NCBI GenBank assembly: GCA_019235885.1
Contig: JAFAKB010000086.1
Coordinates: 1-64,000, forward strand
DNA: 64,000 nt
Origin: Candidatus Eremiobacterota bacterium
GTDB taxonomy: Bacteria > Vulcanimicrobiota > Vulcanimicrobiia > Vulcanimicrobiales > Vulcanimicrobiaceae
Direction of reading: 5' to 3'
Within the stretch, counting starts at the first letter, position 1. Each line of letters starts with the position of its first letter. Below, one piece after another: positions 1-64,000 of the stretch. Under the pieces are notes generated by a model. The model was given only the letters and a program-made list of their open reading frames with translations, had not been told where the DNA came from and made no database searches. Made by a program: the position numbers and the translations under genes.

Positions 1-563
1 CGATCGCGCAGGACGCGCGCCGGCGCGGCCACGACGAAGGCTTCACGCAGGGGCGCGAGACGGCGGACCGCGAGATGAACGATATGCTCGTGACGATGCG
101 CGGCCTGTTGGAGATGGCGCGCGCCGAGCGGCACAAGCTGATCGAAGCGGCCGAGCCGGAGCTGGTGAAGCTCGCGCTCGGGATCGCGGAACGTGTCCTG
201 CACCAGCAGATCGCGCTCGACCGCGGCGTCGTCGTCGAGATGGCGAAGGTCGCGATCGCGCGATTGATCGAGCGCGACACCGTCACCGTGCGCGTCAACC
301 CGGCCGACCTCGAGCGCATCCGCGAGCACCGCGACGAGCTGATCGCGATGGGCGACATCAAGAACTTGCGCGTCGTCGAAGACCAGCGCGTCGACCGCGG
401 CGGCGTCCTCGTCGACACGGAAGCCGGCACGATCGACGCGCGGATCGCGACCCAGGTCGAGGAAGCGCACAAGGTCCTGCACATCGAGGACGACGTGATC
501 GTCGAGCCGGCGCCTTCGGAGATCGCGCTCGCCGGCGAACGGCCCGCGAGCAGGACCGCATAA
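1..563 (+). CDS. fliH: Flagellar assembly protein FliH (5' end outside window)
   Basis: FliH is the cytoplasmic regulator that binds the FliI ATPase of the flagellar type III export apparatus. The reading frame is open to the left edge (codons begin at base 3). The first visible residues include the Gly/Glu/Arg-rich spacing typical of the FliH N-terminal helix (HDEGFTQGRE), so the ATG at 75 is internal. The C-terminal part holds the conserved FliH/YscL domain, with LALGIAERVL around residue 38 and the VRVNPADL strand around residue 72 counted from that ATG. The stop TAA abuts the GTG start of fliI. The genes that follow make the call secure. Confidence 0.9.
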   Translation, partial: IAQDARRRGHDEGFTQGRETADREMNDMLVTMRGLLEMARAERHKLIEAAEPELVKLALGIAERVLHQQIALDRGVVVEMAKVAIARLIERDTVTVRVNPADLERIREHRDELIAMGDIKNLRVVEDQRVDRGGVLVDTEAGTIDARIATQVEEAHKVLHIEDDVIVEPAPSEIALAGERPASRTA

Positions 564-1889
564 GTGGCCGGCACGGCCACGCGCACGTTCGACGCGGCGC
601 GCTATCTTGAAGAGCTTGCGGACGCCGATCTGGTGCGCACCAACGGCAAGGTCAGCCAGGTGATCGGCACCGTGATCGAGTCGAACGGGCCGCCGATGGC
701 GATCGGCGAGACGGCGTCGATCACGTACCGCCGCACCGCGCAGCCCGTCCTCGCCGAAGCGGTCGGTTTCCGGGGCGCGAAAGTTTTGTTGATGCCGCTC
801 GGCGAGCTGGGCGGGATCGCCGCCGGCTCGGGCGTGATCGCGCTCGGCAAGCCGTTGCAAGTCGGCCTCTCGAGCGCGCTGCTCGGGCGCGTCCTCGACG
901 GGCTCGGCCGCCCGATCGACGGGCTCGGGCCGCTCGTCGACGCGCGGCGCGCCGAAGTCGGCGGAACGCCGCCCTCCGCGATGCACCGCCGCCGCGTCAC
1001 CGAGCCGCTCGGCGTCGGGGTGCGCGGGATCGACGGTTTGCTCACCGTCGGCAAAGGCCAGCGCGTCGGCATTTTCGCCGGCTCCGGCGTCGGGAAGTCG
1101 ACGGTGCTCGGAATGATCGCGCGCAACACCGCGGCCGACGTCAACGTGATCGCGCTGGTCGGCGAGCGCGGCAAAGAGGTGCGCGACTTCCTCGAGCGCG
1201 ACCTCGGCGAAGCGGGCTTGAAGCGCTCGGTCGTGATCGTCGCGACCTCCGATCAACCGGCGCTGGTGCGCATCAAGGCGGCCTTCGTCGCGACCCGGAT
1301 CGCCGAGTTCTTCCGCGACCAAGGCCTGGACGTGATGCTGATGATGGACAGCGTCACGCGCTTCGCAATGGCGCAGCGCGAGGTCGGCCTGGCGATCGGC
1401 GAGCCGACGACGACGCGCGGCTACACGCCGTCGGTGTTCGCGCTGCTGCCCAAGCTGCTCGAGCGCACCGGCACGTCGGAGCACGGGACGATCACCGCGC
1501 TCTACACGGTGCTGGTCGACGGCGACGACATGAACGAGCCGATCGCGGACGCCGTGCGCGCGATCCTCGACGGGCACATCGTCCTCTCCCGCAAGCTCGC
1601 CGCTGCGAACCACTATCCCGCGATCGACGTCCTGGCCTCGGTCAGCCGCGTGATGCCCGACGTCGCGCCGCCCTCGCACCTGGCCGGCGCCTCGACCGTG
1701 CGCGACATCCTCGCGACCTATCGCGACGCCGAAGACTTGATCAACATCGGTGCCTACGTGGCCGGCTCGAACCCGCGCGTCGACCACGCGCTCGCGCGCA
1801 TCGACCAAGTCCGCGCGTTCCTGCGCCAAGGCATCTACGAGCGCGCCACCTACGACGACGCCCAGCGCGGCGTCATGGCCCTAGGATAA
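564..1889 (+). CDS. fliI: Flagellum-specific ATPase FliI
   Basis: FliI is the hexameric ATPase that helps unfold and deliver export substrates to the flagellar type III gate. The protein is 441 aa, a normal length. The Walker A motif GSGVGKST lies at residues 173-180. The Walker B strand VMLMMD is near 257-262 and is followed by SVTRFAMAQREVG, typical of F1-beta-like export ATPases. An N-terminal beta-barrel domain and a C-terminal helical domain with the VMPDVAPPSHL segment complete the family layout. Translation starts at GTG 564, directly after the fliH stop, so the two are coupled. Confidence 0.97.
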   Translation: MAGTATRTFDAARYLEELADADLVRTNGKVSQVIGTVIESNGPPMAIGETASITYRRTAQPVLAEAVGFRGAKVLLMPLGELGGIAAGSGVIALGKPLQVGLSSALLGRVLDGLGRPIDGLGPLVDARRAEVGGTPPSAMHRRRVTEPLGVGVRGIDGLLTVGKGQRVGIFAGSGVGKSTVLGMIARNTAADVNVIALVGERGKEVRDFLERDLGEAGLKRSVVIVATSDQPALVRIKAAFVATRIAEFFRDQGLDVMLMMDSVTRFAMAQREVGLAIGEPTTTRGYTPSVFALLPKLLERTGTSEHGTITALYTVLVDGDDMNEPIADAVRAILDGHIVLSRKLAAANHYPAIDVLASVSRVMPDVAPPSHLAGASTVRDILATYRDAEDLINIGAYVAGSNPRVDHALARIDQVRAFLRQGIYERATYDDAQRGVMALG

Positions 1890-1937
1890 TGTTGTTGAGC
1901 GCGCCCTCGGGGAACGTTCATACTTTCGCCCTCGCGA

Positions 1938-2004
1938 GCGCGCGTGAAGCGTGGGGGCCCCACGTGAAGCGTGGGGGGCGCGGAGCCTGGGGCGGAGCGC
2001 CGTC
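1938..2004 (+). repeat. Palindromic repeat copy A, fliI-fliJ junction
   Basis: The core from about 1951 carries an inverted pair GGGGCCCCACG...CGTGGGG, followed by GGCGCGGAGCCTGGGGCGGAGCGCC. The same unit occurs near 5681, 9641 and 12760. It ends four bases before the fliJ ATG (2008), and its GGCGGAG stretch could influence translation start there. No other function is visible. Confidence 0.8.
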
Positions 2005-2007
2005 AAA

Positions 2008-2466
2008 ATGAAGTTCCATTTCAGGCTCGATCCCGTGCTGGGGCATCGCGAGCGCATCGAGCAAGAGCGCGCGGGCGAGCACGCGCAGGCGCTGGCGGAT
2101 CAGCTCGCGGCGCAGCGCGCGTACGACGAGATCGTCGAGAAGCGCGACGCGCTGCGCGAGCAGCTCGTGCGCGAGCACGCGCGGTTCGACGCCGAGACGC
2201 TGCGCACGACCTACGCACACCTCGACTACCTCGACCGCGCGATCGTCGCGGCCGGGCAGCGGGTCGACGCGTGCATCGCGCAGACCGAGCGCGCGCGGCA
2301 GCGGCTGGTGGACGCCGCCAAAGACCGCAAGGTCCTGGAGACGCTGAAGGAGCGCCGCCGCGAGGCGTTCGCGCTCGACGTCGCGCTGGCAGACCAGCGC
2401 GAGCTCGACGACCAGAACGCGCGCCTGTTCGAGCGCGCGAATCCCTTCGAAGGACTCTCGCCGTGA
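2008..2466 (+). CDS. fliJ: Flagellar export chaperone FliJ
   Basis: FliJ is a small coiled-coil protein that couples FliI to FlhA in the export apparatus. The protein is 152 aa, almost entirely helical and rich in Glu, Arg and Gln, with the family start MKFHFRLDPVLGHRERIE. ATG 2008 was chosen because the KFxFRLDPVL opening is the conserved FliJ N-terminus. An upstream in-frame start at 1951 would add 19 residues translated from the palindromic repeat. The TGA stop overlaps the GTG start of the next gene. Confidence 0.88.
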   Translation: MKFHFRLDPVLGHRERIEQERAGEHAQALADQLAAQRAYDEIVEKRDALREQLVREHARFDAETLRTTYAHLDYLDRAIVAAGQRVDACIAQTERARQRLVDAAKDRKVLETLKERRREAFALDVALADQRELDDQNARLFERANPFEGLSP

Positions 2467-3122
2467 TCGTCACCCGCCAACGCCGCCGCCGCCTGCACCT
2501 CGGCCGGTTCGCTTTCCCGCTGCTCGTCATCGCCGCGCTCGGGTTCGTGCTCTCGTTTCCGCCGACGCAGCGCGCGCTCGCGAACGGGCCGCTCAAACCG
2601 GCCTGGAGCGCCGGCGCGAACGCCGGGAGCGTGCTCGTTCGGCCGTTCACGTTCGCCGCGCAGCAGCAGACGATCAACGACCGCAACCGCCAGATCCAAA
2701 GCCTCGACAACCAGCTCGAAGCGCAGCGCAAGGCCAAAGCCGACGCCGACGCGCGCGCGCAGCAGCTTCAGCAGCAGCTCACCGCGCTCGCGAACCAGCC
2801 GCACGAAGCGCCGGCCGCCGCGCCGGTGCGCCGCCCGGCGGCGGCGAGCGCATTCGCGGGCGTCGCCGGCGCCGCGAGCACCGCGGGCGCGGGAGCGCAG
2901 GCCGCGAGCGACGAGGAGAGGCGGCTCGCCGCCACCTGGGCGGCGATGGAGCCCGAGAAGGCCGCCGCGATCGTGCAGCGATTGCCCGACGACGAGGTTT
3001 CGCGCGTCCTCGCGCAGATGGACGCCGATTCGGCCGGCGCGATCATGAACGCGCTCCCGACCGGGGTCGCCGCGCGGATCAGCCGGGCCGTCGCTCAGAT
3101 CCCGCCCGCTGCGAACCGATAG
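2463..3122 (+). CDS. MotE/YlxF-like flagellar operon protein
   Basis: The product is 219 aa. It has a basic N-terminus, one membrane helix at about residues 16-32, a Gln/Lys/Ala coiled coil at about 70-105, an Ala/Pro-rich linker, and a C-terminal helical domain at about 150-215. That domain (WAAMEPEKAAAIVQRLPDDEV) resembles the MgtE N-terminal-like fold found in MotE proteins. MotE-family proteins sit at this place, between fliJ and fliK, in many flagellar operons and are thought to act as periplasmic or membrane-tethered chaperones for motility proteins. The GTG start at 2463 overlaps the fliJ stop. The exact role here is inferred from position and domain layout. Confidence 0.8.
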   Translation: MIVTRQRRRRLHLGRFAFPLLVIAALGFVLSFPPTQRALANGPLKPAWSAGANAGSVLVRPFTFAAQQQTINDRNRQIQSLDNQLEAQRKAKADADARAQQLQQQLTALANQPHEAPAAAPVRRPAAASAFAGVAGAASTAGAGAQAASDEERRLAATWAAMEPEKAAAIVQRLPDDEVSRVLAQMDADSAGAIMNALPTGVAARISRAVAQIPPAANR

Positions 3123-3167
3123 TCCACTCAGGCGTCCGCCACGGACGTCCCATTCCATATCTCATCG

Positions 3168-3185
3168 AAAGGAGGTGACATTCTG
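3168..3185 (+). promoter_or_regulatory. Strong Shine-Dalgarno that sets a non-ATG start for fliK
   Basis: AAAGGAGGTGA (3168-3178) is a near-perfect Shine-Dalgarno. The only in-frame codons at a suitable distance are ATT (3180) and CTG (3183). GTG at 3175 is out of frame and reads into TGA after three codons. Confidence 0.6.
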
Positions 3186-4739
3186 AACCCCATCTCGATC
3201 CCCACCACCACCCCCGCATCGGCTGCAGGCACCGGGTCCGCAGGCGCGACGGCGACGCCGTCGGCCGCCGGCGACGGTGCGCTCTTCAAGGCGCAGCTCG
3301 GCTCGGTTGCCGCGCTGTTCGCCGGGAAGACTACCGCGGCCGCGACGCCGGACCAGGCGACGGCTTCCGCCGACGCGCTCGTCCGCGCCGTCAAGGCGCA
3401 GCTCGACCGGGGCACCTCGCCCAGCGACGTCGTCGCCGCGTTGGCGGGCTCGCTCGCGACCTCGGTCGCGGCCCAGCTCGGCATCTCGCTCGACGCCGCA
3501 AAGCAGCGCCTCACGGAGGCGTTCTCCCACGCGCTCGGGTCCCTCGGGACCGGACCGCCCCAGACGAACGCCGAGAGGGCAGCTTCCCTCGTAGCACGGT
3601 TCCGGCAGATAGCCGAGCTGGCGACGAGGGTGCTGAACGGAGACCCGGGGCAACCGATCCGATCGATCGCAGGAACCAGCTTGGACGCCGACTCGGCGAA
3701 AGCGAATCCAGCCCCCCAACCGGACCGCATCCTCCGCGAAGCGCTCAGCGCGCTCGCGGCGCCCGCGTCTCCCGCCCCCGCCGCGGCACCCGCATCGTCC
3801 GCCGCTCCCGCCGCAGGCGCGAGCGACGGCCGGATCGTCACGCTTCCGCCCGCCGTCCCGGCGGTCGGCACCGGCGGCGACACGCTGCTCGGCCGCATCC
3901 TGACCCGCGCGGTTCTGAGCGACCCCAGCCCGGCCGCTCCGGCGACCGCGGCTGCCGGCGCCGTTCCGCCCAAGGGCGAGGCCGCCAAGACCGCGGCGAA
4001 CACCCCGCAAACCGCCCTGGCGGCGCCGTCCGCGACGACGGCGCTCGAAACGTTCCTCGGCGCGTTCGCGAGCGAGCTCGCGCGCACCGATACGAACGGC
4101 TCGATCCGCCGTAATCCCGATCCCGCGCCCGCCACGGCGGACGCCGGAACCGCCCCGCTCCCGGCGAGCTCGCCGGTCCAGCAGCAACCGCCGCTCCCGT
4201 TCTCGCTCGCGGTCGCGAGCGACGCCGCGCCGGCGCTCCCGACCCCGCCCGCGCCGCCGCTGCCGACCGCGCAGCACGTCGACGCGAACGCGGTCGTCGA
4301 GCAGATCCTGCGCGGGATGACGATCCGCACGACCGACGGCCAGTCGGAGGTGCGGCTGCGGCTCGTCCCCGAGTCCCTTGGCGACGTCAGCGTGAAGCTG
4401 ATCGTCTCCGGCGGCTCGGTCGACGCCTCGCTCACGGCGCACACCGCCGACGCGCAGAGCGCGCTCGCCGGCGGCGCCAACCAGCTCGCGAAGACGCTCG
4501 CCGACGCCGGCCTGAAGCTGCAGAGCTTCACCGTCGGGCTCGCCGGCGGAAACTTCGCGGACGCTCGCGACCAGTCGCGCCAGCACGACGCGTGGACGCG
4601 CCCGAGCTCCCGCCGCATCGCCGGCGCGAGCGCGGTCGACGCCGACGCCTCGGACGACGCGCTGCTCGCCGTGCCGAGCTTCGGCCCGCCGATCTACGCG
4701 GCGAGCACGCTGCCCGGCGCGTTCAACTACCTCGTCTAG
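3183..4739 (+). CDS. fliK: Flagellar hook-length control protein FliK
   Basis: FliK is the exported molecular ruler that ends hook growth and switches export specificity. The protein is about 518 aa, with a long low-complexity Ala/Pro/Thr-rich region and a C-terminal Flg_hook domain. That domain contains VRLRLVPESLGDVSVKL and LAKTLADAGLKLQSFTV near residues 390-460. The frame is open from 3180 onward with no ATG, GTG or TTG until TTG 3441. A strong ribosome-binding site at 3168-3178 points to CTG 3183 (or ATT 3180), giving an N-terminus xNPISIPTTTPAS that fits FliK starts. The start codon is therefore unusual. flgD follows nine bases later. Confidence 0.88.
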   Translation: MNPISIPTTTPASAAGTGSAGATATPSAAGDGALFKAQLGSVAALFAGKTTAAATPDQATASADALVRAVKAQLDRGTSPSDVVAALAGSLATSVAAQLGISLDAAKQRLTEAFSHALGSLGTGPPQTNAERAASLVARFRQIAELATRVLNGDPGQPIRSIAGTSLDADSAKANPAPQPDRILREALSALAAPASPAPAAAPASSAAPAAGASDGRIVTLPPAVPAVGTGGDTLLGRILTRAVLSDPSPAAPATAAAGAVPPKGEAAKTAANTPQTALAAPSATTALETFLGAFASELARTDTNGSIRRNPDPAPATADAGTAPLPASSPVQQQPPLPFSLAVASDAAPALPTPPAPPLPTAQHVDANAVVEQILRGMTIRTTDGQSEVRLRLVPESLGDVSVKLIVSGGSVDASLTAHTADAQSALAGGANQLAKTLADAGLKLQSFTVGLAGGNFADARDQSRQHDAWTRPSSRRIAGASAVDADASDDALLAVPSFGPPIYAASTLPGAFNYLV

Positions 4740-4748
4740 GAGAATCCC

Positions 4749-5261
4749 ATGTCCACCACCGGATCGACGAGTGGTCTTCCGATCAACCAGTTGATCACCA
4801 ACCCGCAGACAACCACGCCGCCGACGTCCACGCTGAACTCGCAGCTTGGGCAAGACGCGTTCCTCAAGCTGCTCACGACGCAGCTCCAAAACCAAGACCC
4901 GCTCAACCCGATGGATCAAACGCAGTCGATCGCGCAGCTTGCGCAGTTCTCGAGCCTGCAGGCGACCACCGAGCTGAAGGATGCGTTCGCCTCGTTTCAG
5001 TCGAACTTCTCCGTGATGCAGTCGGCCGGTCTCATCGGCAAGACGGTCTCGGCGCAGTCCACGGACGCGAGCGGGAACGTCACCACGGTGACCGGGACGG
5101 TCAAGACGGTCGCCGTCATCAACGGCTTGCCCGAGCTCACCCTCGCCGACAAGAGCGGAAAGCTCCTCACCGACGGCAACGGCTCGCCGCTGGAGATTCC
5201 GACGTCCGCGATCTTGACGATCGGAACGCCGCCGGCGGCCGACACCGGACCGCAGCTCTAA
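4749..5261 (+). CDS. flgD: Flagellar hook capping/assembly protein FlgD
   Basis: FlgD is the scaffold cap that lets hook subunits assemble. The 170-aa product has the conserved N-terminal export and capping region [20 protein letters not shown] at about residues 33-52, then [14 protein letters not shown] beta-rich C-terminal segment is shorter than in proteobacterial FlgD (about 220 aa), as in the short Gram-positive forms. It lies between fliK and a TIGR02530-like gene, the usual neighbourhood for hook genes. ATG 4749 has an AGGAGA ribosome-binding site just upstream. Confidence 0.94.
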
Positions 5262-5262
5262 C

Positions 5263-5667
5263 ATGGCCGACCCGAAGATCGACGGCCTCAACATCCCGCC
5301 GGCGATCAATCCGGTTCAGCGCCCGCAGCGCGTTCCGGTGCAGATTCCGCCGGCCGGCACGGGCTCGTTCCGCGACGTTCTGCGCACCGCGCAGGCGCCC
5401 GCGGCCGCGCAGCCGCTCAAGTTCTCGGCTCACGCGCAGCAGCGCCTGGAGTCGCGCAACATCCGCCTGACCAACGACGACGTCGCGAAGATGAACGCGA
5501 TGGCCGACAAGGCGGCGGCGAAGGGCGCGAAGCAGTCGCTCTTCATGATGCGCGACGTCGCGATGGTCGTGTCCATAACGAACCGGACCGTCATCACCGC
5601 CGTCGACCAGCAGTCGATGCGCGAGAACGTCTTCACCAACATCGATTCCGCTGCGGTCATAGAATGA
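5263..5667 (+). CDS. Flagellar operon protein, TIGR02530-like
   Basis: The product is 134 aa. It has a Pro-rich N-terminus and a conserved C-terminal block beginning LKFSAHAQQRLESRNI (about residue 53) and ending ITAVDQQSMRENVFTNID. This pattern matches the small family annotated as TIGR02530 flagellar operon protein, found between flgD and flgE in Firmicutes, spirochaetes and related phyla. Its biochemical role is not established; position suggests hook assembly. It starts one base after the flgD stop. Confidence 0.85.
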   Translation: MADPKIDGLNIPPAINPVQRPQRVPVQIPPAGTGSFRDVLRTAQAPAAAQPLKFSAHAQQRLESRNIRLTNDDVAKMNAMADKAAAKGAKQSLFMMRDVAMVVSITNRTVITAVDQQSMRENVFTNIDSAAVIE

Positions 5668-5676
5668 CCGCAGCTC

Positions 5677-5745
5677 AACGGCGCTCCGGCCCAGCCTCCG
5701 CGCCCCCCACTTCGTGGGGCCCCCAAACGTCGGAGCGCTCACGAA
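5677..5745 (-). repeat. Palindromic repeat copy D (inverted), upstream of flgE
   Basis: On the minus strand this reads GGGGGCCCCACG, AAG, TGGGGGGCGCGGAGGCTGG, CCGGAGCGCC, matching the copies at fliI-fliJ, motB-fliM and fliP-fliQ. It lies ten bases after the stop of the TIGR02530-like gene. The rest of the 243-base gap before flgE has no gene, only the candidate promoter listed separately. Confidence 0.75.
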
Positions 5746-5793
5746 ACCGGCACGGCGAGATTCCCCGAGGGCGCCCCGTAACAACACTAACGG

Positions 5794-5821
5794 TTCTGTC
5801 AGCAAATACCGAAACTATAAT
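5794..5821 (+). promoter_or_regulatory. Candidate sigma-70-type promoter for flgE
   Basis: A perfect -10 TATAAT (5816-5821) follows TTCTGT (5794-5799) by 16 bases in an AT-richer pocket of the gap before flgE. The -35 matches only three of six consensus bases. It may allow hook protein expression independent of upstream genes. Confidence 0.4.
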
Positions 5822-5910
5822 CACTCAGAGAGCGGACCACTTCGTGGGGCTCTCGTGCGGGGCGGATCGAACGACGCCTCGCTACTCGATGACACGAAAG
5901 GTCACCTAGG

Positions 5911-7524
5911 ATGGCTTTCGACTCGTTGTTCATCGGTGTCACCGGCCTGGAATCGTACCAGAACCAGATCGACACCATCTCGAACAACATCGCCAACGTC
6001 GGGACGACCGGCTTCAAGGGCCAGGACGTCAACTTCCAAGACTTGATGTACCAGGCGCAGTCCTTCGCGACGGCGCCGACGCAGAGCACCGGCGGCGTCA
6101 ACGGCGTCGACAACGGGCTCGGCGTGAAGATCGCCTCGATCGACACCGACTTCGCGCAAGGCGGGCTGAAGACGACCGGCGTCAACACGAACCTCGCCAT
6201 GAACGGCGACGGCTTCTTCATCCTGCGCAAGCCGAACGGCAACAGTGCGCCGCTCTATACGCGGAACGGCGACTTCTCGCTCAACTCCAGCGGCTTGCTC
6301 TACGACGGCTCGAACGGGATGGCCGTGCAGGGCTACATGGCCGACAAGAACGGGAACATCACGCAGACCGGAACGCCGGGCGACATGACGATCCCGCTCG
6401 GGCTCACCTCGCAGGCCGTCGGCACGGGTTTGAACGGGAAGCTGAAGTTCGGCGCCGCGGGCGATCAGGTCTTCGACGTCTCGATGGGCGGCACGCTCGA
6501 CCAGACGCAGTGGATCAAAGAGGCGCAAGGCCTCCAGCAGGCTCCGCCGACGCCGGGAACCGGCCAGCCGTACACGATCTCGACGACCGTCTACGACTCG
6601 CTCGGTAACGGACACCTCGCGCAGATCACCTACACGCCGGATGCGGCAGGTGCGAGCGCCGGTCCGCCGGCGGTGAACGGCCTGCCGAACCAGGTCGCGG
6701 ACTCCAGCGGGACGCTGCACACCGTCGCGTCGCGCTGGAAGGTCAGCGTCTCGTTCGCCGACGGCACGACGTTCGACGCGATCCAGACGCCCGGTTCGAT
6801 CAACGGCGCGGGCGTCGTAACACCCGCGGTGACGACGGCCGCGCCGGTTTCGAACGGCACCGTCGGTTTCGCCTACTTCGACCAGAACGGGCAGTACGTC
6901 AACACCTCGTCGATCGAAGGGGCGGCCCCGGGCCAGAACATCACCGGGGCGGCGAACGTGCACGTCAACAACGGCGCGCCCGCGCTCGCGAACGGCAACC
7001 AGCTCAACATTCGCGGCTGGGGCACCGGGAACACCAACAACTCGGTGGCGCCGACCGCGGGCGGACCCGCTCCGCAGACGGGCCCGATCGGGCTGGACTT
7101 CCACCAGACGACCTCGCTGTCGGGAACCCCGAGCGCGAACGTCATCGCGCAGAACGGGTTCGCGGCTGGGATCCTTTCGAACATCACGATCGGTCAGGAC
7201 GGCTCGATCAGCGGCGCGTTCTCGAACGGGCAGACGGCGGTTCTGGGCCGCGTCGCGGTCGCGACGTTCCAGAACGAGCAGGGGCTCTCGCGCGTCGGCG
7301 GCTCCGACTTCGCCGCGACGGCGAACTCCGGGCTCGCGCAGGTCGGCACGGCGGGCGTCGGCCGGTTCGGCACGATGGTCTCGGGTTCGCTCGAGCAGTC
7401 GAACGTCTCGATCGCGGACGAGTTCACCAAGATGATCGCGGCGCAGAACGCGTATCAGGCGAACTCGAAGAGCATCACGACGGCCTCCGAGGACATGCAG
7501 ACCGTCATCCAGCTGATCCGATAA
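5911..7524 (+). CDS. flgE: Flagellar hook protein FlgE
   Basis: FlgE builds the hook that links basal body and filament. The 537-aa protein opens with the rod/hook signature SLFIGVTGLESYQNQIDTIS followed by NNIANVGTTGFKG, carries a central variable beta domain, and ends with the conserved DEFTKMIAAQNAYQANSKSI and VIQLIR helix. The two termini form the D0 coiled coil. Its length is in the usual FlgE range, larger than FlgF or FlgG. An intrinsic terminator follows 39 bases downstream. Confidence 0.96.
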   Translation: MAFDSLFIGVTGLESYQNQIDTISNNIANVGTTGFKGQDVNFQDLMYQAQSFATAPTQSTGGVNGVDNGLGVKIASIDTDFAQGGLKTTGVNTNLAMNGDGFFILRKPNGNSAPLYTRNGDFSLNSSGLLYDGSNGMAVQGYMADKNGNITQTGTPGDMTIPLGLTSQAVGTGLNGKLKFGAAGDQVFDVSMGGTLDQTQWIKEAQGLQQAPPTPGTGQPYTISTTVYDSLGNGHLAQITYTPDAAGASAGPPAVNGLPNQVADSSGTLHTVASRWKVSVSFADGTTFDAIQTPGSINGAGVVTPAVTTAAPVSNGTVGFAYFDQNGQYVNTSSIEGAAPGQNITGAANVHVNNGAPALANGNQLNIRGWGTGNTNNSVAPTAGGPAPQTGPIGLDFHQTTSLSGTPSANVIAQNGFAAGILSNITIGQDGSISGAFSNGQTAVLGRVAVATFQNEQGLSRVGGSDFAATANSGLAQVGTAGVGRFGTMVSGSLEQSNVSIADEFTKMIAAQNAYQANSKSITTASEDMQTVIQLIR

Positions 7525-7562
7525 AACGTATCGCACCACGGAGGGCGCGAGGGACGGGAAGG

Positions 7563-7595
7563 GGACCGCACGGAGGCGGTCCTCTCTTCTTTTTC
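7563..7595 (+). terminator. Intrinsic terminator after flgE
   Basis: The stem GGACCGC (7563-7569) pairs with GCGGTCC (7576-7582) around a six-base loop. It is followed by TCTCTTCTTTTT (7583-7594). It would end or attenuate transcription between flgE and flbD. Confidence 0.75.
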
Positions 7596-7652
7596 GCCCC
7601 TCGGCGCCTCGCGCTGTACCTTCGCTTTCCGCTCTGGCATGATGGGAGCGAG

Positions 7653-7859
7653 ATGATCGCCCTACGACGGCTCAACAACGAGCCTATCATGGTGAACCCC
7701 GACTTGATCGAGTCGCTGGAGTCGCATCCGGACACGGTCCTGACGCTGACCTCGGGGAACAAGCTGCTGGTCCGCGAGACCATGGACGAGGTGCGCGAGA
7801 AGATCATCGAGTTCAAGCGGCGGGTCTACGGTCCCGAGGGGCAAGCGACCGCCCCGTAG
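7653..7859 (+). CDS. flbD: Flagellar protein FlbD (SwrD family)
   Basis: The 68-aa product opens MIALRRLNNEPIMVNPDLIE and continues with a TSGNKLLVRETMDEVREKI helix, the FlbD/SwrD signature. In Bacillus the homologue SwrD raises flagellar motor torque through stator function, which fits its place directly before motA/motB. ATG 7653 has a GGGAGCGAG ribosome-binding site. It is separated from flgE by a terminator, so it probably has its own promoter, though none stands out. Confidence 0.92.
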   Translation: MIALRRLNNEPIMVNPDLIESLESHPDTVLTLTSGNKLLVRETMDEVREKIIEFKRRVYGPEGQATAP

Positions 7860-7887
7860 CGGGGTGCGAAACCGGGCACGGGCGGCT

Positions 7888-7914
7888 CAAATGCGGCGTC
7901 GGCGAGGCCGATAG
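7888..7914 (+). promoter_or_regulatory. Candidate sigma-28 (FliA-type) promoter for motA-motB
   Basis: CAAA (7888-7891) followed after exactly 15 bases by GCCGATAG (7907-7914) matches the flagellar sigma-28 pattern TAAA-N15-GCCGATAA closely. It lies 51 bases before the motA start. This would make the stator genes late flagellar genes. No sigma-28 gene is in the window. Confidence 0.6.
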
Positions 7915-7965
7915 TCTCCTACAGAGCACCCTCGCGCCCCGGTCCCCGTTCGGAAAGGCCGCACC

Positions 7966-8799
7966 TTGGATTTCGCGACCATCATCGGCCTCGCGATCGC
8001 CGTCGCCGCACTCGCCCTGTCGGCGTGGATCGGCGGCGTCGACGTGCGGATCATCTTCGCCCGCTACGAGGCCTTCTTGCTGGTGTTCCTGGGGACGATC
8101 GGCGCGACGATGGTCTCGTTCCCGCTGCGCACCTTCGTGCGCGGGGTCGGTCAGGGGCTGCGCACGGCGTTCACCGAGCCGGTCTACCACGAGCGCGAGG
8201 TGATCGCGACGCTCGTCTCGTTCGCCGAGAAGGCGCGCCGCGAAGGCCTGCTCGCGCTCGAGAACGAGGCGGCGGCGCTCGAGGACGACTTCATGCGCAA
8301 GGGGATCCAGCTCGTCATCGACGGCCGCGACACCGACATCATCCGCAAGATCCTCGAGACCGAGATCGACTTCGTCCAGCAGCGCAATGCCAAGGCCGAA
8401 GCGGTCTTCATGACGATGGGCGGGTTCTCGCCGACGCTGGGAATCATCGGCACCGTGCTCGGGCTGATCGCAATGCTCAAGGCGCTCGGGGCGCTGACCG
8501 GCTCCGCCAACATCGCGGGCCAGCTCGGCGTCGCGACCGCGCAGGCATTCGTCGCGACGTTCTTCGGTATCGCGCTGGCGAACTTGCTGTGGATCCCGCT
8601 CGCCTCGAAGATCAAGGAGCGCGCCGGCGAGCAGCTGTTGATGCGCGAGATCATGGTCGAGGGGATCCTCTCGATCCAGGCCGGCGACAACCCGCGCCTG
8701 CTGGAGGAGAAGCTGCACGCGTTCCTCGATCCCGAGGAACGCGAGACGGAGATCGAAGCCGGCGGCGCGGTCCCCGAGCCCGAGTTCGCGGGAGCATAA
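7966..8799 (+). CDS. motA: Flagellar motor stator protein MotA
   Basis: MotA forms the stator with MotB and converts ion flow into torque. The 277-aa protein has four membrane helices: about residues 1-22, 32-52, 150-172 and 183-205. The conserved cytoplasmic loop holds the charged torque residues (around RKGIQLVIDGRD), followed by GGFSPTLGIIGTVLGLI and the proline of the fourth helix region. The start is TTG at 7966 with GGAAAGG eight bases upstream. The TAA stop is immediately followed by the GTG of motB. Sequence alone does not show whether protons or sodium are used. Confidence 0.95.
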   Translation: MDFATIIGLAIAVAALALSAWIGGVDVRIIFARYEAFLLVFLGTIGATMVSFPLRTFVRGVGQGLRTAFTEPVYHEREVIATLVSFAEKARREGLLALENEAAALEDDFMRKGIQLVIDGRDTDIIRKILETEIDFVQQRNAKAEAVFMTMGGFSPTLGIIGTVLGLIAMLKALGALTGSANIAGQLGVATAQAFVATFFGIALANLLWIPLASKIKERAGEQLLMREIMVEGILSIQAGDNPRLLEEKLHAFLDPEERETEIEAGGAVPEPEFAGA

Positions 8800-9705
8800 G
8801 TGGCCGTTTCCGGCGGCGAGTCGCGGACGCGCGTGCGGCGCGCGAAGACCGAGGCGCTCGAGAGCGCCGGGATGATGCGCTGGCTGCTCACGTACGCCGA
8901 CATGATCACGCTGCTGCTGGCGCTGTTCATCATCCTCTTCGCGATCTCGAACATCTCGGCGGTGAAGTTCAACAGGCTCGCGCGGGCGATCTCCGGCGGG
9001 TTTTCGAGCACCGACGCGATCAACAACCCGCCGAACGGCGGGACGACCGGCGCGCAGCGCGGCCGCACCGACGAGGCGAACATGGCCTCGGTCAAGGCCC
9101 AGCTCGACAAGTACATCGCGCAGCAGAACCTCAAGTCCAAAGTGCAGACGCGCATCGGCAAGCAGGGGCTGGTGATCACGCTGCTGAGCGACAAGACGTA
9201 CTACGACTCCGGCTCGGCCGAGCTGCGCCCGGAGACGAAACGCCTGCTCGACGTCGTCGCCGGCCAGCTGCGGAACGTGCGCAACGAAGTCCGCGTCGAA
9301 GGTTCGACCGACAACGTGCCGATCGCGACCGCGCAGTACCCGACCAACTGGGAGCTCTCGGCGGCGCGCGCGACCGGCGTGACGCGCTATCTGGTCGAGC
9401 ACGAGCGGATCGACCCGACCCGCATCTCGTTCGCCGGCTTCGGCCAGTTCCGCCCGAAGTTCGCGAACGACTCCGACGCGCACCGCCAGCAAAACCGCCG
9501 CGTCGACATCGTGATTCTCAACGGCCCCACGACACAAGGCGCAACCGATGAAAGCGAAATCAACAATGCTCGCAGCACGCGTGATGGTGATGGACCGAGC
9601 GCAGCAGCATCAAGCCCTGACCGCAACGCTGTTGCGAGGTCGGACCGGGGGCCCCACGCAACGCGTGGGGGGCGCGCAGCCCGGGGCGGAGCGCCTTTAG
9701 AATGA
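8800..9705 (+). CDS. motB: Flagellar motor stator protein MotB
   Basis: MotB anchors the stator to peptidoglycan. The 301-aa product has an N-terminal membrane helix with the ion-binding Asp34 (TYADMITLLLALFIILFA) and a plug region. Its OmpA-like peptidoglycan-binding domain spans about residues 130-250 (YYDSGSAELRPETK, NWELSAARATGVTRYL and QQNRRVDIVI). After that domain a roughly 45-residue tail, ending GPHATRGGRAARGG, is translated from palindromic repeat copy B and is unlike MotB. The TGA overlaps the fliM ATG. The repeat may have extended an originally shorter gene. Confidence 0.95.
   Translation: MAVSGGESRTRVRRAKTEALESAGMMRWLLTYADMITLLLALFIILFAISNISAVKFNRLARAISGGFSSTDAINNPPNGGTTGAQRGRTDEANMASVKAQLDKYIAQQNLKSKVQTRIGKQGLVITLLSDKTYYDSGSAELRPETKRLLDVVAGQLRNVRNEVRVEGSTDNVPIATAQYPTNWELSAARATGVTRYLVEHERIDPTRISFAGFGQFRPKFANDSDAHRQQNRRVDIVILNGPTTQGATDESEINNARSTRDGDGPSAAASSPDRNAVARSDRGPHATRGGRAARGGAPLE
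9641..9696 (+). repeat. Palindromic repeat copy B, inside the 3' end of motB
   Basis: It reads GGGGGCCCCACG, CAACGCG, TGGGGGGCGCGCAGCC, CGGGGCGGAGCGCC, and ends five bases before the fliM ATG. It is in the same orientation as copy A. The repeat is translated as the end of MotB and may contribute to fliM initiation. Confidence 0.8.
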
Positions 9706-10688
9706 GCATGCTGTCGCAAGAAGAGATCGACGCGCTCGTCAACCAGCTTGCCGCACCGGACCTCGCGGCCGCGGTGCCGGAAGTCCGCAAGATCAAGCCG
9801 TTCGACTTCCGCTTCAACAAGCGGCTCGACAAGTTCAGCACCAACCAGCTGCAGACGCTGCGCACGCTGCACGACAACTTCACCCGGCTGCTGAACAACT
9901 CGCTTTCCGTGTACCTGCGCACGCGCGTCGAAGCCACCAACGTCTCGATCGAACAGGTCAGCTACGGCGACTTCATCTCCTCGATCGGGATTCCGTCGAT
10001 CCTGTCGATCTTCTCGATGGACCCGCTGCCGGGCTCGGGGATCATCCAGGTCGACTTGAACCTGGTCTTCTCGATCATCGACCGGCTCCTCGGCGGCCCA
10101 GGCTGGTACCCGAACAAGCTGCGCGACCTCACCGACATCGAGCGCACGCTGATGCAGCGCTTCATGGCGAGGATGCTCAACAGCTACCGTGAGTCGTGGA
10201 ACTACCTGCTCACGCTCTCGCTGAAGATCGAGGCGCTCGACTCGAACCCGCAGTTCATCCCGCGCATCATCCCGCTCGACCAGATCGTCGCGCTCGTGAC
10301 CTGCGAGCTGAAGGTCGGCGACATGGCGGGCGTGATGAACTTCTGCCTGCCGTACCAGGTGCTGAACCAGGTCGGCGCGCAGCTTTCCGACTTCCAGTGG
10401 TCCCCGAGCGTCGCCGCCGGCCGCGGGATGACCGAGCACGACATCGCGCAGCTCGCGCGCAACGTCGAGCGCGCGCCGGTCGACGTCACCGTCGAGCTCG
10501 GCAAGACCGTCGTCTCGCTGCGCGACCTGATCGCGCTCCAGCCGGGCGACCTGCTCATGTTTGACAAGCCGGTCGGGGAGCCGCTCGCCGCGACGGTGAA
10601 CGAGCGCGAGAAGTTCAAGGTGTTCCCCGGCGTGAACCGCGACCGGCTCGCGGTCCGGGTCAGCCAGGTCGTCGAGAGCGAGGAGTAA
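9702..10688 (+). CDS. fliM: Flagellar motor switch protein FliM
   Basis: FliM forms the C-ring and binds phosphorylated CheY to set rotation direction. The 328-aa product has the N-terminal CheY-P-binding segment LSQEEIDALVNQL, a CheC-like middle domain (residues about 40-225, with IIDRLLGGPG) and a C-terminal SpoA domain (about 255-325, VTVELGKTVVSLRDLIALQPGD). The ATG at 9702 overlaps the motB stop; a second ATG two codons on is also possible. The next gene, fliN, starts three bases after the stop. Confidence 0.96.
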   Translation: MSMLSQEEIDALVNQLAAPDLAAAVPEVRKIKPFDFRFNKRLDKFSTNQLQTLRTLHDNFTRLLNNSLSVYLRTRVEATNVSIEQVSYGDFISSIGIPSILSIFSMDPLPGSGIIQVDLNLVFSIIDRLLGGPGWYPNKLRDLTDIERTLMQRFMARMLNSYRESWNYLLTLSLKIEALDSNPQFIPRIIPLDQIVALVTCELKVGDMAGVMNFCLPYQVLNQVGAQLSDFQWSPSVAAGRGMTEHDIAQLARNVERAPVDVTVELGKTVVSLRDLIALQPGDLLMFDKPVGEPLAATVNEREKFKVFPGVNRDRLAVRVSQVVESEE

Positions 10689-10690
10689 GG

Positions 10691-11581
10691 GTGCCCGACA
10701 GTCTCAAGCCACTCGCCGATGCGATGTTCGGCTCCGCGGCCAGCGTCCTGGGCGCGCTCGCCGGCCGCACCGTCACCGCGGGCAAGTCCTCCCGCACCGA
10801 GCACGACGGCTCGATCCGCATCGATCCCGAAGCCGTCGCGACGGTCACCCGCATCCCGTCGGCCGATCTGGCCTTCGTCTGCCGCTACCCGAAGCGCGAT
10901 CTCGCCCACGTCGTGGAGCTGATGCTCGGCAGCCCGGGCGACGGCGGCGAGCTGGACGCGATGCAGCTCTCGATCGTCCACGAGACCGTCGCGCAGATCT
11001 CCAGCGCGATGGGCGAGCAGCTCGCCGGCGCGACGCGCCATTCCGCCCAAGGGATCGACTCGATCGTCGCCACCGAAGCGAGCGCGTTTCCGGCGCCGCC
11101 GTTCGTGACGTTCAGCGCCGCGCTCGACCTGGGCGACGGCTTCAAGACGACGCTGACGCTCGACTTCGACGTCCTCGCGCAGCACCGGCTCGCACCCGAG
11201 GCGGCGAAGTCCGCCCAACCGCCGCCGGTGTTCGCCGCCGCGAAGCAGCCCGCGCGCGGGCGGGTCGAAGAAGGCCAGCCGGTCGCGTTCACCCCGATGG
11301 CGCCCACCCCGGTCCGCACTGCGGCGCCCGGCCAGGCGAACCTCGACTTGGTGCACGACGTCCCGCTGGAGATCTCCGCGGTGCTCGGGCAGACGGAGCT
11401 CTCGCTGCGCGAGGTCGTCTCGATGCAGACCGGGAGCGTCTTCGAGCTCGACAAGCTTTCGACCGAGCCGATCGACCTGTACGTGAACAAGATCCTGATC
11501 GCGCGCGGCGAGGTCGTCGTCGTCGACGACAAGTTCGCGGTGAAGATCAGCGAGCTCAACCCCGTCGTCGACAGGATCTAG
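10691..11581 (+). CDS. fliN: Flagellar motor switch protein FliN, long FliY-like form
   Basis: The 296-aa product ends with a typical FliN SpoA domain (about residues 220-292: VPLEISAVLGQTELSLREVV, then VNKILIARGEVVVVDDKFAV). It carries an extra N-terminal domain of about 180 aa resembling the CheC/FliY middle region (QLSIVHETVAQISSAMGEQL). FliY-type proteins are C-ring parts in Gram-positive and related bacteria and can also dephosphorylate CheY-P. The catalytic E/N pair of FliY is not obvious here, so phosphatase activity is unproven. GTG start at 10691. Confidence 0.9.
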   Translation: MPDSLKPLADAMFGSAASVLGALAGRTVTAGKSSRTEHDGSIRIDPEAVATVTRIPSADLAFVCRYPKRDLAHVVELMLGSPGDGGELDAMQLSIVHETVAQISSAMGEQLAGATRHSAQGIDSIVATEASAFPAPPFVTFSAALDLGDGFKTTLTLDFDVLAQHRLAPEAAKSAQPPPVFAAAKQPARGRVEEGQPVAFTPMAPTPVRTAAPGQANLDLVHDVPLEISAVLGQTELSLREVVSMQTGSVFELDKLSTEPIDLYVNKILIARGEVVVVDDKFAVKISELNPVVDRI

Positions 11582-11608
11582 TGGGTTCGGCGGTGCCGAA
11601 CCCACTAG
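11578..11608 (+). repeat. Perfect 14-bp hairpin overlapping the fliN stop
   Basis: CTAGTGGGTTCGGC (11578-11591) pairs fully with GCCGAACCCACTAG (11595-11608) around a three-base loop. It lies between fliN and fliO and no T-run follows. It could be an RNA processing or stability element, or a weak attenuator, rather than a classical terminator. Confidence 0.65.
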
Positions 11609-11618
11609 GTATGTTGAG

Positions 11619-11966
11619 ATGACCGCCGATGTCGTCCTGCGGGCGATCTGGGCCTTTGCGGTCGTCGCCCTGCTGCTGGTCGGGCTGACCTACGTGGTCC
11701 GCTCGCTGAACCGCGGCCGGCTGGTCGCCGCGACGGGCCGCCGGCTGGTGACCGTCGTCGAGTCGACCGTGCTGGCGCAGAACGTCTCCGTTCACGTCGT
11801 CAAGGTCGGCGACCGATACTATCTGGTAGGCGGAGGATCCGCCGGAGTAACCCACATCGCCGACGTCCCCCCGGACGTGGTCGACCCCTACATCGAGACG
11901 CAACGGAAGGCGCTCGGGGAGCAACGCGACGCGGTGCTCCGCCTGCTGCAGAGATTCCGAAGATAA
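11619..11966 (+). CDS. fliO: Flagellar biosynthesis protein FliO
   Basis: FliO is a small membrane protein that helps assemble the FliP ring of the export gate. The 115-aa product has one N-terminal membrane helix (about residues 8-27) followed by the FliO/FliZ beta-rich segment with VVESTVLAQNVSVHVVKVGD and YYLVGGG. It sits between fliN and fliP, as is usual. The ATG at 11619 lies just downstream of the fliN hairpin. Confidence 0.9.
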   Translation: MTADVVLRAIWAFAVVALLLVGLTYVVRSLNRGRLVAATGRRLVTVVESTVLAQNVSVHVVKVGDRYYLVGGGSAGVTHIADVPPDVVDPYIETQRKALGEQRDAVLRLLQRFRR

Positions 11967-11967
11967 C

Positions 11968-12759
11968 GTGAACCGCCGTCTCCTGATCGTCCTGGGCGCG
12001 CTGGCCGGAGGTTTGGCCCTCGTGCTCTTTGCGGTGCCCGCGCTCGCGCAGGGCGTCCCGGGCCCGTCGAGTCCGACGCTCCCGATCCCGCGCGTGAACA
12101 TCGGCGTGACGCCCTCGACCAAGCCCTCCGACGTCGCGCTCTCGCTGCAGATCCTGCTGCTGCTGACCGTCGTCACGCTGGCGCCGACGCTGCTCGTGCT
12201 GCTGACCTCGTTCACCCGCATCGTGGTCGTCCTCTCGTTCGTCCGCACGGCGCTGGGGACGCAGCAGGTTCCGCCGACGCAGGTGCTGGTCGGGCTCTCG
12301 CTACTGCTGACGTTCTTCGTGATGAACCCGGTGATCCAGGACATCAACAAGAACGCGCTGCAGCCGTACCTCGGCAACAAGATCTCGCAAAAAGTCGCGA
12401 TCGACCGGGCCGCCAAGCCGCTGCGCGCGTTCATGTTCAAGCAAACGCGCGAGAAGGACATCGCCCTGTTCTACTCGCTGACGAAGGAGCCGCGTCCGGC
12501 GAACCAGGACGACGTCCCGACCTACCTGCTCGTCCCCGCGTTCGTGATCAGCGAGCTGAAGACGGCGTTCCAGATCGGCTTCGCGATCTACATCCCGTTC
12601 ATCGTGATCGACATGGTCGTCGCCTCGGTGCTGCTCTCGATGGGGATGATGATGATCCCCCCGGTGATCATCTCGCTCCCGTTCAAGATCTTGATCTTCC
12701 TGCTGGTCGACGGCTGGAACCTCACCGTCGCCGCATTGTTCGCGAGCTTCAATCGATGA
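11968..12759 (+). CDS. fliP: Flagellar export gate protein FliP
   Basis: FliP is a core subunit of the export gate (FliP5-FliQ4-FliR1). The 263-aa protein has a cleavable-type N-terminal signal (residues 1-25, ending ALAQG) and the family segments LTSFTRIVVVLSFVRTALGT and GMMMIPPVIISLPFKILIFL. It has four membrane helices. The start is GTG at 11968, one base after the fliO stop. A palindromic repeat directly follows the stop codon. Confidence 0.96.
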   Translation: MNRRLLIVLGALAGGLALVLFAVPALAQGVPGPSSPTLPIPRVNIGVTPSTKPSDVALSLQILLLLTVVTLAPTLLVLLTSFTRIVVVLSFVRTALGTQQVPPTQVLVGLSLLLTFFVMNPVIQDINKNALQPYLGNKISQKVAIDRAAKPLRAFMFKQTREKDIALFYSLTKEPRPANQDDVPTYLLVPAFVISELKTAFQIGFAIYIPFIVIDMVVASVLLSMGMMMIPPVIISLPFKILIFLLVDGWNLTVAALFASFNR

Positions 12760-12815
12760 GGCGCTCCGCCCCCGGCTGCGCGCCCCCCACGCTCCGCGTG
12801 GGGCCCCCCGTCCGA
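12760..12815 (-). repeat. Palindromic repeat copy C (inverted), fliP-fliQ junction
   Basis: On the minus strand it reads GGGGGGCCCCACG, CGGAG, CGTGGGGGGCGCGCAGCC, GGGGGCGGAGCGCC, matching copies A, B and D. It begins at the base after the fliP stop. The remaining 65 bases before fliQ show no other element. Confidence 0.8.
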
Positions 12816-12880
12816 GCTCGCAATGACATGCTGCTTTGTGGGCGATCGTTCTACGCTCGCTCCATCACCATGGTGCCCGC

Positions 12881-13150
12881 GTGACGTACGCGGCGGCATT
12901 GTCGCTCGGGCGCGAGGCGATCTTCATCGCCTTGCTGGTCTGCGCGCCGGCGCTGCTGCTCGGGCTCGCGACCGGGCTGATCGTCTCGGTCTTTCAGGCC
13001 GTGACGCAGATCCAAGAGCCGACGCTCGCCTTCATCCCGAAGATCGTCGTGGTCGCGCTGGCGATCCTGCTCTTCGGCCCGTTCATGCTGGCGCTCCTCA
13101 CCGACTTCACGACCCGAGTCTTCACCGGCATACCCGCCTTCATTCGATGA
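12881..13150 (+). CDS. fliQ: Flagellar export gate protein FliQ
   Basis: FliQ is a small gate subunit with two membrane helices. From GTG 12881 the product is 89 aa, the standard FliQ length. It opens VTYAAALSLGREAIFIALLV and has the conserved segment IVSVFQAVTQIQEPTLAFIP. An upstream in-frame ATG at 12836 would add 15 residues not typical of the family, so GTG is preferred although its ribosome-binding site is weak. The stop overlaps the fliR start in an ATGA. Confidence 0.92.
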   Translation: MTYAAALSLGREAIFIALLVCAPALLLGLATGLIVSVFQAVTQIQEPTLAFIPKIVVVALAILLFGPFMLALLTDFTTRVFTGIPAFIR

Positions 13151-13965
13151 CCGGCGCCTGGAACGTCTTTGGGCTGACGACCGGGCAGTTCGAGACGGGG
13201 CTGCTGGTGCTGGTGCGCGTTTCGGCGATGCTGATGCTGGTGCCGATCTTCTCACAGACGCAGGTGCCGCAGCTCGTGCGCTTCGGCCTGGGGCTGCTGC
13301 TGGCGCTGGTGATCGTGCGCGTCGTCCCGCCGATGGCGCCGCTCGGGGGGCTCGGCGCGCTGACGGTCGCGATCCTCGCGCAAGTGTTCATCGGGCTCGT
13401 CTTCGGCTTCGTCGCGTTTCTGCTGTTCACCGGGATCCAGTTCGCCGGCGAGATCATCGACGTGCAGATCGGCTTCGCGGTGGTGAACATCGTCAACCCG
13501 CTCACCTCGCAGAACGTCACCGTGATCGGCGAGTTCCAGCTCGCGCTCGCGACGCTGCTCTACCTCGCCGCGGACGCGCACCACGCGCTGATCGCCGGAA
13601 TGGCCGGCTCGTTCAACTTGGTCCCGCTGCCGTTCGTCGCCGCGCCCGAGCTGGTCGCCGGGGACGTGATGCGCTTCTTCGCGCAGGCGCTGTTCATCGT
13701 CTTCCAGATCGCCGCGCCGGTCGCGATCGCGCTGTTTCTGGTGAACGTGATGCTCGGGCTGATGGCGCGCGTCGCGCCGCAGATGAACGTCTTCGTCGTC
13801 GGCTTCCCGATCCAGATCACGGTCGGGCTCATCATGCTGATCGTCGCGCTCCCGCTGCTCGGCGCGGTCTTCCCCGCGCTGGTCGACACCTCGCAGCGCC
13901 AGCTGGACACCGTCCTGCGCGCGATGGCGCCCGCCACCTCACCGCAGCCGAGCCCGACGCCGTAA
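13147..13965 (+). CDS. fliR: Flagellar export gate protein FliR
   Basis: FliR caps the export gate with FliP and FliQ. The product is 272 aa from ATG 13147, with about six hydrophobic helices. It has FliR-type segments VRVSAMLMLVPIFSQTQVP near the start and a mid-protein GEIIDVQIGFAVVNIVNP. The ATG overlaps the fliQ stop. A longer open frame beginning at 12823 is an out-of-frame reading of fliQ and is ignored. The C-terminus is a short Pro/Ser tail. Confidence 0.93.
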   Translation: MTGAWNVFGLTTGQFETGLLVLVRVSAMLMLVPIFSQTQVPQLVRFGLGLLLALVIVRVVPPMAPLGGLGALTVAILAQVFIGLVFGFVAFLLFTGIQFAGEIIDVQIGFAVVNIVNPLTSQNVTVIGEFQLALATLLYLAADAHHALIAGMAGSFNLVPLPFVAAPELVAGDVMRFFAQALFIVFQIAAPVAIALFLVNVMLGLMARVAPQMNVFVVGFPIQITVGLIMLIVALPLLGAVFPALVDTSQRQLDTVLRAMAPATSPQPSPTP

Positions 13966-13966
13966 G

Positions 13967-15034
13967 ATGGCCCGCCCCGACGCCACCGAAAAGGCTACCC
14001 CCAAACGAAGGCGCGAGGCCCGCGAGCGCGGGCAGGTCGCGCGTTCCCAGGACATCGGCGGCTCGGCGATCTTCTTGGCGATCGTCATCGCGCTGCACGC
14101 GGGCTTCATGGCCGCGCTCGGCGCCGGCGCGCAAGCGTTTCAAGTCGCGCTGACCCACGCCGGCGCGCACGACGAGCTGACGATCAGCTCCGTCGGCGGG
14201 CTGTTCGCCGGCGCGATGCTGCCGTACGCGCCGCTGCTCGCGATGGCGTTCGGTGCGGCGGTCGTCCTGGCTGTGGTCGCCAACGTGCTGCAGTTCGGGT
14301 TGTTGTTCTCACCCGCGCTGCTCGCGCCGAACTTCGGCAAGCTCAACCCGCTGGCGGGGTTCAAGCGAATTTTCTTCTCGCCGCAGACGCTGGTGCAGTT
14401 CGCCAAGCAGCTCCTGAAGCTGACGATCGTCATCATCATCTGCTGGCTGGGCGTGAAGGACAACTTCACGCTGCTCTACGCGCTGGCGCACGCCTCGCCG
14501 CACGACATCATCGTGACGATCGAAGGAATCGTCTTCGGAATCGGGTTGAAGGTCGGCATCTTGCTGCTGCTGCTCGGGATCGCGGACTACGTCTGGGAGC
14601 GGCGCCGCCTCGAGCAGTCGCTGAAGATGACGAAAACCGAAGTGCGCGACGAACACCGCCAGCAAGAAGGGAACCCCGAAGCGAAGCAGGCGCTGCGCCA
14701 GCGACAGCGCGCGATGGCGCGCAAGCGCATGATGGCCGCCGTCCCGAAGGCGACGGTGGTCGTGACGAACCCGACCCACTACGCCGTCGCGCTGCTGTGG
14801 GACGAGATCAAGATGGACGCGCCGCTCTTGGTCGCCAAAGGCACGGACCTCATCGCCAAGCGCATCCGCGAGCTGGCCGCCGAGCACGACGTCCCGATCC
14901 TGGAGAACCCGCCGCTCGCGCGCACGCTCTACGCGAAGGTCGAGCTCGATTCGCCCGTCCCGCCCGACATGTACGCCGCGGTCGCCCAAATAATCGCCTT
15001 CGTCTACAAGCTGAAAAACCGCACGATCGCCTGA
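13967..15034 (+). CDS. flhB: Flagellar export switch protein FlhB
   Basis: FlhB sets export specificity by self-cleavage. The 355-aa product has the N-terminal motif EKATPKRRREARERGQVARS, four membrane helices (about residues 30-215) and the cytoplasmic domain with the autocleavage site NPTH at about residues 268-271 (VVVTNPTHYAVAL), cut between Asn and Pro. Length and motifs are standard. In many operons flhA follows directly. Here about 5.4 kb of unrelated genes intervene. Confidence 0.97.
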   Translation: MARPDATEKATPKRRREARERGQVARSQDIGGSAIFLAIVIALHAGFMAALGAGAQAFQVALTHAGAHDELTISSVGGLFAGAMLPYAPLLAMAFGAAVVLAVVANVLQFGLLFSPALLAPNFGKLNPLAGFKRIFFSPQTLVQFAKQLLKLTIVIIICWLGVKDNFTLLYALAHASPHDIIVTIEGIVFGIGLKVGILLLLLGIADYVWERRRLEQSLKMTKTEVRDEHRQQEGNPEAKQALRQRQRAMARKRMMAAVPKATVVVTNPTHYAVALLWDEIKMDAPLLVAKGTDLIAKRIRELAAEHDVPILENPPLARTLYAKVELDSPVPPDMYAAVAQIIAFVYKLKNRTIA

Positions 15035-15084
15035 GCGCTTGCTCGGCTAGGCGCGGCCGAAGCACCCGCAGAACGTGCGGCGCG

Positions 15085-16214
15085 ATGCTTTCGATCGGTG
15101 TGGGGACCGACGGCGAGACCGCGTGGGCTCGCTCGCTCGCCGAGCCGCATGCGGTGTGGGACGCCCAGATCGGCACGCCGGCGTTCCCGGCGACCGTGCG
15201 CGGCCGTCTCGCCGCAGGCTTCGCGACGCCGCACGTCGTGCCGAAGTTTCCGGTGCGCCACGACGACGCGTTCTTCTGCATCGGTTCGTGCTTCGCGCGG
15301 GTCATCGAGCGGCAGCTGCGCTACCGCAACCTGAACGTGCTCAGTATGCGCTATCACGGCGAGCTCACCGAGGCGCAGCTCGGGCCGAACGGCGCGAACA
15401 AGTTCACCACTGCCTCGATGCTGAACGAGCTGAAGTGGTCGCTGGCCGGCGAGCCGTTCCCCGACGAGGCGCTCGTCCCCGACGGCGACGGCTACCGCGA
15501 TCTGCAGTTGGCCGAAGCGGTCTTTGCCGTCTCGCCCGCGCGTGCGCGCGAACGCCGCGCCGAGCTGCTCGAGTACTTCGGCCGGTTGAAGGACGCCGAC
15601 GTGGTCGTGATCACGCTCGGGCTGGTCGAGGTCTGGTACGACCACCTCGCGCAGCTCTACCTCAACGTCACGCCGCCGCTCGAGACGGCGCGCCGGTTTC
15701 CGGGGCGCTTCAGCGTGCACACCAGCGACTACGCGGAGAACCGCGCGCGGCTCGCGGAGATCGTCGACCTGCTCACTACGCACGGGCGACCCGGCGCGCG
15801 CATCGTCGTGACGGTCTCGCCGGTCCCGCTGCAGCGCACCTTCGGCGACGTCGACGTGCTCAGCGCCAACGTATACGCGAAGTCGACGCTGCGCGCGGTC
15901 GCCGGCGACCTCGCCCGCGAGCGCGCGAACGTGCAATACTTCCCCAGCTACGAGCTGGTCACGGTGACCGACCGCAACCGCGCGTTCGCTCCCGACCAGG
16001 CGCACGTCACCGAGGAAGCCAGCGAAGAGATCGTCCGCGCGTTCGCGAAGACGTTCGGCCTCGCCGAAGAGCGCCCGCATCCCGAGTTTCGCGAGAAAGA
16101 GTACCTGTGGGCGAATCCGGACGTGCCTATCGCGGTCACCGAAGGCGGCTCGCCAGCGGGTACGACCACTGGATCGCCTTCGGCCGCGCCGAAGGCCGGC
16201 GGTTGCGCCCTTAG
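15085..16214 (+). CDS. GSCFA-domain protein 1, apparently frameshifted near 16146
   Basis: The product has a GSCFA domain (SGNH-hydrolase-like family of unknown substrate), with the motif CIGSCFARVIERQL near residue 63 and further blocks ITLGLVEVWYD and VTVSPVPLQRTF. In the first frame it reads EYLWANPDVPIAVTEG near 16108-16146. The matching continuation, SGYDHWIAFGRAEGRR, is in another frame and ends at TAG 16212-16214. One extra C in GAAGGCGGCTC (16141-16151) would join the two. NPDV...DHWxxFGRxEGR tails occur in surface-polysaccharide and glycosylation proteins. Without the correction the frame runs on into the next gene. The cause may be a real lesion or a base-call error. Confidence 0.72.
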
Positions 16215-16215
16215 C

Positions 16216-17223
16216 ATGAAGCAAACGACAAGCGCCGCCGGCGTGCAGCCGGGCGACGTCTTCAACCTCGGCGAAAGCTCGTTCAACGTCGTGCAGGGTG
16301 TGACCGAGCAGCTCGTCCAGGCGACGTGGTTCCGCGGCCAACACTGCAACTTCAACCCGACCAAGGCCGACCTGCTTGAGCCTGGCGCGCTGGAGCGCCA
16401 CGTCACGCAAGGCTGGCTGCCGGAGACGCCGTTCATCACGCGCGCGCACGGGATCACCGCGTTCGGGAGCTGCTTCGCCGAGAACATCACCCGGCATCTC
16501 GGCGACCGCGCGTACCGCGTCCTCACCGACCAGCGCCACGCCGACGTGAACGGCTCGTACGTGATCCGCTGCGCGGAGGGAATCGTCAACACCTTCGCGG
16601 TGCGCCAGCAGTTCGAATGGGCGCTGAACGGCGCGCATTTCAACGAAGAGCTGTGGTTCGACTCGAAGGGCGTGCTGGCGCCGTACAACGAGCGGGTCCG
16701 GCACGAGACGGCCGGGATCTTCACGCAGACCGACGTCTTCATCATCACGGCCGGCCTGGCCGAAGTCTGGTACAGTACGCTCACCGGCGAGGTCTTCTGG
16801 CGGGCCGTCCCGGCCGACCAGTTCGATCCCGCTCGACACGGCTTTCGCCTCAGCTCGGTGGCCGAGAATCTCGAGAACCTCACCGCGATTCGAGCGCTGA
16901 TCCGCGCGCACCGCCCCGAGGCGGCAATCGTCTTCACGCTCTCGCCGATCCCGCTGCACGCGACGTTCCGGCCGATCTCGTGCATCACCGCGAACGCCGT
17001 CTCGAAGGCGACGCTGCGCGTCGCGCTCGACGAGCTGATGCGCGCCCACGGCGACGACCAACGGCTGTTCTATTTTCCAGCCTACGAGATCGTGCGCGAC
17101 GCGTTCGCGGATCCGTTCGTCGACGACAACCGCCACGTCAAGCCGCACATCTTGGACGCGGTCGCGCAAACATTCGAGCGGGCGTACTGCCTCGCCGAAC
17201 CCGCGCTCGAGCCGACGCCGTGA
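16216..17223 (+). CDS. GSCFA-domain protein 2
   Basis: The product is 335 aa from ATG 16216. It carries a second, divergent GSCFA domain with ITAFGSCFAENITRHL near residue 80, VFIITAGLAEVWYS near 175 and VFTLSPIPLHATF near 240. It is paralogous to the preceding gene. The start lies one base after the frame-corrected stop of gene 1. In the uncorrected frame the two read as one long fusion. The family is found beside glycosylation and surface-polysaccharide genes. A role in acylating or modifying surface or flagellar glycans is inference. The TGA overlaps the aminotransferase start. Confidence 0.8.
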   Translation: MKQTTSAAGVQPGDVFNLGESSFNVVQGVTEQLVQATWFRGQHCNFNPTKADLLEPGALERHVTQGWLPETPFITRAHGITAFGSCFAENITRHLGDRAYRVLTDQRHADVNGSYVIRCAEGIVNTFAVRQQFEWALNGAHFNEELWFDSKGVLAPYNERVRHETAGIFTQTDVFIITAGLAEVWYSTLTGEVFWRAVPADQFDPARHGFRLSSVAENLENLTAIRALIRAHRPEAAIVFTLSPIPLHATFRPISCITANAVSKATLRVALDELMRAHGDDQRLFYFPAYEIVRDAFADPFVDDNRHVKPHILDAVAQTFERAYCLAEPALEPTP

Positions 17224-18356
17224 GCGGCGTTCGCTACGTGAACTTCGCGCGCTTCGCCGAGCGCTACGGCGACGAGCTGCACGCGGCGTTCGCGCGCGTG
17301 CTCGCGTCCGGCACATACGTCGGCGGCCCCGAAGTGGCGGAGTTCGAGCGCGCGTTCGCCGCGCAGTGCGGAACGGCGTACGCGGTCGGCGTCGCGAGCG
17401 GCCTCGACGCGCTGATGCTGACGCTGCGCGCCTGGGAGATCGGACCCGGCGACGAGGTGATCGTCCCGGCGAACACCGCCGTGCAGACCGCGCTCGCGGT
17501 GACGCATGCGGGCGCGCGCGTCGTCCTCGCCGACGTCGAGCCGGAGACGGGATTGCTCGATCTCTCCGCCGCCGAAGCTGCGATCACGCCGCGCACGCGA
17601 GCCATCGTGCCGGTCCACCTCTACGGCCATCCCGTGGACATGGAACCGCTGAACGCGCTCGCCGCGCGCGCCGGCATCCGCGTCCTCGAAGACGCGGCGC
17701 ACGCGCACGGCGCGCGCTACCGCGGCCGCCCGTGCGGCAGCTTGGCCGACGCAGCCGCGTTCAGCTTCTATCCCACCAAGAACCTGGGCGCGCTGGGCGA
17801 CGCCGGCTGCGTCACGACGAACGACGACGCACTCGGGGCGCAGTTGCGCCTGCTGCGCACGTGCGGCCTGACGACGAACTACGTCCACGAAGTGCAAGGC
17901 TTCACCAGCCGGCTCGACCCGCTGCAAGCCGCCGTGCTGCGCTGGAAACTCACGCACCTCGAGTCATGGAACACACGCCGCCGCGAGCTCGCGCGCCTTT
18001 ACTGCGACGAGCTCGCAAACCTACCCGAATTGACGCTGCCGGTCGTGCGCCCCTGGGCGGCCCCGGTGTGGCACGCCTTCCCAGTCCTCGTGAAAGACGG
18101 CCTGCGCGACGCGCTGCAAGCCGCACTGACGGACGCCGGAATCGAAACGAACGTGCACTACCGGCTGCCCGTTCATCTGCAGCCGGCCTATGCCGATGCC
18201 GGCTGGCACGCCGGCGAGTTCCCGGTAAGCGAAGAGCGTGCGCGCTCGCTGCTCAGCCTCCCGCTCGATCCCTTCCACACCGGCGAAGAGATCGAGCAAG
18301 TGATCGCCGCAGTCCGCAGCGCGCTAGCTACCCGCGTTTGTGCGACTGCACGGTGA
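17220..18356 (+). CDS. DegT/DnrJ/EryC1-family sugar aminotransferase
   Basis: A PLP-dependent aminotransferase of 378 aa acting on nucleotide-linked keto sugars. It shows ASGTYVGGPEVAEFERAFA near the start, the FDxA-like GVASGLDALMLTLRA block, VHLYGHPVDM, EDAAHAHGARY, and the PLP-lysine region FSFYPTKNLGALGDAG near residue 185. The sequence is closest in style to FdtB/QdtB-type dTDP-3-keto-6-deoxyhexose aminotransferases. GTG 17220 overlaps the stop of GSCFA gene 2, so the three genes form one operon. Its place inside a flagellar cluster suggests flagellin or surface glycosylation, as inference. The 3' end overlaps a convergent lipoprotein gene by 29 bases. Confidence 0.88.
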   Translation: MSGVRYVNFARFAERYGDELHAAFARVLASGTYVGGPEVAEFERAFAAQCGTAYAVGVASGLDALMLTLRAWEIGPGDEVIVPANTAVQTALAVTHAGARVVLADVEPETGLLDLSAAEAAITPRTRAIVPVHLYGHPVDMEPLNALAARAGIRVLEDAAHAHGARYRGRPCGSLADAAAFSFYPTKNLGALGDAGCVTTNDDALGAQLRLLRTCGLTTNYVHEVQGFTSRLDPLQAAVLRWKLTHLESWNTRRRELARLYCDELANLPELTLPVVRPWAAPVWHAFPVLVKDGLRDALQAALTDAGIETNVHYRLPVHLQPAYADAGWHAGEFPVSEERARSLLSLPLDPFHTGEEIEQVIAAVRSALATRVCATAR

Positions 18357-19326
18357 TCGGGATCGTTGCCGGCGACGAGTCGCAGAGGAGGACGACGGTC
18401 GCGAGGATGCCGGAGGAGTAGTTCAGCGCCGTGTACGTCAGCCCGGAGGCGTATGTCGTATTCGGCTGCGAGCCCGCCAGCAGCGATATCCCGACCGGTC
18501 CGCCGTTCGGATCCGAGCACGTGACGCTAAAGGTTTGGATGCCCGGCGACGACGCCGGCGTGTCGAACGAGGTCGGCGGCGCGATCGTCACGGTGGTACT
18601 AGGTGTCGCGGCAATCGTCACCGGCCCGTTGTCGTACGCGCCCGGGGTCAGGATCTGGAGCGGCGTCGAATCCTGAATCTCGTAGTTGAACTGCACCGTC
18701 TGACCGTTCGCCGCTTCGTCGGGGCCGGAGAGGAAGGCATTCGATGCGACGCCGAACATCACGAGCGACGCGCTCACGGTGTCGTGCGGGTGCACCTTCA
18801 CGTCGACTTGGCCTTCGGAGGAGATCACTCCGACAAACACCGGCGCGAGGCCGCCCACCGACGTTTGCGATGCCGGATACGCGACCAAACCAAACGTGTG
18901 CGGACCAGGCTTCGCGTCGATCTCGAGCTGACAGGTTTCGGTGGTGGCATTGTTCGTGCACGAGCCGGGGTTCACGGTATCTAGACCGTGCTTGTCCGGG
19001 TTCGCGTACACCGTCGTGAACTGCGGGGACCCCGCGAGGTTCACGTTGGCGACGTAGATCAGCGTCGAGCCGTCGTAGACCGCCAGTGACTGGAGCCCCG
19101 GCGTGATGAAACGCGGCCGCCGCGGTGCGGAGGCCGGTGCGCGCCGTTTGTCGGACGCCGCGACGCTCACCGCTCCGAACGCTGCCGAGAGCGTGACCCT
19201 GCCGCTGTCCGAACTCGATTGCTGTGTGTCGACCGGCGGTGCGCCGGCACTGCCGCCTCCACCGCCGCAGGCGGAAACCAGAATCGCTGAAGCGCTGAGT
19301 ACGGCGACCGTCGTGAGTCTCTTCAT
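18328..19326 (-). CDS. Putative lipoprotein, paralogue of the upstream gene
   Basis: The product is 332 aa with a lipoprotein signal peptide (MKRLTTVAVLSASAILVSAC) and a poly-Gly stretch after the lipobox Cys. The mature part is Thr/Ser/Gly/Pro-rich and beta-like, with blocks GLQSLAVYDGSTLIYVANVN, NPGSCTNN and GVISSEGQ that recur in the neighbouring gene. ATG 19324-19326 was chosen over an upstream GTG because it starts the signal peptide and has GGTGGG upstream. Function unknown, probably surface-exposed. It is read with the gene beginning at 20300. Confidence 0.75.
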   Translation of the reverse strand: MKRLTTVAVLSASAILVSACGGGGGSAGAPPVDTQQSSSDSGRVTLSAAFGAVSVAASDKRRAPASAPRRPRFITPGLQSLAVYDGSTLIYVANVNLAGSPQFTTVYANPDKHGLDTVNPGSCTNNATTETCQLEIDAKPGPHTFGLVAYPASQTSVGGLAPVFVGVISSEGQVDVKVHPHDTVSASLVMFGVASNAFLSGPDEAANGQTVQFNYEIQDSTPLQILTPGAYDNGPVTIAATPSTTVTIAPPTSFDTPASSPGIQTFSVTCSDPNGGPVGISLLAGSQPNTTYASGLTYTALNYSSGILATVVLLCDSSPATIPITVQSHKRG

Positions 19327-19352
19327 TTGTTTGCCCACCATCAAAAGGCCGG

Positions 19353-20300
19353 TCACATGGGGTTGCAGGAGACGTTGAGCGTCGCCAAGGCGCCGCCGCC
19401 CCAGTAGTTCGCCGACGAGTACGTTAGCGTCGAGGCGTAGATCGTGTTCGGCATGCTGTTGGCGCTCACCGTGACGTTCGCGGAACCGCCTGCGGCGTTC
19501 GTGCAGGTCACGGTCAACGTCTGATCGCCCGGCGAGCTCGGCGGCGTGCTATTCGCGGTCTGATCGATCGTCAGGACGCCGGGGTTGTCGACGGCCCACG
19601 TCACCGGCCCGTTGTCGTAGTTGCCGGGCGTGAGTATCTGGGCCGCTGCGGAGTCCAAGATCTGGTACCCGAAGGCCGTCGGCGTGTTGTACGCGAGCGT
19701 GACCGAGCCGGGACCGTTGATCACGCCGCCCGACGCCACGCCGAGCATCGTCAGCGTCGCGCCCGGATTCGGGCCGCCGTTGAGCACCAGGGAGAGCTCA
19801 CCTTCGGAGGAGATGACGCCGGTGAAGCCGATCGGCGGACACACGTCGACGTTGCACGGCGGCGGCGTATTGCTTTGCTGCGTCGGGTACGCGACGAGGT
19901 CAAAGACGTGCGGCCCGGGCGTCGACGTCAGCGTGACCGTGCACGTTTCGGTCGTCGTGTTGTTGGTGCACGAACCGGGAGCCACGGTCGTTACCGCGCC
20001 GGGAGCCGCGTAGACCGTCGTGAACTGAGGATTCGCGCCGAGGCTGACGTTCGCGACATAGATGAGGAGGCTGCTGTCGTAGAGCGCAACCGATTGCAGC
20101 CCCGGCGAGACGAACTTCGGCACGCGCTTGTGACTACTTCGCTTGCGGATCGGGATGGCGAGCGACATCTGCATCGTCGCCGTCCGGGCCGGCGCGCGCG
20201 GCGCCGACGGGGCAGGGGCAGGGCCGCTCGTTCCGCCGCCGCCGCATGCTGCGAGCGACAGCGCTGTGAGACTGATCGAAAGGAATCGCAGTCCGCGCAT
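19353..20300 (-). CDS. Putative lipoprotein (first of a paralogous pair)
   Basis: The product is 315 aa with the signal peptide MRGLRFLSISLTALSLAAC and Gly-rich lipobox flank, then a Pro/Ala linker and a beta-rich mature domain. It shares GLQSVALYDSSLLIYVANVS, APGSCTNNTTTETC, GVISSEGE and a QILTPGNYDNGPVTW block with the downstream paralogue. The start at 20298-20300 is supported by AAAGGTGGGAAG upstream. Function unknown. A long structured leader with its own -10 precedes it. Confidence 0.78.
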   Translation of the reverse strand: MRGLRFLSISLTALSLAACGGGGTSGPAPAPSAPRAPARTATMQMSLAIPIRKRSSHKRVPKFVSPGLQSVALYDSSLLIYVANVSLGANPQFTTVYAAPGAVTTVAPGSCTNNTTTETCTVTLTSTPGPHVFDLVAYPTQQSNTPPPCNVDVCPPIGFTGVISSEGELSLVLNGGPNPGATLTMLGVASGGVINGPGSVTLAYNTPTAFGYQILDSAAAQILTPGNYDNGPVTWAVDNPGVLTIDQTANSTPPSSPGDQTLTVTCTNAAGGSANVTVSANSMPNTIYASTLTYSSANYWGGGALATLNVSCNPM

Positions 20301-20373
20301 AACGCTTCCCACCTTTAACCTACCGGTTGGTTGGCTGGTAGTCCGTTCGGACCGCTTCCGGCACGCGCCCGCT

Positions 20374-20452
20374 GGGCCCTCCTAGCTCATCGACCGAACG
20401 GCCGTTTCTTTACGACCTCATTACCGGCCTCACGGCGGTGCCCGGTTCGGCC
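20374..20452 (-). ncRNA. Structured leader upstream of the lipoprotein pair; weak c-di-GMP-I-like features
   Basis: On the minus strand a -10 TATAAT (20457-20462) is followed at once by a GC-rich folded leader of about 150 bases before the lipoprotein start. It contains ACCGCC-GTGA-GGCCGGT, a stem capped by a GNRA loop. Next come CGTAAAGAAACGGCC and GATGAGCTAGGAGGGCC. This order loosely resembles the GEMM/c-di-GMP-I riboswitch (GNRA-capped stem, GCAAAG...GGCC, GAUAGCCRGG). Several core positions differ, so a riboswitch call is tentative. No covariance model search was possible. Confidence 0.3.
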
Positions 20453-20484
20453 GATGATTATAGCAACGTGGAGACCGTGACCTA

Positions 20485-22623
20485 GTGGCAGCGGCCGCTC
20501 CGGCGCGTCCGGGTTTACTCGACCGCCTCGCTTCGACGTCCCATGCGTGGGTCGCCGCGGCGTCGGTCGTGCTCGTCGTGCTGATGATCGTCCCGGTGCC
20601 GCCGTGGGTCCTCGACCTGCTGCTCTCGACGAACATCACGCTGGCGCTGGTGATCCTGCTGGTCACCCTCTACACCGAGAACGCGCTCGCGTTCAGCGTC
20701 TTCCCGACGCTGCTGCTGATCGTCACGCTGTTCCGGCTCTCGCTCAACATCACCGGCACGCGCTCGATCCTGCTCCACGGCTACGCCGGGCAGGTGATCG
20801 AAGCGTTCGGCAACGTCGTGGTCGGCGGGAACTACGCCGTCGGGCTGGTGATCTTCGCGATCCTGATCGTCATCCAGTTCGTCGTGATCACCAACGGCGC
20901 CGGGCGCGTCGCCGAGGTCGCGGCGCGGTTCACGCTCGACGCGATGCCGGGCAAACAGCTCGCCGTCGACGCCGACCTCAATGCGGGCCTGATCACCGAA
21001 GCGGAAGCGCGCCAGCGCCGCAAGGACATCCAGCGCGCCGCCGACTTCTACGGCGCGATGGACGGCGCCTCGAAGTTCGTCCGCGGCGACGCGATCGCGG
21101 CGGTGATCATCGTATTCGTGAACATCATCGGCGGCTTCTTCATCGGCATCTTCCAGCAGGGGATGTCGATCGTCGAAGCGCTGCAGCGCTTCACGCTGCT
21201 GACGATCGGCGAAGGGATCGTCACCCAGATCCCCGCGCTGCTGATCTCCACCGCGACCGGCATCATCGTCACCCGCGCCGCTTCGGAAGGCTCCTTCGGC
21301 CACGACCTCTCGCGCCAGCTCGTGCAAGAGCCGCGCGCGCTGCTGATCGCCGGCGCGCTGCTGATCCTGTTCGGGTTCTTCGGCCTCCCGCCGCTGTTCA
21401 TGTTCGTCATGGCCGCGATCGTGCTCGCGCTGTGGCTGCGCGGCCGCAGCGCCGCCAAGGCCGCCGCGATGAAGGCCGGCCCCGCCGGTCTGCGCGGCGG
21501 CGCTTCCGGTGCGACCGGCATCCCCGGCTCGAACGTGCCGGCCGTGAAGCCGGCCGAATCGGTCGTCCCGCTGCTCTCGTACGACCCGATGGAATTGGAG
21601 ATCGGCTTCGGCCTGATCCCGCTGGTCGACGTCTCGCAGGGCGGCGATCTGCTCGAGCGCATCACGATGATTCGCCGCCACGCGGCGCGCGAGCTCGGCA
21701 TCGTCGTCCCGCCGATCCGCGTGCGCGACAACTTGCAGCTCAAGCCGTCGACGTACGTGGTGAAGATCTACGGGCTCGAGGTGACGCGCGCCGAGGTGAT
21801 GGTCTCGCGCCTGCTCGCGATGAACCCCGGCACCGCGACCGGCGCGATCGACGGCATCCCGACCACCGAGCCCGCGTTCGGCCTGCCCGCGCTGTGGATC
21901 GCCGAGAGCGCGCGCGGCGACGCCGAGATGGCCGGCTACACCGTGATCGACCCGACCTCCGTCATCGCCACGCACCTCACCGAGATCATCAAGACGCACG
22001 CGCCCGACCTGCTGGGCCGTCAGGAGACCAGCGCGCTGCTCGACAACGTCAAGCAGCACTACCCGGTCGTCGTCGACGAGTTGATCCCGAACCTGCTGAC
22101 GGTCGGAGAGGTGCAGCGCGTGCTGCAGAACCTCTTGCGCGAGCGCATCCCGATCCGCAACCTGCTGCTGATCCTGGAGAACCTCGCCGACGGCGCGCGC
22201 GCCTCGAAGGACGTCGACTACCTCACCGAGCGCGTGCGCGCGGCGATGGCCCGCCACATCTGCGCCGAGTACGCCGAGAACGGCCTTCTCTCGGTGATCA
22301 CCGTCGACCCGCGGCTGGAGACGCTGCTCGGCGAAGCGGTGCGCCGCGGCGAGGACGCCTACGCGCTGCTCGATCCCGGCACGGTCGCGAAGATCTACGC
22401 CTCGCTCACCAAGCGCATCACCGAAGCGCAGCAGAGCGGCTTGCAGCCGATCGTGCTGACCTCGCCGGGGACGCGCCTGGCGCTCAAGCGCCTCACCGAG
22501 CGCGCCGCGCCCTCGCTGGTAGTGCTCTCGTACAGCGAGATCGCGCCGGGCCTGCGCGTCGAGTCGATCGGCCAAGTCTCGACCACCGAAGAAGCGCTCG
22601 AGCCCGCCGGAGCGGGGGTCTAG
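20485..22623 (+). CDS. flhA: Flagellar export gate protein FlhA
   Basis: FlhA is the nonameric export-gate protein that docks substrate-chaperone complexes. The 712-aa protein has about eight N-terminal membrane helices (to about residue 330). The FHIPEP signature region is LTLFRLSLNITGTRSIL, with the conserved cytoplasmic loop FTLDAMPGKQLAVDADLNAG. The large C-terminal domain contains VGEVQRVLQNLLRERIPIRN. The GTG start at 20485 has no strong ribosome-binding site. It resumes the flagellar run after the glycan/lipoprotein block and leads the chemotaxis genes. Confidence 0.97.
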   Translation: MAAAAPARPGLLDRLASTSHAWVAAASVVLVVLMIVPVPPWVLDLLLSTNITLALVILLVTLYTENALAFSVFPTLLLIVTLFRLSLNITGTRSILLHGYAGQVIEAFGNVVVGGNYAVGLVIFAILIVIQFVVITNGAGRVAEVAARFTLDAMPGKQLAVDADLNAGLITEAEARQRRKDIQRAADFYGAMDGASKFVRGDAIAAVIIVFVNIIGGFFIGIFQQGMSIVEALQRFTLLTIGEGIVTQIPALLISTATGIIVTRAASEGSFGHDLSRQLVQEPRALLIAGALLILFGFFGLPPLFMFVMAAIVLALWLRGRSAAKAAAMKAGPAGLRGGASGATGIPGSNVPAVKPAESVVPLLSYDPMELEIGFGLIPLVDVSQGGDLLERITMIRRHAARELGIVVPPIRVRDNLQLKPSTYVVKIYGLEVTRAEVMVSRLLAMNPGTATGAIDGIPTTEPAFGLPALWIAESARGDAEMAGYTVIDPTSVIATHLTEIIKTHAPDLLGRQETSALLDNVKQHYPVVVDELIPNLLTVGEVQRVLQNLLRERIPIRNLLLILENLADGARASKDVDYLTERVRAAMARHICAEYAENGLLSVITVDPRLETLLGEAVRRGEDAYALLDPGTVAKIYASLTKRITEAQQSGLQPIVLTSPGTRLALKRLTERAAPSLVVLSYSEIAPGLRVESIGQVSTTEEALEPAGAGV

Positions 22624-22626
22624 CCC

Positions 22627-23307
22627 GTGCTGCGCATGCTGGGGTTCGGGCCGAAGCCGATCCCGCCGCAGCTCAAGATGAAGCTGCCGCAGGTCAACAG
22701 CTTCGTCGACGTCGTGATGATCGGGCACGGGCCGCGCGGCTCGATCTGCGTCGAAGCGCTCAGCGAGCGCAGCCTGGTCGTCGGCGCGCTCTCCGGCATG
22801 CGGGTCGGCGGAACCGGCGTCTTCTCGTACACGAACGCCGCCGGGCGCTTCCGCTTCTCCTCGAAATGCGTCGCCCTGCGCGGCGCGACCGCCGTCTTCG
22901 CGCTCCCCGAGCGCGTCGAGACGCTCCAAGTCTTCACCGAAGCGAAGCAGCGCGCCGCGGTGCGCCTCGACGCCACCGTCCCCGCCCAATGGCGCTTCGC
23001 GCCGGGCGGGCGGGGCTCGGGCGACTGGGTGCGCGGCTCGCTCACCGACATCAGCCGCTCCGGCGCCTCGCTGATCGTCGACCGCGAGGTGAAGAAGGGG
23101 TCCTTCGTCGAGGCGCGCTTTGCCGTCAGCACCGCGGCCTCGCCGCTCGTGCTGCTCGGTGAGGTGATGCGAAATTCTCCGATCGAATCGTCGAAGAAGA
23201 TATCGTTGGGTCTGCGTTTCCACGGGATCAAAGCCGAGGAAGACCGGGCGATCATGGAGTTCATCAACAAGCGGCAAGCCGAACGGCGCAGCCGCGGCTT
23301 GGCCTAG
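22627..23307 (+). CDS. PilZ-domain c-di-GMP receptor (YcgR-like)
   Basis: The product is 226 aa. It has an N-terminal YcgR-type beta domain (about residues 15-100, GHGPRGSICVEALSERSLVVG) and a C-terminal PilZ domain (about 105-215). Both PilZ c-di-GMP-binding motifs are present: RxxxR as RAAVR and the D/NxSxxG motif as DISRSG. YcgR-like proteins bind c-di-GMP and brake the flagellar motor, which fits its place between flhA and cheY. GTG start at 22627, three bases after the flhA stop. Confidence 0.9.
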   Translation: MLRMLGFGPKPIPPQLKMKLPQVNSFVDVVMIGHGPRGSICVEALSERSLVVGALSGMRVGGTGVFSYTNAAGRFRFSSKCVALRGATAVFALPERVETLQVFTEAKQRAAVRLDATVPAQWRFAPGGRGSGDWVRGSLTDISRSGASLIVDREVKKGSFVEARFAVSTAASPLVLLGEVMRNSPIESSKKISLGLRFHGIKAEEDRAIMEFINKRQAERRSRGLA

Positions 23308-23321
23308 GGAGCACACGGACA

Positions 23322-23687
23322 GTGAGCGCGAAACGAGTCCTCATCGTCGACGACGCGGTCGTCATGCGGATGATGATCAAAGGGATCTTGAGCAAGAACG
23401 GCTACGACGTGGTCGGGGAGGCCCAGAACGGTGTCGAGGCGGTCGAGAAGTACCGCGAGCTCGGCCCCGATCTCGTCACCATGGACATGGTGATGCCGGA
23501 GATGGACGGGATCTCCGCGGTCAAGCAGATCGTCGCCGGCGACCCGCAGGCGCGGATCATCATGTGCACCTCGATGGGCCAGCAGGCGCTGGTCGTCGAG
23601 GCGATCCAGGCAGGCGCGAAGTCCTTCATCACCAAGCCGTTCCAGCCGCCGAAGATCCTCGAGACGATCCAGAAGGTGCTCGCGTGA
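23322..23687 (+). CDS. cheY: Chemotaxis response regulator CheY
   Basis: A single receiver domain of 121 aa. The acidic pair is Asp10/Asp11, the phosphorylation site Asp55 (LVTMDMVMPEMDG), a conserved Thr in IIMCTSMG, and Lys in FITKPFQPP. CheY-P binds FliM to switch rotation. The sequence is closest to the Firmicute-type CheY. Start GTG 23322. The stop overlaps the cheC GTG. Genes for CheY, CheC, CheA and CheW are contiguous. Confidence 0.95.
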   Translation: MSAKRVLIVDDAVVMRMMIKGILSKNGYDVVGEAQNGVEAVEKYRELGPDLVTMDMVMPEMDGISAVKQIVAGDPQARIIMCTSMGQQALVVEAIQAGAKSFITKPFQPPKILETIQKVLA

Positions 23688-24298
23688 CGATGCCAGCTCT
23701 CACCCTCAACGAGCTGCAGCGCGACGCGCTCAAGGAAGTCGGCAACATCGGCGCCGGCCACGCCGCGACCGCGCTCTCGCAGCTTCTGAACACGACGGTC
23801 AAGCTCGCCGAGCCGACGATCGACGTGCTGAAGTTCCGCGATCTCTCGCAGCGCATGGGCAGCCCGGAGCGCTCGGTCGCCGCGCTGCACATGTACATTC
23901 GCGGCGAGGCGCCGGGCCAGATGGTCGTGCTGTTCGACCGCGAGCAGGCCGCCGAGTTCGTCAACGTCTTCATCAAGCGGATCATCGGCGACATCCAGAT
24001 CTTCGACTCGATCGTCGACTCGACGCTCAAGGAGCTGGGCAACATCATCGCCGGCTCGTACCTCACCGCGCTGATCTCGCTGACCGGGATCAACCTGCTG
24101 CCCTCGGTGCCGACGCTCTCGTACGGCACGGTGCAGGCCGCGTTCCGCACGCTCATGTCGATCCTGCCCGATCAGGACGTGTTCCTGATCGAGTCGCAGT
24201 TCCTCGACAAGGACCGCGCCGTCTCGGGCCAGTTCATCCTGATCCCGGAGACCGGCTCGCTCCAGCCGCTGCTCTCGGTCTTCGGCGTCAACGATTGA
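23684..24298 (+). CDS. cheC: CheY-P phosphatase CheC
   Basis: The product is 204 aa and has two CheC helical motifs, LKEVGNIGAGHAATALSQLL near residue 12 and LKELGNIIAGSYLTALISLT near residue 114. Each carries the E..N pair of the phosphatase active site. CheC dephosphorylates CheY-P and is typical of Firmicutes, Thermotoga and archaea rather than enteric bacteria. GTG 23684 overlaps the cheY stop and lies seven bases after AAGG; ATG 23690 is the alternative. Confidence 0.93.
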   Translation: MTMPALTLNELQRDALKEVGNIGAGHAATALSQLLNTTVKLAEPTIDVLKFRDLSQRMGSPERSVAALHMYIRGEAPGQMVVLFDREQAAEFVNVFIKRIIGDIQIFDSIVDSTLKELGNIIAGSYLTALISLTGINLLPSVPTLSYGTVQAAFRTLMSILPDQDVFLIESQFLDKDRAVSGQFILIPETGSLQPLLSVFGVND

Positions 24299-24318
24299 TC
24301 CGTCCGCAGCGCTGAACG

Positions 24319-26295
24319 ATGCCCTCGCCCGACGACTTCTTCGACCGCTCCGAGTTCGTCCAGTACTTCCGTGACGAGACGGACGAGCTGCTGCAGTCGA
24401 TCGACGGAGATCTGCTGCGGCTGGAGCAGTTCGTCGACACGGGCACGATCGACTCGGAGCTGGTCAACTCGCTCTTCCGCGCGCTGCACACGATCAAGGG
24501 CAGCGCGGGGATGCTGGAGTTCGTTGCGGTCCAGCAGGTCGCGCACAAGCTCGAGAACGTCTACGACCTGCTGCGCAAGGACCGCATGCCGCTCACCGAG
24601 AGCGCGATCAACCTGCTCTTCGAAGGCCGTGACGTCCTCACCGGCCTGGTCCGCGCCGCCACGTCCGGCACCGAAGCGCCGCACGGCGTCGAGGAGTACG
24701 TCGAGCGGCTCGACGCGTTCGCCGCGATCTACGACTCGGTCGCGCAGGTGATCGAAGGGCCGCGGCCCGAGCCCGAAGCGGAAGAAGTCCTCACCCCGGT
24801 CGACGAGGAGCAGCTCGCCGCCTTCGAAGCCGACGTCGCGCGCCTCCTCGCCGAAGCGAAGACCACCGTCGCCGAGACGCCGGCCCAACCTGTTACGGAA
24901 GCGGACGTCGTCGCTGCGCAAGCCGCGGTCGATGCATTGTTCGCGTCGGAAGCGCCGCAAGCGGCACCGCAACCGAAGGCAGCGCCGAAATCGAACGGTA
25001 CCCCCGCGCCTGCGAACGCCGCCGCGGCGGCTGCCGAGACGAAGCGCACCGCGTCGGCGAAGAACCAGACGATTCGGGTCGACATCGAGCGCCTCGACCT
25101 GCTGCTGAACCTGGTCGGCGAGCTGGTCATCAACCGCACCCGCATCTCCGACATCGCGACGACGCTCGGTCGCGAGCTCGGCACGAACGGCCACGCGCAC
25201 AACGGGCTGGGGACGCTGGCCAAGGACCTCGCTGAATCGTCGGCGCTGCTGGCCCGCACCACGAACGAGATCCAAGAGAGCATCATGAAGGTTCGCATGG
25301 TGCCGATCGGCCAGGTCTTCGACCGCTTCCCGCGGATGGTGCGCGATCTGGCGAAGGCGCGCGGCAAGGAGATCCACCTCGAGATCGCCGGCGCCGAGAC
25401 CGACCTCGACAAGACGATCGTCGACGAGGTCGGCGAGCCGCTGATGCACCTGATCCGCAACTGCGTCGACCACGGGATCGAGCCGCCCGACGTGCGCGAG
25501 GCGCGCGGCAAGCCGCGTCACGGCACCGTCAAGCTGAACGCGTACCACGAAGGGAACCAGGTCATCATCGAGGTCTCCGACGACGGCGGCGGGATCGACT
25601 TGCAGCGCGTGCGCGAGAAGGCGGTCCGGATCGGCACGATCGGCGAGAACGACCGCTTGACCGACCGCGAGATCATCGAGCTGATCTTCACGCCCGGCTT
25701 CTCGACCGCCAGCCAGATCACCGACGTGTCCGGCCGCGGCGTCGGAATGGACGTCGTCAAGAAGAACATCCTGCGGCTCAAGGGCGTCTTCGACGTCGAC
25801 TCCGTGCAGGGCGAAGGCACGCGCTTCACGATGAAGCTCCCGCTGACGTTGGCGATCATTCAGGCGCTGCTGGTGCGCGTCGCCGACGAGCTGTACTCGA
25901 TCCCGCTCGACGCGGTGATCGAGTCGCAGCGGATCGACGCGGGCGACGTGCGCACCGTGCACGGCGGCGAAGTCATCACGCTGCGCGGACAGGTCGTTCC
26001 GCTGATCCGCATCGCCGAGTTCTTCCGGCTCGACGCGCCGCGCGATCCCGAGAAGGTGATGATCGTAATCGTCGGCTTGCAGGGCCGCCAGGTCGGGCTC
26101 GTCGTCGACTCGTTCCAGGGCGAGCAGGAGATCGTCATCAAGCCGCTCTCCGACGTGATCGGCCGCATCGCCGGCATCTCCGGCGCCACCATCCTCGGCA
26201 ACGGCTCGATCTCCCTCATCATCGACGTCCACTCCCTCGTCGCCGCCGCTCACGGCAGCGGCCGCTTCACCCGCGCCGAATTCTCAGGAGTATAG
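24319..26295 (+). CDS. cheA: Chemotaxis sensor histidine kinase CheA
   Basis: The product is 658 aa. It has an HPt domain with phospho-accepting His57 (ALHTIKGSAGML) and an Ala/Pro/Glu linker at about 140-245 without an obvious P2 domain. A dimerisation segment (IERLDLLLNLVGELVINRTR, about 255-310) and a HATPase domain follow. The N box is LIRNCVDHGIE and the G box DVSGRGVGMDVV. A CheW-like C-terminal domain starts near residue 515. CheA couples receptors to CheY. cheW follows three bases later. No receptor, CheR or CheB gene is in the window. Confidence 0.96.
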   Translation: MPSPDDFFDRSEFVQYFRDETDELLQSIDGDLLRLEQFVDTGTIDSELVNSLFRALHTIKGSAGMLEFVAVQQVAHKLENVYDLLRKDRMPLTESAINLLFEGRDVLTGLVRAATSGTEAPHGVEEYVERLDAFAAIYDSVAQVIEGPRPEPEAEEVLTPVDEEQLAAFEADVARLLAEAKTTVAETPAQPVTEADVVAAQAAVDALFASEAPQAAPQPKAAPKSNGTPAPANAAAAAAETKRTASAKNQTIRVDIERLDLLLNLVGELVINRTRISDIATTLGRELGTNGHAHNGLGTLAKDLAESSALLARTTNEIQESIMKVRMVPIGQVFDRFPRMVRDLAKARGKEIHLEIAGAETDLDKTIVDEVGEPLMHLIRNCVDHGIEPPDVREARGKPRHGTVKLNAYHEGNQVIIEVSDDGGGIDLQRVREKAVRIGTIGENDRLTDREIIELIFTPGFSTASQITDVSGRGVGMDVVKKNILRLKGVFDVDSVQGEGTRFTMKLPLTLAIIQALLVRVADELYSIPLDAVIESQRIDAGDVRTVHGGEVITLRGQVVPLIRIAEFFRLDAPRDPEKVMIVIVGLQGRQVGLVVDSFQGEQEIVIKPLSDVIGRIAGISGATILGNGSISLIIDVHSLVAAAHGSGRFTRAEFSGV

Positions 26296-26297
26296 TC

Positions 26298-26777
26298 ATG
26301 TCCGATACCATCCAAGTTGTTTCGTTCAAGCTAGGCTCGGAAGAGTACGGCGTCGACATCGCGCAGGTGCAGGAGATCAATCGCATGGTCGCGGTGACGC
26401 ACGTGCCGCGAGCGCCGCAGTTCATGGAGGGCGTGATCAACTTGCGCGGTCAGCTTATCCCGATCATCGACTTGCGCGCGCGCTTCGGGATGCCGCGCGC
26501 CGACCACACCAAGAACACGCGGATCGTGGTGACCGAGATCGGCGCCAAGCGCGTCGGGATGGTCGTCGACTCGGTCTCCGAGGTGCTGCGGCTCCCGCTC
26601 GAGCAGATCGAGCCCGCGCCCGAGATGATCACCGGCGTCGAGACCGAGTACATCCGCGGCGTCGGGAAGATCGAGGAGCGCTTGATCATCCTGCTCGACC
26701 TCGCGCGGATCATCTCGGGCTCCGAGAAGCGCGAGCTCGAGAGCGCGGACGTCGCGCCCGAAGCAATCGCAGTCTGA
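26298..26777 (+). CDS. cheW: Chemotaxis coupling protein CheW
   Basis: The product is 159 aa of single CheW domain: VVSFKLGSEEYGVDIAQVQE, HVPRAPQFMEGVINLRGQLI, PIIDLRARFGM, and the GVGKIEERLIILLDLARI end. CheW links chemoreceptors to CheA. ATG 26298 follows the cheA stop by two bases and has AGGAG upstream. A short Glu/Ala tail follows the domain. Confidence 0.95.
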   Translation: MSDTIQVVSFKLGSEEYGVDIAQVQEINRMVAVTHVPRAPQFMEGVINLRGQLIPIIDLRARFGMPRADHTKNTRIVVTEIGAKRVGMVVDSVSEVLRLPLEQIEPAPEMITGVETEYIRGVGKIEERLIILLDLARIISGSEKRELESADVAPEAIAV

Positions 26778-26823
26778 ACACAGCCACGGCGGAGGGAGCG
26801 GCTCGGCCGACGAAAGGCCCGGC

Positions 26824-27081
26824 GTGACCGACCAGACGACCGTTCCGGGCGTCCCGAACGCCCCCGTGCAGAAGCGCCGTGGGCCGGCGGTCGGCCGCAC
26901 GCTGATGTGGCTGGGGATCGCGGGCGCCGCCGTGACGCTGACCGCCTCGCTGACCTTTGTTCTCGTGCGCTCGGCGATGCGCGGGTCGCAACCGTCCGAC
27001 GAGACGACGGAGCGCATTCAGGGCCTCATCGACGAGGCGAACCGCCTGATCAAGACGCTCGACGAGAAGAAAACCACGTAA
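26824..27081 (+). CDS. Small single-pass membrane protein
   Basis: The product is 85 aa: a Pro/basic N-terminus, one membrane helix at about residues 26-50 (TLMWLGIAGAAVTLTASLTF) and a charged helical C-terminus (DETTERIQGLIDEANRLI, then KTL) that could form a short coiled coil. Start GTG 26824 with AAAGG nearby. It lies between cheW and the rRNA methyltransferase, one base before the latter, and may be co-transcribed with it. No family is recognised. Confidence 0.6.
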   Translation: MTDQTTVPGVPNAPVQKRRGPAVGRTLMWLGIAGAAVTLTASLTFVLVRSAMRGSQPSDETTERIQGLIDEANRLIKTLDEKKTT

Positions 27082-27082
27082 C

Positions 27083-28576
27083 GTGTCGACGGCTCCCGGC
27101 CGGCGTGCGACCACCGGCCTGGCTCCGGGTGCGGTCGCGTCGGTTCGTTTCACCGACTTGCTGGCGAACGGTCAAGCGGTCGGGCGGATCAGCGGTTTGG
27201 TCGTGTTCGCGACCGGCCCGCTCCCCGGCGAGCGCGCGCGCGTGCGCGTCACGCAGGTCAAGCCGAAGTACGCCGTCGCCGACGTCGTCGGCTACGAGTT
27301 CCAGTCGTCGATGCGCGCGAAGCCGTTCTGCGGCGTCTTCGGGATCTGCGGCGGCTGCCAGGTGCAGCACCTCGCCTACCCCGCGCAGCTGGCGTGGAAA
27401 CAGCAAATCGTGCGCAGCGCGCTGCGCCGGATCGGCGGGTTCGCGGACGCCGCGGTGCGCCGCCCGATCGGGATGATGCACCCGCGCAACTACCGCAACA
27501 AGATGGCGCTCGTCGCCGACCAAAGCGCCGGCGAGACGTCGTTCGGGTTCTACCAGGCGCGTTCGCACGCCCTGGTGCGGATCGAGACGTGCCCCGTCGT
27601 GCTCCCGCAGCTCGACGCGGCGATCGCCGGCCTTTACGACGCCGCGCGCGCGCCCGACTCGCGTGAGGCCTTCGGCGGCGCGAAGCACGCGATCGTGCGC
27701 GCCGGCGCGGCGTCCCGCCAAGCGGTGTTGTCGATCACCACCGAGCAGCGCTCGCAAGCGATCAAAGACAAGGCTCCTGCGGTGGCGCGGCGCGTGCGCG
27801 GCGTCGTCGGGATCTCGAACTCGTTCGAGCCGCGCACCGCGAACGCCGTGCTCGGCCGTAAGATGTCGTACGTGTGGGGCAAGCGCGAGATGGAAGAGAC
27901 GATCGAAGGCGTGAAATACCGCGTCTCGCCGGCGTCGTTCTTCCAAGTGAACAGCGAAATGGTCGGGCGGATATTCCACTTCCTGGAACCCGGTCTCGCC
28001 GGGGGACGGAAGGTCGTTGACTTGTACTGCGGGGCGGGGACGTTCGCGATCTTCTTCGCCTCACGCGGCGCGCACGTCGTCGGCATCGAGGAGAACCCTG
28101 CCGCCGTGCGGGAAGCCCGCGAGAACGCCGCGCTCAACAAGGTCGACGACCGCGTGACGTTCGTCGAAGGCCGCGTCGAAGGCGCCGTCGCGAACAAGGA
28201 CGGCAAGAAGGCATTCGCCGACGCCGACATCGTCTTCCTCGACCCGCCGCGCAAAGGCAGCGACGAAGCAACGCTTGACGCGCTGGCAAACGCCGGCGTC
28301 CCGAACCTCTGGTACCTTTCATGCAATCCCGCGACGCTCGCTCGCGATCTCGCCTTTCTGGCGAAGCGCGGCTACGCGCTCGGCGTGGTGCAGCCGTTCG
28401 ACATGTTCCCGCAAACGGGCCACGTCGAGACGCTCGTCACCCTGCACAAATCCGGCGTCAAACCCGAAGTAACGCTCCCCGAACGCGAAGCCACCCCCTG
28501 GGACGATCGCATCCCGGAGTGGCCCTCCGACGACCCCTACGCCAAAAGCGAATACCCCGACTTCGTGGAGCAGTGA
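27083..28576 (+). CDS. 23S rRNA (uracil-5-)-methyltransferase, RlmD/RumA family
   Basis: The product is 497 aa. It has an N-terminal TRAM-like RNA-binding domain and a [4Fe-4S] cluster motif Cys83-x5-Cys89-x2-Cys92 with Cys170. The SAM-binding motif is VVDLYCGAGTFAI near residue 313, then FLDPPRKGSDEA, with the catalytic Cys in LSCNPATLARDL near residue 414. These enzymes methylate uridine C5 in 23S rRNA (U1939 or U747 type) or tRNA; the exact target cannot be told from sequence. GTG start. It ends the collinear run that began with the flagellar genes. Confidence 0.9.
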   Translation: MSTAPGRRATTGLAPGAVASVRFTDLLANGQAVGRISGLVVFATGPLPGERARVRVTQVKPKYAVADVVGYEFQSSMRAKPFCGVFGICGGCQVQHLAYPAQLAWKQQIVRSALRRIGGFADAAVRRPIGMMHPRNYRNKMALVADQSAGETSFGFYQARSHALVRIETCPVVLPQLDAAIAGLYDAARAPDSREAFGGAKHAIVRAGAASRQAVLSITTEQRSQAIKDKAPAVARRVRGVVGISNSFEPRTANAVLGRKMSYVWGKREMEETIEGVKYRVSPASFFQVNSEMVGRIFHFLEPGLAGGRKVVDLYCGAGTFAIFFASRGAHVVGIEENPAAVREARENAALNKVDDRVTFVEGRVEGAVANKDGKKAFADADIVFLDPPRKGSDEATLDALANAGVPNLWYLSCNPATLARDLAFLAKRGYALGVVQPFDMFPQTGHVETLVTLHKSGVKPEVTLPEREATPWDDRIPEWPSDDPYAKSEYPDFVEQ

Positions 28577-28580
28577 GCCG

Positions 28581-28615
28581 CCCCACGTCATCCTGAGCTT
28601 GTCGAAGGACGAAAG
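28581..28615. repeat. Short interspersed repeat with TCCTGAGCTTGTCGAAGGA core, copy 1
   Basis: The core sits within an imperfect dyad: TCaTCC before and GGAcGA after. A second copy with the same CCTGAGCTTGTCGAAGG core lies at 43528. Similar sequences (TTCGACAAGCTCAGGA) are widespread in unrelated GC-rich genomes. It lies just after the methyltransferase stop. Confidence 0.6.
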
Positions 28616-28734
28616 AAAAATCCACTCGCTCACCTGGTACAATGGTTAACGACACGCCTGGGCCTCGCATCAAGCTGCGGCGACAAATGCGGCATGTTCC
28701 TTTCGGACACATTGCAGCTATAACACGCCGAGCG

Positions 28735-28815
28735 CTCTTTGCGGTACACTGGTCACGACAGCCCCTGGCCCCGCAAAGAGTCCTCGGCGAGCGCGCCGAG
28801 GGCTCTTGGCTTTAT
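28735..28815 (+). ncRNA. Candidate structured RNA element, copy 1
   Basis: Two mutually exclusive hairpins share bases. CTCTTTGCGG (28735-28744) pairs with CCGCAAAGAG (28771-28780). AAGAGTCCTCGGC (28776-28788) pairs over 13 bp with GCCGAGGGCTCTT (28795-28807), which is followed by GGCTTTATT. The region between holds TACACTGG and GACAGCCCCTGGCCC. A second copy at 39698-39775 keeps both pairings with compensated base changes. A third, partial match (TACAATGG...CCTGGGCC) lies at 28638-28668. No known RNA family is recognised. It may be an attenuator-like leader or a small RNA. Confidence 0.5.
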
Positions 28816-28823
28816 TAAGTAGC

Positions 28824-29144
28824 TCACTGCCAGAACGGTCCGTTTTCCGAAACGTACGCCTGCATCAAATCGAGAACGTCGCACTGATGCTGGCGAAGCT
28901 TCATTGAAAGCATGTTCTCGGCAAGATCGGCGGCGTACTGCAGGTCCGGCGCGATCGATCCTTGCCGCCGCGACACAATAGCGAGGAGAAGAAGCGAGAC
29001 AAGCCCGCTCGTCCCCGAACTCGTCTCATAGGTCAGGAACGCCTCACGAAGCCAGCGTTCACGTTCACTGCGCGCCTCGCGCGTCCAATCGATGCCTGCC
29101 TGCGCGAACGCATCGCAGGGCTTGAAAGGAACGACGTTCATCAT
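28824..29144 (-). CDS. Uncharacterised 106-aa protein
   Basis: A soluble-looking protein with an aromatic and charged N-terminal half (IDWTREARSERERWLREAFL), a small hydrophobic stretch (SGLVSLLLLAIVSRR) and a helical C-terminus (LKLRQHQ-like segment then VLDLMQAYVSE). No family is recognised. It is 11 bases downstream of the small HTH gene on the same strand and is probably co-transcribed with it from the promoter at 29538-29566. Confidence 0.6.
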   Translation of the reverse strand: MMNVVPFKPCDAFAQAGIDWTREARSERERWLREAFLTYETSSGTSGLVSLLLLAIVSRRQGSIAPDLQYAADLAENMLSMKLRQHQCDVLDLMQAYVSENGPFWQ

Positions 29145-29155
29145 GTTCGCCGCCC

Positions 29156-29434
29156 CTAAACGGCTTCACGCCCGGGGCGGAAGCAGATGTAGCGATACAC
29201 CCCGTTTTCTGCTTCAATGTAGATCCCGGCATCGCGGAGCGCCGCGATATCCCGGCAGAATGATCGCAGGGAAGTTCCGAAGCGCTCCCGGTACGACTCA
29301 AACCGCACCGGATCACGCCGGAGCAGCCGGGCAAGGAGCCAAATGACCCGCACGACTCGGCCTTGCATGCAGTCGCCGGAACTCGGATAGGGCCGGGTGA
29401 TCGGCTTCAATCCGACGAAGGGATAGGCTGTCAT
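29156..29434 (-). CDS. Small HTH transcriptional regulator
   Basis: The product is 92 aa, of which residues about 28-75 form a DeoR/WYL-type winged helix (VVRVIWLLARLL, then YRERFGTSLRSFCRDIAALR, DAGIYIEAENG, YRY). There is no WYL or effector domain, so it is a stand-alone DNA-binding module. A well-formed promoter and a dyad in the leader precede it, suggesting autoregulation. Its partner gene follows 11 bases later. Confidence 0.65.
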   Translation of the reverse strand: MTAYPFVGLKPITRPYPSSGDCMQGRVVRVIWLLARLLRRDPVRFESYRERFGTSLRSFCRDIAALRDAGIYIEAENGVYRYICFRPGREAV

Positions 29435-29458
29435 TCGATGTTACTCCATCGGGTGACG

Positions 29459-29491
29459 GGCCCGGTCAGTGTGACAAGCGCTGATCGGGCC
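29459..29491 (-). promoter_or_regulatory. Inverted repeat in the leader of the small HTH gene
   Basis: GGCCCGGTCAG (29459-29469) and CTGATCGGGCC (29481-29491) form an 11-bp dyad with one mismatch around 11 bases. It lies between the promoter and the gene start. It could be the operator of the encoded regulator or a leader hairpin. Confidence 0.45.
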
Positions 29492-29537
29492 GCTTCAGTT
29501 ATAGTGCCGATAGCTTGAGAGCAGGCGGCGTAAGAAA

Positions 29538-29566
29538 ATTATAGCACATACGTTCGATATTGTCAT
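29538..29566 (-). promoter_or_regulatory. Sigma-70-type promoter for the small HTH gene
   Basis: On the minus strand, ATGACA (29566-29561) and TATAAT (29543-29538) are separated by exactly 17 bases. This is the best-matching housekeeping promoter in the accessory region. It gives a leader of about 95 bases. Confidence 0.65.
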
Positions 29567-29634
29567 GCTCCGTGTCAGAATTTTTTCCAGGCGCCCGTCA
29601 AAAAAGATGTTGGTTCAAGCCATCGTGCGACGAC

Positions 29635-30135
29635 TCACGTATCCGCATTTGGACTGCGTTCAGAACCTACTACCGCGCGACCGAGCGCGAGCAGCGCTTC
29701 TAACTCCAGTTGGTGCAGTAGTACACGAATGCGATCGCGACGATGCGGTAAGCGCGCCATGCGCTCGTCCATTGCGCGCAGGCCTTCCTCCAGGAGCGCA
29801 ATCGCGGAGTGCAGGTTGAACTTGTCCTCCGAACGCCGTATCGTCCAGTCACCGCGGCGCACCGCGGCGACGATGTCCTCCATCTTCATCCCGAACTGCT
29901 CTCGCAGGTTTCGCGAAATCGTAGAGACGGTGTGCACGCTGCGCCCGAGGTCGCGCGCGATTCCCCGGTCGGTCTGCCCTCGCAGGTGGCCGTCAAGCAC
30001 CTCTCGCTCGCGCGGTGAGAGCCTCACGTATCGCGTGTTCGGCTGAAATAAAGCCTGCGCCGCCGACCGTTCCCGGGGTGTAGGCGAACACCGCTCGCGC
30101 GGGCTCGCAGGAACGGCCGGCGGCCGGCGTCTCAC
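29635..30135 (-). CDS. LuxR-type HTH protein
   Basis: The product is 166 aa. After a basic N-terminal tail, a GerE/LuxR HTH lies at about residues 38-95 (LSPREREVLDGHLRGQTDRG, then RDLGRSVHTVSTISRNLR). A helical C-terminal half with many Arg and Leu follows and contains no recognised sensor domain. Start GTG at 30133-30135 is uncertain. It is a transcription regulator by fold; targets are unknown. The 285-base gap to the next gene has no clear gene or signal. Confidence 0.7.
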   Translation of the reverse strand: MRRRPPAVPASPRERCSPTPRERSAAQALFQPNTRYVRLSPREREVLDGHLRGQTDRGIARDLGRSVHTVSTISRNLREQFGMKMEDIVAAVRRGDWTIRRSEDKFNLHSAIALLEEGLRAMDERMARLPHRRDRIRVLLHQLELEALLALGRAVVGSERSPNADT

Positions 30136-30419
30136 GCCCAGGTCACGGCTGACCTGAGTCGAGACGTGTGGCGATCTCGACTCCGCTCCAGCCGCGCCTT
30201 AGACGGGCGTGGACATGCGAACCCCGTCTCATCGCTAAGGAAGAAGCAGCCGCGCCCGTCGTGCAACCCGACGGCGTCCCTCCAGTCTGGGCAGAGAGAC
30301 ACCTCCGACTTTCTGGCACCGCACCACCACGCGACGTACGCCACTTCACCTCCGACCCGGAAAAAGGTTCGTTCGGATCATGCCGCAGCGGACGGTGCAA
30401 GTCTAGCCGGACAAATCCC

Positions 30420-31952
30420 CTAGGAAGCGTTGCGACGTGTTTCGACGGAGACGACGCGCAAGCGGAGTGCCTCGGCCGCAAGTTCCGCACGGCTGCGCAC
30501 GCCGAATTTGCGGAACAGCGCCTGGACGTGGTGGCCGACGGTCTTCCAAGACACGTGACGTTTGGCCGCGATTTCCTTGTACGTTCTGCCGCGTACGACC
30601 ATGGCCAGGATCTCCGACTCGGTCGGCGTCAGTGCCGGCGCGCCGGCGCCACGTAGATCGGCAAGCTCCCGGGCCATCCAGTAGCGCGGATCCACGTCGC
30701 ACAGCGCCTCTTCGGCGTATCGCTCGTATCGTTTCTTCGCCGTCAGCCGTGCGAGCAACAGCGCGAGTGCGACCGCGCGCCGACGATACCCCTGCGCAGA
30801 GAAGGTTTGAAAGGCGGAGACGAAGAGCGGCAACGCGCCGGCGTCGTCATCGCGCGCGTGACGGATGCGCGCCTCGATCGAGTCCGCCATCGCGGACCAG
30901 CGCGCGAACTCGCGTTCCGGGACGTTCGCGGCCGGCGCTACCACTTCACGGTAGCGCACCAGCAGCGCGGCGGCGCCATCGACCTCGCCACCGCTCACCG
31001 ACTCCTCCGCGAGGTAGAGCGGTAGCAACCGCAGGTCCGCGGGTAAGTCGCGCACGTTGAGCGTCTCGTACGCGGTGCGCGCCCGAGCGAGGAACTCGGC
31101 ATGCGCTTCAGGCTCGGAGACAGCCCGAAACGTCGCGGCGAGTCGGCAGAGCGCGACGACGCGCGAACCCGCGTCTACCGCCAAGCTCTCTGCTTCACGC
31201 GCTGCTGCACGCGCGGCGGGAATGTTGCCGAGCACTTCGTGCATCATCGCGGCGGCGATCAGCGTCCAAAACCGTAGACGGGCGACGCCGCTCACCGACC
31301 AGTCGAACCGGCGCAGCCATGGTTCCAGCAAGGCCCAGTCGCTGACGAGCAGCAGCTCCGGGACCAGCATCGTCAGGCCGTAGAGGACGTTCGCTTCGAC
31401 ATAGCGGTCTGCGTGCGCGCTCGAGCGCAGCGCGACGAGCGCGTCATGGAAGGCGCGCGCAGCGGCCGGGAAGTCGCCTTGCGCCTGCGCTACCCAGCCG
31501 GTGTACTCTAGCGCCCGCGCGTATACGATGTCGGCGTCGGACGGGACTTCACCGAGACAGCGTGAGGCCTTCTCGTAGTCGTGCAGGCGGAACCATGCGA
31601 TGCCTAGGTTCAACGCCAGCTCGGCGCGGATCGTCGGATGGGCGTCCTGCGCCTCATCGGAGATTTCACGCAACATGGCGGTGCCGCGCTCAACCTGACC
31701 CAGCCGCACGTACGCGGCGCCGAGCAGCATTTGAGCGGTGACGCGCTGGTCGAGTCCACCTTCGGTGAAGGCCTGTGCGTGCAGCACTTCGATCGCGCGG
31801 TCCGCTTGGTCGACACGAATGAGCGTTCGCGCACGCAGCAACGCGAGTTCGACGCCGGCCGCCTTGTCGCCGGTCGGAACCGCATCGGCAATCGCGAGCG
31901 CGCGCTCGAAATCGCCTTGGAAAAAGGCTTCACGAACCTGGGAGACCGTCAT
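30420..31952 (-). CDS. LuxR-family regulator with TPR-like sensor region
   Basis: The product is 510 aa. A long array of TPR-like helical pairs occupies about residues 1-430 (for example FFQGDFERALAIADAVPTGD, LGQVERGTAML, LHDYEKASRCLGEVP). A C-terminal LuxR HTH follows at about 440-500 (LTPTESEILAMVVRGRTYKE, HVSWKTVGHHVQALFRKFGV). No ATP-binding (MalT/LAL NB-ARC) domain is seen, so it is a short TPR-LuxR type. ATG at 31950-31952 was preferred over an upstream in-frame start that adds 24 residues of low similarity to the rest. Confidence 0.8.
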   Translation of the reverse strand: MTVSQVREAFFQGDFERALAIADAVPTGDKAAGVELALLRARTLIRVDQADRAIEVLHAQAFTEGGLDQRVTAQMLLGAAYVRLGQVERGTAMLREISDEAQDAHPTIRAELALNLGIAWFRLHDYEKASRCLGEVPSDADIVYARALEYTGWVAQAQGDFPAAARAFHDALVALRSSAHADRYVEANVLYGLTMLVPELLLVSDWALLEPWLRRFDWSVSGVARLRFWTLIAAAMMHEVLGNIPAARAAAREAESLAVDAGSRVVALCRLAATFRAVSEPEAHAEFLARARTAYETLNVRDLPADLRLLPLYLAEESVSGGEVDGAAALLVRYREVVAPAANVPEREFARWSAMADSIEARIRHARDDDAGALPLFVSAFQTFSAQGYRRRAVALALLLARLTAKKRYERYAEEALCDVDPRYWMARELADLRGAGAPALTPTESEILAMVVRGRTYKEIAAKRHVSWKTVGHHVQALFRKFGVRSRAELAAEALRLRVVSVETRRNAS

Positions 31953-32079
31953 GCAGTCTCTGTCACATCGGGCGGGGAAACGGGCGCGCACCTCCACACA
32001 CCGGCGAGGGGAATCGGGCGCCACCCCCGCGCCCGATCAACTGCCTCCCGGCCTGTTCGGCGCTTCCGCGCCTGATCCG

Positions 32080-32250
32080 CTACGAGCCGCTGGTCGGTAG
32101 AAGAATGTCGTCAGCGATCGGCGGCGGCGCCGGAGCGCTGATCGTCGCGGTCGGCGGTGCTCCGTTCGGCGCGTGGATGACGCTATGGAAGCCGGCGATG
32201 AGCGTCGCAAAATAGACCAACAGTACCACAGAAATGAACCCTTCCGGCAA
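32080..32250 (-). CDS. Small membrane protein of 56 aa
   Basis: A TTG start (32248-32250) with AGG six bases upstream opens a frame giving a single membrane helix (FISVVLLVYFATLIAGFHSV, residues about 5-24). A Pro/Ala-rich tail (APNGAPPTATISAPAPPPIA) follows, ending DDILLPTSGS. The clean hydrophobic helix in an otherwise non-coding stretch favours a real gene. It is upstream of, and codirectional with, the TPR-LuxR regulator. No family is recognised. Confidence 0.45.
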   Translation of the reverse strand: MPEGFISVVLLVYFATLIAGFHSVIHAPNGAPPTATISAPAPPPIADDILLPTSGS

Positions 32251-32454
32251 CGTTGCCTGGCATGCCCCAAGGGCAAATGCCCTAGGGCATTACCAGGTTC
32301 GGCACCGGATCGGGCGGGCCGCTCCCGCGCTGAGCCATAGCGCCATGAGGGAACGTCTGCGATGCGCACGTCGAGCGCTTCAGCGACAGGAATTGCCTTT
32401 AAACGGCGACCGCCTCGCAGAGCACAAGCCAGCTTCTTGAGCCGCTTCGAAAAG

Positions 32455-32555
32455 CTCAACCTCGCACGCCAAACTTGCGGAACAGCGCTGGACGGGGCTG
32501 AACTCCTCCACGACGCGTGGCGTTCGGCTTCGATTTTTCTTTGTACGTTGCCGCA
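32455..32555 (-). pseudogene. Decayed LuxR HTH fragment
   Basis: The stretch matches the DNA-binding end of the TPR-LuxR gene (about 30495-30600), including TTGCGGAACAGCGC and TTTGTACGTT in the same order and spacing. On the minus strand it reads TYKE...ALFRKFGVR. The central part of the HTH is scrambled by small changes and the frame stops after GVRG. It is a remnant of a second paralogous regulator. Confidence 0.55.
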
Positions 32556-32590
32556 ATCGCAGTTAGTGTGGAATCTGACTAACTGCGATT
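32555..32590. repeat. Perfect 13-bp inverted repeat
   Basis: AATCGCAGTTAGT (32555-32567) and ACTAACTGCGATT (32578-32590) flank a ten-base loop in a gene-free stretch. There is no adjacent T-run, so it is not a clear terminator. It could be an operator or the edge of a lost mobile element. The rest of the 32251-32858 gap holds only the decayed LuxR fragment. Confidence 0.6.
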
Positions 32591-32858
32591 CAGTATCGTC
32601 CTGCTGTGCGTGGACTTGATGCCGAGCGAGTTAAGCTAGAACGAAATGCTCGCCCATAACTCTGGATGGCGCGGCCGCTCGTAGGATCGCAGTATCGGCT
32701 TCAATTCCGGGCAAGAGCTACGCCTTCATGTTTTACCAATGGAATGATTGGACTTGAAATGTGCTTGCGATAGCAGATGCCGCGATTTAGGCGACATTCA
32801 TTAGGGTTTTTCAAGGCTATTGATCCACGTATCGCGCGACGCTTGGAAAAATTGCGAG

Positions 32859-33446
32859 TCAGATCTCTTCGGGGGCGTTAGGCTTCTCGGCGAACGCCGG
32901 GTCCGCGGCGCTGAGTCTGTCGCGAGTGCCCACCCAGCGCCGCTCCGTCTCGACCCAGTCGCGGTCCCCGTTCCCTCGGCCAACCACCTCGATGCCCAGA
33001 TCCGCGACGATGGCAGCGGTCGCCTCGTCCAGGTCCGCCACCGGGAGGTCGTACAGTCTCGCCGTGCCTCGGGCGTCCGTGACGCGAACCTTCACTGACG
33101 CGCCGCGCGCGCCCGAACGCTCTATGATCCCGCGCGCTGCCCGGGCGAGCTGGCGCATCCGATCATGGACCGCACGCAGCGCCTCAGCGCCGACCTCGCC
33201 GACCGCGCCATCCCAGACCTTCTGCGCGACCGGCCAGGCCGCCGGCGCGAGCAGGGGCCACAGATGTTGGAACCACGACTCGACGTCAAGGAACACCGAG
33301 TGTGGCCCTTCGAGAGACTTCTTGAGCGCGGGCTCGCGCATGTCCGCAGCGAGCCCCGCCTTGCGCAGGGACGCCGCGACGAGCTCCTCCGCCCCGGGCG
33401 TGGCATGAACCACCACCGTCGCGACGGGCGCATCCTCGTATCGCAT
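32859..33446 (-). CDS. Uncharacterised 195-aa protein
   Basis: A soluble, Ala/Arg/Glu-rich protein. The N-terminal third is strand-like (ATVVVHATPGAEELVAASLR), the middle contains SVFLDVESWFQHLWPLLAPA and a long amphipathic helix, and the C-terminal part has VKVRVTDARGTARLYDLPVA and DLGIEVVGRGNG. Codon use resembles the chromosome backbone, so it is probably genuine. No family is recognised. The 306-base gap before the next gene shows no gene or clear signal. Confidence 0.6.
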   Translation of the reverse strand: MRYEDAPVATVVVHATPGAEELVAASLRKAGLAADMREPALKKSLEGPHSVFLDVESWFQHLWPLLAPAAWPVAQKVWDGAVGEVGAEALRAVHDRMRQLARAARGIIERSGARGASVKVRVTDARGTARLYDLPVADLDEATAAIVADLGIEVVGRGNGDRDWVETERRWVGTRDRLSAADPAFAEKPNAPEEI

Positions 33447-33752
33447 CGGGCGGGTTTCTCCGCGCCGCCAACGATCTCCAACCGTGCAGCGACGCCAGCC
33501 GGGAGAAGGTTCGGGTCGCGGTCATGCGCTACGCCTGCACCGGGCCGCGGCGGCCGAACTGCACAGCGTACAGACGAAAGCGCTGTCTGGGCACGTTTGG
33601 CAAGATAGAACCAAGCCGGCCGGAGTGAGCGGGCGCCGTTCTCGTCACGCAAGTCGCATACCGCCGGTCGGCGGCGCCCGCAAGCGCCGTCGCGCCCTGC
33701 GCCGAAGGGAGCTAACGTGGCGCGCGCCGTCAAGGGCTAAGGCGAGCGCCGC
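33447..33752. other. Gene-free stretch between two hypothetical genes
   Basis: Only arginine-rich shadow frames cross this stretch. I see no promoter, repeat or RNA feature in it. Confidence 0.4.
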
Positions 33753-34184
33753 TTACCGGTTCATGCGCCAATTGCGGATCGCTTCGTCTCCGAGGCCTTC
33801 ATAGGGTTTACGTCCGCGGCGGCGGCGGAACATCCACTCGTACAAATCTTCGTCCCAGTACCACTTCGCAAGCGCGAAGTTGTCGGGATTGCACTTGATG
33901 TACTCAGCCTTCCGGGGCGCCTCTTCGACATTGAACGCGAACGCATCGACGGCTTCGCGCTGGCGCTCGTCCGCCCCAAGCTCATCCGCGTCGAGGTCCA
34001 CATGGCCCGACGGGTTACCGGCATCGTCGAGGAGTTCGACGCGCAGCACGGCCGAACCGCGGATGGGGTCGTACGGAAGGTTAAGCGTGATCTTGCCGGC
34101 TCGCATCGTGCTGGCTCCGTTCTTCAGGTCTTCGCCGCGCGACGGCTCGTCGTCCGGCTTCGGCGGCCCGCCGAACCACAGCAC
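33753..34184 (-). CDS. Uncharacterised 143-aa protein
   Basis: An acidic N-terminal half (LRVELLDDAGNPSGHVDLDA, DELGADERQREAVDAFAFNV) is followed by an aromatic, basic end (WYWDEDLYEWMFRRRRGRKP). No family is recognised. The start is uncertain: GTG at 34184, or the ATG at 34106 that gives MRAGKITLNLPYDP. Amino-acid composition is not shadow-like, which supports coding. The 400-base gap to the next gene, on the other strand, has no recognisable gene; its only clear signal is the AGGAGG ribosome-binding site before 34586. Confidence 0.55.
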   Translation of the reverse strand: MLWFGGPPKPDDEPSRGEDLKNGASTMRAGKITLNLPYDPIRGSAVLRVELLDDAGNPSGHVDLDADELGADERQREAVDAFAFNVEEAPRKAEYIKCNPDNFALAKWYWDEDLYEWMFRRRRGRKPYEGLGDEAIRNWRMNR

Positions 34185-34585
34185 GATCGCCTTGCGGAGA
34201 GATGCGCGGGGGTCCGTTTGCGGTCCTGGCTCGCGACGCGTGGAGTTGCGCGCTTCCGCGGGTCGACCGACGGACGCCCGTTACAAGTCAATCAACGATT
34301 ACCTCGTTTTCTACGGGCCGAGCCTACTGTCGAACGACCAGAGGCGCGGCACGTAGGTTCATGCGCGATATGTTTGCTGTTAGGGTGAGGCCGGCACGCG
34401 AAGGACGCAGCACGGCGTAGCACGTTCTCTAGTGTCTCGCACACCGCCCAGACTGGACGTTGCCGCGCCGCGTCGCCCTGGGTGCGAACACTGCGTCTAT
34501 GGCGCGGGGCGCTTCATGATTTTCAATCGGCGCAACGTGCGTTAGTGGTCAATTTGGCTGATCGTTCGAGGCAGGAGGTTCCGGC

Positions 34586-35479
34586 GTGCTCGGCAATGTA
34601 GCGAGGAAGCAACCCCTTACCGGGTGGAGGACCGACATGGAAGTACAGGCTGACCGCGCGAGCGCGCCCCAGGAAGCCCTCATCTTGGCGCATTATGAGC
34701 TCGCCGCACCGCTGCTCGCGAAGAATTTCTCGCTGGCGCCGCTCGTCGTCACCTACTATCCGCACGGCCTGGACGAGGACGCCACGTTCTCCGGTCCTTG
34801 GCACGAGCCGCTCCCGCACACGATCCCGGGCGTGGACGCCGTCTCGTCGAGCGGCACCCACCGCTATCCAGCGTGCGCGGTCAACACCGTGCTGTGGCTC
34901 GCGCACCGCTACGCGGTCGGCTTCAAGTCGTGGACCCCCGCGCCGAAAGACACCGCCGCGGTTGGCGTCGCGCACCTCGTCCTCAAGCCGGTCGCCGACG
35001 GTACGCAAAGACAGCTCCGCGAAGCAATCCTCGTCCTGCGGGACGCGCTCGCCGGCGCGGACCTCAAAGCGATTCCGCTGCTCGACGGCATCCACGGCGC
35101 CGCGCTCTTCATCCCGTTCGCGGACGCGCCGGCGTACGACGCCGTACGCGCGTGGCTGCATGCGCTCGTGAACGGCGCGATCGCTCAGCACCCGCAGCTC
35201 CTCGTCCACGAAAAGCCGCGCCACTTCGTGCATGTCGCGCCGCGCATTGAGTGCACGGTCGTGTCGAATGCCGTCGGCCTGGGCAGTCTGCTTCCGTACT
35301 CGCTGAACGGTACGAGCCGCTTGCCGATGGTCACGCCGATCGATTGGAACGAGTTGGACCACATCAACAACGGCGACGTCCGCGCCGAGAACTCGTATGA
35401 GCGCCTCGCGCAGGAAGACGTCTACCAGCGGCAGGCCGACGCGCTGCGCGGGCAAATCTTCGGCAAGCGCGCAGCCTAG
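34586..35479 (+). CDS. LigD-polymerase (PrimPol)-like protein with degenerate active site
   Basis: The product is 297 aa, resembling the LigD polymerase domain of bacterial NHEJ along its length. Matching blocks are the HYELAAPLLAKNFSLAPLVV helix, YYPHGLDE, SSGTHRYPACAVNTVLWLAH, and the C-terminal LLPYSLNGTSRLPMVTPIDW then NELD (compare PYSLR...VSTPLxWxEL). The catalytic FDLDP motif is replaced by VLKPVAD, the SGxxGxH motif by DGIHGAAL, and the third Asp strand by ECTVVSNA. All three metal-binding Asp residues therefore appear lost. GTG 34586 has AGGAGG upstream. Two nuclease-like genes follow in the same operon. A DNA-end or nucleic-acid-binding role without synthesis is inferred. Confidence 0.65.
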   Translation: MLGNVARKQPLTGWRTDMEVQADRASAPQEALILAHYELAAPLLAKNFSLAPLVVTYYPHGLDEDATFSGPWHEPLPHTIPGVDAVSSSGTHRYPACAVNTVLWLAHRYAVGFKSWTPAPKDTAAVGVAHLVLKPVADGTQRQLREAILVLRDALAGADLKAIPLLDGIHGAALFIPFADAPAYDAVRAWLHALVNGAIAQHPQLLVHEKPRHFVHVAPRIECTVVSNAVGLGSLLPYSLNGTSRLPMVTPIDWNELDHINNGDVRAENSYERLAQEDVYQRQADALRGQIFGKRAA

Positions 35480-35491
35480 AGGCACCCGACG

Positions 35492-36619
35492 GTGTCCGCC
35501 GAGCCGAAGCCGTCCACCCTCGCGCACGGTCACTTCCGGCGTCCCGCACCCGGACGTGGCCCCATTTTGGACGTGGCGCTCCGCCTGCTCGGCGACGGAC
35601 GACCGCATTCCGCACAAGAGCTGCTCGCCGCCGGCATCGCATGCGGGGATTTTCCGGCCGACATGAGGGCCGCGCCCGTTGAAGCGGCGTTGCGCAGCTA
35701 CCTGCAGCGCAAAGGGCAAAGCGGACGCCGGGTCCCGATCGTGCGCGAGCCCGACCGCCGCTATCGCCTTAACCGTCCGCCCGACCTATGGCCCGATCCG
35801 CAAACGCCGCTCGCGTTTCGGCCGCCCGCGCCGGCGACGCTCGCGGCGCTCGAGACGGTCCGCACCACCGCGCTCGGCGAGGATCCGATCGCGTTCGAGC
35901 GCGCGGTCTGCGACTTCTTCGCGACGCTGGGCTTCACCGCGACGCACCTGGGCGGCAACATGCGGCCCGACGGCTACATCGACGCGCCGCTCGGCGTGCT
36001 GGGCTATCGCGTCGTGCTCGAATGCAAGACTGCGGCGACCTACGGACACGTCACGGTTCCCGCAGCCGCCGAGCCGGCACGCTATCGCGACTCGTACGGC
36101 GCGCAGGCGTGCGCGCTCATAGGCGCCGCGTTCTGGGAAGGCAACCCGCTCGCAAGCGAGCTCGCGATTCACGGCGTGAGCGCGTGGACGCTCGACGACC
36201 TGACGGCGCTCGCGCACGCGGGCCTCGACCCGCACGAGATGCGTTCGCTCTTCGCGCCCGGCTTCGCGGAAGACGCGCTCGGCGAGCTGCTGTGGGAACG
36301 CGCGCATGGCGAGGCCAAGCGCGTCGCCGTGATCGCAGAGATGCTGCAGCAGATCGCATCGCGCGAGCAGCGCCTCGCCGCGCGCCCGGCCGACGCGCCG
36401 CGGCTCACAGTAGAAGCCGCAATCCTATGCGTCAACGAAGCGCTGGCCGACGCGGGGAGCGACGCGCGCGCCGAGCGTGGCGACGTCGAAGCCGCGTTCA
36501 CGTGGATGACGCATCCGCTCGTTCGCGCCGCCGTGTGGGCCGACGCTTCGCACGACGACATCGTCGTCGTCGCCCTTGGCGTGCCCGCGCACAACGACAC
36601 TGATCATGCGGCAAGCTGA
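35492..36619 (+). CDS. Winged-helix plus PD-(D/E)xK restriction-endonuclease-like protein 1
   Basis: The product is 375 aa. The N-terminal domain (about residues 25-95: ILDVALRLLGDGRPHSAQEL, LRSYLQRKG, DRRYRLN) looks like a HARE-HTH winged helix. It is followed by a restriction-endonuclease fold (about 125-210). There FERAVCDFFATLGFTATHLG precedes PDGYIDAPLG and VVLECKTA, which supply the Asp and the E-x-K catalytic triad. A helical C-terminal domain with AFTWMTHPLVRAAVWAD follows. Likely a DNA-cleaving protein. GTG start at 35492, 12 bases after the PrimPol-like gene. A tandem paralogue overlaps its end. Confidence 0.75.
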   Translation: MSAEPKPSTLAHGHFRRPAPGRGPILDVALRLLGDGRPHSAQELLAAGIACGDFPADMRAAPVEAALRSYLQRKGQSGRRVPIVREPDRRYRLNRPPDLWPDPQTPLAFRPPAPATLAALETVRTTALGEDPIAFERAVCDFFATLGFTATHLGGNMRPDGYIDAPLGVLGYRVVLECKTAATYGHVTVPAAAEPARYRDSYGAQACALIGAAFWEGNPLASELAIHGVSAWTLDDLTALAHAGLDPHEMRSLFAPGFAEDALGELLWERAHGEAKRVAVIAEMLQQIASREQRLAARPADAPRLTVEAAILCVNEALADAGSDARAERGDVEAAFTWMTHPLVRAAVWADASHDDIVVVALGVPAHNDTDHAAS

Positions 36620-37712
36620 TCCTCCGCATCACCACCCCCGTCATCGCCATCACCGCCGCCATAGCGGCGCGCTGCTCGACCTCATCCGCGAGGTCCTCGC
36701 CGACGGGCGTCCCCGAACGCCCAGCGAGATCCTCACGGAAGGCCAAGCCCGCGGCCTCTTTCCGGCGGGATACGTGGTGGAGAACGTGACGAACGCGATC
36801 CACGGCTACGTCGGGCGCAAGCAGCTTCGGGGCCGCAAACCGTTCGCCGTCCAAGACCCCGACGGCCGCTATCGCCTCAACCAAATCCCCGATCCGTGGC
36901 CCGAACCGTCCTCGCCTCTGCCGACGCGTTCGCCGTCGCACGAAGCGCTCGCCGCGCTCGACGTGGCGCGCCGAACCGCGACGGGCGCTGATCCCGCTGC
37001 CTTCGAGCGCGCGGTGTGCGACGTGTTCGCCGCGCTCGGATTCGTAGCGACGCATCTCGGCGCAAATGACCAGCCCGACGGCCTCCTCGACGCGCCACTC
37101 GGCGCACTAGGTTATCGCGTCGTGCTCGAATGCAAGACCGCCGTGCCGGGCAAGGGCGTCGGTCTCCCGAACGCCGCCGAGCCGGCCCGCTACCGCGAGC
37201 CGTACGGCGCGGAACGCTGCGCGCTCGTCGGTCCGGAATTCACCTCGCAACCTGTGCTCCTCAGCGAGCTGAACGTGCACTGTGTCAGCGCCTGGACGAT
37301 CGACGACCTCGCAACGATCGTCAACGCCGCGCTGAACCCGTACGAGCTTCGCCGGGCGTTCGAGCCCGGGTTCGCAGAGGACACGCTCGCCGATCTAATC
37401 TGGGAGCGCTCACACGGCGTGCGCAAGCGCATTGCGGTCATCTCCGAACTACTGCAAAAGATCGCCGGCCACGAACAGCACATCGCCCTCGCCGCGAAAC
37501 CCGAGCTCGCCGCGCACCTCACCGTCGACTCCGCCATGATTTGCGTCAACGAGTGGCTCGCCCGCCACGCCGGCGAAGCCCGCTGTGAACGCGCCGACGT
37601 CGAAGCAGCCTTCGACTGGATGACTCAGCCCCTCGTCGGCGCAGCAGTGTGGGCCGACGACGCAAAGCGCGCGATCGTTGTAACCTCACTGGGGCTCTCT
37701 GCTGAGAGGTGA
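36606..37712 (+). CDS. Winged-helix plus PD-(D/E)xK restriction-endonuclease-like protein 2
   Basis: The product is 368 aa and a close paralogue of the preceding protein, with the same order of domains. A His-rich start (HHHPRHRHHRRH) leads to a winged helix (LLDLIREVLADGRPRTPSEI, DGRYRLN) and the nuclease core FERAVCDVFAALGFVATHLG, PDGLLDAPLG, VVLECKTA. A C-terminal domain ends with AFDWMTQPLVGAAVWAD. All catalytic residues are kept. ATG 36606 overlaps the previous gene by 14 bases. Two diverged active copies side by side suggest they work as a pair or recognise different targets. Confidence 0.75.
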   Translation: MRQADPPHHHPRHRHHRRHSGALLDLIREVLADGRPRTPSEILTEGQARGLFPAGYVVENVTNAIHGYVGRKQLRGRKPFAVQDPDGRYRLNQIPDPWPEPSSPLPTRSPSHEALAALDVARRTATGADPAAFERAVCDVFAALGFVATHLGANDQPDGLLDAPLGALGYRVVLECKTAVPGKGVGLPNAAEPARYREPYGAERCALVGPEFTSQPVLLSELNVHCVSAWTIDDLATIVNAALNPYELRRAFEPGFAEDTLADLIWERSHGVRKRIAVISELLQKIAGHEQHIALAAKPELAAHLTVDSAMICVNEWLARHAGEARCERADVEAAFDWMTQPLVGAAVWADDAKRAIVVTSLGLSAER

Positions 37713-38156
37713 CGCTGACCAACGCTGCGTTCCGCGTCCACCACAGCAACTCGCTAGCTTCGACCCGAGTCATCCACCCTGCGCGATACGATTCGATGAT
37801 TTGGCGAGCAATCTCAACCGGGGCCGTCATACGGGCATTGTTGCAGCTCTTATGCGCCAGCGCGAGGTTCACAAGCTAATCCGAGCCGCCCCGCGCCTTA
37901 GGCATAATGGGTCCAACGAACGCTCCACGGGCGCCGTCTCCTCCCCGCAAAGATAACACGCCGTTCCGTCGCGCGCGATGACAGCGCGGTATCGCGCCTC
38001 CGTGCGAGGTTTCGTTACGGGATCGATGCGCGAAAGCGTCCAATCGTTCGCTTCCGGGTCGGCGAATTGGATCGCGAGCATGATTTTCGCGACGTCGGCG
38101 TTATCTCGTTTTACTTTCCAGACAAAGATGAGCAAATGGGCGATCAGCACCGACAA
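37690..38156 (-). pseudogene. HNH endonuclease pseudogene (frameshift plus stop)
   Basis: On the minus strand, a start at 38156 gives KVKRDNADVAKIMLAIQFAD ... ACYLCGEETAPVERSLD, the first Cys pair of an HNH domain. The continuation, ARGGSD then a TAG then LVNLALAHKSCNNAR, carries the second half but lies in another frame. At least one frameshift near 37905 and one in-frame stop near 37880 interrupt it. A helical tail (EIARQIIESYRAGWMTRVEA) follows and fades into the antisense of the neighbouring nuclease gene. It is a dead homing- or defence-type nuclease. No other gene is visible between 37713 and 38327. Confidence 0.6.
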
Positions 38157-38327
38157 CGTCGAAGAGAAATTTCATTGCCAAATCGATTCGTGTTGGCGAG
38201 GTGCGTCTGGATCAGCTCAAGGGTGCTCCTTTGAACCGTTCGATTCCGCATCTTCGTTTAGGAAAGGCGTACGCCCCGGCCCTGATGAAGACAGTTTGTT
38301 GTCACGGGCTAGCGCACGTCGCGCGAT

Positions 38328-39344
38328 CTAGAGCTGTTGGGACCGTCGATCCGACGCGTCGTCCTCCGCACCGGCGCGCGCTTGCAGCCGTTCCAGCCAC
38401 GTCTTTGCGCGCTCCATATTCCCGTAAGGATCCGCGATCACGGCCTGTATCTCGTCAGGCTCGTAACGATAGAGGACGTGCGTGACGCTGAGTCCCTGGT
38501 CCTCCGACGTCAAAGCATACCCCTCGATGAGTCGGAATCGAGGATTGAGAAGCGCTCGAACACAATCCGAAAACCAGTTGGCCGCCTTCGTCGCCTCTCG
38601 CATGAGTTCGTGGAGCCGCTCGACCCACCCGTTGTAATCCGCTACGAGCTTCTCATAGTCGTCGTTATCCGACGCCTGCTTGTAGAACTTTTCGGCCCAG
38701 ATGGTCGCCCCGTTCTTTTCGAAGAAGTCACTCCAGTCGGAATGGACCTGGAAATGTTCCAGCGCGGTGGCGAGAACGAATCCCAGGCGGATCGATGCGG
38801 TTTCGAACGCGGGGTAGGTTTTGGGCCACGGCGTGCGCAGAGTCCGCTCTCGAAAGCTTCGGATGATCTCGATATTCGCATGCCTGAAATACGGAGACGG
38901 CGACATCGGACCAAACGTAATGTCGTCCCAGCGTTCGAGGAATTCCATGCTGACGAAATCGACCAGGTCGGCGTAGAGGTATTCGGCCGCCGCGGCTTTG
39001 GGGTCCGTCGGCGACAGTTTGTCCGCGACCCAGGTCTCGTGTTCGTCCTTAATGCTGTGCAGAACTGAAACGGTATACGTCTCGATATCTTGATCGACTA
39101 TTCTGTGGTGAGTCGGACAGAGCAGGATCAAATTGGAGTATGAATTACGCTGGCGGTCCGACAGCGCCGAGTCGCCACGCGGCCCGCCCGGCTGCTCCGC
39201 CACGATGTGCGCCATCTCTCCGATCGTGAACCCCCCGCCGCCCACGGCTGGATTCTGAGCAAGAATCCGACGGCACTCCGGTATCGCGCAGCGGTTCGCT
39301 GCGAAACCCCATAGCAGCTTGATGTCTTTCTCGAGGATGGCCAC
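38328..39344 (-). CDS. HNH endonuclease with large C-terminal domain
   Basis: The product is 338 aa. Residues about 10-100 form an HNH nuclease: NRCAIPECRRIL, GEMAHIVAEQPGGPRGDSAL, NLILLCPTHHRIVD. A C-terminal region of about 230 aa has no recognised domain and is rich in aromatic residues and helices (VDFVSMEFLERWDDITFG, EKLVADYNGWVERLHELMRE). The HNH motif residues (His pair, Asn, His) are present, so activity is plausible. It lies in the accessory region next to the PrimPol/nuclease cassette and may belong to the same defence or mobile context. Confidence 0.75.
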   Translation of the reverse strand: MAILEKDIKLLWGFAANRCAIPECRRILAQNPAVGGGGFTIGEMAHIVAEQPGGPRGDSALSDRQRNSYSNLILLCPTHHRIVDQDIETYTVSVLHSIKDEHETWVADKLSPTDPKAAAAEYLYADLVDFVSMEFLERWDDITFGPMSPSPYFRHANIEIIRSFRERTLRTPWPKTYPAFETASIRLGFVLATALEHFQVHSDWSDFFEKNGATIWAEKFYKQASDNDDYEKLVADYNGWVERLHELMREATKAANWFSDCVRALLNPRFRLIEGYALTSEDQGLSVTHVLYRYEPDEIQAVIADPYGNMERAKTWLERLQARAGAEDDASDRRSQQL

Positions 39345-39697
39345 GGCCGCCGCCGTTCAACCATTGTGAACGCCTTCCCTCGCGTGCGTTTCGGACTCGC
39401 GATTTGTGGACTGTCTCCTGGTGCCGCCTTTCGCCACGGCGTCGTACGGCACGACGACCGCAAGCGCGAACTTGGTCGTAGTCGGGAACCGGTCCGTCGG
39501 ATCGCGCGTCATCGTTGCCTGCAGCCATGTCGCCCACACGGGGCCTCGCAGGTTGTTGCAGCACTTTCGATGTTTCTTTCCGTGCACACGCACGTCGTGG
39601 GTGTCGGGCTGTCGGCAGAGGCCAGGACTGTCAACCTCGGCCTGGCGGGTTCGGCTCCCGTCGCCTCCAAGCCCGACGCTGGGCTTCGCGCCGAAGG

Positions 39698-39775
39698 CTT
39701 CTTGCGCTATAATGGGTCTTGACAGTCCTGGCCCTGCGCAAGAGCCCTCGGCAAGCGTCCGAGGGCTCTTGTATG
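39698..39775 (+). ncRNA. Candidate structured RNA element, copy 2
   Basis: TCTTGCGC (39700-39707) pairs with GCGCAAGA (39736-39743). CAAGAGCCCTCGG (39739-39751) pairs perfectly over 13 bp with CCGAGGGCTCTTG (39759-39771). As in copy 1 (28735), the two hairpins share bases. TATAATGGGTC and GACAGTCCTGGCCC lie between. Compared with copy 1, two paired columns change together and pairing is kept. The remaining 39345-39697 stretch has no gene I can support. Confidence 0.5.
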
Positions 39776-39824
39776 TCGTCTGGGCGCGCAAGTGCCACAG
39801 AAGCAGTTTTCGGAGATTTACTCC

Positions 39825-39934
39825 GCGCTAACGTCGAAGCAGCGTTCGACTGGATGACTCAGCCGCTCGTCGGCGCAGCAGTGTGGACCGACGGCGCGAA
39901 ACACGCGATCGTCGAAACGTCGCCGCAGCTATAA
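39825..39934 (+). pseudogene. 3' fragment of a third nuclease paralogue
   Basis: This 110-base stretch matches the last part of the gene ending at 37712. It encodes VEAAFDWMTQPLVGAAVWTD then GAKHAIVETS and a stop. Nothing upstream matches the rest of the gene. It is a leftover of a former third copy or of a recombination event and abuts RNA element copy 2. Confidence 0.75.
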
Positions 39935-40001
39935 AGACCTAGCACACGGTGTTTCGACCGCAACGGCACGCTACGCTAGCGTCGTTACCCGCCCTTCGTG
40001 T

Positions 40002-41159
40002 TTACTCGGCGAGGACCGCGTGCGGGATTCCTTGGTAGTTCTGACTGGGGCCGGCGCCCATGCCGCCGCCGTTCATCGTGATCGACGCGGCGACGAGGAA
40101 CGTCATGTTGGGCACGTTGCCGTTGAACGTCAGGTCCGCGGACGGCATGTAGACCGCGCCGACCAAGTTGTCCGTTCCCGATTTGCCGTTGATCGTCACC
40201 GAGCTCGCGTTGCTCGGTGGTTGATAGTAGACCATTCCCGCCAGGTCGCCGGTGGTCGGCGCCGACAGGTCCAGGCTGACGTGTCCGCTCAACGTGAGCC
40301 CGCCCAGGTTGTAGATCGTCACGCCGGTTCCCGAAAGCGTCGCGTTGCCGCTCATCGACATCCCCTGATCGAGCACGAAGAGCCCCGGCGAGAGCGTCGC
40401 CGTCCCGGGGCTGAACGTCTGGCAGTACTCACCGGGCGGGATCGGATTCGGCAGCTGGCTTTGCGGCATGCAGCCGGAATGCAGCCCGGCTCCCATGCTG
40501 GCGAGGTGCGCGCAGCCGGGATAGGTCGGACACGGATCGACGGCCGCCAGCATGCGCAACGGTTGCCCGAGCGGATACGAGCCGCCGCCGGGACCGTTTC
40601 CGACGTAGCCGATCTCGAGCGCGTCGACGTTGGCCTGTCCCGTGACGTTGAGGTTCGCGTTCGTGACCACCCCGCACGTCGGCGCGGTGATCCCTCCGCC
40701 GCCGCCGCCGTGCAGCGTGAGGTCGCCGCTGAGCGCGAAGATGCAGATGTTCGAGGTGTTCGTGATCCGCGCCACCGCTCGGGTCTGGATCCATTGCGAC
40801 GACATCCCGAAGATCTTCCCGAAAAACATCGGCGCATGGTTGCGGATGATCACTTCGGCCGCGCTCGCGTCGCCGGCGGCCGGACCAGACGCAGGCGGGT
40901 TGTTCACCGTGACGATCACGTTGGTGCCGTCGTCGGTGAAGGCGTTCGCGGCCGCGTCGCTCTTGGCGGCGGCGACGGCGTCGGTGCTGTTCGGGTAGAT
41001 CAGCTCGCCGGCCGCGGCGATCGCGGCGCTGTCGGTCGCCGACTGCTGAATGCGCTGGGCGTACCGGAGGTACCCGACGTCGACGGCCATGGCGGCGACG
41101 CCTAACAGAACCGTCAGGAACACCCCGACCAGGGGCAACACCTGACCGCGACTCTCCAT
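40002..41159 (-). CDS. TadG-like surface/pilus-assembly protein
   Basis: The product is 385 aa. An N-terminal Tad-type segment (GQVLPLVGVFLTVLLGVAAM, then AVDVGYLRYAQRIQQSATDS AAIAAAGEL split at the domain edge) gives one membrane helix and the Flp-pilus TadE/TadG-like opening. The long remainder is Gly/Ser/Thr/Pro-rich and beta-like, with repeated LxxSGNxxLSGT-style strands (LDQGMSMSGNATLSGTGVTI). It is probably an exported, membrane-anchored protein. No other tad or pilus gene is in the window, so it is an orphan. GGAGG lies upstream of the ATG. Confidence 0.75.
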   Translation of the reverse strand: MESRGQVLPLVGVFLTVLLGVAAMAVDVGYLRYAQRIQQSATDSAAIAAAGELIYPNSTDAVAAAKSDAAANAFTDDGTNVIVTVNNPPASGPAAGDASAAEVIIRNHAPMFFGKIFGMSSQWIQTRAVARITNTSNICIFALSGDLTLHGGGGGGITAPTCGVVTNANLNVTGQANVDALEIGYVGNGPGGGSYPLGQPLRMLAAVDPCPTYPGCAHLASMGAGLHSGCMPQSQLPNPIPPGEYCQTFSPGTATLSPGLFVLDQGMSMSGNATLSGTGVTIYNLGGLTLSGHVSLDLSAPTTGDLAGMVYYQPPSNASSVTINGKSGTDNLVGAVYMPSADLTFNGNVPNMTFLVAASITMNGGGMGAGPSQNYQGIPHAVLAE

Positions 41160-41392
41160 ACCGCCGGCCTCCTTCCTTGCTTACTTTCAGTATCGCAGGA
41201 TCGGGGCGGTTTCGCGTTGACCGGCGTCAACAAATCGCAGGATGTGACCTGCGTCCGTCCCCGTGCGGCCATTCGAGGGACCCGCGACCGGCGTCGTTGC
41301 GCCGGGTGCTCCGCGGGAGCACAATGGTCGGGATGGGGCTCGGCCGAAGGCGACGGGCCGACCCGACACCACTCGCGAGGGGAACCGATAGG

Positions 41393-42298
41393 ATGCTTGC
41401 TTCGATCCGCCGGCCGACGTTCGAGGACCTCAACCTCTCCACCGGCAAGCGCGCCCGGCTTTGGAACATGATGTACGGCCACGGCCCGGCCAACGGGACG
41501 CTGATGCTGCTGCCGATCGACCAGGGCCTGGAGCACGGACCGGTCGATTTCTTCGACAACCCGGACGCGATCGACACCGACTGGGTGCTGCGGCTGGCGG
41601 TCGAAGGCAACTTCTCCGGGATCGCCTACCACGTCGGCCTCGCCGAGAAGTACCACCAGCAGTACGCCGGGCGCGTCCCGCTGGTGCTCAAAGTCAACGG
41701 CAAGACGAACGTTCCGCCCGACGACAACTCGTTCAGCCCGCTGACCTCCAGCGTGGAAGACGCGGTGCGGCTGGGCGCGAGCGCGGTCGGTTACACCGTG
41801 TATGTCGGCTCGCCGGCGCAAGACCGCGACATCCGGCAGGCCAACGACGTGCGCCGCGACTGCGAGAAGTACGGGCTCCCGCTGATCGTGTGGTCGTATC
41901 CGCGCGGCTCGGCGGTGAAGGCGAAAGGCGGACAGGACTCGCTCTACGCGGTCGACTACGCGGCGCGCGTCGCGTGCGAGATCGGCGCGGACATCGTGAA
42001 GCTGAACGTGCCGCATTCCGAAGAAGCGGCGGCTGCGGCGCCCAAACCGTACAACACGCTCGCGATGGACGAGCTCGACGGGCTGCGCAAGGTCGTGAAG
42101 TCCGCGGGGCGCACGCTGGTGCTCGTCTCGGGCGGCTCGAAGCTCAGCGACGAGGACACCGTGCACAAGGCGCGGCTGGCGATGGAAGCCGGCTGCGTCG
42201 GCTTGATCTTCGGGCGGAACATGTGGCAGCGCAAGTGGGACGACGCGCTCGCGATGGCGAGCCGCATGCACGACCTGATGAAGGAGTTCGGTCAATAG
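41393..42298 (+). CDS. Class I fructose-bisphosphate aldolase, FbaB/DhnA type
   Basis: The enzyme cleaves fructose-1,6-bisphosphate in glycolysis/gluconeogenesis through a Schiff-base lysine. The 301-aa product has LLPIDQGLEHGPVDFF near residue 38, GKTNVPPDDNSF, the Schiff-base region GADIVKLNVP near residue 200, and the phosphate-binding end LVLVSGGSKLSDED ... GLIFGRNMWQR. It belongs to the archaeal-type/DhnA family. ATG 41393 has GAGGGG upstream; an earlier in-frame start at 41177 covers non-homologous sequence. A NifU-domain gene follows two bases later. Confidence 0.92.
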   Translation: MLASIRRPTFEDLNLSTGKRARLWNMMYGHGPANGTLMLLPIDQGLEHGPVDFFDNPDAIDTDWVLRLAVEGNFSGIAYHVGLAEKYHQQYAGRVPLVLKVNGKTNVPPDDNSFSPLTSSVEDAVRLGASAVGYTVYVGSPAQDRDIRQANDVRRDCEKYGLPLIVWSYPRGSAVKAKGGQDSLYAVDYAARVACEIGADIVKLNVPHSEEAAAAAPKPYNTLAMDELDGLRKVVKSAGRTLVLVSGGSKLSDEDTVHKARLAMEAGCVGLIFGRNMWQRKWDDALAMASRMHDLMKEFGQ

Positions 42299-42300
42299 TC

Positions 42301-42534
42301 ATGTCCGCGGCGACGGTCGAGAGCCGAATTGAAGCGGCGCTCGATCGCATCCGGCCCGCGATCCGCCGCGACGGCGGAGACGTTTGGCTGATCAAAGTCG
42401 ACGACGACGTCGCGTACGTGCAGATGATCGGCGCGTGCGGGGGGTGTCCGGCGTCCAATGCTACCTTGAAAAACGGCATCGAGGCGGTCGTGCGCGAGGA
42501 CGTGCCGGAGATTCGCGCGGTGGAGCAGCTCTGA
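42301..42534 (+). CDS. NifU C-terminal-domain Fe-S scaffold protein
   Basis: The product is 77 aa, a stand-alone NifU-type domain: IEAALDRIRPAIRRDGGDVW, then the cluster-binding C-x2-C motif in GACGGCPASNATLKNGIEAV. It holds or transfers Fe-S clusters to client proteins. It starts two bases after the aldolase stop and may be co-transcribed with it. Confidence 0.92.
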   Translation: MSAATVESRIEAALDRIRPAIRRDGGDVWLIKVDDDVAYVQMIGACGGCPASNATLKNGIEAVVREDVPEIRAVEQL

Positions 42535-42603
42535 GGTCTTTCTTTTAGCTCAACACGACGACTGGCGGAGCCTTTTTGAAGCGGTGAGCTTTTCGCGGCG
42601 TGA

Positions 42604-43506
42604 TCAGCGGCCTGGTGTGGCTGGCGCGAAGGCATAGACGATCGCTAGTCCGGTGACTGTGGCGGCGTAGAGCGCCACCCCGCCGAACGCGATCGACGCC
42701 GGGCGCGGATCGCGCTGTACGAGCGACCAGAGCGCCGCCGCCGCGACCACCGCCGGTGCCAACGCGAGCAGCGTCGGCCCAGCGCCGATGCGGTACGCCT
42801 GCACGACGGCGGAGAGGGCCGCGAGCAGCGCCAGCAGCCTGATCGCCTGCCATGTGCGAGCCGGCCCGAGGCGCACCGCGAGATTTCGCTTGCCGCAGAG
42901 CGCATCGTCGCCCGCGTCGGGCAGCTCGACGCACAGCATCATCGCGAGCATCGCGAACGCGGTGGATTGCACCACCGTGAGGATCGTGCCGTCAAGGCGT
43001 CCCGCGAACGCCGCGTAGCCCGCCCAGGGAACGAGCACGGCGACGACGAGCGCGGCGTCGAGCTCGCCTAGCCCGCGCGCCGCGAAACGAACCGGCGGTG
43101 CCGAGTAGCACCACGCGAAAACGAAGATCGCGACGCCGGTCCACGCTACGATCGCGTTTCCGGCCAGCGCGAAGTGCGCGCCGGCGACGAATCCCAGTGC
43201 CGCGCAGAGCAACGCAGCGATCAGCGCGACGCGTGCGGGAAGGTCGCCGCGGTCGAGCACGCCGCTGCCGCCGGACCACGCCGTCCGCCGCACGCCCGCT
43301 GCGTCGCCGTGATGGTCGAAGTAGTCGTTCGCGTAGTGCACCATGAGATGGAACGACGTCACCAGCGCCTGCACCCAGAGATACGTCTGGAGGTCCAGGC
43401 GATGACCCGACCAGCGCGCGACGGCGGCGCCCAGCGCGACGCCCGCGAACCCGCCGTAGAGAAACAGCGGCCGCGAGAGCCGGACGAAGGCTCGCAGGTG
43501 CGTCAC
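42604..43506 (-). CDS. UbiA-family prenyltransferase, MenA-like
   Basis: The product is 300 aa, an integral membrane prenyltransferase with about eight or nine helices. The first Asp-rich motif is NDYFDHHGD near residue 61; the second is ELPDAGDDALCGKRNLAVRL near residue 195. MenA attaches the isoprenoid tail to 1,4-dihydroxy-2-naphthoate in menaquinone synthesis. The order of motifs fits MenA better than UbiA, but no other men gene is adjacent. The GTG start at 43504-43506 gives a typical N-terminus (HLRAFVRLSRPLFLYGGFAG). It converges with the NifU-domain gene. Confidence 0.82.
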   Translation of the reverse strand: MTHLRAFVRLSRPLFLYGGFAGVALGAAVARWSGHRLDLQTYLWVQALVTSFHLMVHYANDYFDHHGDAAGVRRTAWSGGSGVLDRGDLPARVALIAALLCAALGFVAGAHFALAGNAIVAWTGVAIFVFAWCYSAPPVRFAARGLGELDAALVVAVLVPWAGYAAFAGRLDGTILTVVQSTAFAMLAMMLCVELPDAGDDALCGKRNLAVRLGPARTWQAIRLLALLAALSAVVQAYRIGAGPTLLALAPAVVAAAALWSLVQRDPRPASIAFGGVALYAATVTGLAIVYAFAPATPGR

Positions 43507-43519
43507 CGGCGCACCCTTT

Positions 43520-43556
43520 GACGTGAGCCTGTCCTGAGCTTGTCGAAGGGCAGGCC
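43520..43556. repeat. Short interspersed repeat with CCTGAGCTTGTCGAAGG core, copy 2
   Basis: GCCTGTCC (43526-43533) and GGGCAGGC pair around TGAGCTTGTCGAA, giving an 8-bp stem with one G-T pair. Same core as the copy at 28581. It sits between divergent menA-like and dehydrogenase genes. Confidence 0.6.
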
Positions 43557-43590
43557 GCCGCGGTCCGCGCGCCGTACGCGTGCGGCTCGT

Positions 43591-44508
43591 ATGGCGAAGA
43601 AGGTGGGATTCATCGGCGTCGGCGCGATGGGGGAGCCGATGGCGGCGTCGCTGCTGCGGGCCGGGTTCGAAGTGACGGTGTGCGCGCACCGCAACCGCGA
43701 GCCGGTCGAACGGCTCCTCGCGCAGGGCGCGCGCGACGGCGGCGATCCGGCGGGCCTCGCCGGCGCGACCGAGGTCGTCGTCACCTGCGTCCCCGACGCG
43801 CCGCAGGTCGAGGAGGCGCTTTTCGGCGAGCGCGGCGCGAGCGGCGGCGCCGCGCCGAACGCGCTGTTCATCGACATGTCGACGATCTCGCCGGTCGCGA
43901 CCCGCGCGTTCGATCAGCGCCTGCGCGCCGGCGGGTTTCGCTTCGCCGACGCACCGGTCTCGGGCGGGCCCGCGCGCGCGAAAACCGGGACGCTGACGAT
44001 CATGGTGGGCGCGTCGGACGACGACTTTCGCGCCGCCGAGCCGGTGCTGAAAGCAATGGGGACGCCGAACCGCGTCGGCGGCGTCGGCATGGGCGAGGTG
44101 GTCAAGCTCGTCAACCAGATCATCATCTCGAACACGATGCTCGCCAACGTCGAAGCGCTCACGTTCGCCGCGAAAGCCGGCGCCGACCTCGACGCGCTGC
44201 TGGCGGTGATCGGCACCGCGACCGGCTCGAACTACTTGCTGCAGAACTGGCTTCCGCAAAGCTGGCTGGCGGGCGCGCACAAGCCGGGCTTCATGCTCGA
44301 CCTGCTGCGCAAAGATCTCGCCGCGGCGCTCGAGTCGGCGCGTGCGCTCGGCGTCCCGATGCCCGCGAGCGGGCTCGCGTACCAGCTCTACACTGCCAGC
44401 TCCGGCGAAGGCCATGGCCGCGACGATTACAGCTCGGTGGCGACGTTCTACGAGCGCGCCGCCAAAGTCCAGGTCCGCACAAAGACCGTGGAGGAGCGCC
44501 CGGCATGA
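43591..44508 (+). CDS. NAD(P)-dependent beta-hydroxyacid dehydrogenase
   Basis: The product is 305 aa of the 3-hydroxyisobutyrate dehydrogenase/tartronate semialdehyde reductase/GLYR family. It has the Rossmann motif KVGFIGVGAMGEPMAASLLR at the start, DAPVSGGPARAKTGTLTIMV near residue 125, and the catalytic lysine region GMGEVVKLVNQIIISNTMLA near residue 170. The exact substrate is undetermined. ATG 43591 opens the Rossmann motif directly. The stop overlaps the response-regulator ATG. Confidence 0.9.
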   Translation: MAKKVGFIGVGAMGEPMAASLLRAGFEVTVCAHRNREPVERLLAQGARDGGDPAGLAGATEVVVTCVPDAPQVEEALFGERGASGGAAPNALFIDMSTISPVATRAFDQRLRAGGFRFADAPVSGGPARAKTGTLTIMVGASDDDFRAAEPVLKAMGTPNRVGGVGMGEVVKLVNQIIISNTMLANVEALTFAAKAGADLDALLAVIGTATGSNYLLQNWLPQSWLAGAHKPGFMLDLLRKDLAAALESARALGVPMPASGLAYQLYTASSGEGHGRDDYSSVATFYERAAKVQVRTKTVEERPA

Positions 44509-45206
44509 CCACCGTGCTTGCGACGAAGAAGAAGATCCTGCTGGTCGACGACGAGGCCGCGATCGTCCATTCGCTGCGCTACAACTTGGAGAAGAACGGC
44601 TACGCGGTGACGACCGCCGGCGACGGCCGCACCGCGGTCGTGCTCGCGCAGACGGAGCATCCTGATCTCGTCGTGCTGGACATCATGCTTCCGCTGCTCG
44701 ACGGGATGGAGGCGTGCAAGGAGATCCGCAAGACCTCGCGCGTCCCGATCATCATGCTGACCGCGAAGGACCAGGAGTTCGACAAGGTCCTCGCCCTCGA
44801 GCTGGGCGCCGACGACTACGTGACCAAGCCGTTCTCGCTCGGCGAGATCATGGCGCGCATCAAAGCCCGGCTGCGCCGCGTCGAGCACGACGCCGAGCAC
44901 CGCGACGAGTCGATCACCGCCGCCGGGATGACGATCGATCCGGCGCGCCAGCGGCTGGTCGTGCGCGGCCGCGAGGTCGCGCTGGCGCCGAAAGAGTTCC
45001 GGCTGCTGCACGTGCTGATGGAGAACCGCGGCCGCATCGTGACCCGCCAGATGCTGCTGGAGAAGGTGTGGGGCTACGACTTCGAGGGCGAGCACCAGAC
45101 GATCAGCGTCCACATCCGCTGGCTGCGCGAGAAGACCGAGGTCGATCCGAACAACCCGCGGCACATCATTACCGTCCGCAGCCGCGGCTACATGTTCCGT
45201 GAATAA
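44505..45206 (+). CDS. PhoB/RegX-type response regulator
   Basis: The product is 233 aa. The receiver domain has an acidic pocket in LLVDDEAAIVHSLRYNLE, phospho-Asp in LVVLDIMLPLLDGME and Lys in DDYVTKPFSLGEIMARIK. An OmpR-type winged helix (about residues 140-230) carries LAPKEFRLLHVLMENRGRIV and SVHIRWLREKTEVDP. It is the likely phosphate regulator: a PAS/HisKA kinase follows and pstS begins 114 bases after that kinase. ATGA overlap with the dehydrogenase gene. Confidence 0.92.
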   Translation: MTTVLATKKKILLVDDEAAIVHSLRYNLEKNGYAVTTAGDGRTAVVLAQTEHPDLVVLDIMLPLLDGMEACKEIRKTSRVPIIMLTAKDQEFDKVLALELGADDYVTKPFSLGEIMARIKARLRRVEHDAEHRDESITAAGMTIDPARQRLVVRGREVALAPKEFRLLHVLMENRGRIVTRQMLLEKVWGYDFEGEHQTISVHIRWLREKTEVDPNNPRHIITVRSRGYMFRE

Positions 45207-45217
45207 GGGAGCTTGCG

Positions 45218-46360
45218 ACGGCTGATCTGGTCGCCGCCGCGCTGGGTGCGCTCGCCGGGATCGCCGCGACGTATGCAGCGTTTCGCGCCGCGGCCGGCTC
45301 GCGGACGGCGGCGCAGCGCGAGGTCGCGCCGCCGCCGCCCAGCGCGCCCGACCGCGTGGCGCGGCTCGTCGAAGCCCTGCCGTTCGCGGCGTTCACCGTT
45401 GAGCGCAACGGGCGCGTGCGCGTCTTCAACGCCGCCGCCGCGGCGCTGTTCGGGATCGACCGCGGGCGCGCGGTCGGCCGCGCGATGATCGAGATCGTCC
45501 CCTCGGTCGAGCTGGAACGGATGGTGCAAAGCGCGATCGCGGGCGAGACGCGCACGCGCGACGTCGTGCTCGGCAGCGGCGCGCGCGACCGCTTCGTCGG
45601 CGTGACCGCCCAGCCGTACGAAGGCGGCGCGATCGCGATCGCCGCCGACCGCACCGCGCTGCTCGCCGCAGAGCGCATGCGCAGCGACTTCATCGGCAAC
45701 GTCTCGCACGAGCTGCGCACCCCGCTCTCGGCGATGAAGCTCATGCTCGAGACGGTCCTGATCTCCGACGACGACGCAGAAGCGCGCGCGCTCTTCCTGC
45801 CGCAGATACAGAACGAGGTCGAGCGGATGATCCGGCTCGTGGAAGATCTGCTCGAGCTCGCGCGCTCGGAGTCGGGGACGCTGCCCGTGCGGCGCGAGCG
45901 CTTCGACCTGAGCGACGTCGCGACGTCGGCGGTGAACACGTTCGCGCAGCGCGCTGGCGCGCTCGGCGTCGAGCTGGAGCTCGAAGCTCCCGAAGGGGTC
46001 GAGGTCGAGGCCGATCGCGGCGCGCTCACCCAAGTCGCGGTGAACCTCGTCGACAACGCGCTGCGCCACACGCCGGCAGCCGGCAGCGTCACCGTCGCCG
46101 TGGAGCGCAGCGGCACGGACGCGTTGCTGTCCGTGAAGGACACCGGCGTCGGAATCCCGTTCGCCGACTTGCCGCGCGTGTTCGAGCGCTTCTACGTCGT
46201 CGACCGCTCGCGTGCCCGCGAGCACACCGGGACGGGGCTCGGGCTGGCGATCGCCAAGCACCTCGTCGAAGCGCACGGCGGCTCGCTGGTCGCCGAGTCC
46301 GTCTACGGGCAAGGCGCGACCTTCACGATGCGCCTTCCGGCCGCCGATGCCCAACATTAA
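45218..46360 (+). CDS. PhoR-like sensor histidine kinase
   Basis: From residue about 46 it has a PAS domain (FAAFTVERNGRVRVFNAAAA), a HisKA domain with phospho-His (DFIGNVSHELRTPLSAMKLM) and a HATPase domain with NLVDNALRHTP and the GTGLGLAIAKHLVEAHGG box. An in-frame upstream segment encodes a membrane helix (LVAAALGALAGIAATYAAF), so the gene probably starts near 45218. That position has no ATG, GTG or TTG: ACG lies six bases after AAGGGAG and CTG is at 45227. The conservative start is GTG 45356, which would lack the membrane anchor. Partner of the preceding regulator. Confidence 0.9.
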   Translation, partial: TADLVAAALGALAGIAATYAAFRAAAGSRTAAQREVAPPPPSAPDRVARLVEALPFAAFTVERNGRVRVFNAAAAALFGIDRGRAVGRAMIEIVPSVELERMVQSAIAGETRTRDVVLGSGARDRFVGVTAQPYEGGAIAIAADRTALLAAERMRSDFIGNVSHELRTPLSAMKLMLETVLISDDDAEARALFLPQIQNEVERMIRLVEDLLELARSESGTLPVRRERFDLSDVATSAVNTFAQRAGALGVELELEAPEGVEVEADRGALTQVAVNLVDNALRHTPAAGSVTVAVERSGTDALLSVKDTGVGIPFADLPRVFERFYVVDRSRAREHTGTGLGLAIAKHLVEAHGGSLVAESVYGQGATFTMRLPAADAQH

Positions 46361-46393
46361 GGCTCCTTAAGCAGAATTTAAAGCCCTCTTACG
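46357..46393 (+). promoter_or_regulatory. Pho-box-like array upstream of pstS
   Basis: TTAA-type units begin at 46357, 46367, 46378 and 46389 (TTAAG, TTAAG, TTAAA, TTACG), spaced 10, 11 and 11 bases. This repeats the exact spacing of the array before pstC. It resembles the tandem 11-bp PhoB/SphR-type boxes and is the likely binding site of the adjacent regulator. Confidence 0.65.
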
Positions 46394-46474
46394 TTTTGCT
46401 TGCGACGATGCACCGCGGGCGGCCGTTGTCCGTGACGGCTCACCTAGCTGTGCATTTTCGTGGAGGAAATCTTT

Positions 46475-47293
46475 GTGAAGAGGAACGCTGCTCTCGCGGC
46501 TCTGCTCCTCGGCTTTTCGGTCGTCGCGTCGTCCGCGCCGGCCTTCGCTGACACCAGCATCACGATCGCCGGTTCGACGGCGCTGTTGCCGCTCGTCAAG
46601 GACGCGGCGACCAGTTACCAGCAAAAGAACCCGAGCGTGAAGATCAGCGTGTCGGGCGGCGGTTCGGGTTCCGGCATCGCGCAGGTCGCCGCCAAGGCGA
46701 TCGACATCGGCGACTCCGACATCACCGCGCCCGGCCATCCCGAGCTGCACGACAACCGCGTCGCCGTGATCGGCTTCGCCATCGTGACGCATCCCGGCCT
46801 CGGCGTGAAGAACCTTACCAAAAAGCAGATCCAAGAAATCTTCTCTGGCAAGGCGACGAACTGGAACCAGGTCGGCGGCCCCGATCAGAAGATCGTCGTC
46901 GTGAACCGCCCTCGCAGCTCCGGCACCCGCGCCGTCTTCACCAAGACGCTGATGGGCAACGTGCCGATCAACGAGAGCGGGATCACCGAAGACGCGACGG
47001 GCACCGTCGTCTCGTTCGTGAAGCAGACGCCCGGCGCGGTGTCGTACGCGGCGTTCAGCGGAACGCGCGGCTCGGGGCTCACCGAGCTCTCCGTCGACGG
47101 CGTCGCGCCGAACGACGAGAACATCATCACCGGGAAGTACCCGGTGTGGTCGTACGAGCACATGTTCACGAACGGCCCGCCGACCGGTGAGATCTCGCGC
47201 TTCATCGCGTTCGTTCAGAGCTCGCAGGATCTCGTGAAGCGGAACAGCTTTATCCTGATGCGCGACATGAAAGTCACTGAGAACGATCGCTGA
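46475..47293 (+). CDS. pstS: Phosphate ABC transporter substrate-binding protein PstS
   Basis: PstS captures phosphate in the periplasm. The product is 272 aa with a signal peptide (MKRNAALAALLLGFSVVASS, APAFA) and a PBP-like fold. Family blocks are TIAGSTALLPLVKDAATSYQ and VSGGGSGSGIAQVAAKAIDI, plus the phosphate-binding region RPRSSGTRAVFTKTLMG. GTG 46475 lies nine bases after GGAGG and starts the signal peptide; an earlier ATG at 46460 would add five residues. The gene is preceded by a Pho-box-like array. Confidence 0.95.
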   Translation: MKRNAALAALLLGFSVVASSAPAFADTSITIAGSTALLPLVKDAATSYQQKNPSVKISVSGGGSGSGIAQVAAKAIDIGDSDITAPGHPELHDNRVAVIGFAIVTHPGLGVKNLTKKQIQEIFSGKATNWNQVGGPDQKIVVVNRPRSSGTRAVFTKTLMGNVPINESGITEDATGTVVSFVKQTPGAVSYAAFSGTRGSGLTELSVDGVAPNDENIITGKYPVWSYEHMFTNGPPTGEISRFIAFVQSSQDLVKRNSFILMRDMKVTENDR

Positions 47294-47323
47294 TCGTCCT
47301 GCCGGCAAAGGCCGGCCCGGGCA

Positions 47324-47360
47324 TTAAGGCGCCTTAATCGGCTCTTAACCTCCCCTTATG
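47324..47360 (+). promoter_or_regulatory. Pho-box-like array upstream of pstC
   Basis: TTAA-type units begin at 47324, 47334, 47345 and 47356 (TTAAG, TTAAT, TTAAC, TTATG), spaced 10, 11 and 11 bases. The spacing is the same as before pstS, and the first units share ATTAAGGCKCCTTAA. pstCAB can therefore be induced separately from pstS. Confidence 0.65.
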
Positions 47361-47376
47361 ATTCGGTTGGGACGAT

Positions 47377-47410
47377 GGGCTTCGGCGGTCAAAACGGACC
47401 GCCGAAGCCC
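47377..47410 (+). repeat. 14-bp perfect hairpin in the pstC leader
   Basis: GGGCTTCGGCGGTC (47377-47390) pairs fully with GACCGCCGAAGCCC (47397-47410) around AAAACG. It lies between the Pho-box array and the pstC leader ORF. Followed by CGTCTCATTTC, it is not a strong terminator. It could stabilise mRNA or attenuate. Confidence 0.6.
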
Positions 47411-47434
47411 CGTCTCATTTCGGAGGAACGTTCG

Positions 47435-47476
47435 GTGAAGCGGAAGCCCGTCCGGGCGGCTCAGCGTACGCCGTGA
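47435..47476 (+). CDS. Leader peptide of 13 aa coupled to pstC, relic of a pstS start
   Basis: A strong GGAGGAAC site precedes GTG 47435, opening MKRKPVRAAQRTP and TGA. The TGA overlaps the pstC GTG (GTGA), so the two are translationally coupled. The nucleotides GTGAAGCGGAA...GCGGCT mirror the beginning of pstS (GTGAAGAGGAA...GCGGCT), as do the ribosome-binding site and the upstream Pho boxes. It looks like the 5' remnant of a duplicated pstS now serving as a leader. Confidence 0.45.
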   Translation: MKRKPVRAAQRTP

Positions 47477-48357
47477 TCGCCGTACAAGCGCGCCGCTCCC
47501 GCCGGGTGGAACGCATCGCCCTCGTCGGTCTGCGGGTCGCGGCCGGATTCGTCATCGTTGCGATGGCGGCGCTGCTGGTTTACCTCGCGCTCGAGGGGAC
47601 GAAGACGTTCTACGTCGACAAGTTCCCGCTCTGGTCGTTCCTGTTCTCGCCGGATTTTTCGCCCGACGCAGGCCATCCGGGCGCGGCCGTCTACATCGCC
47701 GGCACGATCGCCGTCACCGTGTTCGCGATCGCGGTCGGCGGCCCGTTCGGCATCGCGGTCGGCGTCTTTCTCGCCGAGATCGCGCCGTACCGGATGACGC
47801 AGATCCTCAAACCCGCGATCGAGGTGATGGTGGGGATCCCGTCGGTCGTCTACGGCTGGCTCGGCTTGACGCTGCTGGTCCCGCTGATCCGCACGCACAC
47901 GAGCTCGCCGAGCGGCTTCGGTTTGGCCGGGGCGGGAATCGTTCTGGCGATCATGATCCTTCCCACCGTGATCACGCTCAGCGAGGATGCGTTCCGCTCG
48001 CTGCCGGGCTCGCTCGCTGAAGGCTCGCTGGCGCTCGGCGCGACGCGCTGGCAGACGATCACGCGCGTACTGCTGCCGAGCGCGGCGAGCGGTCTCGCCG
48101 TGGCACTGATCCTCGGGATCGCGCGCGCGGTCGGCGAGACGCTTGCGATTCAGATGGTGATCGGCAACTCGACGCAGTTCCCGCAAGGGCTCTTCGCGCC
48201 GACCGCTGCCTTGACGACCGAGATCGTGACCGACATGCCGGGCGCCACCCAGGGCTCGCTGCTGCAGCACGCGCTCTTCTCGATGGCGCTGCTGCTGCTG
48301 CTGATCGCGATGGTGCTCATCGTGCTCGTGCGGTTCGCCTTGCGGAAGCGAGCCTGA
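47473..48357 (+). CDS. pstC: Phosphate ABC transporter permease PstC
   Basis: The product is 294 aa with six predicted membrane helices and the ABC-permease EAA-type loop LPGSLAEGSLALGATRWQTI near residue 175. It has PstC blocks EVMVGIPSVVYGWLGLTLLV and ARAVGETLAIQMVIGN. With PstA it forms the membrane channel. Start GTG 47473 overlaps the stop of a 13-codon leader that carries the good ribosome-binding site. pstA follows four bases after the stop. Confidence 0.94.
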   Translation: MIAVQARRSRRVERIALVGLRVAAGFVIVAMAALLVYLALEGTKTFYVDKFPLWSFLFSPDFSPDAGHPGAAVYIAGTIAVTVFAIAVGGPFGIAVGVFLAEIAPYRMTQILKPAIEVMVGIPSVVYGWLGLTLLVPLIRTHTSSPSGFGLAGAGIVLAIMILPTVITLSEDAFRSLPGSLAEGSLALGATRWQTITRVLLPSAASGLAVALILGIARAVGETLAIQMVIGNSTQFPQGLFAPTAALTTEIVTDMPGATQGSLLQHALFSMALLLLLIAMVLIVLVRFALRKRA

Positions 48358-48361
48358 CACG

Positions 48362-49279
48362 ATGGCCGTCGCGGCGCAGCAGGCACCCCGCAGCCTGATC
48401 GCATCCGGAAACGTCCGCACCCGCAAGTTCGCCGACGGGCTCGCGACGCTCGTCCTGTGGGCGATGGCCGCGAGCATCATCGTCCTGCTCGCGGCGTTCA
48501 TCGTCTACATGATCTATCTCGGCGGCCACGCGCTGACGTGGTCGTTCCTCACCCGCCCACCGGCCGAGCACGAGGCGGGCGGCGGGATCGGCCCGGAGAT
48601 CTTCAACTCGTTCTACATCCTGATCCTCACGCTGTGCTTCACCGTGCCGGTCGCGGTCGCGGCGGGCGTGTTCTTGCAAGAGTACGCACGCCCTGGAACG
48701 TTCCGCAGCGTCGTGCAGTTCAGCGCCGAATCGCTCGCAACGGTTCCCTCGGTCGTGATGGGACTCTTCGGCCTACTGATCTTCGTATACACGTTCCATT
48801 GGGGTTATACCGCGCTCGGCGGGGCGCTGACGCTCACACTGCTCAACTTGCCCGCGCTGGTGCGCGTGACGCAGGAGGCGCTCGGGAGCGTCCCCGACAC
48901 GCTGCGCGAGGCGTCCATGGGGCTCGGCGGGACGAAGTGGCAGACGATCACGCGCGTCGTCCTGCCAAGCGCGATCGGGCGGTTGACGACCGGGATCGTG
49001 CTGATCGCCGGCCGTATCTACGGCGAGACGGCCGCGCTGATCTTCACGGCGGGCGTGAGCGTCACCGGAAATCATCCCTACGACCTCAACCCGTTCCACA
49101 CCGCCGAGACGCTCGCCGTCCACGTCTGGTACACGCACTCCGAATCGGTCGTCCCCGATGTCGACCGCATCGGAAACGGCTCGGCGCTCGTTCTGCTGAT
49201 CATGGTCCTCGTTTTCAACGTGGGGGCGCGCATCGTAGGCCGCATGCTGACCAAACGCTTCACCGGGAGAGCTTCGTGA
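48362..49279 (+). CDS. pstA: Phosphate ABC transporter permease PstA
   Basis: The product is 305 aa, with six predicted helices. It has the EAA-type loop [20 protein letters not shown] near residue 180, and PstA segments [20 protein letters not shown] and [13 protein letters not shown]. The sequence near the end ([20 protein letters not shown]) is typical of PstA. ATG 48362. The TGA overlaps the pstB GTG. Confidence 0.94.
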
Positions 49280-50064
49280 TCGAGTCGCCCGCCCAGACAG
49301 CCGCGCCGATCCAAGACAAAATCGTCGCGGACGACGTCGACGTGTTCTACGGCTCGTTTCAGGCGATCAAGAGCGCGACCCTGGCGATGAAGGCGCAGCA
49401 CGTCACCGCGCTGATCGGGCCGTCGGGCTGCGGGAAGTCGACTTTTCTGCGCGCGCTCAACCGCATGCACGACTTGACGCCCGGCGCGCGCGTCACGGGC
49501 GAAGTGCTGCTCGACGGCGAGAACATTTACGGGGCCGACGCCGATCCGGTCGTGATCCGGCACCGCATCGGGATGGTGTTCCAGCGCCCCAACCCGTTCC
49601 CGAAGACGATCTACGAGAACGTCGTCTACGGCCCGCGCATTCACGGCGAGAACAACAAGCGGAAGCTGGAGGAGATCGCGGAGCGCGCACTGCGACAAGC
49701 GGCGCTTTGGGACGAGGTCAAGGACCGGCTCTCACGCTCGGCGCTCGACCTCTCCGGCGGGCAGCAGCAGCGGCTGTGCATCGCGCGCGCCGTCGCGCTC
49801 GACCCGGAGGTGATCTTGATGGACGAGCCGGCCTCCGCGCTCGACCCGATCGCGACCTCGAAGATCGAGGACTTGATCGGACAGCTCACCGAGAAGTTCA
49901 CGGTCGTCATCGTGACCCACTCGATGCAGCAGGCCGCGCGCATCTCGGACTACACCGCGTTCTTCCACCTCGGCGAGATCGTCGAGGTCGGGCCGACCAA
50001 CCAGATCTTCACCCACCCGAAAGAGAAGCGCACCGAAGACTACATCACCGGCCGCTTTGGCTAG
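49276..50064 (+). CDS. pstB: Phosphate ABC transporter ATPase PstB
   Basis: The product is 262 aa. Walker [10 protein letters not shown] is near residue 49, the Q-loop region is [16 protein letters not shown], the signature [17 protein letters not shown], and Walker [14 protein letters not shown], followed by the switch His in [13 protein letters not shown]. It powers PstSCA. No phoU gene follows, although many pst operons have one. GTG 49276 overlaps the pstA stop. Confidence 0.96.
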
Positions 50065-50073
50065 GAGGCGCCG

Positions 50074-50544
50074 ATGATCGTCCCGTTGCTGCTCGCGGTC
50101 GACTTCATGAACATCACCTACCCGACGAACCCGTGCGCGCAGAACGTGCCGGTCCCGGTGGTGATGCGCAAGGGATCTTTCTCGTACTTCGACGCGAAGA
50201 TGGCGGCCGGATTCGACCTGCACGTCGATGCGGTGAAAGAAGGCTCGCTCCAACCGGGGACGCGGCAGGCCGCGGTCGTGCTGGCGTGCGATTTTCCGGT
50301 CGGCGGAACGGCGGCGGCGTATCTCTTCGACGAGCGCAAGAACGGCGCGGTGCTGCTGGGACGGATCGCCACCGCCGACTGGGGTCCGGACTGGGGCGCC
50401 GGCTCGAGCTCGATCCGGCTGCGCTTCGCGAACCGGCTGCTCTACGTGGAGCAATGCGACGGCACCTCGTGCGCGCAGCGCGCACTGACGACGTACGCGC
50501 TGCGCCGCGGAAAGCTCGTGACCGTGCGGCGGCTACTTCTTTAG
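50074..50544 (+). CDS. Uncharacterised 156-aa protein downstream of pstB
   Basis: The product has a short hydrophobic start (MIVPLLLAVDFMNITYP) that is not a clear signal peptide. A beta-rich body follows (MRKGSFSYFDAKMAAGFDLH, VVLACDFPVGGTAAAYLFD, WGAGSSSIRLRFANRLLYVE) with two Cys pairs. No family is recognised. It starts nine bases after pstB with GGAGG upstream, so it may be part of the pst transcript. Its end overlaps a convergent small gene. Confidence 0.6.
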   Translation: MIVPLLLAVDFMNITYPTNPCAQNVPVPVVMRKGSFSYFDAKMAAGFDLHVDAVKEGSLQPGTRQAAVVLACDFPVGGTAAAYLFDERKNGAVLLGRIATADWGPDWGAGSSSIRLRFANRLLYVEQCDGTSCAQRALTTYALRRGKLVTVRRLLL

Positions 50545-50754
50545 ATCACCGCAGGCGACGTACTTCGGGATCTCGTTCGCCGACTTGTGGACGTTGACCG
50601 CGAGGTCGCCGGCCGTCAGCTGCGCGATCGGCACGTCGATCATGGAGCTCGAGTAACCGTCGACCACCGAAATGAACCGGCCTCCAAGGGAGCAGGTCCC
50701 CGGAGCGTACCGACGACCCACGAGGGAAGTGTGAAGCGGTCCGTGAGGGTACAA
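50533..50754 (-). CDS. Small secreted-type protein, possibly truncated
   Basis: The last 38 residues (IDVPIAQLTAGDLAVNVHKS, then ANEIPKYVACGD) strongly resemble the end of small exported proteins built around a GTC...VNVHKS...YVACG pattern (CHRD-like). The N-terminal part (YPHGPLHTS, GTCSLGGRFISVV) fits that family only in pieces and there is no signal peptide. The open frame continues upstream into the antisense of the Rieske gene. The gene may have lost its 5' end. Start uncertain. Confidence 0.4.
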   Translation of the reverse strand: MYPHGPLHTSLVGRRYAPGTCSLGGRFISVVDGYSSSMIDVPIAQLTAGDLAVNVHKSANEIPKYVACGDLKK

Positions 50755-50788
50755 CGTCGCTGCACGCAGCCCCTCGGAGGCGACGCTC

Positions 50789-51658
50789 TTGCAGATGGCA
50801 ACGCTCGCAGAAGTTCTGGTCGACGCCGCTCTTGCCGTTCCGAACCTCGACGGAGCTTCGGACGCGCTCGCCGGCGTCGCGAACGAGGCCTATGCGTTGG
50901 CCGGCGATGCGGGCCGCACCGTGAAAGACCTGCTGAACGGAACGTGGCTTGGTCACCCGCTCCATCCCGCGATCACCGACGTTCCGGTCGGAGCCTGGAC
51001 GGCGGCGCTCGTCATGGACCTGCTCGGCGAGCGGCGCGGCGCGAAGATCGCCGTCGGGGTCGGCTTGGCCGGCGCGCTCGGCGCGGCTGCGAGCGGTTTG
51101 ACGGACTGGCTCGACACGTACGGCCGGCCGCGCCGGCTGGGTCTGGTTCACGCCGCGGTCAACGGAACGGCGACGCTGCTGTACGCCGGGTCGTTCTTCG
51201 CGCGCGATCGGTCGCCCGGATTCGGTGTCGCGCTGTCGGCGCTCGGATATGCGGCCGTCTCGCTCGGCGCGCTGTTCGGCGGCGTGATCTCGCTCGACAT
51301 GCAGATCGGCGTGAACCACGCGCACGCGAACGAGCCGCCGAAAAAAGAGCTCGACGTCGCCGCGCTGACCGACGTCCCGGACGGCGGGATGAAACGCGTC
51401 GACGCGAACGGGTATCCGGTATTGCTGACGCGGCGCGGCGACGAGGTTCACGCGATCGCCGCGGTGTGCGCGCATCAAGGCGGACCGCTGGAGAAGGGGA
51501 AGTTCGACGGCGACGTCGTGACATGTCCGTGGCACGGTTCGCAGTTCTGCGTGCGCGACGGCGGGATCGTCCACGGCCCGGCCGCCTACCCGCAACCGGC
51601 GTTCAACGTCCGCATCGCGGGCGAGCGCGTGCTGATACGAGCCGCCGAAGAGAGCTGA
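50789..51658 (+). CDS. DUF2231 membrane domain fused to a Rieske [2Fe-2S] domain
   Basis: The product is 289 aa. An N-terminal membrane part (about residues 45-180) has LLNGTWLGHPLHPAITDVPV, the DUF2231 signature, and four helices. The C-terminal Rieske domain (about 190-285) has the ligands C-x-H in CAHQGGPLEKG and C-x2-H in CPWHGSQFCVRDG. It is probably a membrane-bound electron-transfer protein. TTG 50789 lies eight bases after GGAGG; ATG 50795 is the alternative. Confidence 0.88.
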   Translation: MQMATLAEVLVDAALAVPNLDGASDALAGVANEAYALAGDAGRTVKDLLNGTWLGHPLHPAITDVPVGAWTAALVMDLLGERRGAKIAVGVGLAGALGAAASGLTDWLDTYGRPRRLGLVHAAVNGTATLLYAGSFFARDRSPGFGVALSALGYAAVSLGALFGGVISLDMQIGVNHAHANEPPKKELDVAALTDVPDGGMKRVDANGYPVLLTRRGDEVHAIAAVCAHQGGPLEKGKFDGDVVTCPWHGSQFCVRDGGIVHGPAAYPQPAFNVRIAGERVLIRAAEES

Positions 51659-51832
51659 GCGAAATGAGATTCAAATCTGACTGCTGAGGCGCCGAGGGTG
51701 CGGTCACGTACTGACAGGGGCGGAGCGGAGCGCTAGTATTGGATAGTCATCCCGGCGCCACTGAGGATTCCGGGTGTTTTGCGTCCTCGCGGCCGGCACG
51801 AGGCCGGCTTCCACGGTCACCCTTCATTGTCG

Positions 51833-52096
51833 ATGCTGGAACGGCGCGTCATCGCCCTGACCGGAGATCTCGACGTCTATACGACGCCGACGGCGTGCCG
51901 CGTTCTCGACGCGATCGACGGCCCGGCCGTCATCGACCTCTCGGCGGTGCGGCTGCTCGGCGCGGCCGCGCTGGAGGAGCTGGCCCGGGTCGCCCGGCGC
52001 GTCGGTCCGCGGAACGTGACGCTCGCCGGCGCGCGCCCGCACGTGCGCCGCGTTCTGGAGATCGTGCGCTTCGACCAGCTCTTCGTCCTCGAATAG
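51833..52096 (+). CDS. STAS-domain protein lacking the phosphorylatable serine
   Basis: An 87-aa single STAS domain: VIALTGDLDVYTTPTACRVL, VIDLSAVRLLGAAALEELAR and VTLAGARPHVRRVLEIVRFD. In anti-sigma-factor antagonists (SpoIIAA) the loop is DSSG with a phosphorylated Ser. Here it is LGAAA, so control by phosphorylation looks lost. It may be a constitutive antagonist or have another binding role. ATG 51833 was chosen because homology begins there. Confidence 0.75.
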   Translation: MLERRVIALTGDLDVYTTPTACRVLDAIDGPAVIDLSAVRLLGAAALEELARVARRVGPRNVTLAGARPHVRRVLEIVRFDQLFVLE

Positions 52097-52147
52097 GCCC
52101 GCCGGCGACACCGGGGTAGGGGCGGAGCCCGTCCGAACAACCGGCTG

Positions 52148-53290
52148 ATGCTTTTTGCGAAGGTCGGCGAAGCGCTGCTGCTGGCGCTGGGGATGGCGTG
52201 GCAGGTCGGCTGGAGCCTCGTGCTGGGATTCACGCTGTCGGGTGCGGTTCAGGCGCTGGTCTCGAAGCAGCGGATGCAGGAGGTGCTCGGCCGCGACGGC
52301 GTGCGCGAGATCGCGCTCGCCACCGGGTTCGGCGCCGCCAGCTCGTCGTGCTCGTACGCGGCGGCGGCGATGAGCAAGACGCTCTTCAAGAAGGGCGCGG
52401 GATTCGTTCCGAGCCTGGCGTTCTTGTTTTCCTCGACGAACCTCGTGCTCGAGCTCGGCATCATCCTGTGGGTCCTGCTCGGCTGGCAGTTCACCGCGGC
52501 GGAGTGGGTCGGCGGACTCGTTCTGATCGCGGTGATGACCGCGCTGGTGAAGCTCACGTATCCGAAGCAGCTCATCGAAGCGGCGCGGCGGCACGTCGAC
52601 GCGGCGACCGGCCACGACCACGGTTCGATGGAAGCGCAGGGCGGTTCGCTCGCCGAGCGGCTGCGCCGGCCCGAGACGCGCGTCGCGATCGCGCAGAACG
52701 TCGCGATGGACGCCTCGATGCTGTGGAAGGACCTGGCCGCCGGATTCTTGATCGCCGGCGCGCTCGCCGCGTTCGTGCCGGACGGTGCGTGGAAGACGTT
52801 CTTTCTGCACGGCGCCGCGCCGTGGCTGCAGGTCGCCGGCAACGCGCTCGCCGGGCCGCTCATCGCGATCGTCTCGTTCGTCTGCTCGATCGGGAACGTG
52901 CCGCTGGCGGCGATTCTGTGGAGCAGCGGGCTCTCGTTCGGCGGCGTGCTGGCGTTCATCTACGCGGATCTCATCGTGCTGCCGCTGCTCGACATCTACC
53001 GCCAGTACTACGGCGCCCGCACGATGCTGTACATCTTCGCGCTGTTCTTCGCGACGATCGTGCTCTCGGCGCTGCTCATGGACGGCGCCTTCTCGGCGCT
53101 GCACCTCGTCCCGAAACCGAACCCCGGCGCGCGGCACGACCTCGTGTTGTTCTCGTTCAACTACACGTTCTGGCTCAACCTTGCGTTCGGCGCGCTGGCC
53201 GCGTACCTGTGGTGGCTGAACCGGCACCATCCGATGGATCATCATGCGCACGCGGGCGGCGATCACGTCCCCGCCGCCCGCGTGCGCTAG
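52148..53290 (+). CDS. ArsP/DUF318-type permease
   Basis: The product is 380 aa with about eight membrane helices. The conserved Cys/Ser block SSSCSYAAAAMSKTLFKKGA near residue 64 and the paired block CSIGNVPLAAILWSSGLSFG near residue 240 define the predicted permease family that includes ArsP (organoarsenical efflux). A His-rich loop and tail (HDHG, HHPMDHHAHAGGDH) suggest metal contact. The substrate is unknown. ATG 52148. Confidence 0.85.
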   Translation: MLFAKVGEALLLALGMAWQVGWSLVLGFTLSGAVQALVSKQRMQEVLGRDGVREIALATGFGAASSSCSYAAAAMSKTLFKKGAGFVPSLAFLFSSTNLVLELGIILWVLLGWQFTAAEWVGGLVLIAVMTALVKLTYPKQLIEAARRHVDAATGHDHGSMEAQGGSLAERLRRPETRVAIAQNVAMDASMLWKDLAAGFLIAGALAAFVPDGAWKTFFLHGAAPWLQVAGNALAGPLIAIVSFVCSIGNVPLAAILWSSGLSFGGVLAFIYADLIVLPLLDIYRQYYGARTMLYIFALFFATIVLSALLMDGAFSALHLVPKPNPGARHDLVLFSFNYTFWLNLAFGALAAYLWWLNRHHPMDHHAHAGGDHVPAARVR

Positions 53291-53299
53291 CGCGTGGTT

Positions 53300-54373
53300 C
53301 TACCAGACCACGTGCCAGTCGACGATCGGCACCTGGGTGCCGTTCGCGAGCGTGAGGATCCCGTTGCCGTCGGCGTCGGTCGTGAACGTCGCGACCGGCC
53401 CGCCGGACGACGTCGTGATCGTACCGTTCACCGTGACGACCCCGTTGCCGTCCGTCGAGCTCGTCACGACGAGCTTGTTGCCGCCGGCGAGCGTGCCGGT
53501 GAGGTTGACCGCGGCGAGGTCGCCGTCGGCGTCGAACGTGACGCTGCCGCTGAGCGCCGAGGAGCCGAGCTGCGTTCCGCCCGAGATCGTGAAGGGTGGT
53601 GCGCTCGAGAGCGTGAGGCCGTTAAGCGCCGCTTTGAACGACGTCCCGTTGCGCGTGCCGGTGAACGTTGTGTCGTTGTTGGCGTCGGTGGAGACCGTCG
53701 CGCTCGCGACCGACTGGTGCCCGTACGAGGCGTTGATCGACGGCTTCGCGTCGTTGACGATCCGGCCGGTCGTCGCGTTGTACGCGCTGGAGTTGAGCGA
53801 GGCCGAGTGGCCGAACTGCGCGAGCGGGGTCGACGACGTCCCGGGATAGAACGCCGACGTGACCACCCACGAGCCGTTCGAGCTCGAGCCCGTCAGCGCG
53901 TAGTTGCTCTTGCGCACGCCGAGCTGCAGGTGCGCCATGTTGTAGGTCGTCACGGTGCGCGCGACGTTTGCCGTGCCGCCGCTCGAGGAGTACGTCGCGA
54001 CCGCGTCGCGTTCGGGGTTGGTGCAGGCGTCGTCGTAGTAGTGGATCGTCTCGACCGTCACCGAGCCGTCCGGGTTGACGGTGACGGTGCGCGTGGTGCG
54101 GTGCTTGCACGCGTGCGGCAGCGACTGCACGCTGCGTTTCGAGGACGACGTGCCGAGCGAGCCGTTTCCGACCGCGGCGTCGGTCTCGCCGGTGTCGACC
54201 GGTTCGAAGGCGGCGTCGGTGCCGCTTTGCGCGGAGTCCTGTGGGCTGAGCGAGTTTCCGGCCGGCGGCGGGGCCGGGGCGCCGGGGAGTGCGGACGACG
54301 ACGTGCCGCCGCCTCCGCCGCATCCTGCCAGAAGCGCCGCGGCGCACAGCGCCGCGAGAATCGGTGTACGCAT
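53300..54373 (-). CDS. Putative lipoprotein
   Basis: The product is 357 aa with signal peptide MRTPILAALCAAALLAGC and a Gly stretch after the lipobox. The mature region is Ser/Thr/Asn/Gly-rich and built from beta-hairpin-like strands (LTLSSAPPFTISGGTQLGSS, LSGSVTFDADGDLAAVNLTG, VTVNGTITTSSGGPVATFTT). It also contains several D-x-D-x-N/D-G turns. Surface-exposed; function unknown. The start at 54371-54373 begins the signal peptide and has GAGG seven bases upstream. Confidence 0.75.
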   Translation of the reverse strand: MRTPILAALCAAALLAGCGGGGGTSSSALPGAPAPPPAGNSLSPQDSAQSGTDAAFEPVDTGETDAAVGNGSLGTSSSKRSVQSLPHACKHRTTRTVTVNPDGSVTVETIHYYDDACTNPERDAVATYSSSGGTANVARTVTTYNMAHLQLGVRKSNYALTGSSSNGSWVVTSAFYPGTSSTPLAQFGHSASLNSSAYNATTGRIVNDAKPSINASYGHQSVASATVSTDANNDTTFTGTRNGTSFKAALNGLTLSSAPPFTISGGTQLGSSALSGSVTFDADGDLAAVNLTGTLAGGNKLVVTSSTDGNGVVTVNGTITTSSGGPVATFTTDADGNGILTLANGTQVPIVDWHVVW

Positions 54374-54508
54374 ATGTGACCTCATGTCGAAGAGTGCGCG
54401 AGCTCGAGACGGCACCTATGCGCCGGCTCTGCACGACTCAGCGTACGCTGCGGAGACCACCGCTGCATTGGACGCGGCTGATAGCGGGATGAGACTTTGA
54501 TTATGCTC

Positions 54509-55576
54509 TCAGCGGACGAGCGGTCCGAACAGCGGCACCATCGGAACGACCGCGTCGTCGCCGGCGTGGCGCAAGTGATCGAGACCGAACGCGTCCTCGA
54601 TCGTGCGCAACAAACTGTAATGGTCGTACGGTGTGTCGTCGCTCACACCGCGTGGTCCGTGATTGGTGATCACGATCGTCGCAATGTGACCGCCGCCGGG
54701 GTTGTGGGCGTCGACGACACAGCAGGAGTGCACCGCGCCGGCGACGCGGTCGGCACCGCCGTCCTCGTCCCAGGTGATCACGATCGCGGTGTTGCCGCTC
54801 GCCCACGCCGGCGAGGCCTGGATAGCCGCGACGAGCTGTGCGGCGACGCGGTCGCCGCGCGCGATGGCGCCGCTCGGATCGGCGCAATCGGCCGGCACGC
54901 CGTTCCCTTCGTTCGCGTCGATGCCGTGCATCTCGTTGCACTGGTTCGGAATCACCAGCGAGAACGCGGGCAGCGCGCCCGCGCTTAGGTCCCGGCGCCA
55001 AGCGTCGAAGCCAACCAGATGCTCGGCGCGCTGCGGGTCCTCGATCGTGCTCTTGAAGTTCGTGAATCCCGTGTGCTTCGCGGCGTAGAGCGCCGGTGGG
55101 CGCGTCGCGGTCCCCGTGGAGATGATCGCGTCGGAACCGTCTTGCGGGATGTCTTCGAGGTACGCGCGCCAGTCGAGTCCTTTCGCGCGCAGTTGCGTCC
55201 CTAGATTCGGCGCATCGATCAGGTGTGCCGGGTACCCGGGTGCGTTGGCATGCGAGCAGAACGGGCGCGCCGAGGCGGGAACGCAATACCACGCATCGTC
55301 GTCGTTGATACCGTACGTGTCTCCGCCGAGCAGCGCGACGTAGTTTCCCTCGCTCGGATGAACCTCGGCGAACATCTGCCTCGCCGAGCCGTACTCCTTG
55401 GCCAGGCGGGTGAGATTGGGCGCCAGTCCGCGCTCGAGGATCGTGCTGTAGCCCTTGTTCTCTTCGACGACGACCACGACGTGGTCGTAGCGCGGAACGG
55501 CGGGCGCGGCCGGCGCAGCGCCCGACGCTCCCGCGACGAGCGCTGCAAGAAGGATAAGCTTCTCATAACGTTTCAT
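54509..55576 (-). CDS. Secreted phosphoesterase (PF04185-type phospholipase C/acid phosphatase)
   Basis: The product is 355 aa. A signal peptide (residues about 1-22) is followed by the phosphoesterase domain with YDHVVVVVEENKGYSTILER near residue 32. Next come HPSEGNYVALLGGDTYGIND, NQCNEMHG near residue 215, TWDEDGGADRV near residue 270 and the ITNHGPRGV block, the usual metal and phosphate ligands. It probably releases phosphate from organic esters outside the cell. The start (55574-55576) overlaps a Pho-box-like array shared with the divergent serine-protease gene. Confidence 0.85.
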   Translation of the reverse strand: MKRYEKLILLAALVAGASGAAPAAPAVPRYDHVVVVVEENKGYSTILERGLAPNLTRLAKEYGSARQMFAEVHPSEGNYVALLGGDTYGINDDDAWYCVPASARPFCSHANAPGYPAHLIDAPNLGTQLRAKGLDWRAYLEDIPQDGSDAIISTGTATRPPALYAAKHTGFTNFKSTIEDPQRAEHLVGFDAWRRDLSAGALPAFSLVIPNQCNEMHGIDANEGNGVPADCADPSGAIARGDRVAAQLVAAIQASPAWASGNTAIVITWDEDGGADRVAGAVHSCCVVDAHNPGGGHIATIVITNHGPRGVSDDTPYDHYSLLRTIEDAFGLDHLRHAGDDAVVPMVPLFGPLVR

Positions 55577-55602
55577 TAATATGCTCTTAACTCGCGTTTT
55601 CG
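55576..55602 (+). promoter_or_regulatory. Pho-box-like array between phosphoesterase and serine-protease genes
   Basis: TTAAT (55576) and TTAAC (55587) are 11 bases apart, with a weak third unit TTTTC at 55598. This matches the spacing of the arrays before pstS and pstC. Its position in a divergent junction could serve either gene. Confidence 0.4.
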
Positions 55603-55617
55603 GCGGGACGGCGGCTG

Positions 55618-56313
55618 ATGAAGCGACGGTGGTTCGAAATCGTGGCGGCGCTCGCACTCATGGCGCTCGTTCCGGGTCTCTCCGGTCCGGCGAGTGGACG
55701 CACGGGCGCCGACGGTCCGCCGTCCTCGCTCGTCTTGATCGCCGGCGATCTCGACGGGACGCCGGCCTACGGCTGCGGGGTGATGGTCGCCGAGAACCGC
55801 GACGCGGTGACGATCGTCACTGCCGCGCACAATCTTCAGATGAGGCGCCGGGTCGTCGTCACGGCTGCCGGAGAGCGTCTGCGCGTCATGGCGGCGCGCA
55901 GCGTCGCCGGCCACGACGTCGCGCTGATAACGGCCGAACGGCCGTGGCGGGCGTACGCGATCGCGCGCGTGGCCGACCGGCCCGCACCCGGCACGCGCGT
56001 GCACGTGTGGGGGCCGGTCAAAAACGAGCCGTTCACCCTGCAAGACGGCATCGTTCGCGAGATCGATCCGCGCGTGAACGATCTGCCCCCGGGCGCCTTC
56101 GCGATCGACTGCGCCGAGTGCGGTCACGGCGATTCGGGTAGTGGGGTGTTCGACGGCGACGAGAGTCTCCTCGGAATCGTGACAGCCTCCTACTCGGCCG
56201 GCAACCGGCGGCTGTTCGTGCTCGGCGAGCACTACTTGCCTGAGGTCGCCTCACATCCGGTGCGAGAGGGTCAGGGTCAGCTGGGCGGGCGCCAAGCCGA
56301 AGCGCTCCGCTGA
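55618..56313 (+). CDS. Secreted trypsin-like serine protease
   Basis: The product is 231 aa with a signal peptide (MKRRWFEIVAALALMALVPG). A chymotrypsin-fold domain follows, with catalytic His in TIVTAAHNL, Asp in AGHDVALITAERPW and Ser in CGHGDSGSGVFDGDESL. There is no PDZ domain, unlike HtrA. It is divergent from the phosphoesterase. Its last 63 bases overlap the convergent TonB receptor gene, so the C-terminal tail is probably extra. Confidence 0.82.
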   Translation: MKRRWFEIVAALALMALVPGLSGPASGRTGADGPPSSLVLIAGDLDGTPAYGCGVMVAENRDAVTIVTAAHNLQMRRRVVVTAAGERLRVMAARSVAGHDVALITAERPWRAYAIARVADRPAPGTRVHVWGPVKNEPFTLQDGIVREIDPRVNDLPPGAFAIDCAECGHGDSGSGVFDGDESLLGIVTASYSAGNRRLFVLGEHYLPEVASHPVREGQGQLGGRQAEALR

Positions 56314-59028
56314 CGCGTTGCCGCTCACGTACTGGGCGAGCCCGTTCGGCGCGTCGCTGAAGAACGGGTTTTCGGGGGTGAACGAGCCCTGACCGATCCG
56401 GCCGAAGACGTCGACGGCGTTGTTGAAGATGTTCGTGCCGCCCAACGTCACGTAGGTGTTCCGCCGGCGGTCCAGCGCACGGCTCAGAAACGCGTTGCTG
56501 TACCAGTACGACGGGCGGTCGTAGTTGTTGTTGAACTCGACGTAGTAGTTGTCGATCCGGAACTCCCATGGCCCCGGCGCCACGTCGAGCGAGACCGTCG
56601 CCTTGTGCAGCGGAACGCCTGCGACTTGCGTGCCGTTCGTGACGGTCGGGTTGTTCTGCAGGATGAAGTCGTTCAGACCCGTTTGGACGGAGGACGTGAT
56701 CGTGTACGCATAGTCGACGTAAGCGACCCGGTTGATGCGCGCGCGCCCACTGAGCTCGATACCCCGGGCGAGGGCGTGCGCGGCGTTGTACGTCGTGCCG
56801 ACCGAGAGGTAGTTCAAGACGCTCTGGCTGTTGAGGTTCAAGCCGCACTGGTTGTTGAGGTGCGAGATGTACGTCTGCAACGCCTGACCGGTGAAGACGA
56901 CGTTGCCGGCGCCGAACGCGGTGAGCGGCTCCGAGGAGGAGAAGAGTTGGTTCTTCACCGCGGTGACGTAGGCGTTGACGTTCACGCTGCCGTCGCCTGC
57001 GAAGCGGTGACCGTAGCCGAGCTCGAAGTCATTGGCGCTTTCGCCGAGCAAGGCCGGGTTGCCGCCGGTCGTGACTTGGTTGAAGCCGTTGCAGCTCACC
57101 GCCGTCAGCGACGATCCGGGATCGTTCGCGATCGCGACGCCGCTCGCTTTGAGCGAGGGCGCCGGGGCGCCGTCGGAGCGCCCGTAGGTGAGCCGGACGA
57201 CGTCGTTGTGGGTCGGGCGGTACAGCGCGGTCACGCGCGGGTCGAACGTCGTTTTTTGGGTGACGCTCGAGCGCTTGATCCACGCGTTCGCAAACAGCGA
57301 GAGCGCGTCGGAGAAGCGGTAGGTGTCCCTGACGAAGGCGCTTCCCTCGCCGAAGAACGCGGTCGGGTCCGGCCGGAAGACGAAGGCGTTGTTGTCGAAC
57401 GTGTTCCCGGTCTGCAGCTGGTGCTGGACATAGTAGCCGAAGCCGAAGTCGTTCCGGTTGCCGATGATGTCGTCGGCGATCAGGAAGCCTTTGGTGTTGT
57501 AGAAGTTCGCGAACAGCGGCGAGCCGAGCGTCTGCCCCGCGGCATTGTAGCCGCCGGCGATCGAGCTGTCCTTCCAATAGACGTAGTTGTTGTAGAAGCC
57601 GTCGACGGTGATGTTGTGAACCTTCGCGACGACCGTGTTGAACCGCAGATGGTAGTCGCGCATGCTGGTCGAGCGCTGGCGGCCGGCGCCGCCGCCGTCC
57701 GGTCCCGAAGATGCGGCCGCGAACTGCTGGGCGGTGTAGCACGCGGTCGTGTTCGCGACCGGATCGGTGGTGACGGTGTAGCCGCCGGCTCCGCCGGGGA
57801 GGGTGCACGTCGTCGGCGAGGCTTGAATCTTCGCCAGGCGCGAGCTGTACGGGAGGAAGTCGTTGTCGCCGTTGCCGGTCGAGTCGCCCCACTGCACCCC
57901 GACGTAGGCCGTCGCGGTCAGGGCGGAAACCGGGCTGAGGTTGTAGCGCAGCTTGGCGACGTCGCTCGTGAGCTTGACGTTCTGGCTGACGGCGTACGTC
58001 GAGACCGCTGCGTTGCACGCGCTGACGTCGTTGCCGCTCGAGTTGTTGCACGCGCCGGGCGGATTGACGGAGCGCGCGTCGACGTTGGAAGGGCGCGCGC
58101 TTTGGAAGAGCTGGCCGGGATGAAAGTCGCCGTACTCGCCGGCGACCGCCGCGGCGAACGCGTATCCGAGCCGGTTCACCGTGCCGGTCGCGGAGACGCC
58201 CGTCATGAGCTTGCCGAAGCCGCCGATCTCCTGCTGGAACGACGCGTGCGGACGCTGCGTCGGGTTGAGCGTCTGCAGATCGATCGAGCCGCCGAACGTG
58301 TCGCTCCCGTATAACCCTTGCGCGCCCGAGCCGTAGGTCACGTTGACGTTGCTCAGGCCGAATGTAGGCGTGTCGGCAAGGTTGAAGCCGCCGTTGCCGC
58401 CGGGCAGAACGCCGAGCGGGCCAACGGGGTGTCCGTCGAGCAGCACCTGCGTTTCGGAAGGGCCGAAGCCGCGGATCGCCGCGTACGTGTCGTCGCCCAC
58501 CGACGAGCTCGTTTTGATCTCTAGTCCCGGCAGCGTTTCGAGCTGATCGACGACGCGCTGCTGGCCGGTCCGCAAGAGGTTTTCGACGCTGATGTCTTGG
58601 CTGATCGTCGTTGCGGCGGCGAGCGCGTTGTGCCCCGACGCTGCGGTTCGGCCGATCACTTGCAGCTGCGAGCCGCCGGTATCGGCGCGAATGAGCGCCG
58701 CGTTGAGGACCACGGTCGCGTTGCCGCTCGCGACCGCGACGCCGGCGCTCTGCGCCGGCGTGTACCCGTTCGCCGCGATGCTCAGATCGTAGACCGCGGG
58801 CTGCACGTTCGGGATCGTGTAGCGACCGTCTCCGTTGGTGGTGGTTCGCGCGACCGGCGTTCCGCCGTGGCTGAGGACGACCGCTGCGCCGACGACGGGC
58901 AGCGCCGTGCGCTGATCGAGAACTTGGCCGGTTATCGACGCCGCAGCACTTTGCGCAAGAACGGGGTTTGACGTGAAAAGCAGCGCGGCGCCGAGGAGCG
59001 CCGCGACCGCGCGTACGATCGCTTTCAT
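56251..59028 (-). CDS. TonB-dependent outer-membrane receptor with N-terminal carboxypeptidase-like domain
   Basis: The product is 925 aa. A signal peptide (residues 1-25, ending VLAQ) is followed by a carboxypeptidase-regulatory-like beta domain (about 30-110, SITGQVLDQRTALPVVGAAV). The plug domain (about 125-260, VVDQLETLPGLEIKTSSSVG, IRGFGPSETQVLLDGHPVG) leads to a long beta-barrel ending LTLTLSHRM. It imports a TonB-dependent substrate; the substrate is unknown. A Pho-box-like array upstream suggests phosphate-starvation control, so a phosphorylated or phosphate-linked substrate is possible. No TonB/ExbBD gene is nearby. Confidence 0.92.
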   Translation of the reverse strand: MKAIVRAVAALLGAALLFTSNPVLAQSAAASITGQVLDQRTALPVVGAAVVLSHGGTPVARTTTNGDGRYTIPNVQPAVYDLSIAANGYTPAQSAGVAVASGNATVVLNAALIRADTGGSQLQVIGRTAASGHNALAAATTISQDISVENLLRTGQQRVVDQLETLPGLEIKTSSSVGDDTYAAIRGFGPSETQVLLDGHPVGPLGVLPGGNGGFNLADTPTFGLSNVNVTYGSGAQGLYGSDTFGGSIDLQTLNPTQRPHASFQQEIGGFGKLMTGVSATGTVNRLGYAFAAAVAGEYGDFHPGQLFQSARPSNVDARSVNPPGACNNSSGNDVSACNAAVSTYAVSQNVKLTSDVAKLRYNLSPVSALTATAYVGVQWGDSTGNGDNDFLPYSSRLAKIQASPTTCTLPGGAGGYTVTTDPVANTTACYTAQQFAAASSGPDGGGAGRQRSTSMRDYHLRFNTVVAKVHNITVDGFYNNYVYWKDSSIAGGYNAAGQTLGSPLFANFYNTKGFLIADDIIGNRNDFGFGYYVQHQLQTGNTFDNNAFVFRPDPTAFFGEGSAFVRDTYRFSDALSLFANAWIKRSSVTQKTTFDPRVTALYRPTHNDVVRLTYGRSDGAPAPSLKASGVAIANDPGSSLTAVSCNGFNQVTTGGNPALLGESANDFELGYGHRFAGDGSVNVNAYVTAVKNQLFSSSEPLTAFGAGNVVFTGQALQTYISHLNNQCGLNLNSQSVLNYLSVGTTYNAAHALARGIELSGRARINRVAYVDYAYTITSSVQTGLNDFILQNNPTVTNGTQVAGVPLHKATVSLDVAPGPWEFRIDNYYVEFNNNYDRPSYWYSNAFLSRALDRRRNTYVTLGGTNIFNNAVDVFGRIGQGSFTPENPFFSDAPNGLAQYVSGNASAERFGLAPAQLTLTLSHRM

Positions 59029-59054
59029 GATGGGCCCATCGTTGCGCGAACCGG

Positions 59055-59081
59055 ATTAATGGGCCGCTAAGTGGGGCTTAA
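59055..59081 (-). promoter_or_regulatory. Pho-box-like array upstream of the TonB receptor
   Basis: On the minus strand, units TTAAG, TTAGC and TTAAT begin at 59081, 59070 and 59059, each 11 bases apart, 27 bases before the receptor start. Same spacing as the pst arrays. The site also lies upstream of the divergent threonine dehydrogenase gene. Confidence 0.5.
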
Positions 59082-59136
59082 GGCTGCGTTATGCGCGCAA
59101 ATCGGTGGATGAAACGCGCACCCGCAGGCCGAAGCC

Positions 59137-60231
59137 GTGGCGCCGATGACTTCCACCGCGACCGAGCGAGCGGCACCCGCCTCGGCGATTCCGGAGACGA
59201 TGCGCGCGCTGCGCAAGACCGCCGCCGCGCCGGGGTTCACCCTGCAGCACGTGCCCGTCCCCGCGATCGGGCCGAGCGACGTGCTGATTCGGGTCAAAGC
59301 GGTCGGGCTGTGCGGCACGGATCTACACATCTACTCCTGGGACCACTGGGCGGAGCGGCGCGTGAAGCCGCCGCTCACGATCGGCCACGAGTTCATGGGC
59401 GAAGTGGCCGCGGTCGGCGCCGCGGTGAAGGCCGTGCGCGCCGGCGACCGCGTCTCGGCGGAGGGGCACATCGCGTGCGGGGTCTGTTCGCTGTGCCGCA
59501 CCGGACAGGCGCACATCTGCGAGCACGTCGAGATCATCGGAGTCGACACCGACGGCGCGTTCGCCGACTACATTCGCATGCCGGAGTCGAACGTGTGGAA
59601 GCTCGACCCGGCGATCCCCGACAGCTGGGCCGCGGTGTTCGACCCGCTGGGCAACGCCGTCCACACCGTGATGGCGGCCGACGTCTCGGTGAAGTCGGTC
59701 GCGATCACCGGCGTCGGCTCGATCGGGCTGATGGCGATCCCGGTCGCGCGCGCCGCCGGCGCGGCGAAAGTCTTCGCGATCGACGTGAACCCGCAGAAGC
59801 TCGAGCTCGCGAAACGGGTCGGCGCGGACGCGACGTTCTCGGCGGCGCAACCGGATCTCGTCGCGGAGATCGTGCGCCGGACCGGCGGCGACGGGGTCGA
59901 CGTGCTGCTCGAGATGTCGGGTTCGGGACAGGCGATCGACAACGGGCTCGCGATGGTCCGCAACGGCGGCGTCGCGGCGCTGCTCGGGATTCCGTCCGAC
60001 GAGGTCGAGATCAACCTCGCCGAACGGATCATCTTCAAAGGGCTGACCGTGCTCGGGATCAACGGCCGCCGGATGTTCGAAACCTGGTACCAGACGCAGG
60101 CGCTCGTCACCAGCGGCCGCGTCGATCTGACCCCGATCATCACGCACGAGCTGCGTTTCGAGGAGTTCGACCGCGCGTTCGGCTTGATGAAGTCCGGTGA
60201 AGCGGCGAAGATCGTGCTTCACCTCGTCTGA
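59137..60231 (+). CDS. tdh: L-threonine 3-dehydrogenase-like zinc alcohol dehydrogenase
   Basis: The product is 364 aa, an MDR-family enzyme. Catalytic Zn ligands are in VGLCGTDLH and TIGHEFMG. The four structural-Zn Cys are in CGVCSLCRTGQAHIC, and the NAD-binding motif is ITGVGSIGLMAIPVARAAGA. The motif FDPLGNAVHTVM is typical of threonine dehydrogenase. Tdh oxidises L-threonine to 2-amino-3-ketobutyrate, the substrate of the kbl product encoded 1 kb downstream. Start GTG 59137 or ATG 59146. Confidence 0.85.
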   Translation: MAPMTSTATERAAPASAIPETMRALRKTAAAPGFTLQHVPVPAIGPSDVLIRVKAVGLCGTDLHIYSWDHWAERRVKPPLTIGHEFMGEVAAVGAAVKAVRAGDRVSAEGHIACGVCSLCRTGQAHICEHVEIIGVDTDGAFADYIRMPESNVWKLDPAIPDSWAAVFDPLGNAVHTVMAADVSVKSVAITGVGSIGLMAIPVARAAGAAKVFAIDVNPQKLELAKRVGADATFSAAQPDLVAEIVRRTGGDGVDVLLEMSGSGQAIDNGLAMVRNGGVAALLGIPSDEVEINLAERIIFKGLTVLGINGRRMFETWYQTQALVTSGRVDLTPIITHELRFEEFDRAFGLMKSGEAAKIVLHLV

Positions 60232-60234
60232 CGG

Positions 60235-61056
60235 CTACGCCGACTTGGCCTCCAGCTCGTAGAACGTGCGCGCCGGCGCGGCCGGCTCGAACGTTCCCGT
60301 CTCGACGCGCGGGCGGCGCGTGCGCGCCTGCAGCGCCGCGGCACGTTCCACCAGCAGCGGCTGCTCGCGGCTGATCGCGACGTGGCTGCGCTCGGCGTAG
60401 CGGACGAGCTCCGCGAGGTCGTTCACGACGAGCGCGTCGTTCGGCTGCGCCGACCACGGCCGCACCGCGACCGGGAAGCCGAGCTCGCGCGCGGCGCGGC
60501 GCGCCTCGCGGAACGTGGTCGCCGCGCGCAGCTCCTCTTCCGCAACGATGCTCCGCCCGCGGGCCAGCATGTCGGGAACGACGACGTCGTCGACGAACTG
60601 CGCGAACGCGGCCGCGACCTCGGCCGGATCGGAGAAGCGCACGTAGCGCACTTGGGCGAGGTCGTCGAGATCGCGCAGCAGCGTCGTCTTGATCTCGGCC
60701 TGGTCCCACACCGCGAACAGCATTGGAATGCGGCGCCCGCCGTAGATGTTGTACGCGACTTCGAACGCGCCGCTCTCGCTCAAGCCCGTCCGCACGACCA
60801 GCATGACGTCGGCGCTCGCGAGCAGCTTGAGCCGCGTCTCGCGGAAGCGCCGCGGCGCGAACGCGCTCCCCGAGTCGCTGGTGAACGCCTCGCGGAAGCT
60901 CGCGTTGTCATGCGCTTTCGTCCCGGTCAGCAGGTCGAGAGCGTAGCGGCGGTCTCCGACGAGCCCGCCGATTCCGTCGAGCGCGGCTTGCACGACGCGC
61001 GCTTCGCGTTCGGTCGTTTGCGTGAGGGGTTGCCGAACGAAAACCTTGATCGCCAT
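60235..61056 (-). CDS. Two-domain protein: nucleotide-sugar-hydrolase-like N-terminus and CarB-like C-terminal segment
   Basis: The product is 273 aa. The N-terminal part (about residues 1-160) has a Rossmann-like pattern: KVFVRQPLTQTTEREARVVQ, ADVMLVVRTGLSESGAFEVA and IPMLFAVWDQ. It recalls the nucleoside 2-deoxyribosyltransferase fold. Residues about 170-240 (TFREARRAARELGFPVAVRP, DLAELVRYAERS, EQPLLVERA) closely resemble an ATP-grasp subdomain of carbamoyl-phosphate synthase large chain, without the rest of that enzyme. The combination is unusual and function is unknown. It converges with tdh and diverges from kbl. Confidence 0.6.
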   Translation of the reverse strand: MAIKVFVRQPLTQTTEREARVVQAALDGIGGLVGDRRYALDLLTGTKAHDNASFREAFTSDSGSAFAPRRFRETRLKLLASADVMLVVRTGLSESGAFEVAYNIYGGRRIPMLFAVWDQAEIKTTLLRDLDDLAQVRYVRFSDPAEVAAAFAQFVDDVVVPDMLARGRSIVAEEELRAATTFREARRAARELGFPVAVRPWSAQPNDALVVNDLAELVRYAERSHVAISREQPLLVERAAALQARTRRPRVETGTFEPAAPARTFYELEAKSA

Positions 61057-61119
61057 AATGTCGAACCACCCGTTTTCCGACAGTTACGAATGTCGCGGTG
61101 CTGAAAGCGCGCCGCGTGC

Positions 61120-61158
61120 CCCTATTACAACCGCCCGGGCGTCCGGAAGTCAATAGGG
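61120..61158. promoter_or_regulatory. Inverted repeat in the divergent promoter region before kbl
   Basis: CCCTATT (61120-61126) and AATAGGG (61152-61158) flank 25 bases with an inner CCGG...CCGG. It lies between the divergent two-domain protein gene and kbl and could bind a regulator. Confidence 0.3.
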
Positions 61159-61244
61159 ACCATTGGCCTTTCGGAACTGGGTGGTGCGGCTCACAAAGCT
61201 TGCCTGCTTGGAAACCGTGCGCGGCGTTCCGAAGCGAGACTGCG

Positions 61245-62444
61245 ATGAACGCCGCCTTCGAAGCCCGCCTCAACGCCGACCTCGACGCCCTGCGCGCCGC
61301 CGGGACGTACAAGCGCCTGCGCCACCTCACCGGGCCGATGGCCGCCGAGGTGCACATGGAGGAGGCGGGCGACGTGATCGTCCTCTCCTCGAACAACTAT
61401 CTCGGCTTGGCGGACCATCCGGACGTCGTCGCCGCCGGGATCGCGGGGCTCAAGAAGTACGGCGCCGGCACCGCCTCGGTGCGCTTCATCTGCGGCACCT
61501 TCGACGTGCACCGCGAGCTCGAGGAGAAGATCGCGGCGGTGTTCGGCTTCGAAGCGGCGCTCTCGTACGTCTCGTGCTGGACCGCGAACGAGGGACTCAT
61601 CCCGACGATCGCGACCGCCGGCAACACGATCATCAGCGACGAGCTGAACCACGCCTCGATCATCGACGGCTGCCGGCTCGCCGGCGCGAAGCGCGCGCGC
61701 TACAAGCACGGCGACATGGCGGATCTGGAGCAGAAGCTGCGCGAAGCCGAAGGAACCGCGTTCATCGTGACCGACGGCGTCTTCTCGATGGAAGGCTCGA
61801 TCGCGAAACTTCCCGAGATCGTCGAGCTCGCGCGCAAGTACGGCGCGGTGACGATCGTCGACGACTCGCACGGCACCGGCGTGATGGGCAGGACCGGGCG
61901 CGGCACGATCGAGCACTTCGGGCTTGAGGGCAAGATCGACATCCTCACCGGGACGCTGGGCAAAGCGCTCGGCGGCGCGGCCGGCGGTTTCGTCGCCGGA
62001 TCGAAAGCGCTGGTCGACACGCTGGTGCAGCGCTCGCGCACGCAGCTGTTCTCGAACGCGCTGCCGGCGACCGTCGCCGCCAGCGCGCTCAAAGCGATCG
62101 AGATCCTGGAGTCGCAGCCGCAGCTCGTCGAGCAGCAGCGCGAGAACACGCGCTACTTCCGCGACGGTTTGAAACGGCTCGGCTTCAAGCCGCTCGAGGG
62201 GCCGAGCGCGATCGTCCCGATCATCGTCGGCGACACCGCGTTCGCGATCGCGATGAGCGACCGGCTGCTGCAGGAGGGCGTGTTCGTGACCGGGTTCGGC
62301 TTCCCGGTCGTCCCCGAAGGGACGGCGCGCGTGCGCGTGCAGATCTCGAGCGCGCTGACTCGCGAAGAGCTCGACCGCGCGCTTGCCGCCTTCGAGAAGA
62401 TCGGCCGCGCGCTCGGCGTGATCGCGAGTACCGTCACCGCCTAA
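61245..62444 (+). CDS. kbl: 2-amino-3-ketobutyrate CoA ligase (glycine C-acetyltransferase)
   Basis: The product is 399 aa, an alpha-oxoamine synthase. It has NNYLGLADHPDVVAAGIAGL, GTASVRFICGTFDVHRELEE, DELNHASIIDG, VDDSHGTGVMGRTGRG and the PLP lysine in ILTGTLGKALGGAAGG near residue 245. It converts 2-amino-3-ketobutyrate and CoA to glycine and acetyl-CoA, completing threonine breakdown with Tdh. ATG 61245 matches the family N-terminus; an upstream in-frame start is not conserved. Confidence 0.93.
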   Translation: MNAAFEARLNADLDALRAAGTYKRLRHLTGPMAAEVHMEEAGDVIVLSSNNYLGLADHPDVVAAGIAGLKKYGAGTASVRFICGTFDVHRELEEKIAAVFGFEAALSYVSCWTANEGLIPTIATAGNTIISDELNHASIIDGCRLAGAKRARYKHGDMADLEQKLREAEGTAFIVTDGVFSMEGSIAKLPEIVELARKYGAVTIVDDSHGTGVMGRTGRGTIEHFGLEGKIDILTGTLGKALGGAAGGFVAGSKALVDTLVQRSRTQLFSNALPATVAASALKAIEILESQPQLVEQQRENTRYFRDGLKRLGFKPLEGPSAIVPIIVGDTAFAIAMSDRLLQEGVFVTGFGFPVVPEGTARVRVQISSALTREELDRALAAFEKIGRALGVIASTVTA

Positions 62445-62487
62445 ACAGGTGTAGCCCGGGGCCCGGCGGGGGACGACTTTTGTCGTT

Positions 62488-62958
62488 ATGCCGACCGCAA
62501 TGCTTCGCGCGGCGACGGCGCTCATCGCGCTCGCCGCCTTGCTTCCTCTCGCCGCCGCCGCCGCCACCAAACCGTTCACCGGCCCCGCCGGCTGGGAGCA
62601 CAACGTGGCGCTCGCCGCGACGCCGCAAAATCCGCGCGCCTCGGAGACCTGGCGCAAGAGCGACGGCGAGCTTCTCACGTACCTCGCCGACGGCGGGACG
62701 GTGTACGACGACACCGTCGCGCTCGTCAAGAAGAACATCGCGGACAACGCGTTCAAGACGAGCCTCGACACCGATCGCAAGTGCGAGGGCCGCCGCGCGC
62801 ACGAGCTCGAGATGACGTTCGGAACGTCGGTCGTCCATCAGCTGATCGTCGACGATGCGCCGGGCGTGACGAAGCTGACGTACACGCGCAATCAAGGCGT
62901 CCCGATGGATCCGGACGTCACCGCCGCGCTCAACGCGTACTGCGGCCCTTCGACGTAG
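62488..62958 (+). CDS. Uncharacterised secreted protein
   Basis: The product is 156 aa with a signal peptide (MPTAMLRAATALIALAALLP, LAAAAA). The mature domain has WEHNVALAATPQNPRASETW, TYLADGGTVYDDTVALVKKN, one Cys pair (KCEGRRAH ... AYCGPST) and a strand HQLIVDDAPGVTKLTYTRN. It appears to be a small periplasmic or secreted protein. No family is recognised. It is 43 bases downstream of kbl. Confidence 0.7.
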   Translation: MPTAMLRAATALIALAALLPLAAAAATKPFTGPAGWEHNVALAATPQNPRASETWRKSDGELLTYLADGGTVYDDTVALVKKNIADNAFKTSLDTDRKCEGRRAHELEMTFGTSVVHQLIVDDAPGVTKLTYTRNQGVPMDPDVTAALNAYCGPST

Positions 62959-63164
62959 CACACAGCGCAAGAACTGCCACGGAAGCGCACTACGGTCCGG
63001 CGACAAACGTTGCCGGACTTTTACGTTGGTGTGACGAGCGGCACGTACGCCGTGCCGCCGTTAGGTGTACCATCGCCGTGGGACCCAACGGGGTGTTCGG
63101 TCTCCGACACGATCTGGCACACCTGCCGACGGGGTCCGCTCACACAGAAAGGACCCATAGTCTC

Positions 63165-63662
63165 ATGCGCAAGTCTCTTGCGGTTTTTCCGCTTTTGGCG
63201 CTGCTTGCCGCGTGTTCCGGCGGCGGCGCGAACCAAACGATGCTGCCCGGGATGCCGGGTGCCGGCAGCACGCACCAGAGTGGCGGCGCGGCGCGCCACG
63301 CGATGTCGACGACGACGATCAACTACATCCTCGGCTCGGCGAGCTATCCGTCGGGCTACAATCCGACCTGCGGAACCCACCTCAACCTCTACCAGACCAA
63401 CGGCATCTCCGTGTGGGGTCCGGTCTTCTCGACCGGCGGCGGCGAGGAGTGGGTGACCTACGTCGGCCCCTGCCATGCGGCGGCCGGCGACTCGATGACC
63501 GCGACGCTGGTCGACGTCTACGGCCACCTGACGTTCCCCTCGCATCCGAGCCCGGGTAACTTCAGCATCAACGACACCGGCCAAGACTCGCACGCGACGC
63601 TCACGGTCACCGACAACACGACCGGCGCGTCGATCACGACGGACGTCTGGTACTCCTACTAG
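63165..63662 (+). CDS. Putative lipoprotein with a beta-sandwich-like domain
   Basis: The product is 165 aa. It has a signal peptide with lipobox (MRKSLAVFPLLALLAAC), a Gly/His linker, and then a compact domain: NYILGSASYPSGYNPTCGTH, GEEWVTYVGPCHAAAGDSMT, HATLTVTDNTTGASITTDVW. Two Cys could form a disulfide. Extracellular; function unknown. Start ATG 63165 begins the signal peptide and follows GAAAGGACCC. A strong terminator follows 25 bases after the stop. Confidence 0.7.
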   Translation: MRKSLAVFPLLALLAACSGGGANQTMLPGMPGAGSTHQSGGAARHAMSTTTINYILGSASYPSGYNPTCGTHLNLYQTNGISVWGPVFSTGGGEEWVTYVGPCHAAAGDSMTATLVDVYGHLTFPSHPSPGNFSINDTGQDSHATLTVTDNTTGASITTDVWYSY

Positions 63663-63686
63663 CGCCTAACACGCCCGCGCGAAAGC

Positions 63687-63736
63687 GAACAGGTTCGAGA
63701 AGCATTCACTTCTCGGACCTGTTCCGTTTGTTTCCG
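63687..63736 (+). terminator. Intrinsic terminator
   Basis: GAACAGGTTCGAGAAG (63687-63702) pairs with CTTCTCGGACCTGTTC (63709-63724) over 16 bp with one G-T pair and a six-base loop. CGTTTGTTTCC follows. It ends the lipoprotein transcript. Confidence 0.8.
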
Positions 63737-63793
63737 AAGGCGAGGCGGCGACATGCTGGAAGAAGAGATAGAAAGCCGGTCGAAACGCTGCTC

Positions 63794-64000
63794 ATGCGTC
63801 GTCGCTCTCGGCAATCGAAATGGCCACCATCGCGGTCACACATAGGTGCGGCGATCAACAAGGCAATCTTGGAGGAAGATTGGGCCGGCGCGCGAGCTCT
63901 CATCGAGCGCGAGCTGGAGCTGCGTCCCGACAGTCATTGGTTCTGGAACCGTCTGGCGCTCACGTATTACGAACAATTCGAGTACGCTCGCGCGCTCGAG
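63794..64000 (+). CDS. Start of a TPR-like protein gene (3' end outside window)
   Basis: An open frame runs off the right edge and encodes AINKAILEEDWAGARALIER, ELELRPDSHWFWNRLALTYY and EQFEYARALE, a tetratricopeptide-like helix pair. The ATG at 63794 is the first plausible start but has no clear ribosome-binding site, and the first 15 residues look non-conserved, so the true start may be further in. Function unknown. Confidence 0.5.
   Translation, partial: MRRRSRQSKWPPSRSHIGAAINKAILEEDWAGARALIERELELRPDSHWFWNRLALTYYEQFEYARALE

What the first reader, a model, noticed from the sequence alone, without database searches (positions are those of the whole stretch)
34586..37712. Three-gene cassette: catalytically dead LigD-polymerase-like protein plus two PD-(D/E)xK nucleases
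The first protein keeps the LigD-Pol fold signatures but appears to have lost all three metal-binding Asp residues and the SGxxGxH His. The next two keep a D...ExK nuclease core behind HARE-HTH-like winged helices. A non-synthesising PrimPol fold coupled to paired nucleases is not a system I recognise. It could sense DNA ends or nucleotides and license cleavage, as in an anti-phage or anti-plasmid module.
Basis: partly seen in the sequence, partly recalled or inferred. Interest (0 to 1): 0.7.

Follow-up and report, generated by a model that had tools for sequence, protein, structure and literature searches.

The report
Dead repair polymerase paired with nucleases
Bacteria of the phylum Eremiobacterota carry, often several times per genome, a DNA-cutting enzyme joined or adjacent to a DNA-repair polymerase that has lost its catalytic residues, sometimes with a protease gene beside it; it looks like an undescribed module for attacking foreign DNA, but its function is untested.

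Summary
Gene A (34586-35479) is a LigD-type primase-polymerase. Across 42 relatives both metal-binding Asp of motif I and the motif II His are always lost, the third Asp usually, while 12 ordinary LigD polymerases from the same phylum keep them all. The 5'-phosphate pocket is gone too. Genes B and C are intact PD-(D/E)xK nucleases, nearest in fold to FokI, with winged helices at both ends; the HARE label found no profile support.

The pairing is real. Of 43 A copies in Eremiobacterota, 26 are fused to the nuclease in one protein and 11 lie beside it. A-only copies form one genus-specific lineage. Having two nucleases is a local tandem duplication in this window.

New here: a rare M4 metallopeptidase sits beside the nuclease at six loci. 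A evolves about twice as fast as the nuclease and is most variable at the old DNA-contact loop. Near-complete genomes without detectable Ku keep it, so it is not an end-joining accessory. Defence genes (CRISPR, methyltransferases, Vsr) are common neighbours.

Best reading: a lineage-specific conflict nuclease with a dead polymerase as recognition or gating module. Activity and target are unproven.

The parts
34586..35479 (+). Gene A: LigD-Pol (AEP/PrimPol) fold protein with all metal-binding Asp and the motif II His lost; GTG start with AGGAGGT upstream (in-frame ATG at 34637 is the alternative)
35492..36619 (+). Gene B: FokI-like PD-(D/E)xK nuclease; N-terminal winged helix (aa 24-93), nuclease core with E136, D160, E177, K179, C-terminal helical/winged-helix region (aa 300-360)
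   Evidence: AlphaFold2 pLDDT 89; FokI E 1.2e-6
36576..37712 (+). Gene C: tandem paralogue of B (55% identical), same core; alternative ATG start at 36606, overlapping the end of B
39821..39925 (+). Remnant of a third nuclease copy: C-terminal ~35 codons, 88% identical in DNA to the 3' end of C

Best explanation
This is a lineage-specific DNA-cleavage module of genome conflict, working like a stand-alone (type IV-like) restriction or defence nuclease. Protein A, a LigD-type polymerase fold that can no longer bind catalytic metals or polymerise, serves as a target-recognition or gating domain. Protein B (with its duplicate C) is the effector, a FokI-like PD-(D/E)xK nuclease flanked by winged helices, probably cutting as a dimer. 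Proposed sequence: A and the winged helices engage a feature of incoming DNA or a DNA-bound protein, two nuclease domains come together, and the DNA is cut. At some loci an M4 protease beside the pair is proposed to activate or remove a component. SHOWN by sequence: loss of the polymerase active site and 5'-phosphate pocket, conservation of the nuclease active site, fusion and co-occurrence, and M4 linkage. INFERRED: DNA cleavage, recognition by A, dimerisation, the role of the protease, and anti-invader function.
For: (1) A and the nuclease (N) go together: N in 38 of 149 genomes, A in 30, both in 27 (my tally; Fisher p 1e-17). Of 43 A copies, 26 are fused to N and 11 adjacent, in several gene orders, so the link outlives rearrangement. 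(2) N active-site residues are invariant while A's are lost. (3) A is under purifying selection (dN/dS mostly 0.17-0.46 in close pairs) but changes faster than N: dN 0.126 vs 0.059, 0.156 vs 0.089, 0.344 vs 0.162. The segment matching LigD loop 1 is the most variable (0.62 vs 0.31 overall), as in a recognition element. (4) Patchy, multi-copy, decaying copies as for defence genes: the window genome has 4 A and 8 N, several congeners none. (5) Neighbours match 141 and 213 PADLOC families (106 and 129 genes) vs 50 for 117 control genes, including Cas1, Cas8c and C5 or Dam methyltransferases. C5-methyltransferase plus Vsr recurs beside fused genes. (6) M4 peptidases are rare (12 places in 149 genomes), and 6 lie beside A/N copies, 0.01 expected.
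Against: No function is tested. The defence-neighbour comparison is unmatched: the control is 20 arbitrary stretches, and PADLOC family counts are redundant. Most copies have no known defence system directly beside them. A alone is kept next to housekeeping genes in one genus, so A must also have a use without N. No copy was found in phages, plasmids or IMG/VR, so mobility is not shown. The fused model has pTM 0.49, giving no fixed A-N arrangement.
Confidence: 0.55

Rival explanations
1. Protease-gated nuclease or abortive-infection system: the M4 peptidase is the normal activator (in cis at some loci, in trans elsewhere), cutting a dead-polymerase lid off the nuclease, by analogy with the protease-activated nucleases of Hachiman and AVAST.
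For: Half of the phylum's rare M4 peptidases lie beside A/N copies. At four A loci the M4 gene directly abuts A (between about 4 nt overlap and 12 nt gap). Intact copies keep HELTH and GIPNH. Nuclease proenzymes cleaved by a partner protease are known (PMC12799240).
Against: Most loci, including this window, have no M4 nearby. The known cases use trypsin-like or caspase proteases and MBL-fold nucleases. No conserved cleavage site was sought.
Confidence: 0.15
2. Selfish nuclease gene (homing-like): the nuclease spreads the gene itself, and A targets the insertion site or aids repair.
For: Many divergent copies per genome, patchy presence, frequent decay.
Against: The 1.5 kb flanks of 22 copies share no ends except between homologous loci. 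There is no tRNA-site preference and no recombinase found with it. Copies are mostly 40-55% identical paralogues, not recent jumps.
Confidence: 0.12
3. DNA-repair accessory: A is recruited by Ku or the LigD machinery to DNA ends and N trims them.
For: A descends from the NHEJ polymerase family, and 99 of 149 genomes have Ku.
Against: Ku was not detected in at least four near-complete A-N genomes (G019, G029, G031, G036), and three of these (G019, G031, G036) show no canonical LigD-Pol either. The 5'-phosphate pocket N13/K16/K26 and R53 are lost, and loop 1 is missing in about half of the family. There is no linkage to ku or lig genes.
Confidence: 0.08
4. Type II restriction enzyme with a separate methyltransferase; A is a specificity subunit.
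For: C5-methyltransferase (+Vsr) near fused genes at L055, L148 and L149.
Against: No methyltransferase was recognised beside the other copies, including the window, and those loci carry their own candidate partners (a REase_II at L055; an NgoMIV-type enzyme among the neighbours).
Confidence: 0.1

Closest known systems
LigD polymerase domain / Prim-PolC (AEP superfamily; M. tuberculosis PolDom, PDB 2iru, 4mky; M. smegmatis 5op0)
   Same: Fold and full-length alignment; P55, G57, aromatic at 64, N231, P240-Y241 and usually R244 retained
   Different: D137, D139, H178 and mostly D227, S172 lost; 5'-phosphate pocket lost; fused or linked to a nuclease, not to ligase or Ku
FokI (type IIS restriction enzyme)
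   Same: Closest solved fold (E 1.2e-6); D...D/ExK core spacing; winged helices on the same chain
   Different: About 16% identity in the structural match and a marginal sequence match (E 0.009); dead LigD-Pol in place of FokI's recognition module; no cognate methyltransferase pair
Winged-helix fusion endonucleases, type IV (N6-methyladenine-dependent; PMC11037411) and HARE-HTH-REase proteins of phosphorothioate systems (PMC10853773)
   Same: Winged helix fused to a PD-(D/E)xK nuclease, usually without a methyltransferase
   Different: Winged helices here are not HARE by profile; extra C-terminal winged helix; dead polymerase partner
Nuclease-protease pairs of Hachiman/AVAST/Lamassu/DRT and Canu (PMC12799240)
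   Same: A protease gene recurrently beside a nuclease
   Different: M4 metallopeptidase rather than trypsin-like or caspase; PD-(D/E)xK rather than MBL nuclease; protease present at a minority of loci
CRISPR-associated Prim-Pol (CAPP, 7nqd) and other AEPs of mobile elements or defence
   Same: AEP fold in a defence or mobile context
   Different: Those are catalytically active primase-polymerases; structural match only weak

Membership tests
LigD-type primase-polymerase (as an enzyme) | LigD-Pol/AEP fold | tested here: met
   PF21686 E 2.4e-19; 4mky E 5e-17 for a fused homologue
LigD-type primase-polymerase (as an enzyme) | Metal ligands D137, D139, D227 | tested here: not met
   0/42, 0/42, 6/42 vs 12/12 in canonical relatives
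LigD-type primase-polymerase (as an enzyme) | NTP ligands S172, H178, R244 | tested here: not met
   S172 1/42, H178 0/42; R244 kept in 28/42 but not in the window protein
LigD-type primase-polymerase (as an enzyme) | 5'-phosphate pocket N13, K16, K26 | tested here: not met
   Invariant in 12 controls, not conserved in the family; residue roles from PMC3898472 and PMC8656161
NHEJ component | Dependence on Ku/LigD | tested here: not met
   Ku not detected in at least four near-complete genomes that keep A-N
PD-(D/E)xK nuclease, FokI-like | D...(D/E)xK core with alpha-helical Glu | tested here: met
   E136, D160, E177 in every copy with a residue there, K179 in 33 of 34
PD-(D/E)xK nuclease, FokI-like | FokI fold similarity | tested here: met
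   Foldseek best hits 2fok/1fok, E 1.2e-6; sequence profile E 0.009
FokI-type type IIS restriction enzyme | Sequence-specific cutting, cognate methyltransferases | tested here: inconclusive
   Methyltransferase recognised beside only a few copies and not in the window; cutting not testable here
HARE-HTH | Match to the HARE-HTH profile | tested here: not met
   No Pfam HARE hit at E up to 5 for the N-terminal winged helix; a generic winged helix is predicted
Mrr family | Mrr_cat profile above cut-off | tested here: not met
   17.3 and 15.5 bits against a cut-off of 21
Known anti-phage system (PADLOC) | Match of A or N to a system's model | tested here: not met
   A: none; N: only generic REase_II at E 2e-4 and 2e-5
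Type IV restriction | Cuts modified DNA, no own methyltransferase | not testable with these tools
   Most copies lack a methyltransferase neighbour; substrate unknown
Protease-activated nuclease system | Dedicated protease gene that cleaves the nuclease | tested here: inconclusive
   M4 gene beside six A/N copies, absent from the window; cleavage not testable

The most novel reading that the evidence does not exclude
A previously undescribed, phylum-specific immune system in which an inactivated DNA-repair polymerase has become the target-recognition domain of a FokI-like nuclease. An M4 metallopeptidase serves as a third, regulatory component, making a new type of protease-controlled nuclease with a dead polymerase as sensor.
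Probability: 0.3. Interest if true: 0.88.

Novelty: new variant of a known kind. Interest (0 to 1): 0.7.

Why it matters
Inactivated enzymes reused as recognition modules are a recurring but poorly understood source of new defence systems. Here a polymerase was stripped of chemistry, NTP ligands and end-binding pocket, yet kept under selection and tied to a nuclease by repeated fusion or adjacency across a phylum. It gives a concrete, testable example of a polymerase turned sensor or scaffold. The M4 peptidase link would, if functional, extend protease-controlled nucleases to a new protease class and nuclease fold. It is also a candidate programmable architecture: a recognition domain on a FokI-like cutter.

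Tried and rejected
The A-only alignment gave no usable stretch for a collection scan, so the fused alignment was used. An empty-site comparison at the aldolase anchor showed only that the region left of it is variable and the aldolase/NifU segment inverted relative to congeners; no clean empty site was found. Flank comparison for shared mobile ends and tRNA-site insertion were negative. Ku dependence was tested and rejected. Searches of IMG/VR, phages and plasmids found no A-N relative; the hits cover only the polymerase half. An attempt to centre a genome search on another phylum was not accepted, so absence outside Eremiobacterota is not proven. Literature searches for a dead LigD-Pol with a nuclease found nothing. 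My simple ORF caller missed the nuclease beside A in L053; it was recovered by profile.

Full report
WHAT IS THERE. The window comes from contig C86 of a 4.5 Mb genome (95% complete). Its relatives in the named collection are Candidatus Eremiobacterota / WPS-2 or unnamed bins (NCBI now lists the name under Vulcanimicrobiota). The three ORFs are as described. A and B are separated by 12 nt, B and C overlap, and A has a good ribosome-binding site, so they read as one operon. No sigma-70-like promoter was found.

PROTEIN A. It matches LigD_Prim-Pol (E 2.4e-19) and LigD-Pol structures. The AlphaFold2 model of a fused homologue matches M. tuberculosis PolDom (4mky) with E 5e-17 and TM 0.79 to the target. 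I aligned 42 family members and 12 ordinary LigD-Pols of the same phylum to PolDom. Controls keep N13, K16, K26, R53, D137, D139, H178, D227 and R244 in 12 of 12. The family has lost D137, D139 and H178 everywhere, S172 in 41, D227 in 36, and has no conserved N13/K16/K26/R53. It keeps P55, G57, an aromatic at position 64 (39 of 42), N231, P240-Y241 and, in 28 of 42, R244. So it should not polymerise or bind ends by the known pocket. It is not decaying: dN/dS is about 0.17-0.46 in most close pairs, up to 0.58.

PROTEINS B AND C. Both carry an N-terminal winged helix, a PD-(D/E)xK core and a C-terminal helical region with winged-helix character (model of B: pLDDT 89). The best structural match is FokI (E 1.2e-6), then HindIII and AspBHI. 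E136, D160, E177 and K179 are essentially invariant. B and C are sister sequences in the nuclease tree, a tandem duplication, and a scrap of a third copy lies at 39821-39925. I found no second locus with two intact nucleases, so the pairing is local.

ASSOCIATION. In 149 genomes of the phylum the A profile separates this family (E below about 1e-40) from true LigD-Pol (E above 1e-36). Nuclease relatives occur in 38 genomes, A in 30, both in 27 (Fisher p 1e-17; the table is my own tally of the two lists). Of 43 A copies of more than 150 residues, 26 are fused A-N proteins, 11 are neighbours (A>N, N>A, divergent or convergent), one is at a contig end, and five stand alone, all in one genus where at least four sit in a conserved stretch near rpoB and all five beside an acetyltransferase gene. 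Fused A and N trees agree well (distance correlation 0.77). Split pairs agree less (0.35), suggesting partner exchange.

RATES. In close pairs A accumulates about twice the amino-acid change of N, and the segment corresponding to PolDom loop 1, which contacts DNA in LigD, is the most variable where it is present (only 60 comparisons). It is absent in about half of the family. This is what a changing recognition surface would look like, but relaxed constraint is not excluded.

THIRD COMPONENT. All-against-all comparison of neighbours revealed an M4 peptidase with HELTH motif beside several copies (the protealysin propeptide match is weak, E 0.0077 to 0.09). In the phylum M4 peptidases occur at 12 places in 9 genomes. 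Six lie beside an A/N copy: G000:C10, G001:C7, G007:C257, G007:C24 (with N only), G026:C53, and G026:C2 (broken). About 0.01 would be expected under a rough uniform model with an assumed mean genome size and cassette count. G001:C7 and G007:C257 are homologous loci, so at least one pair is not independent. The window locus itself has none. Protease-activated nucleases exist in other defence systems (PMC12799240), so a regulatory role is plausible but unproven.

CONTEXT. Neighbours of the copies match many more PADLOC families than control genes: Cas4-Cas1 at L132, Cas8c at L139, C5-methyltransferases at L148 and L149, a Dam-type enzyme at L145, a type II helicase at L149 and a REase at L055. 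C5-methyltransferase with Vsr recurs at L055, and homologous frames occur at L148 and L149. In the window an HNH effector gene lies 0.6 kb downstream. The control set is small and not matched, and family counts are redundant, so I treat this as supportive only.

WHAT IT IS NOT. Ku was not detected in G019, G029, G031 and G036 (95-98% complete), which have intact fused genes, so Ku recruitment is not required. No shared insertion ends or tRNA sites were seen. Phage, plasmid and viral searches found no A-N relative. HARE and Mrr profiles do not reach their thresholds.

VERDICT. My mechanism (recognition or gating by a dead polymerase, cutting by a FokI-like nuclease, role in conflict with foreign DNA) has moderate support from anatomy, distribution and rates, and none from experiment. 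Novelty is rated 'new variant of a known kind' because the proposed way of working is that of a stand-alone restriction or defence nuclease. The combination itself was not found in Pfam, NCBIfam, PADLOC or the papers searched.

Noticed in passing
38328-39344 (-): HNH-type effector gene downstream of the cassette; N-terminus matches PADLOC PDC-M68A (E 2.3e-34) and CBASS/SAVED-HNH effectors, HNH_2 weakly.
   Followed up: partly
39821-39925: C-terminal scrap of a third nuclease copy, 88% identical in DNA to the end of C, evidence of past tandem copies and loss.
   Followed up: yes
41278-42530: Aldolase plus NifU-like segment is inverted relative to its neighbours compared with congeners, and the region to its left shows no conserved synteny in them.
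   Followed up: partly
L048:6307-7335, L056:4530-5531, L058:4038-5042, L060:5286-6329, L188:5003-6001: M4 metallopeptidase genes beside A/N copies; rare elsewhere in the phylum.
   Followed up: yes
L126:4912-5691, L128:2963-3763, L129:2580-3329, L151:4009-4833, L152:4997-5791: A-only genes of one genus, beside a GNAT acetyltransferase gene and mostly near rpoB in a conserved locus: the dead polymerase without its nuclease, kept vertically.
   Followed up: partly
L055:3227-5240, L148:3826-5516, L149:9916-11431: C5-methyltransferase with a Vsr-like gene close to fused A-N genes at three loci (Vsr profile-tested only at L055).
   Followed up: no
30420-32024 (-): LuxR-type regulator family greatly expanded in this genus (18 matches in the window genome, 31 in G007).
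   Followed up: no
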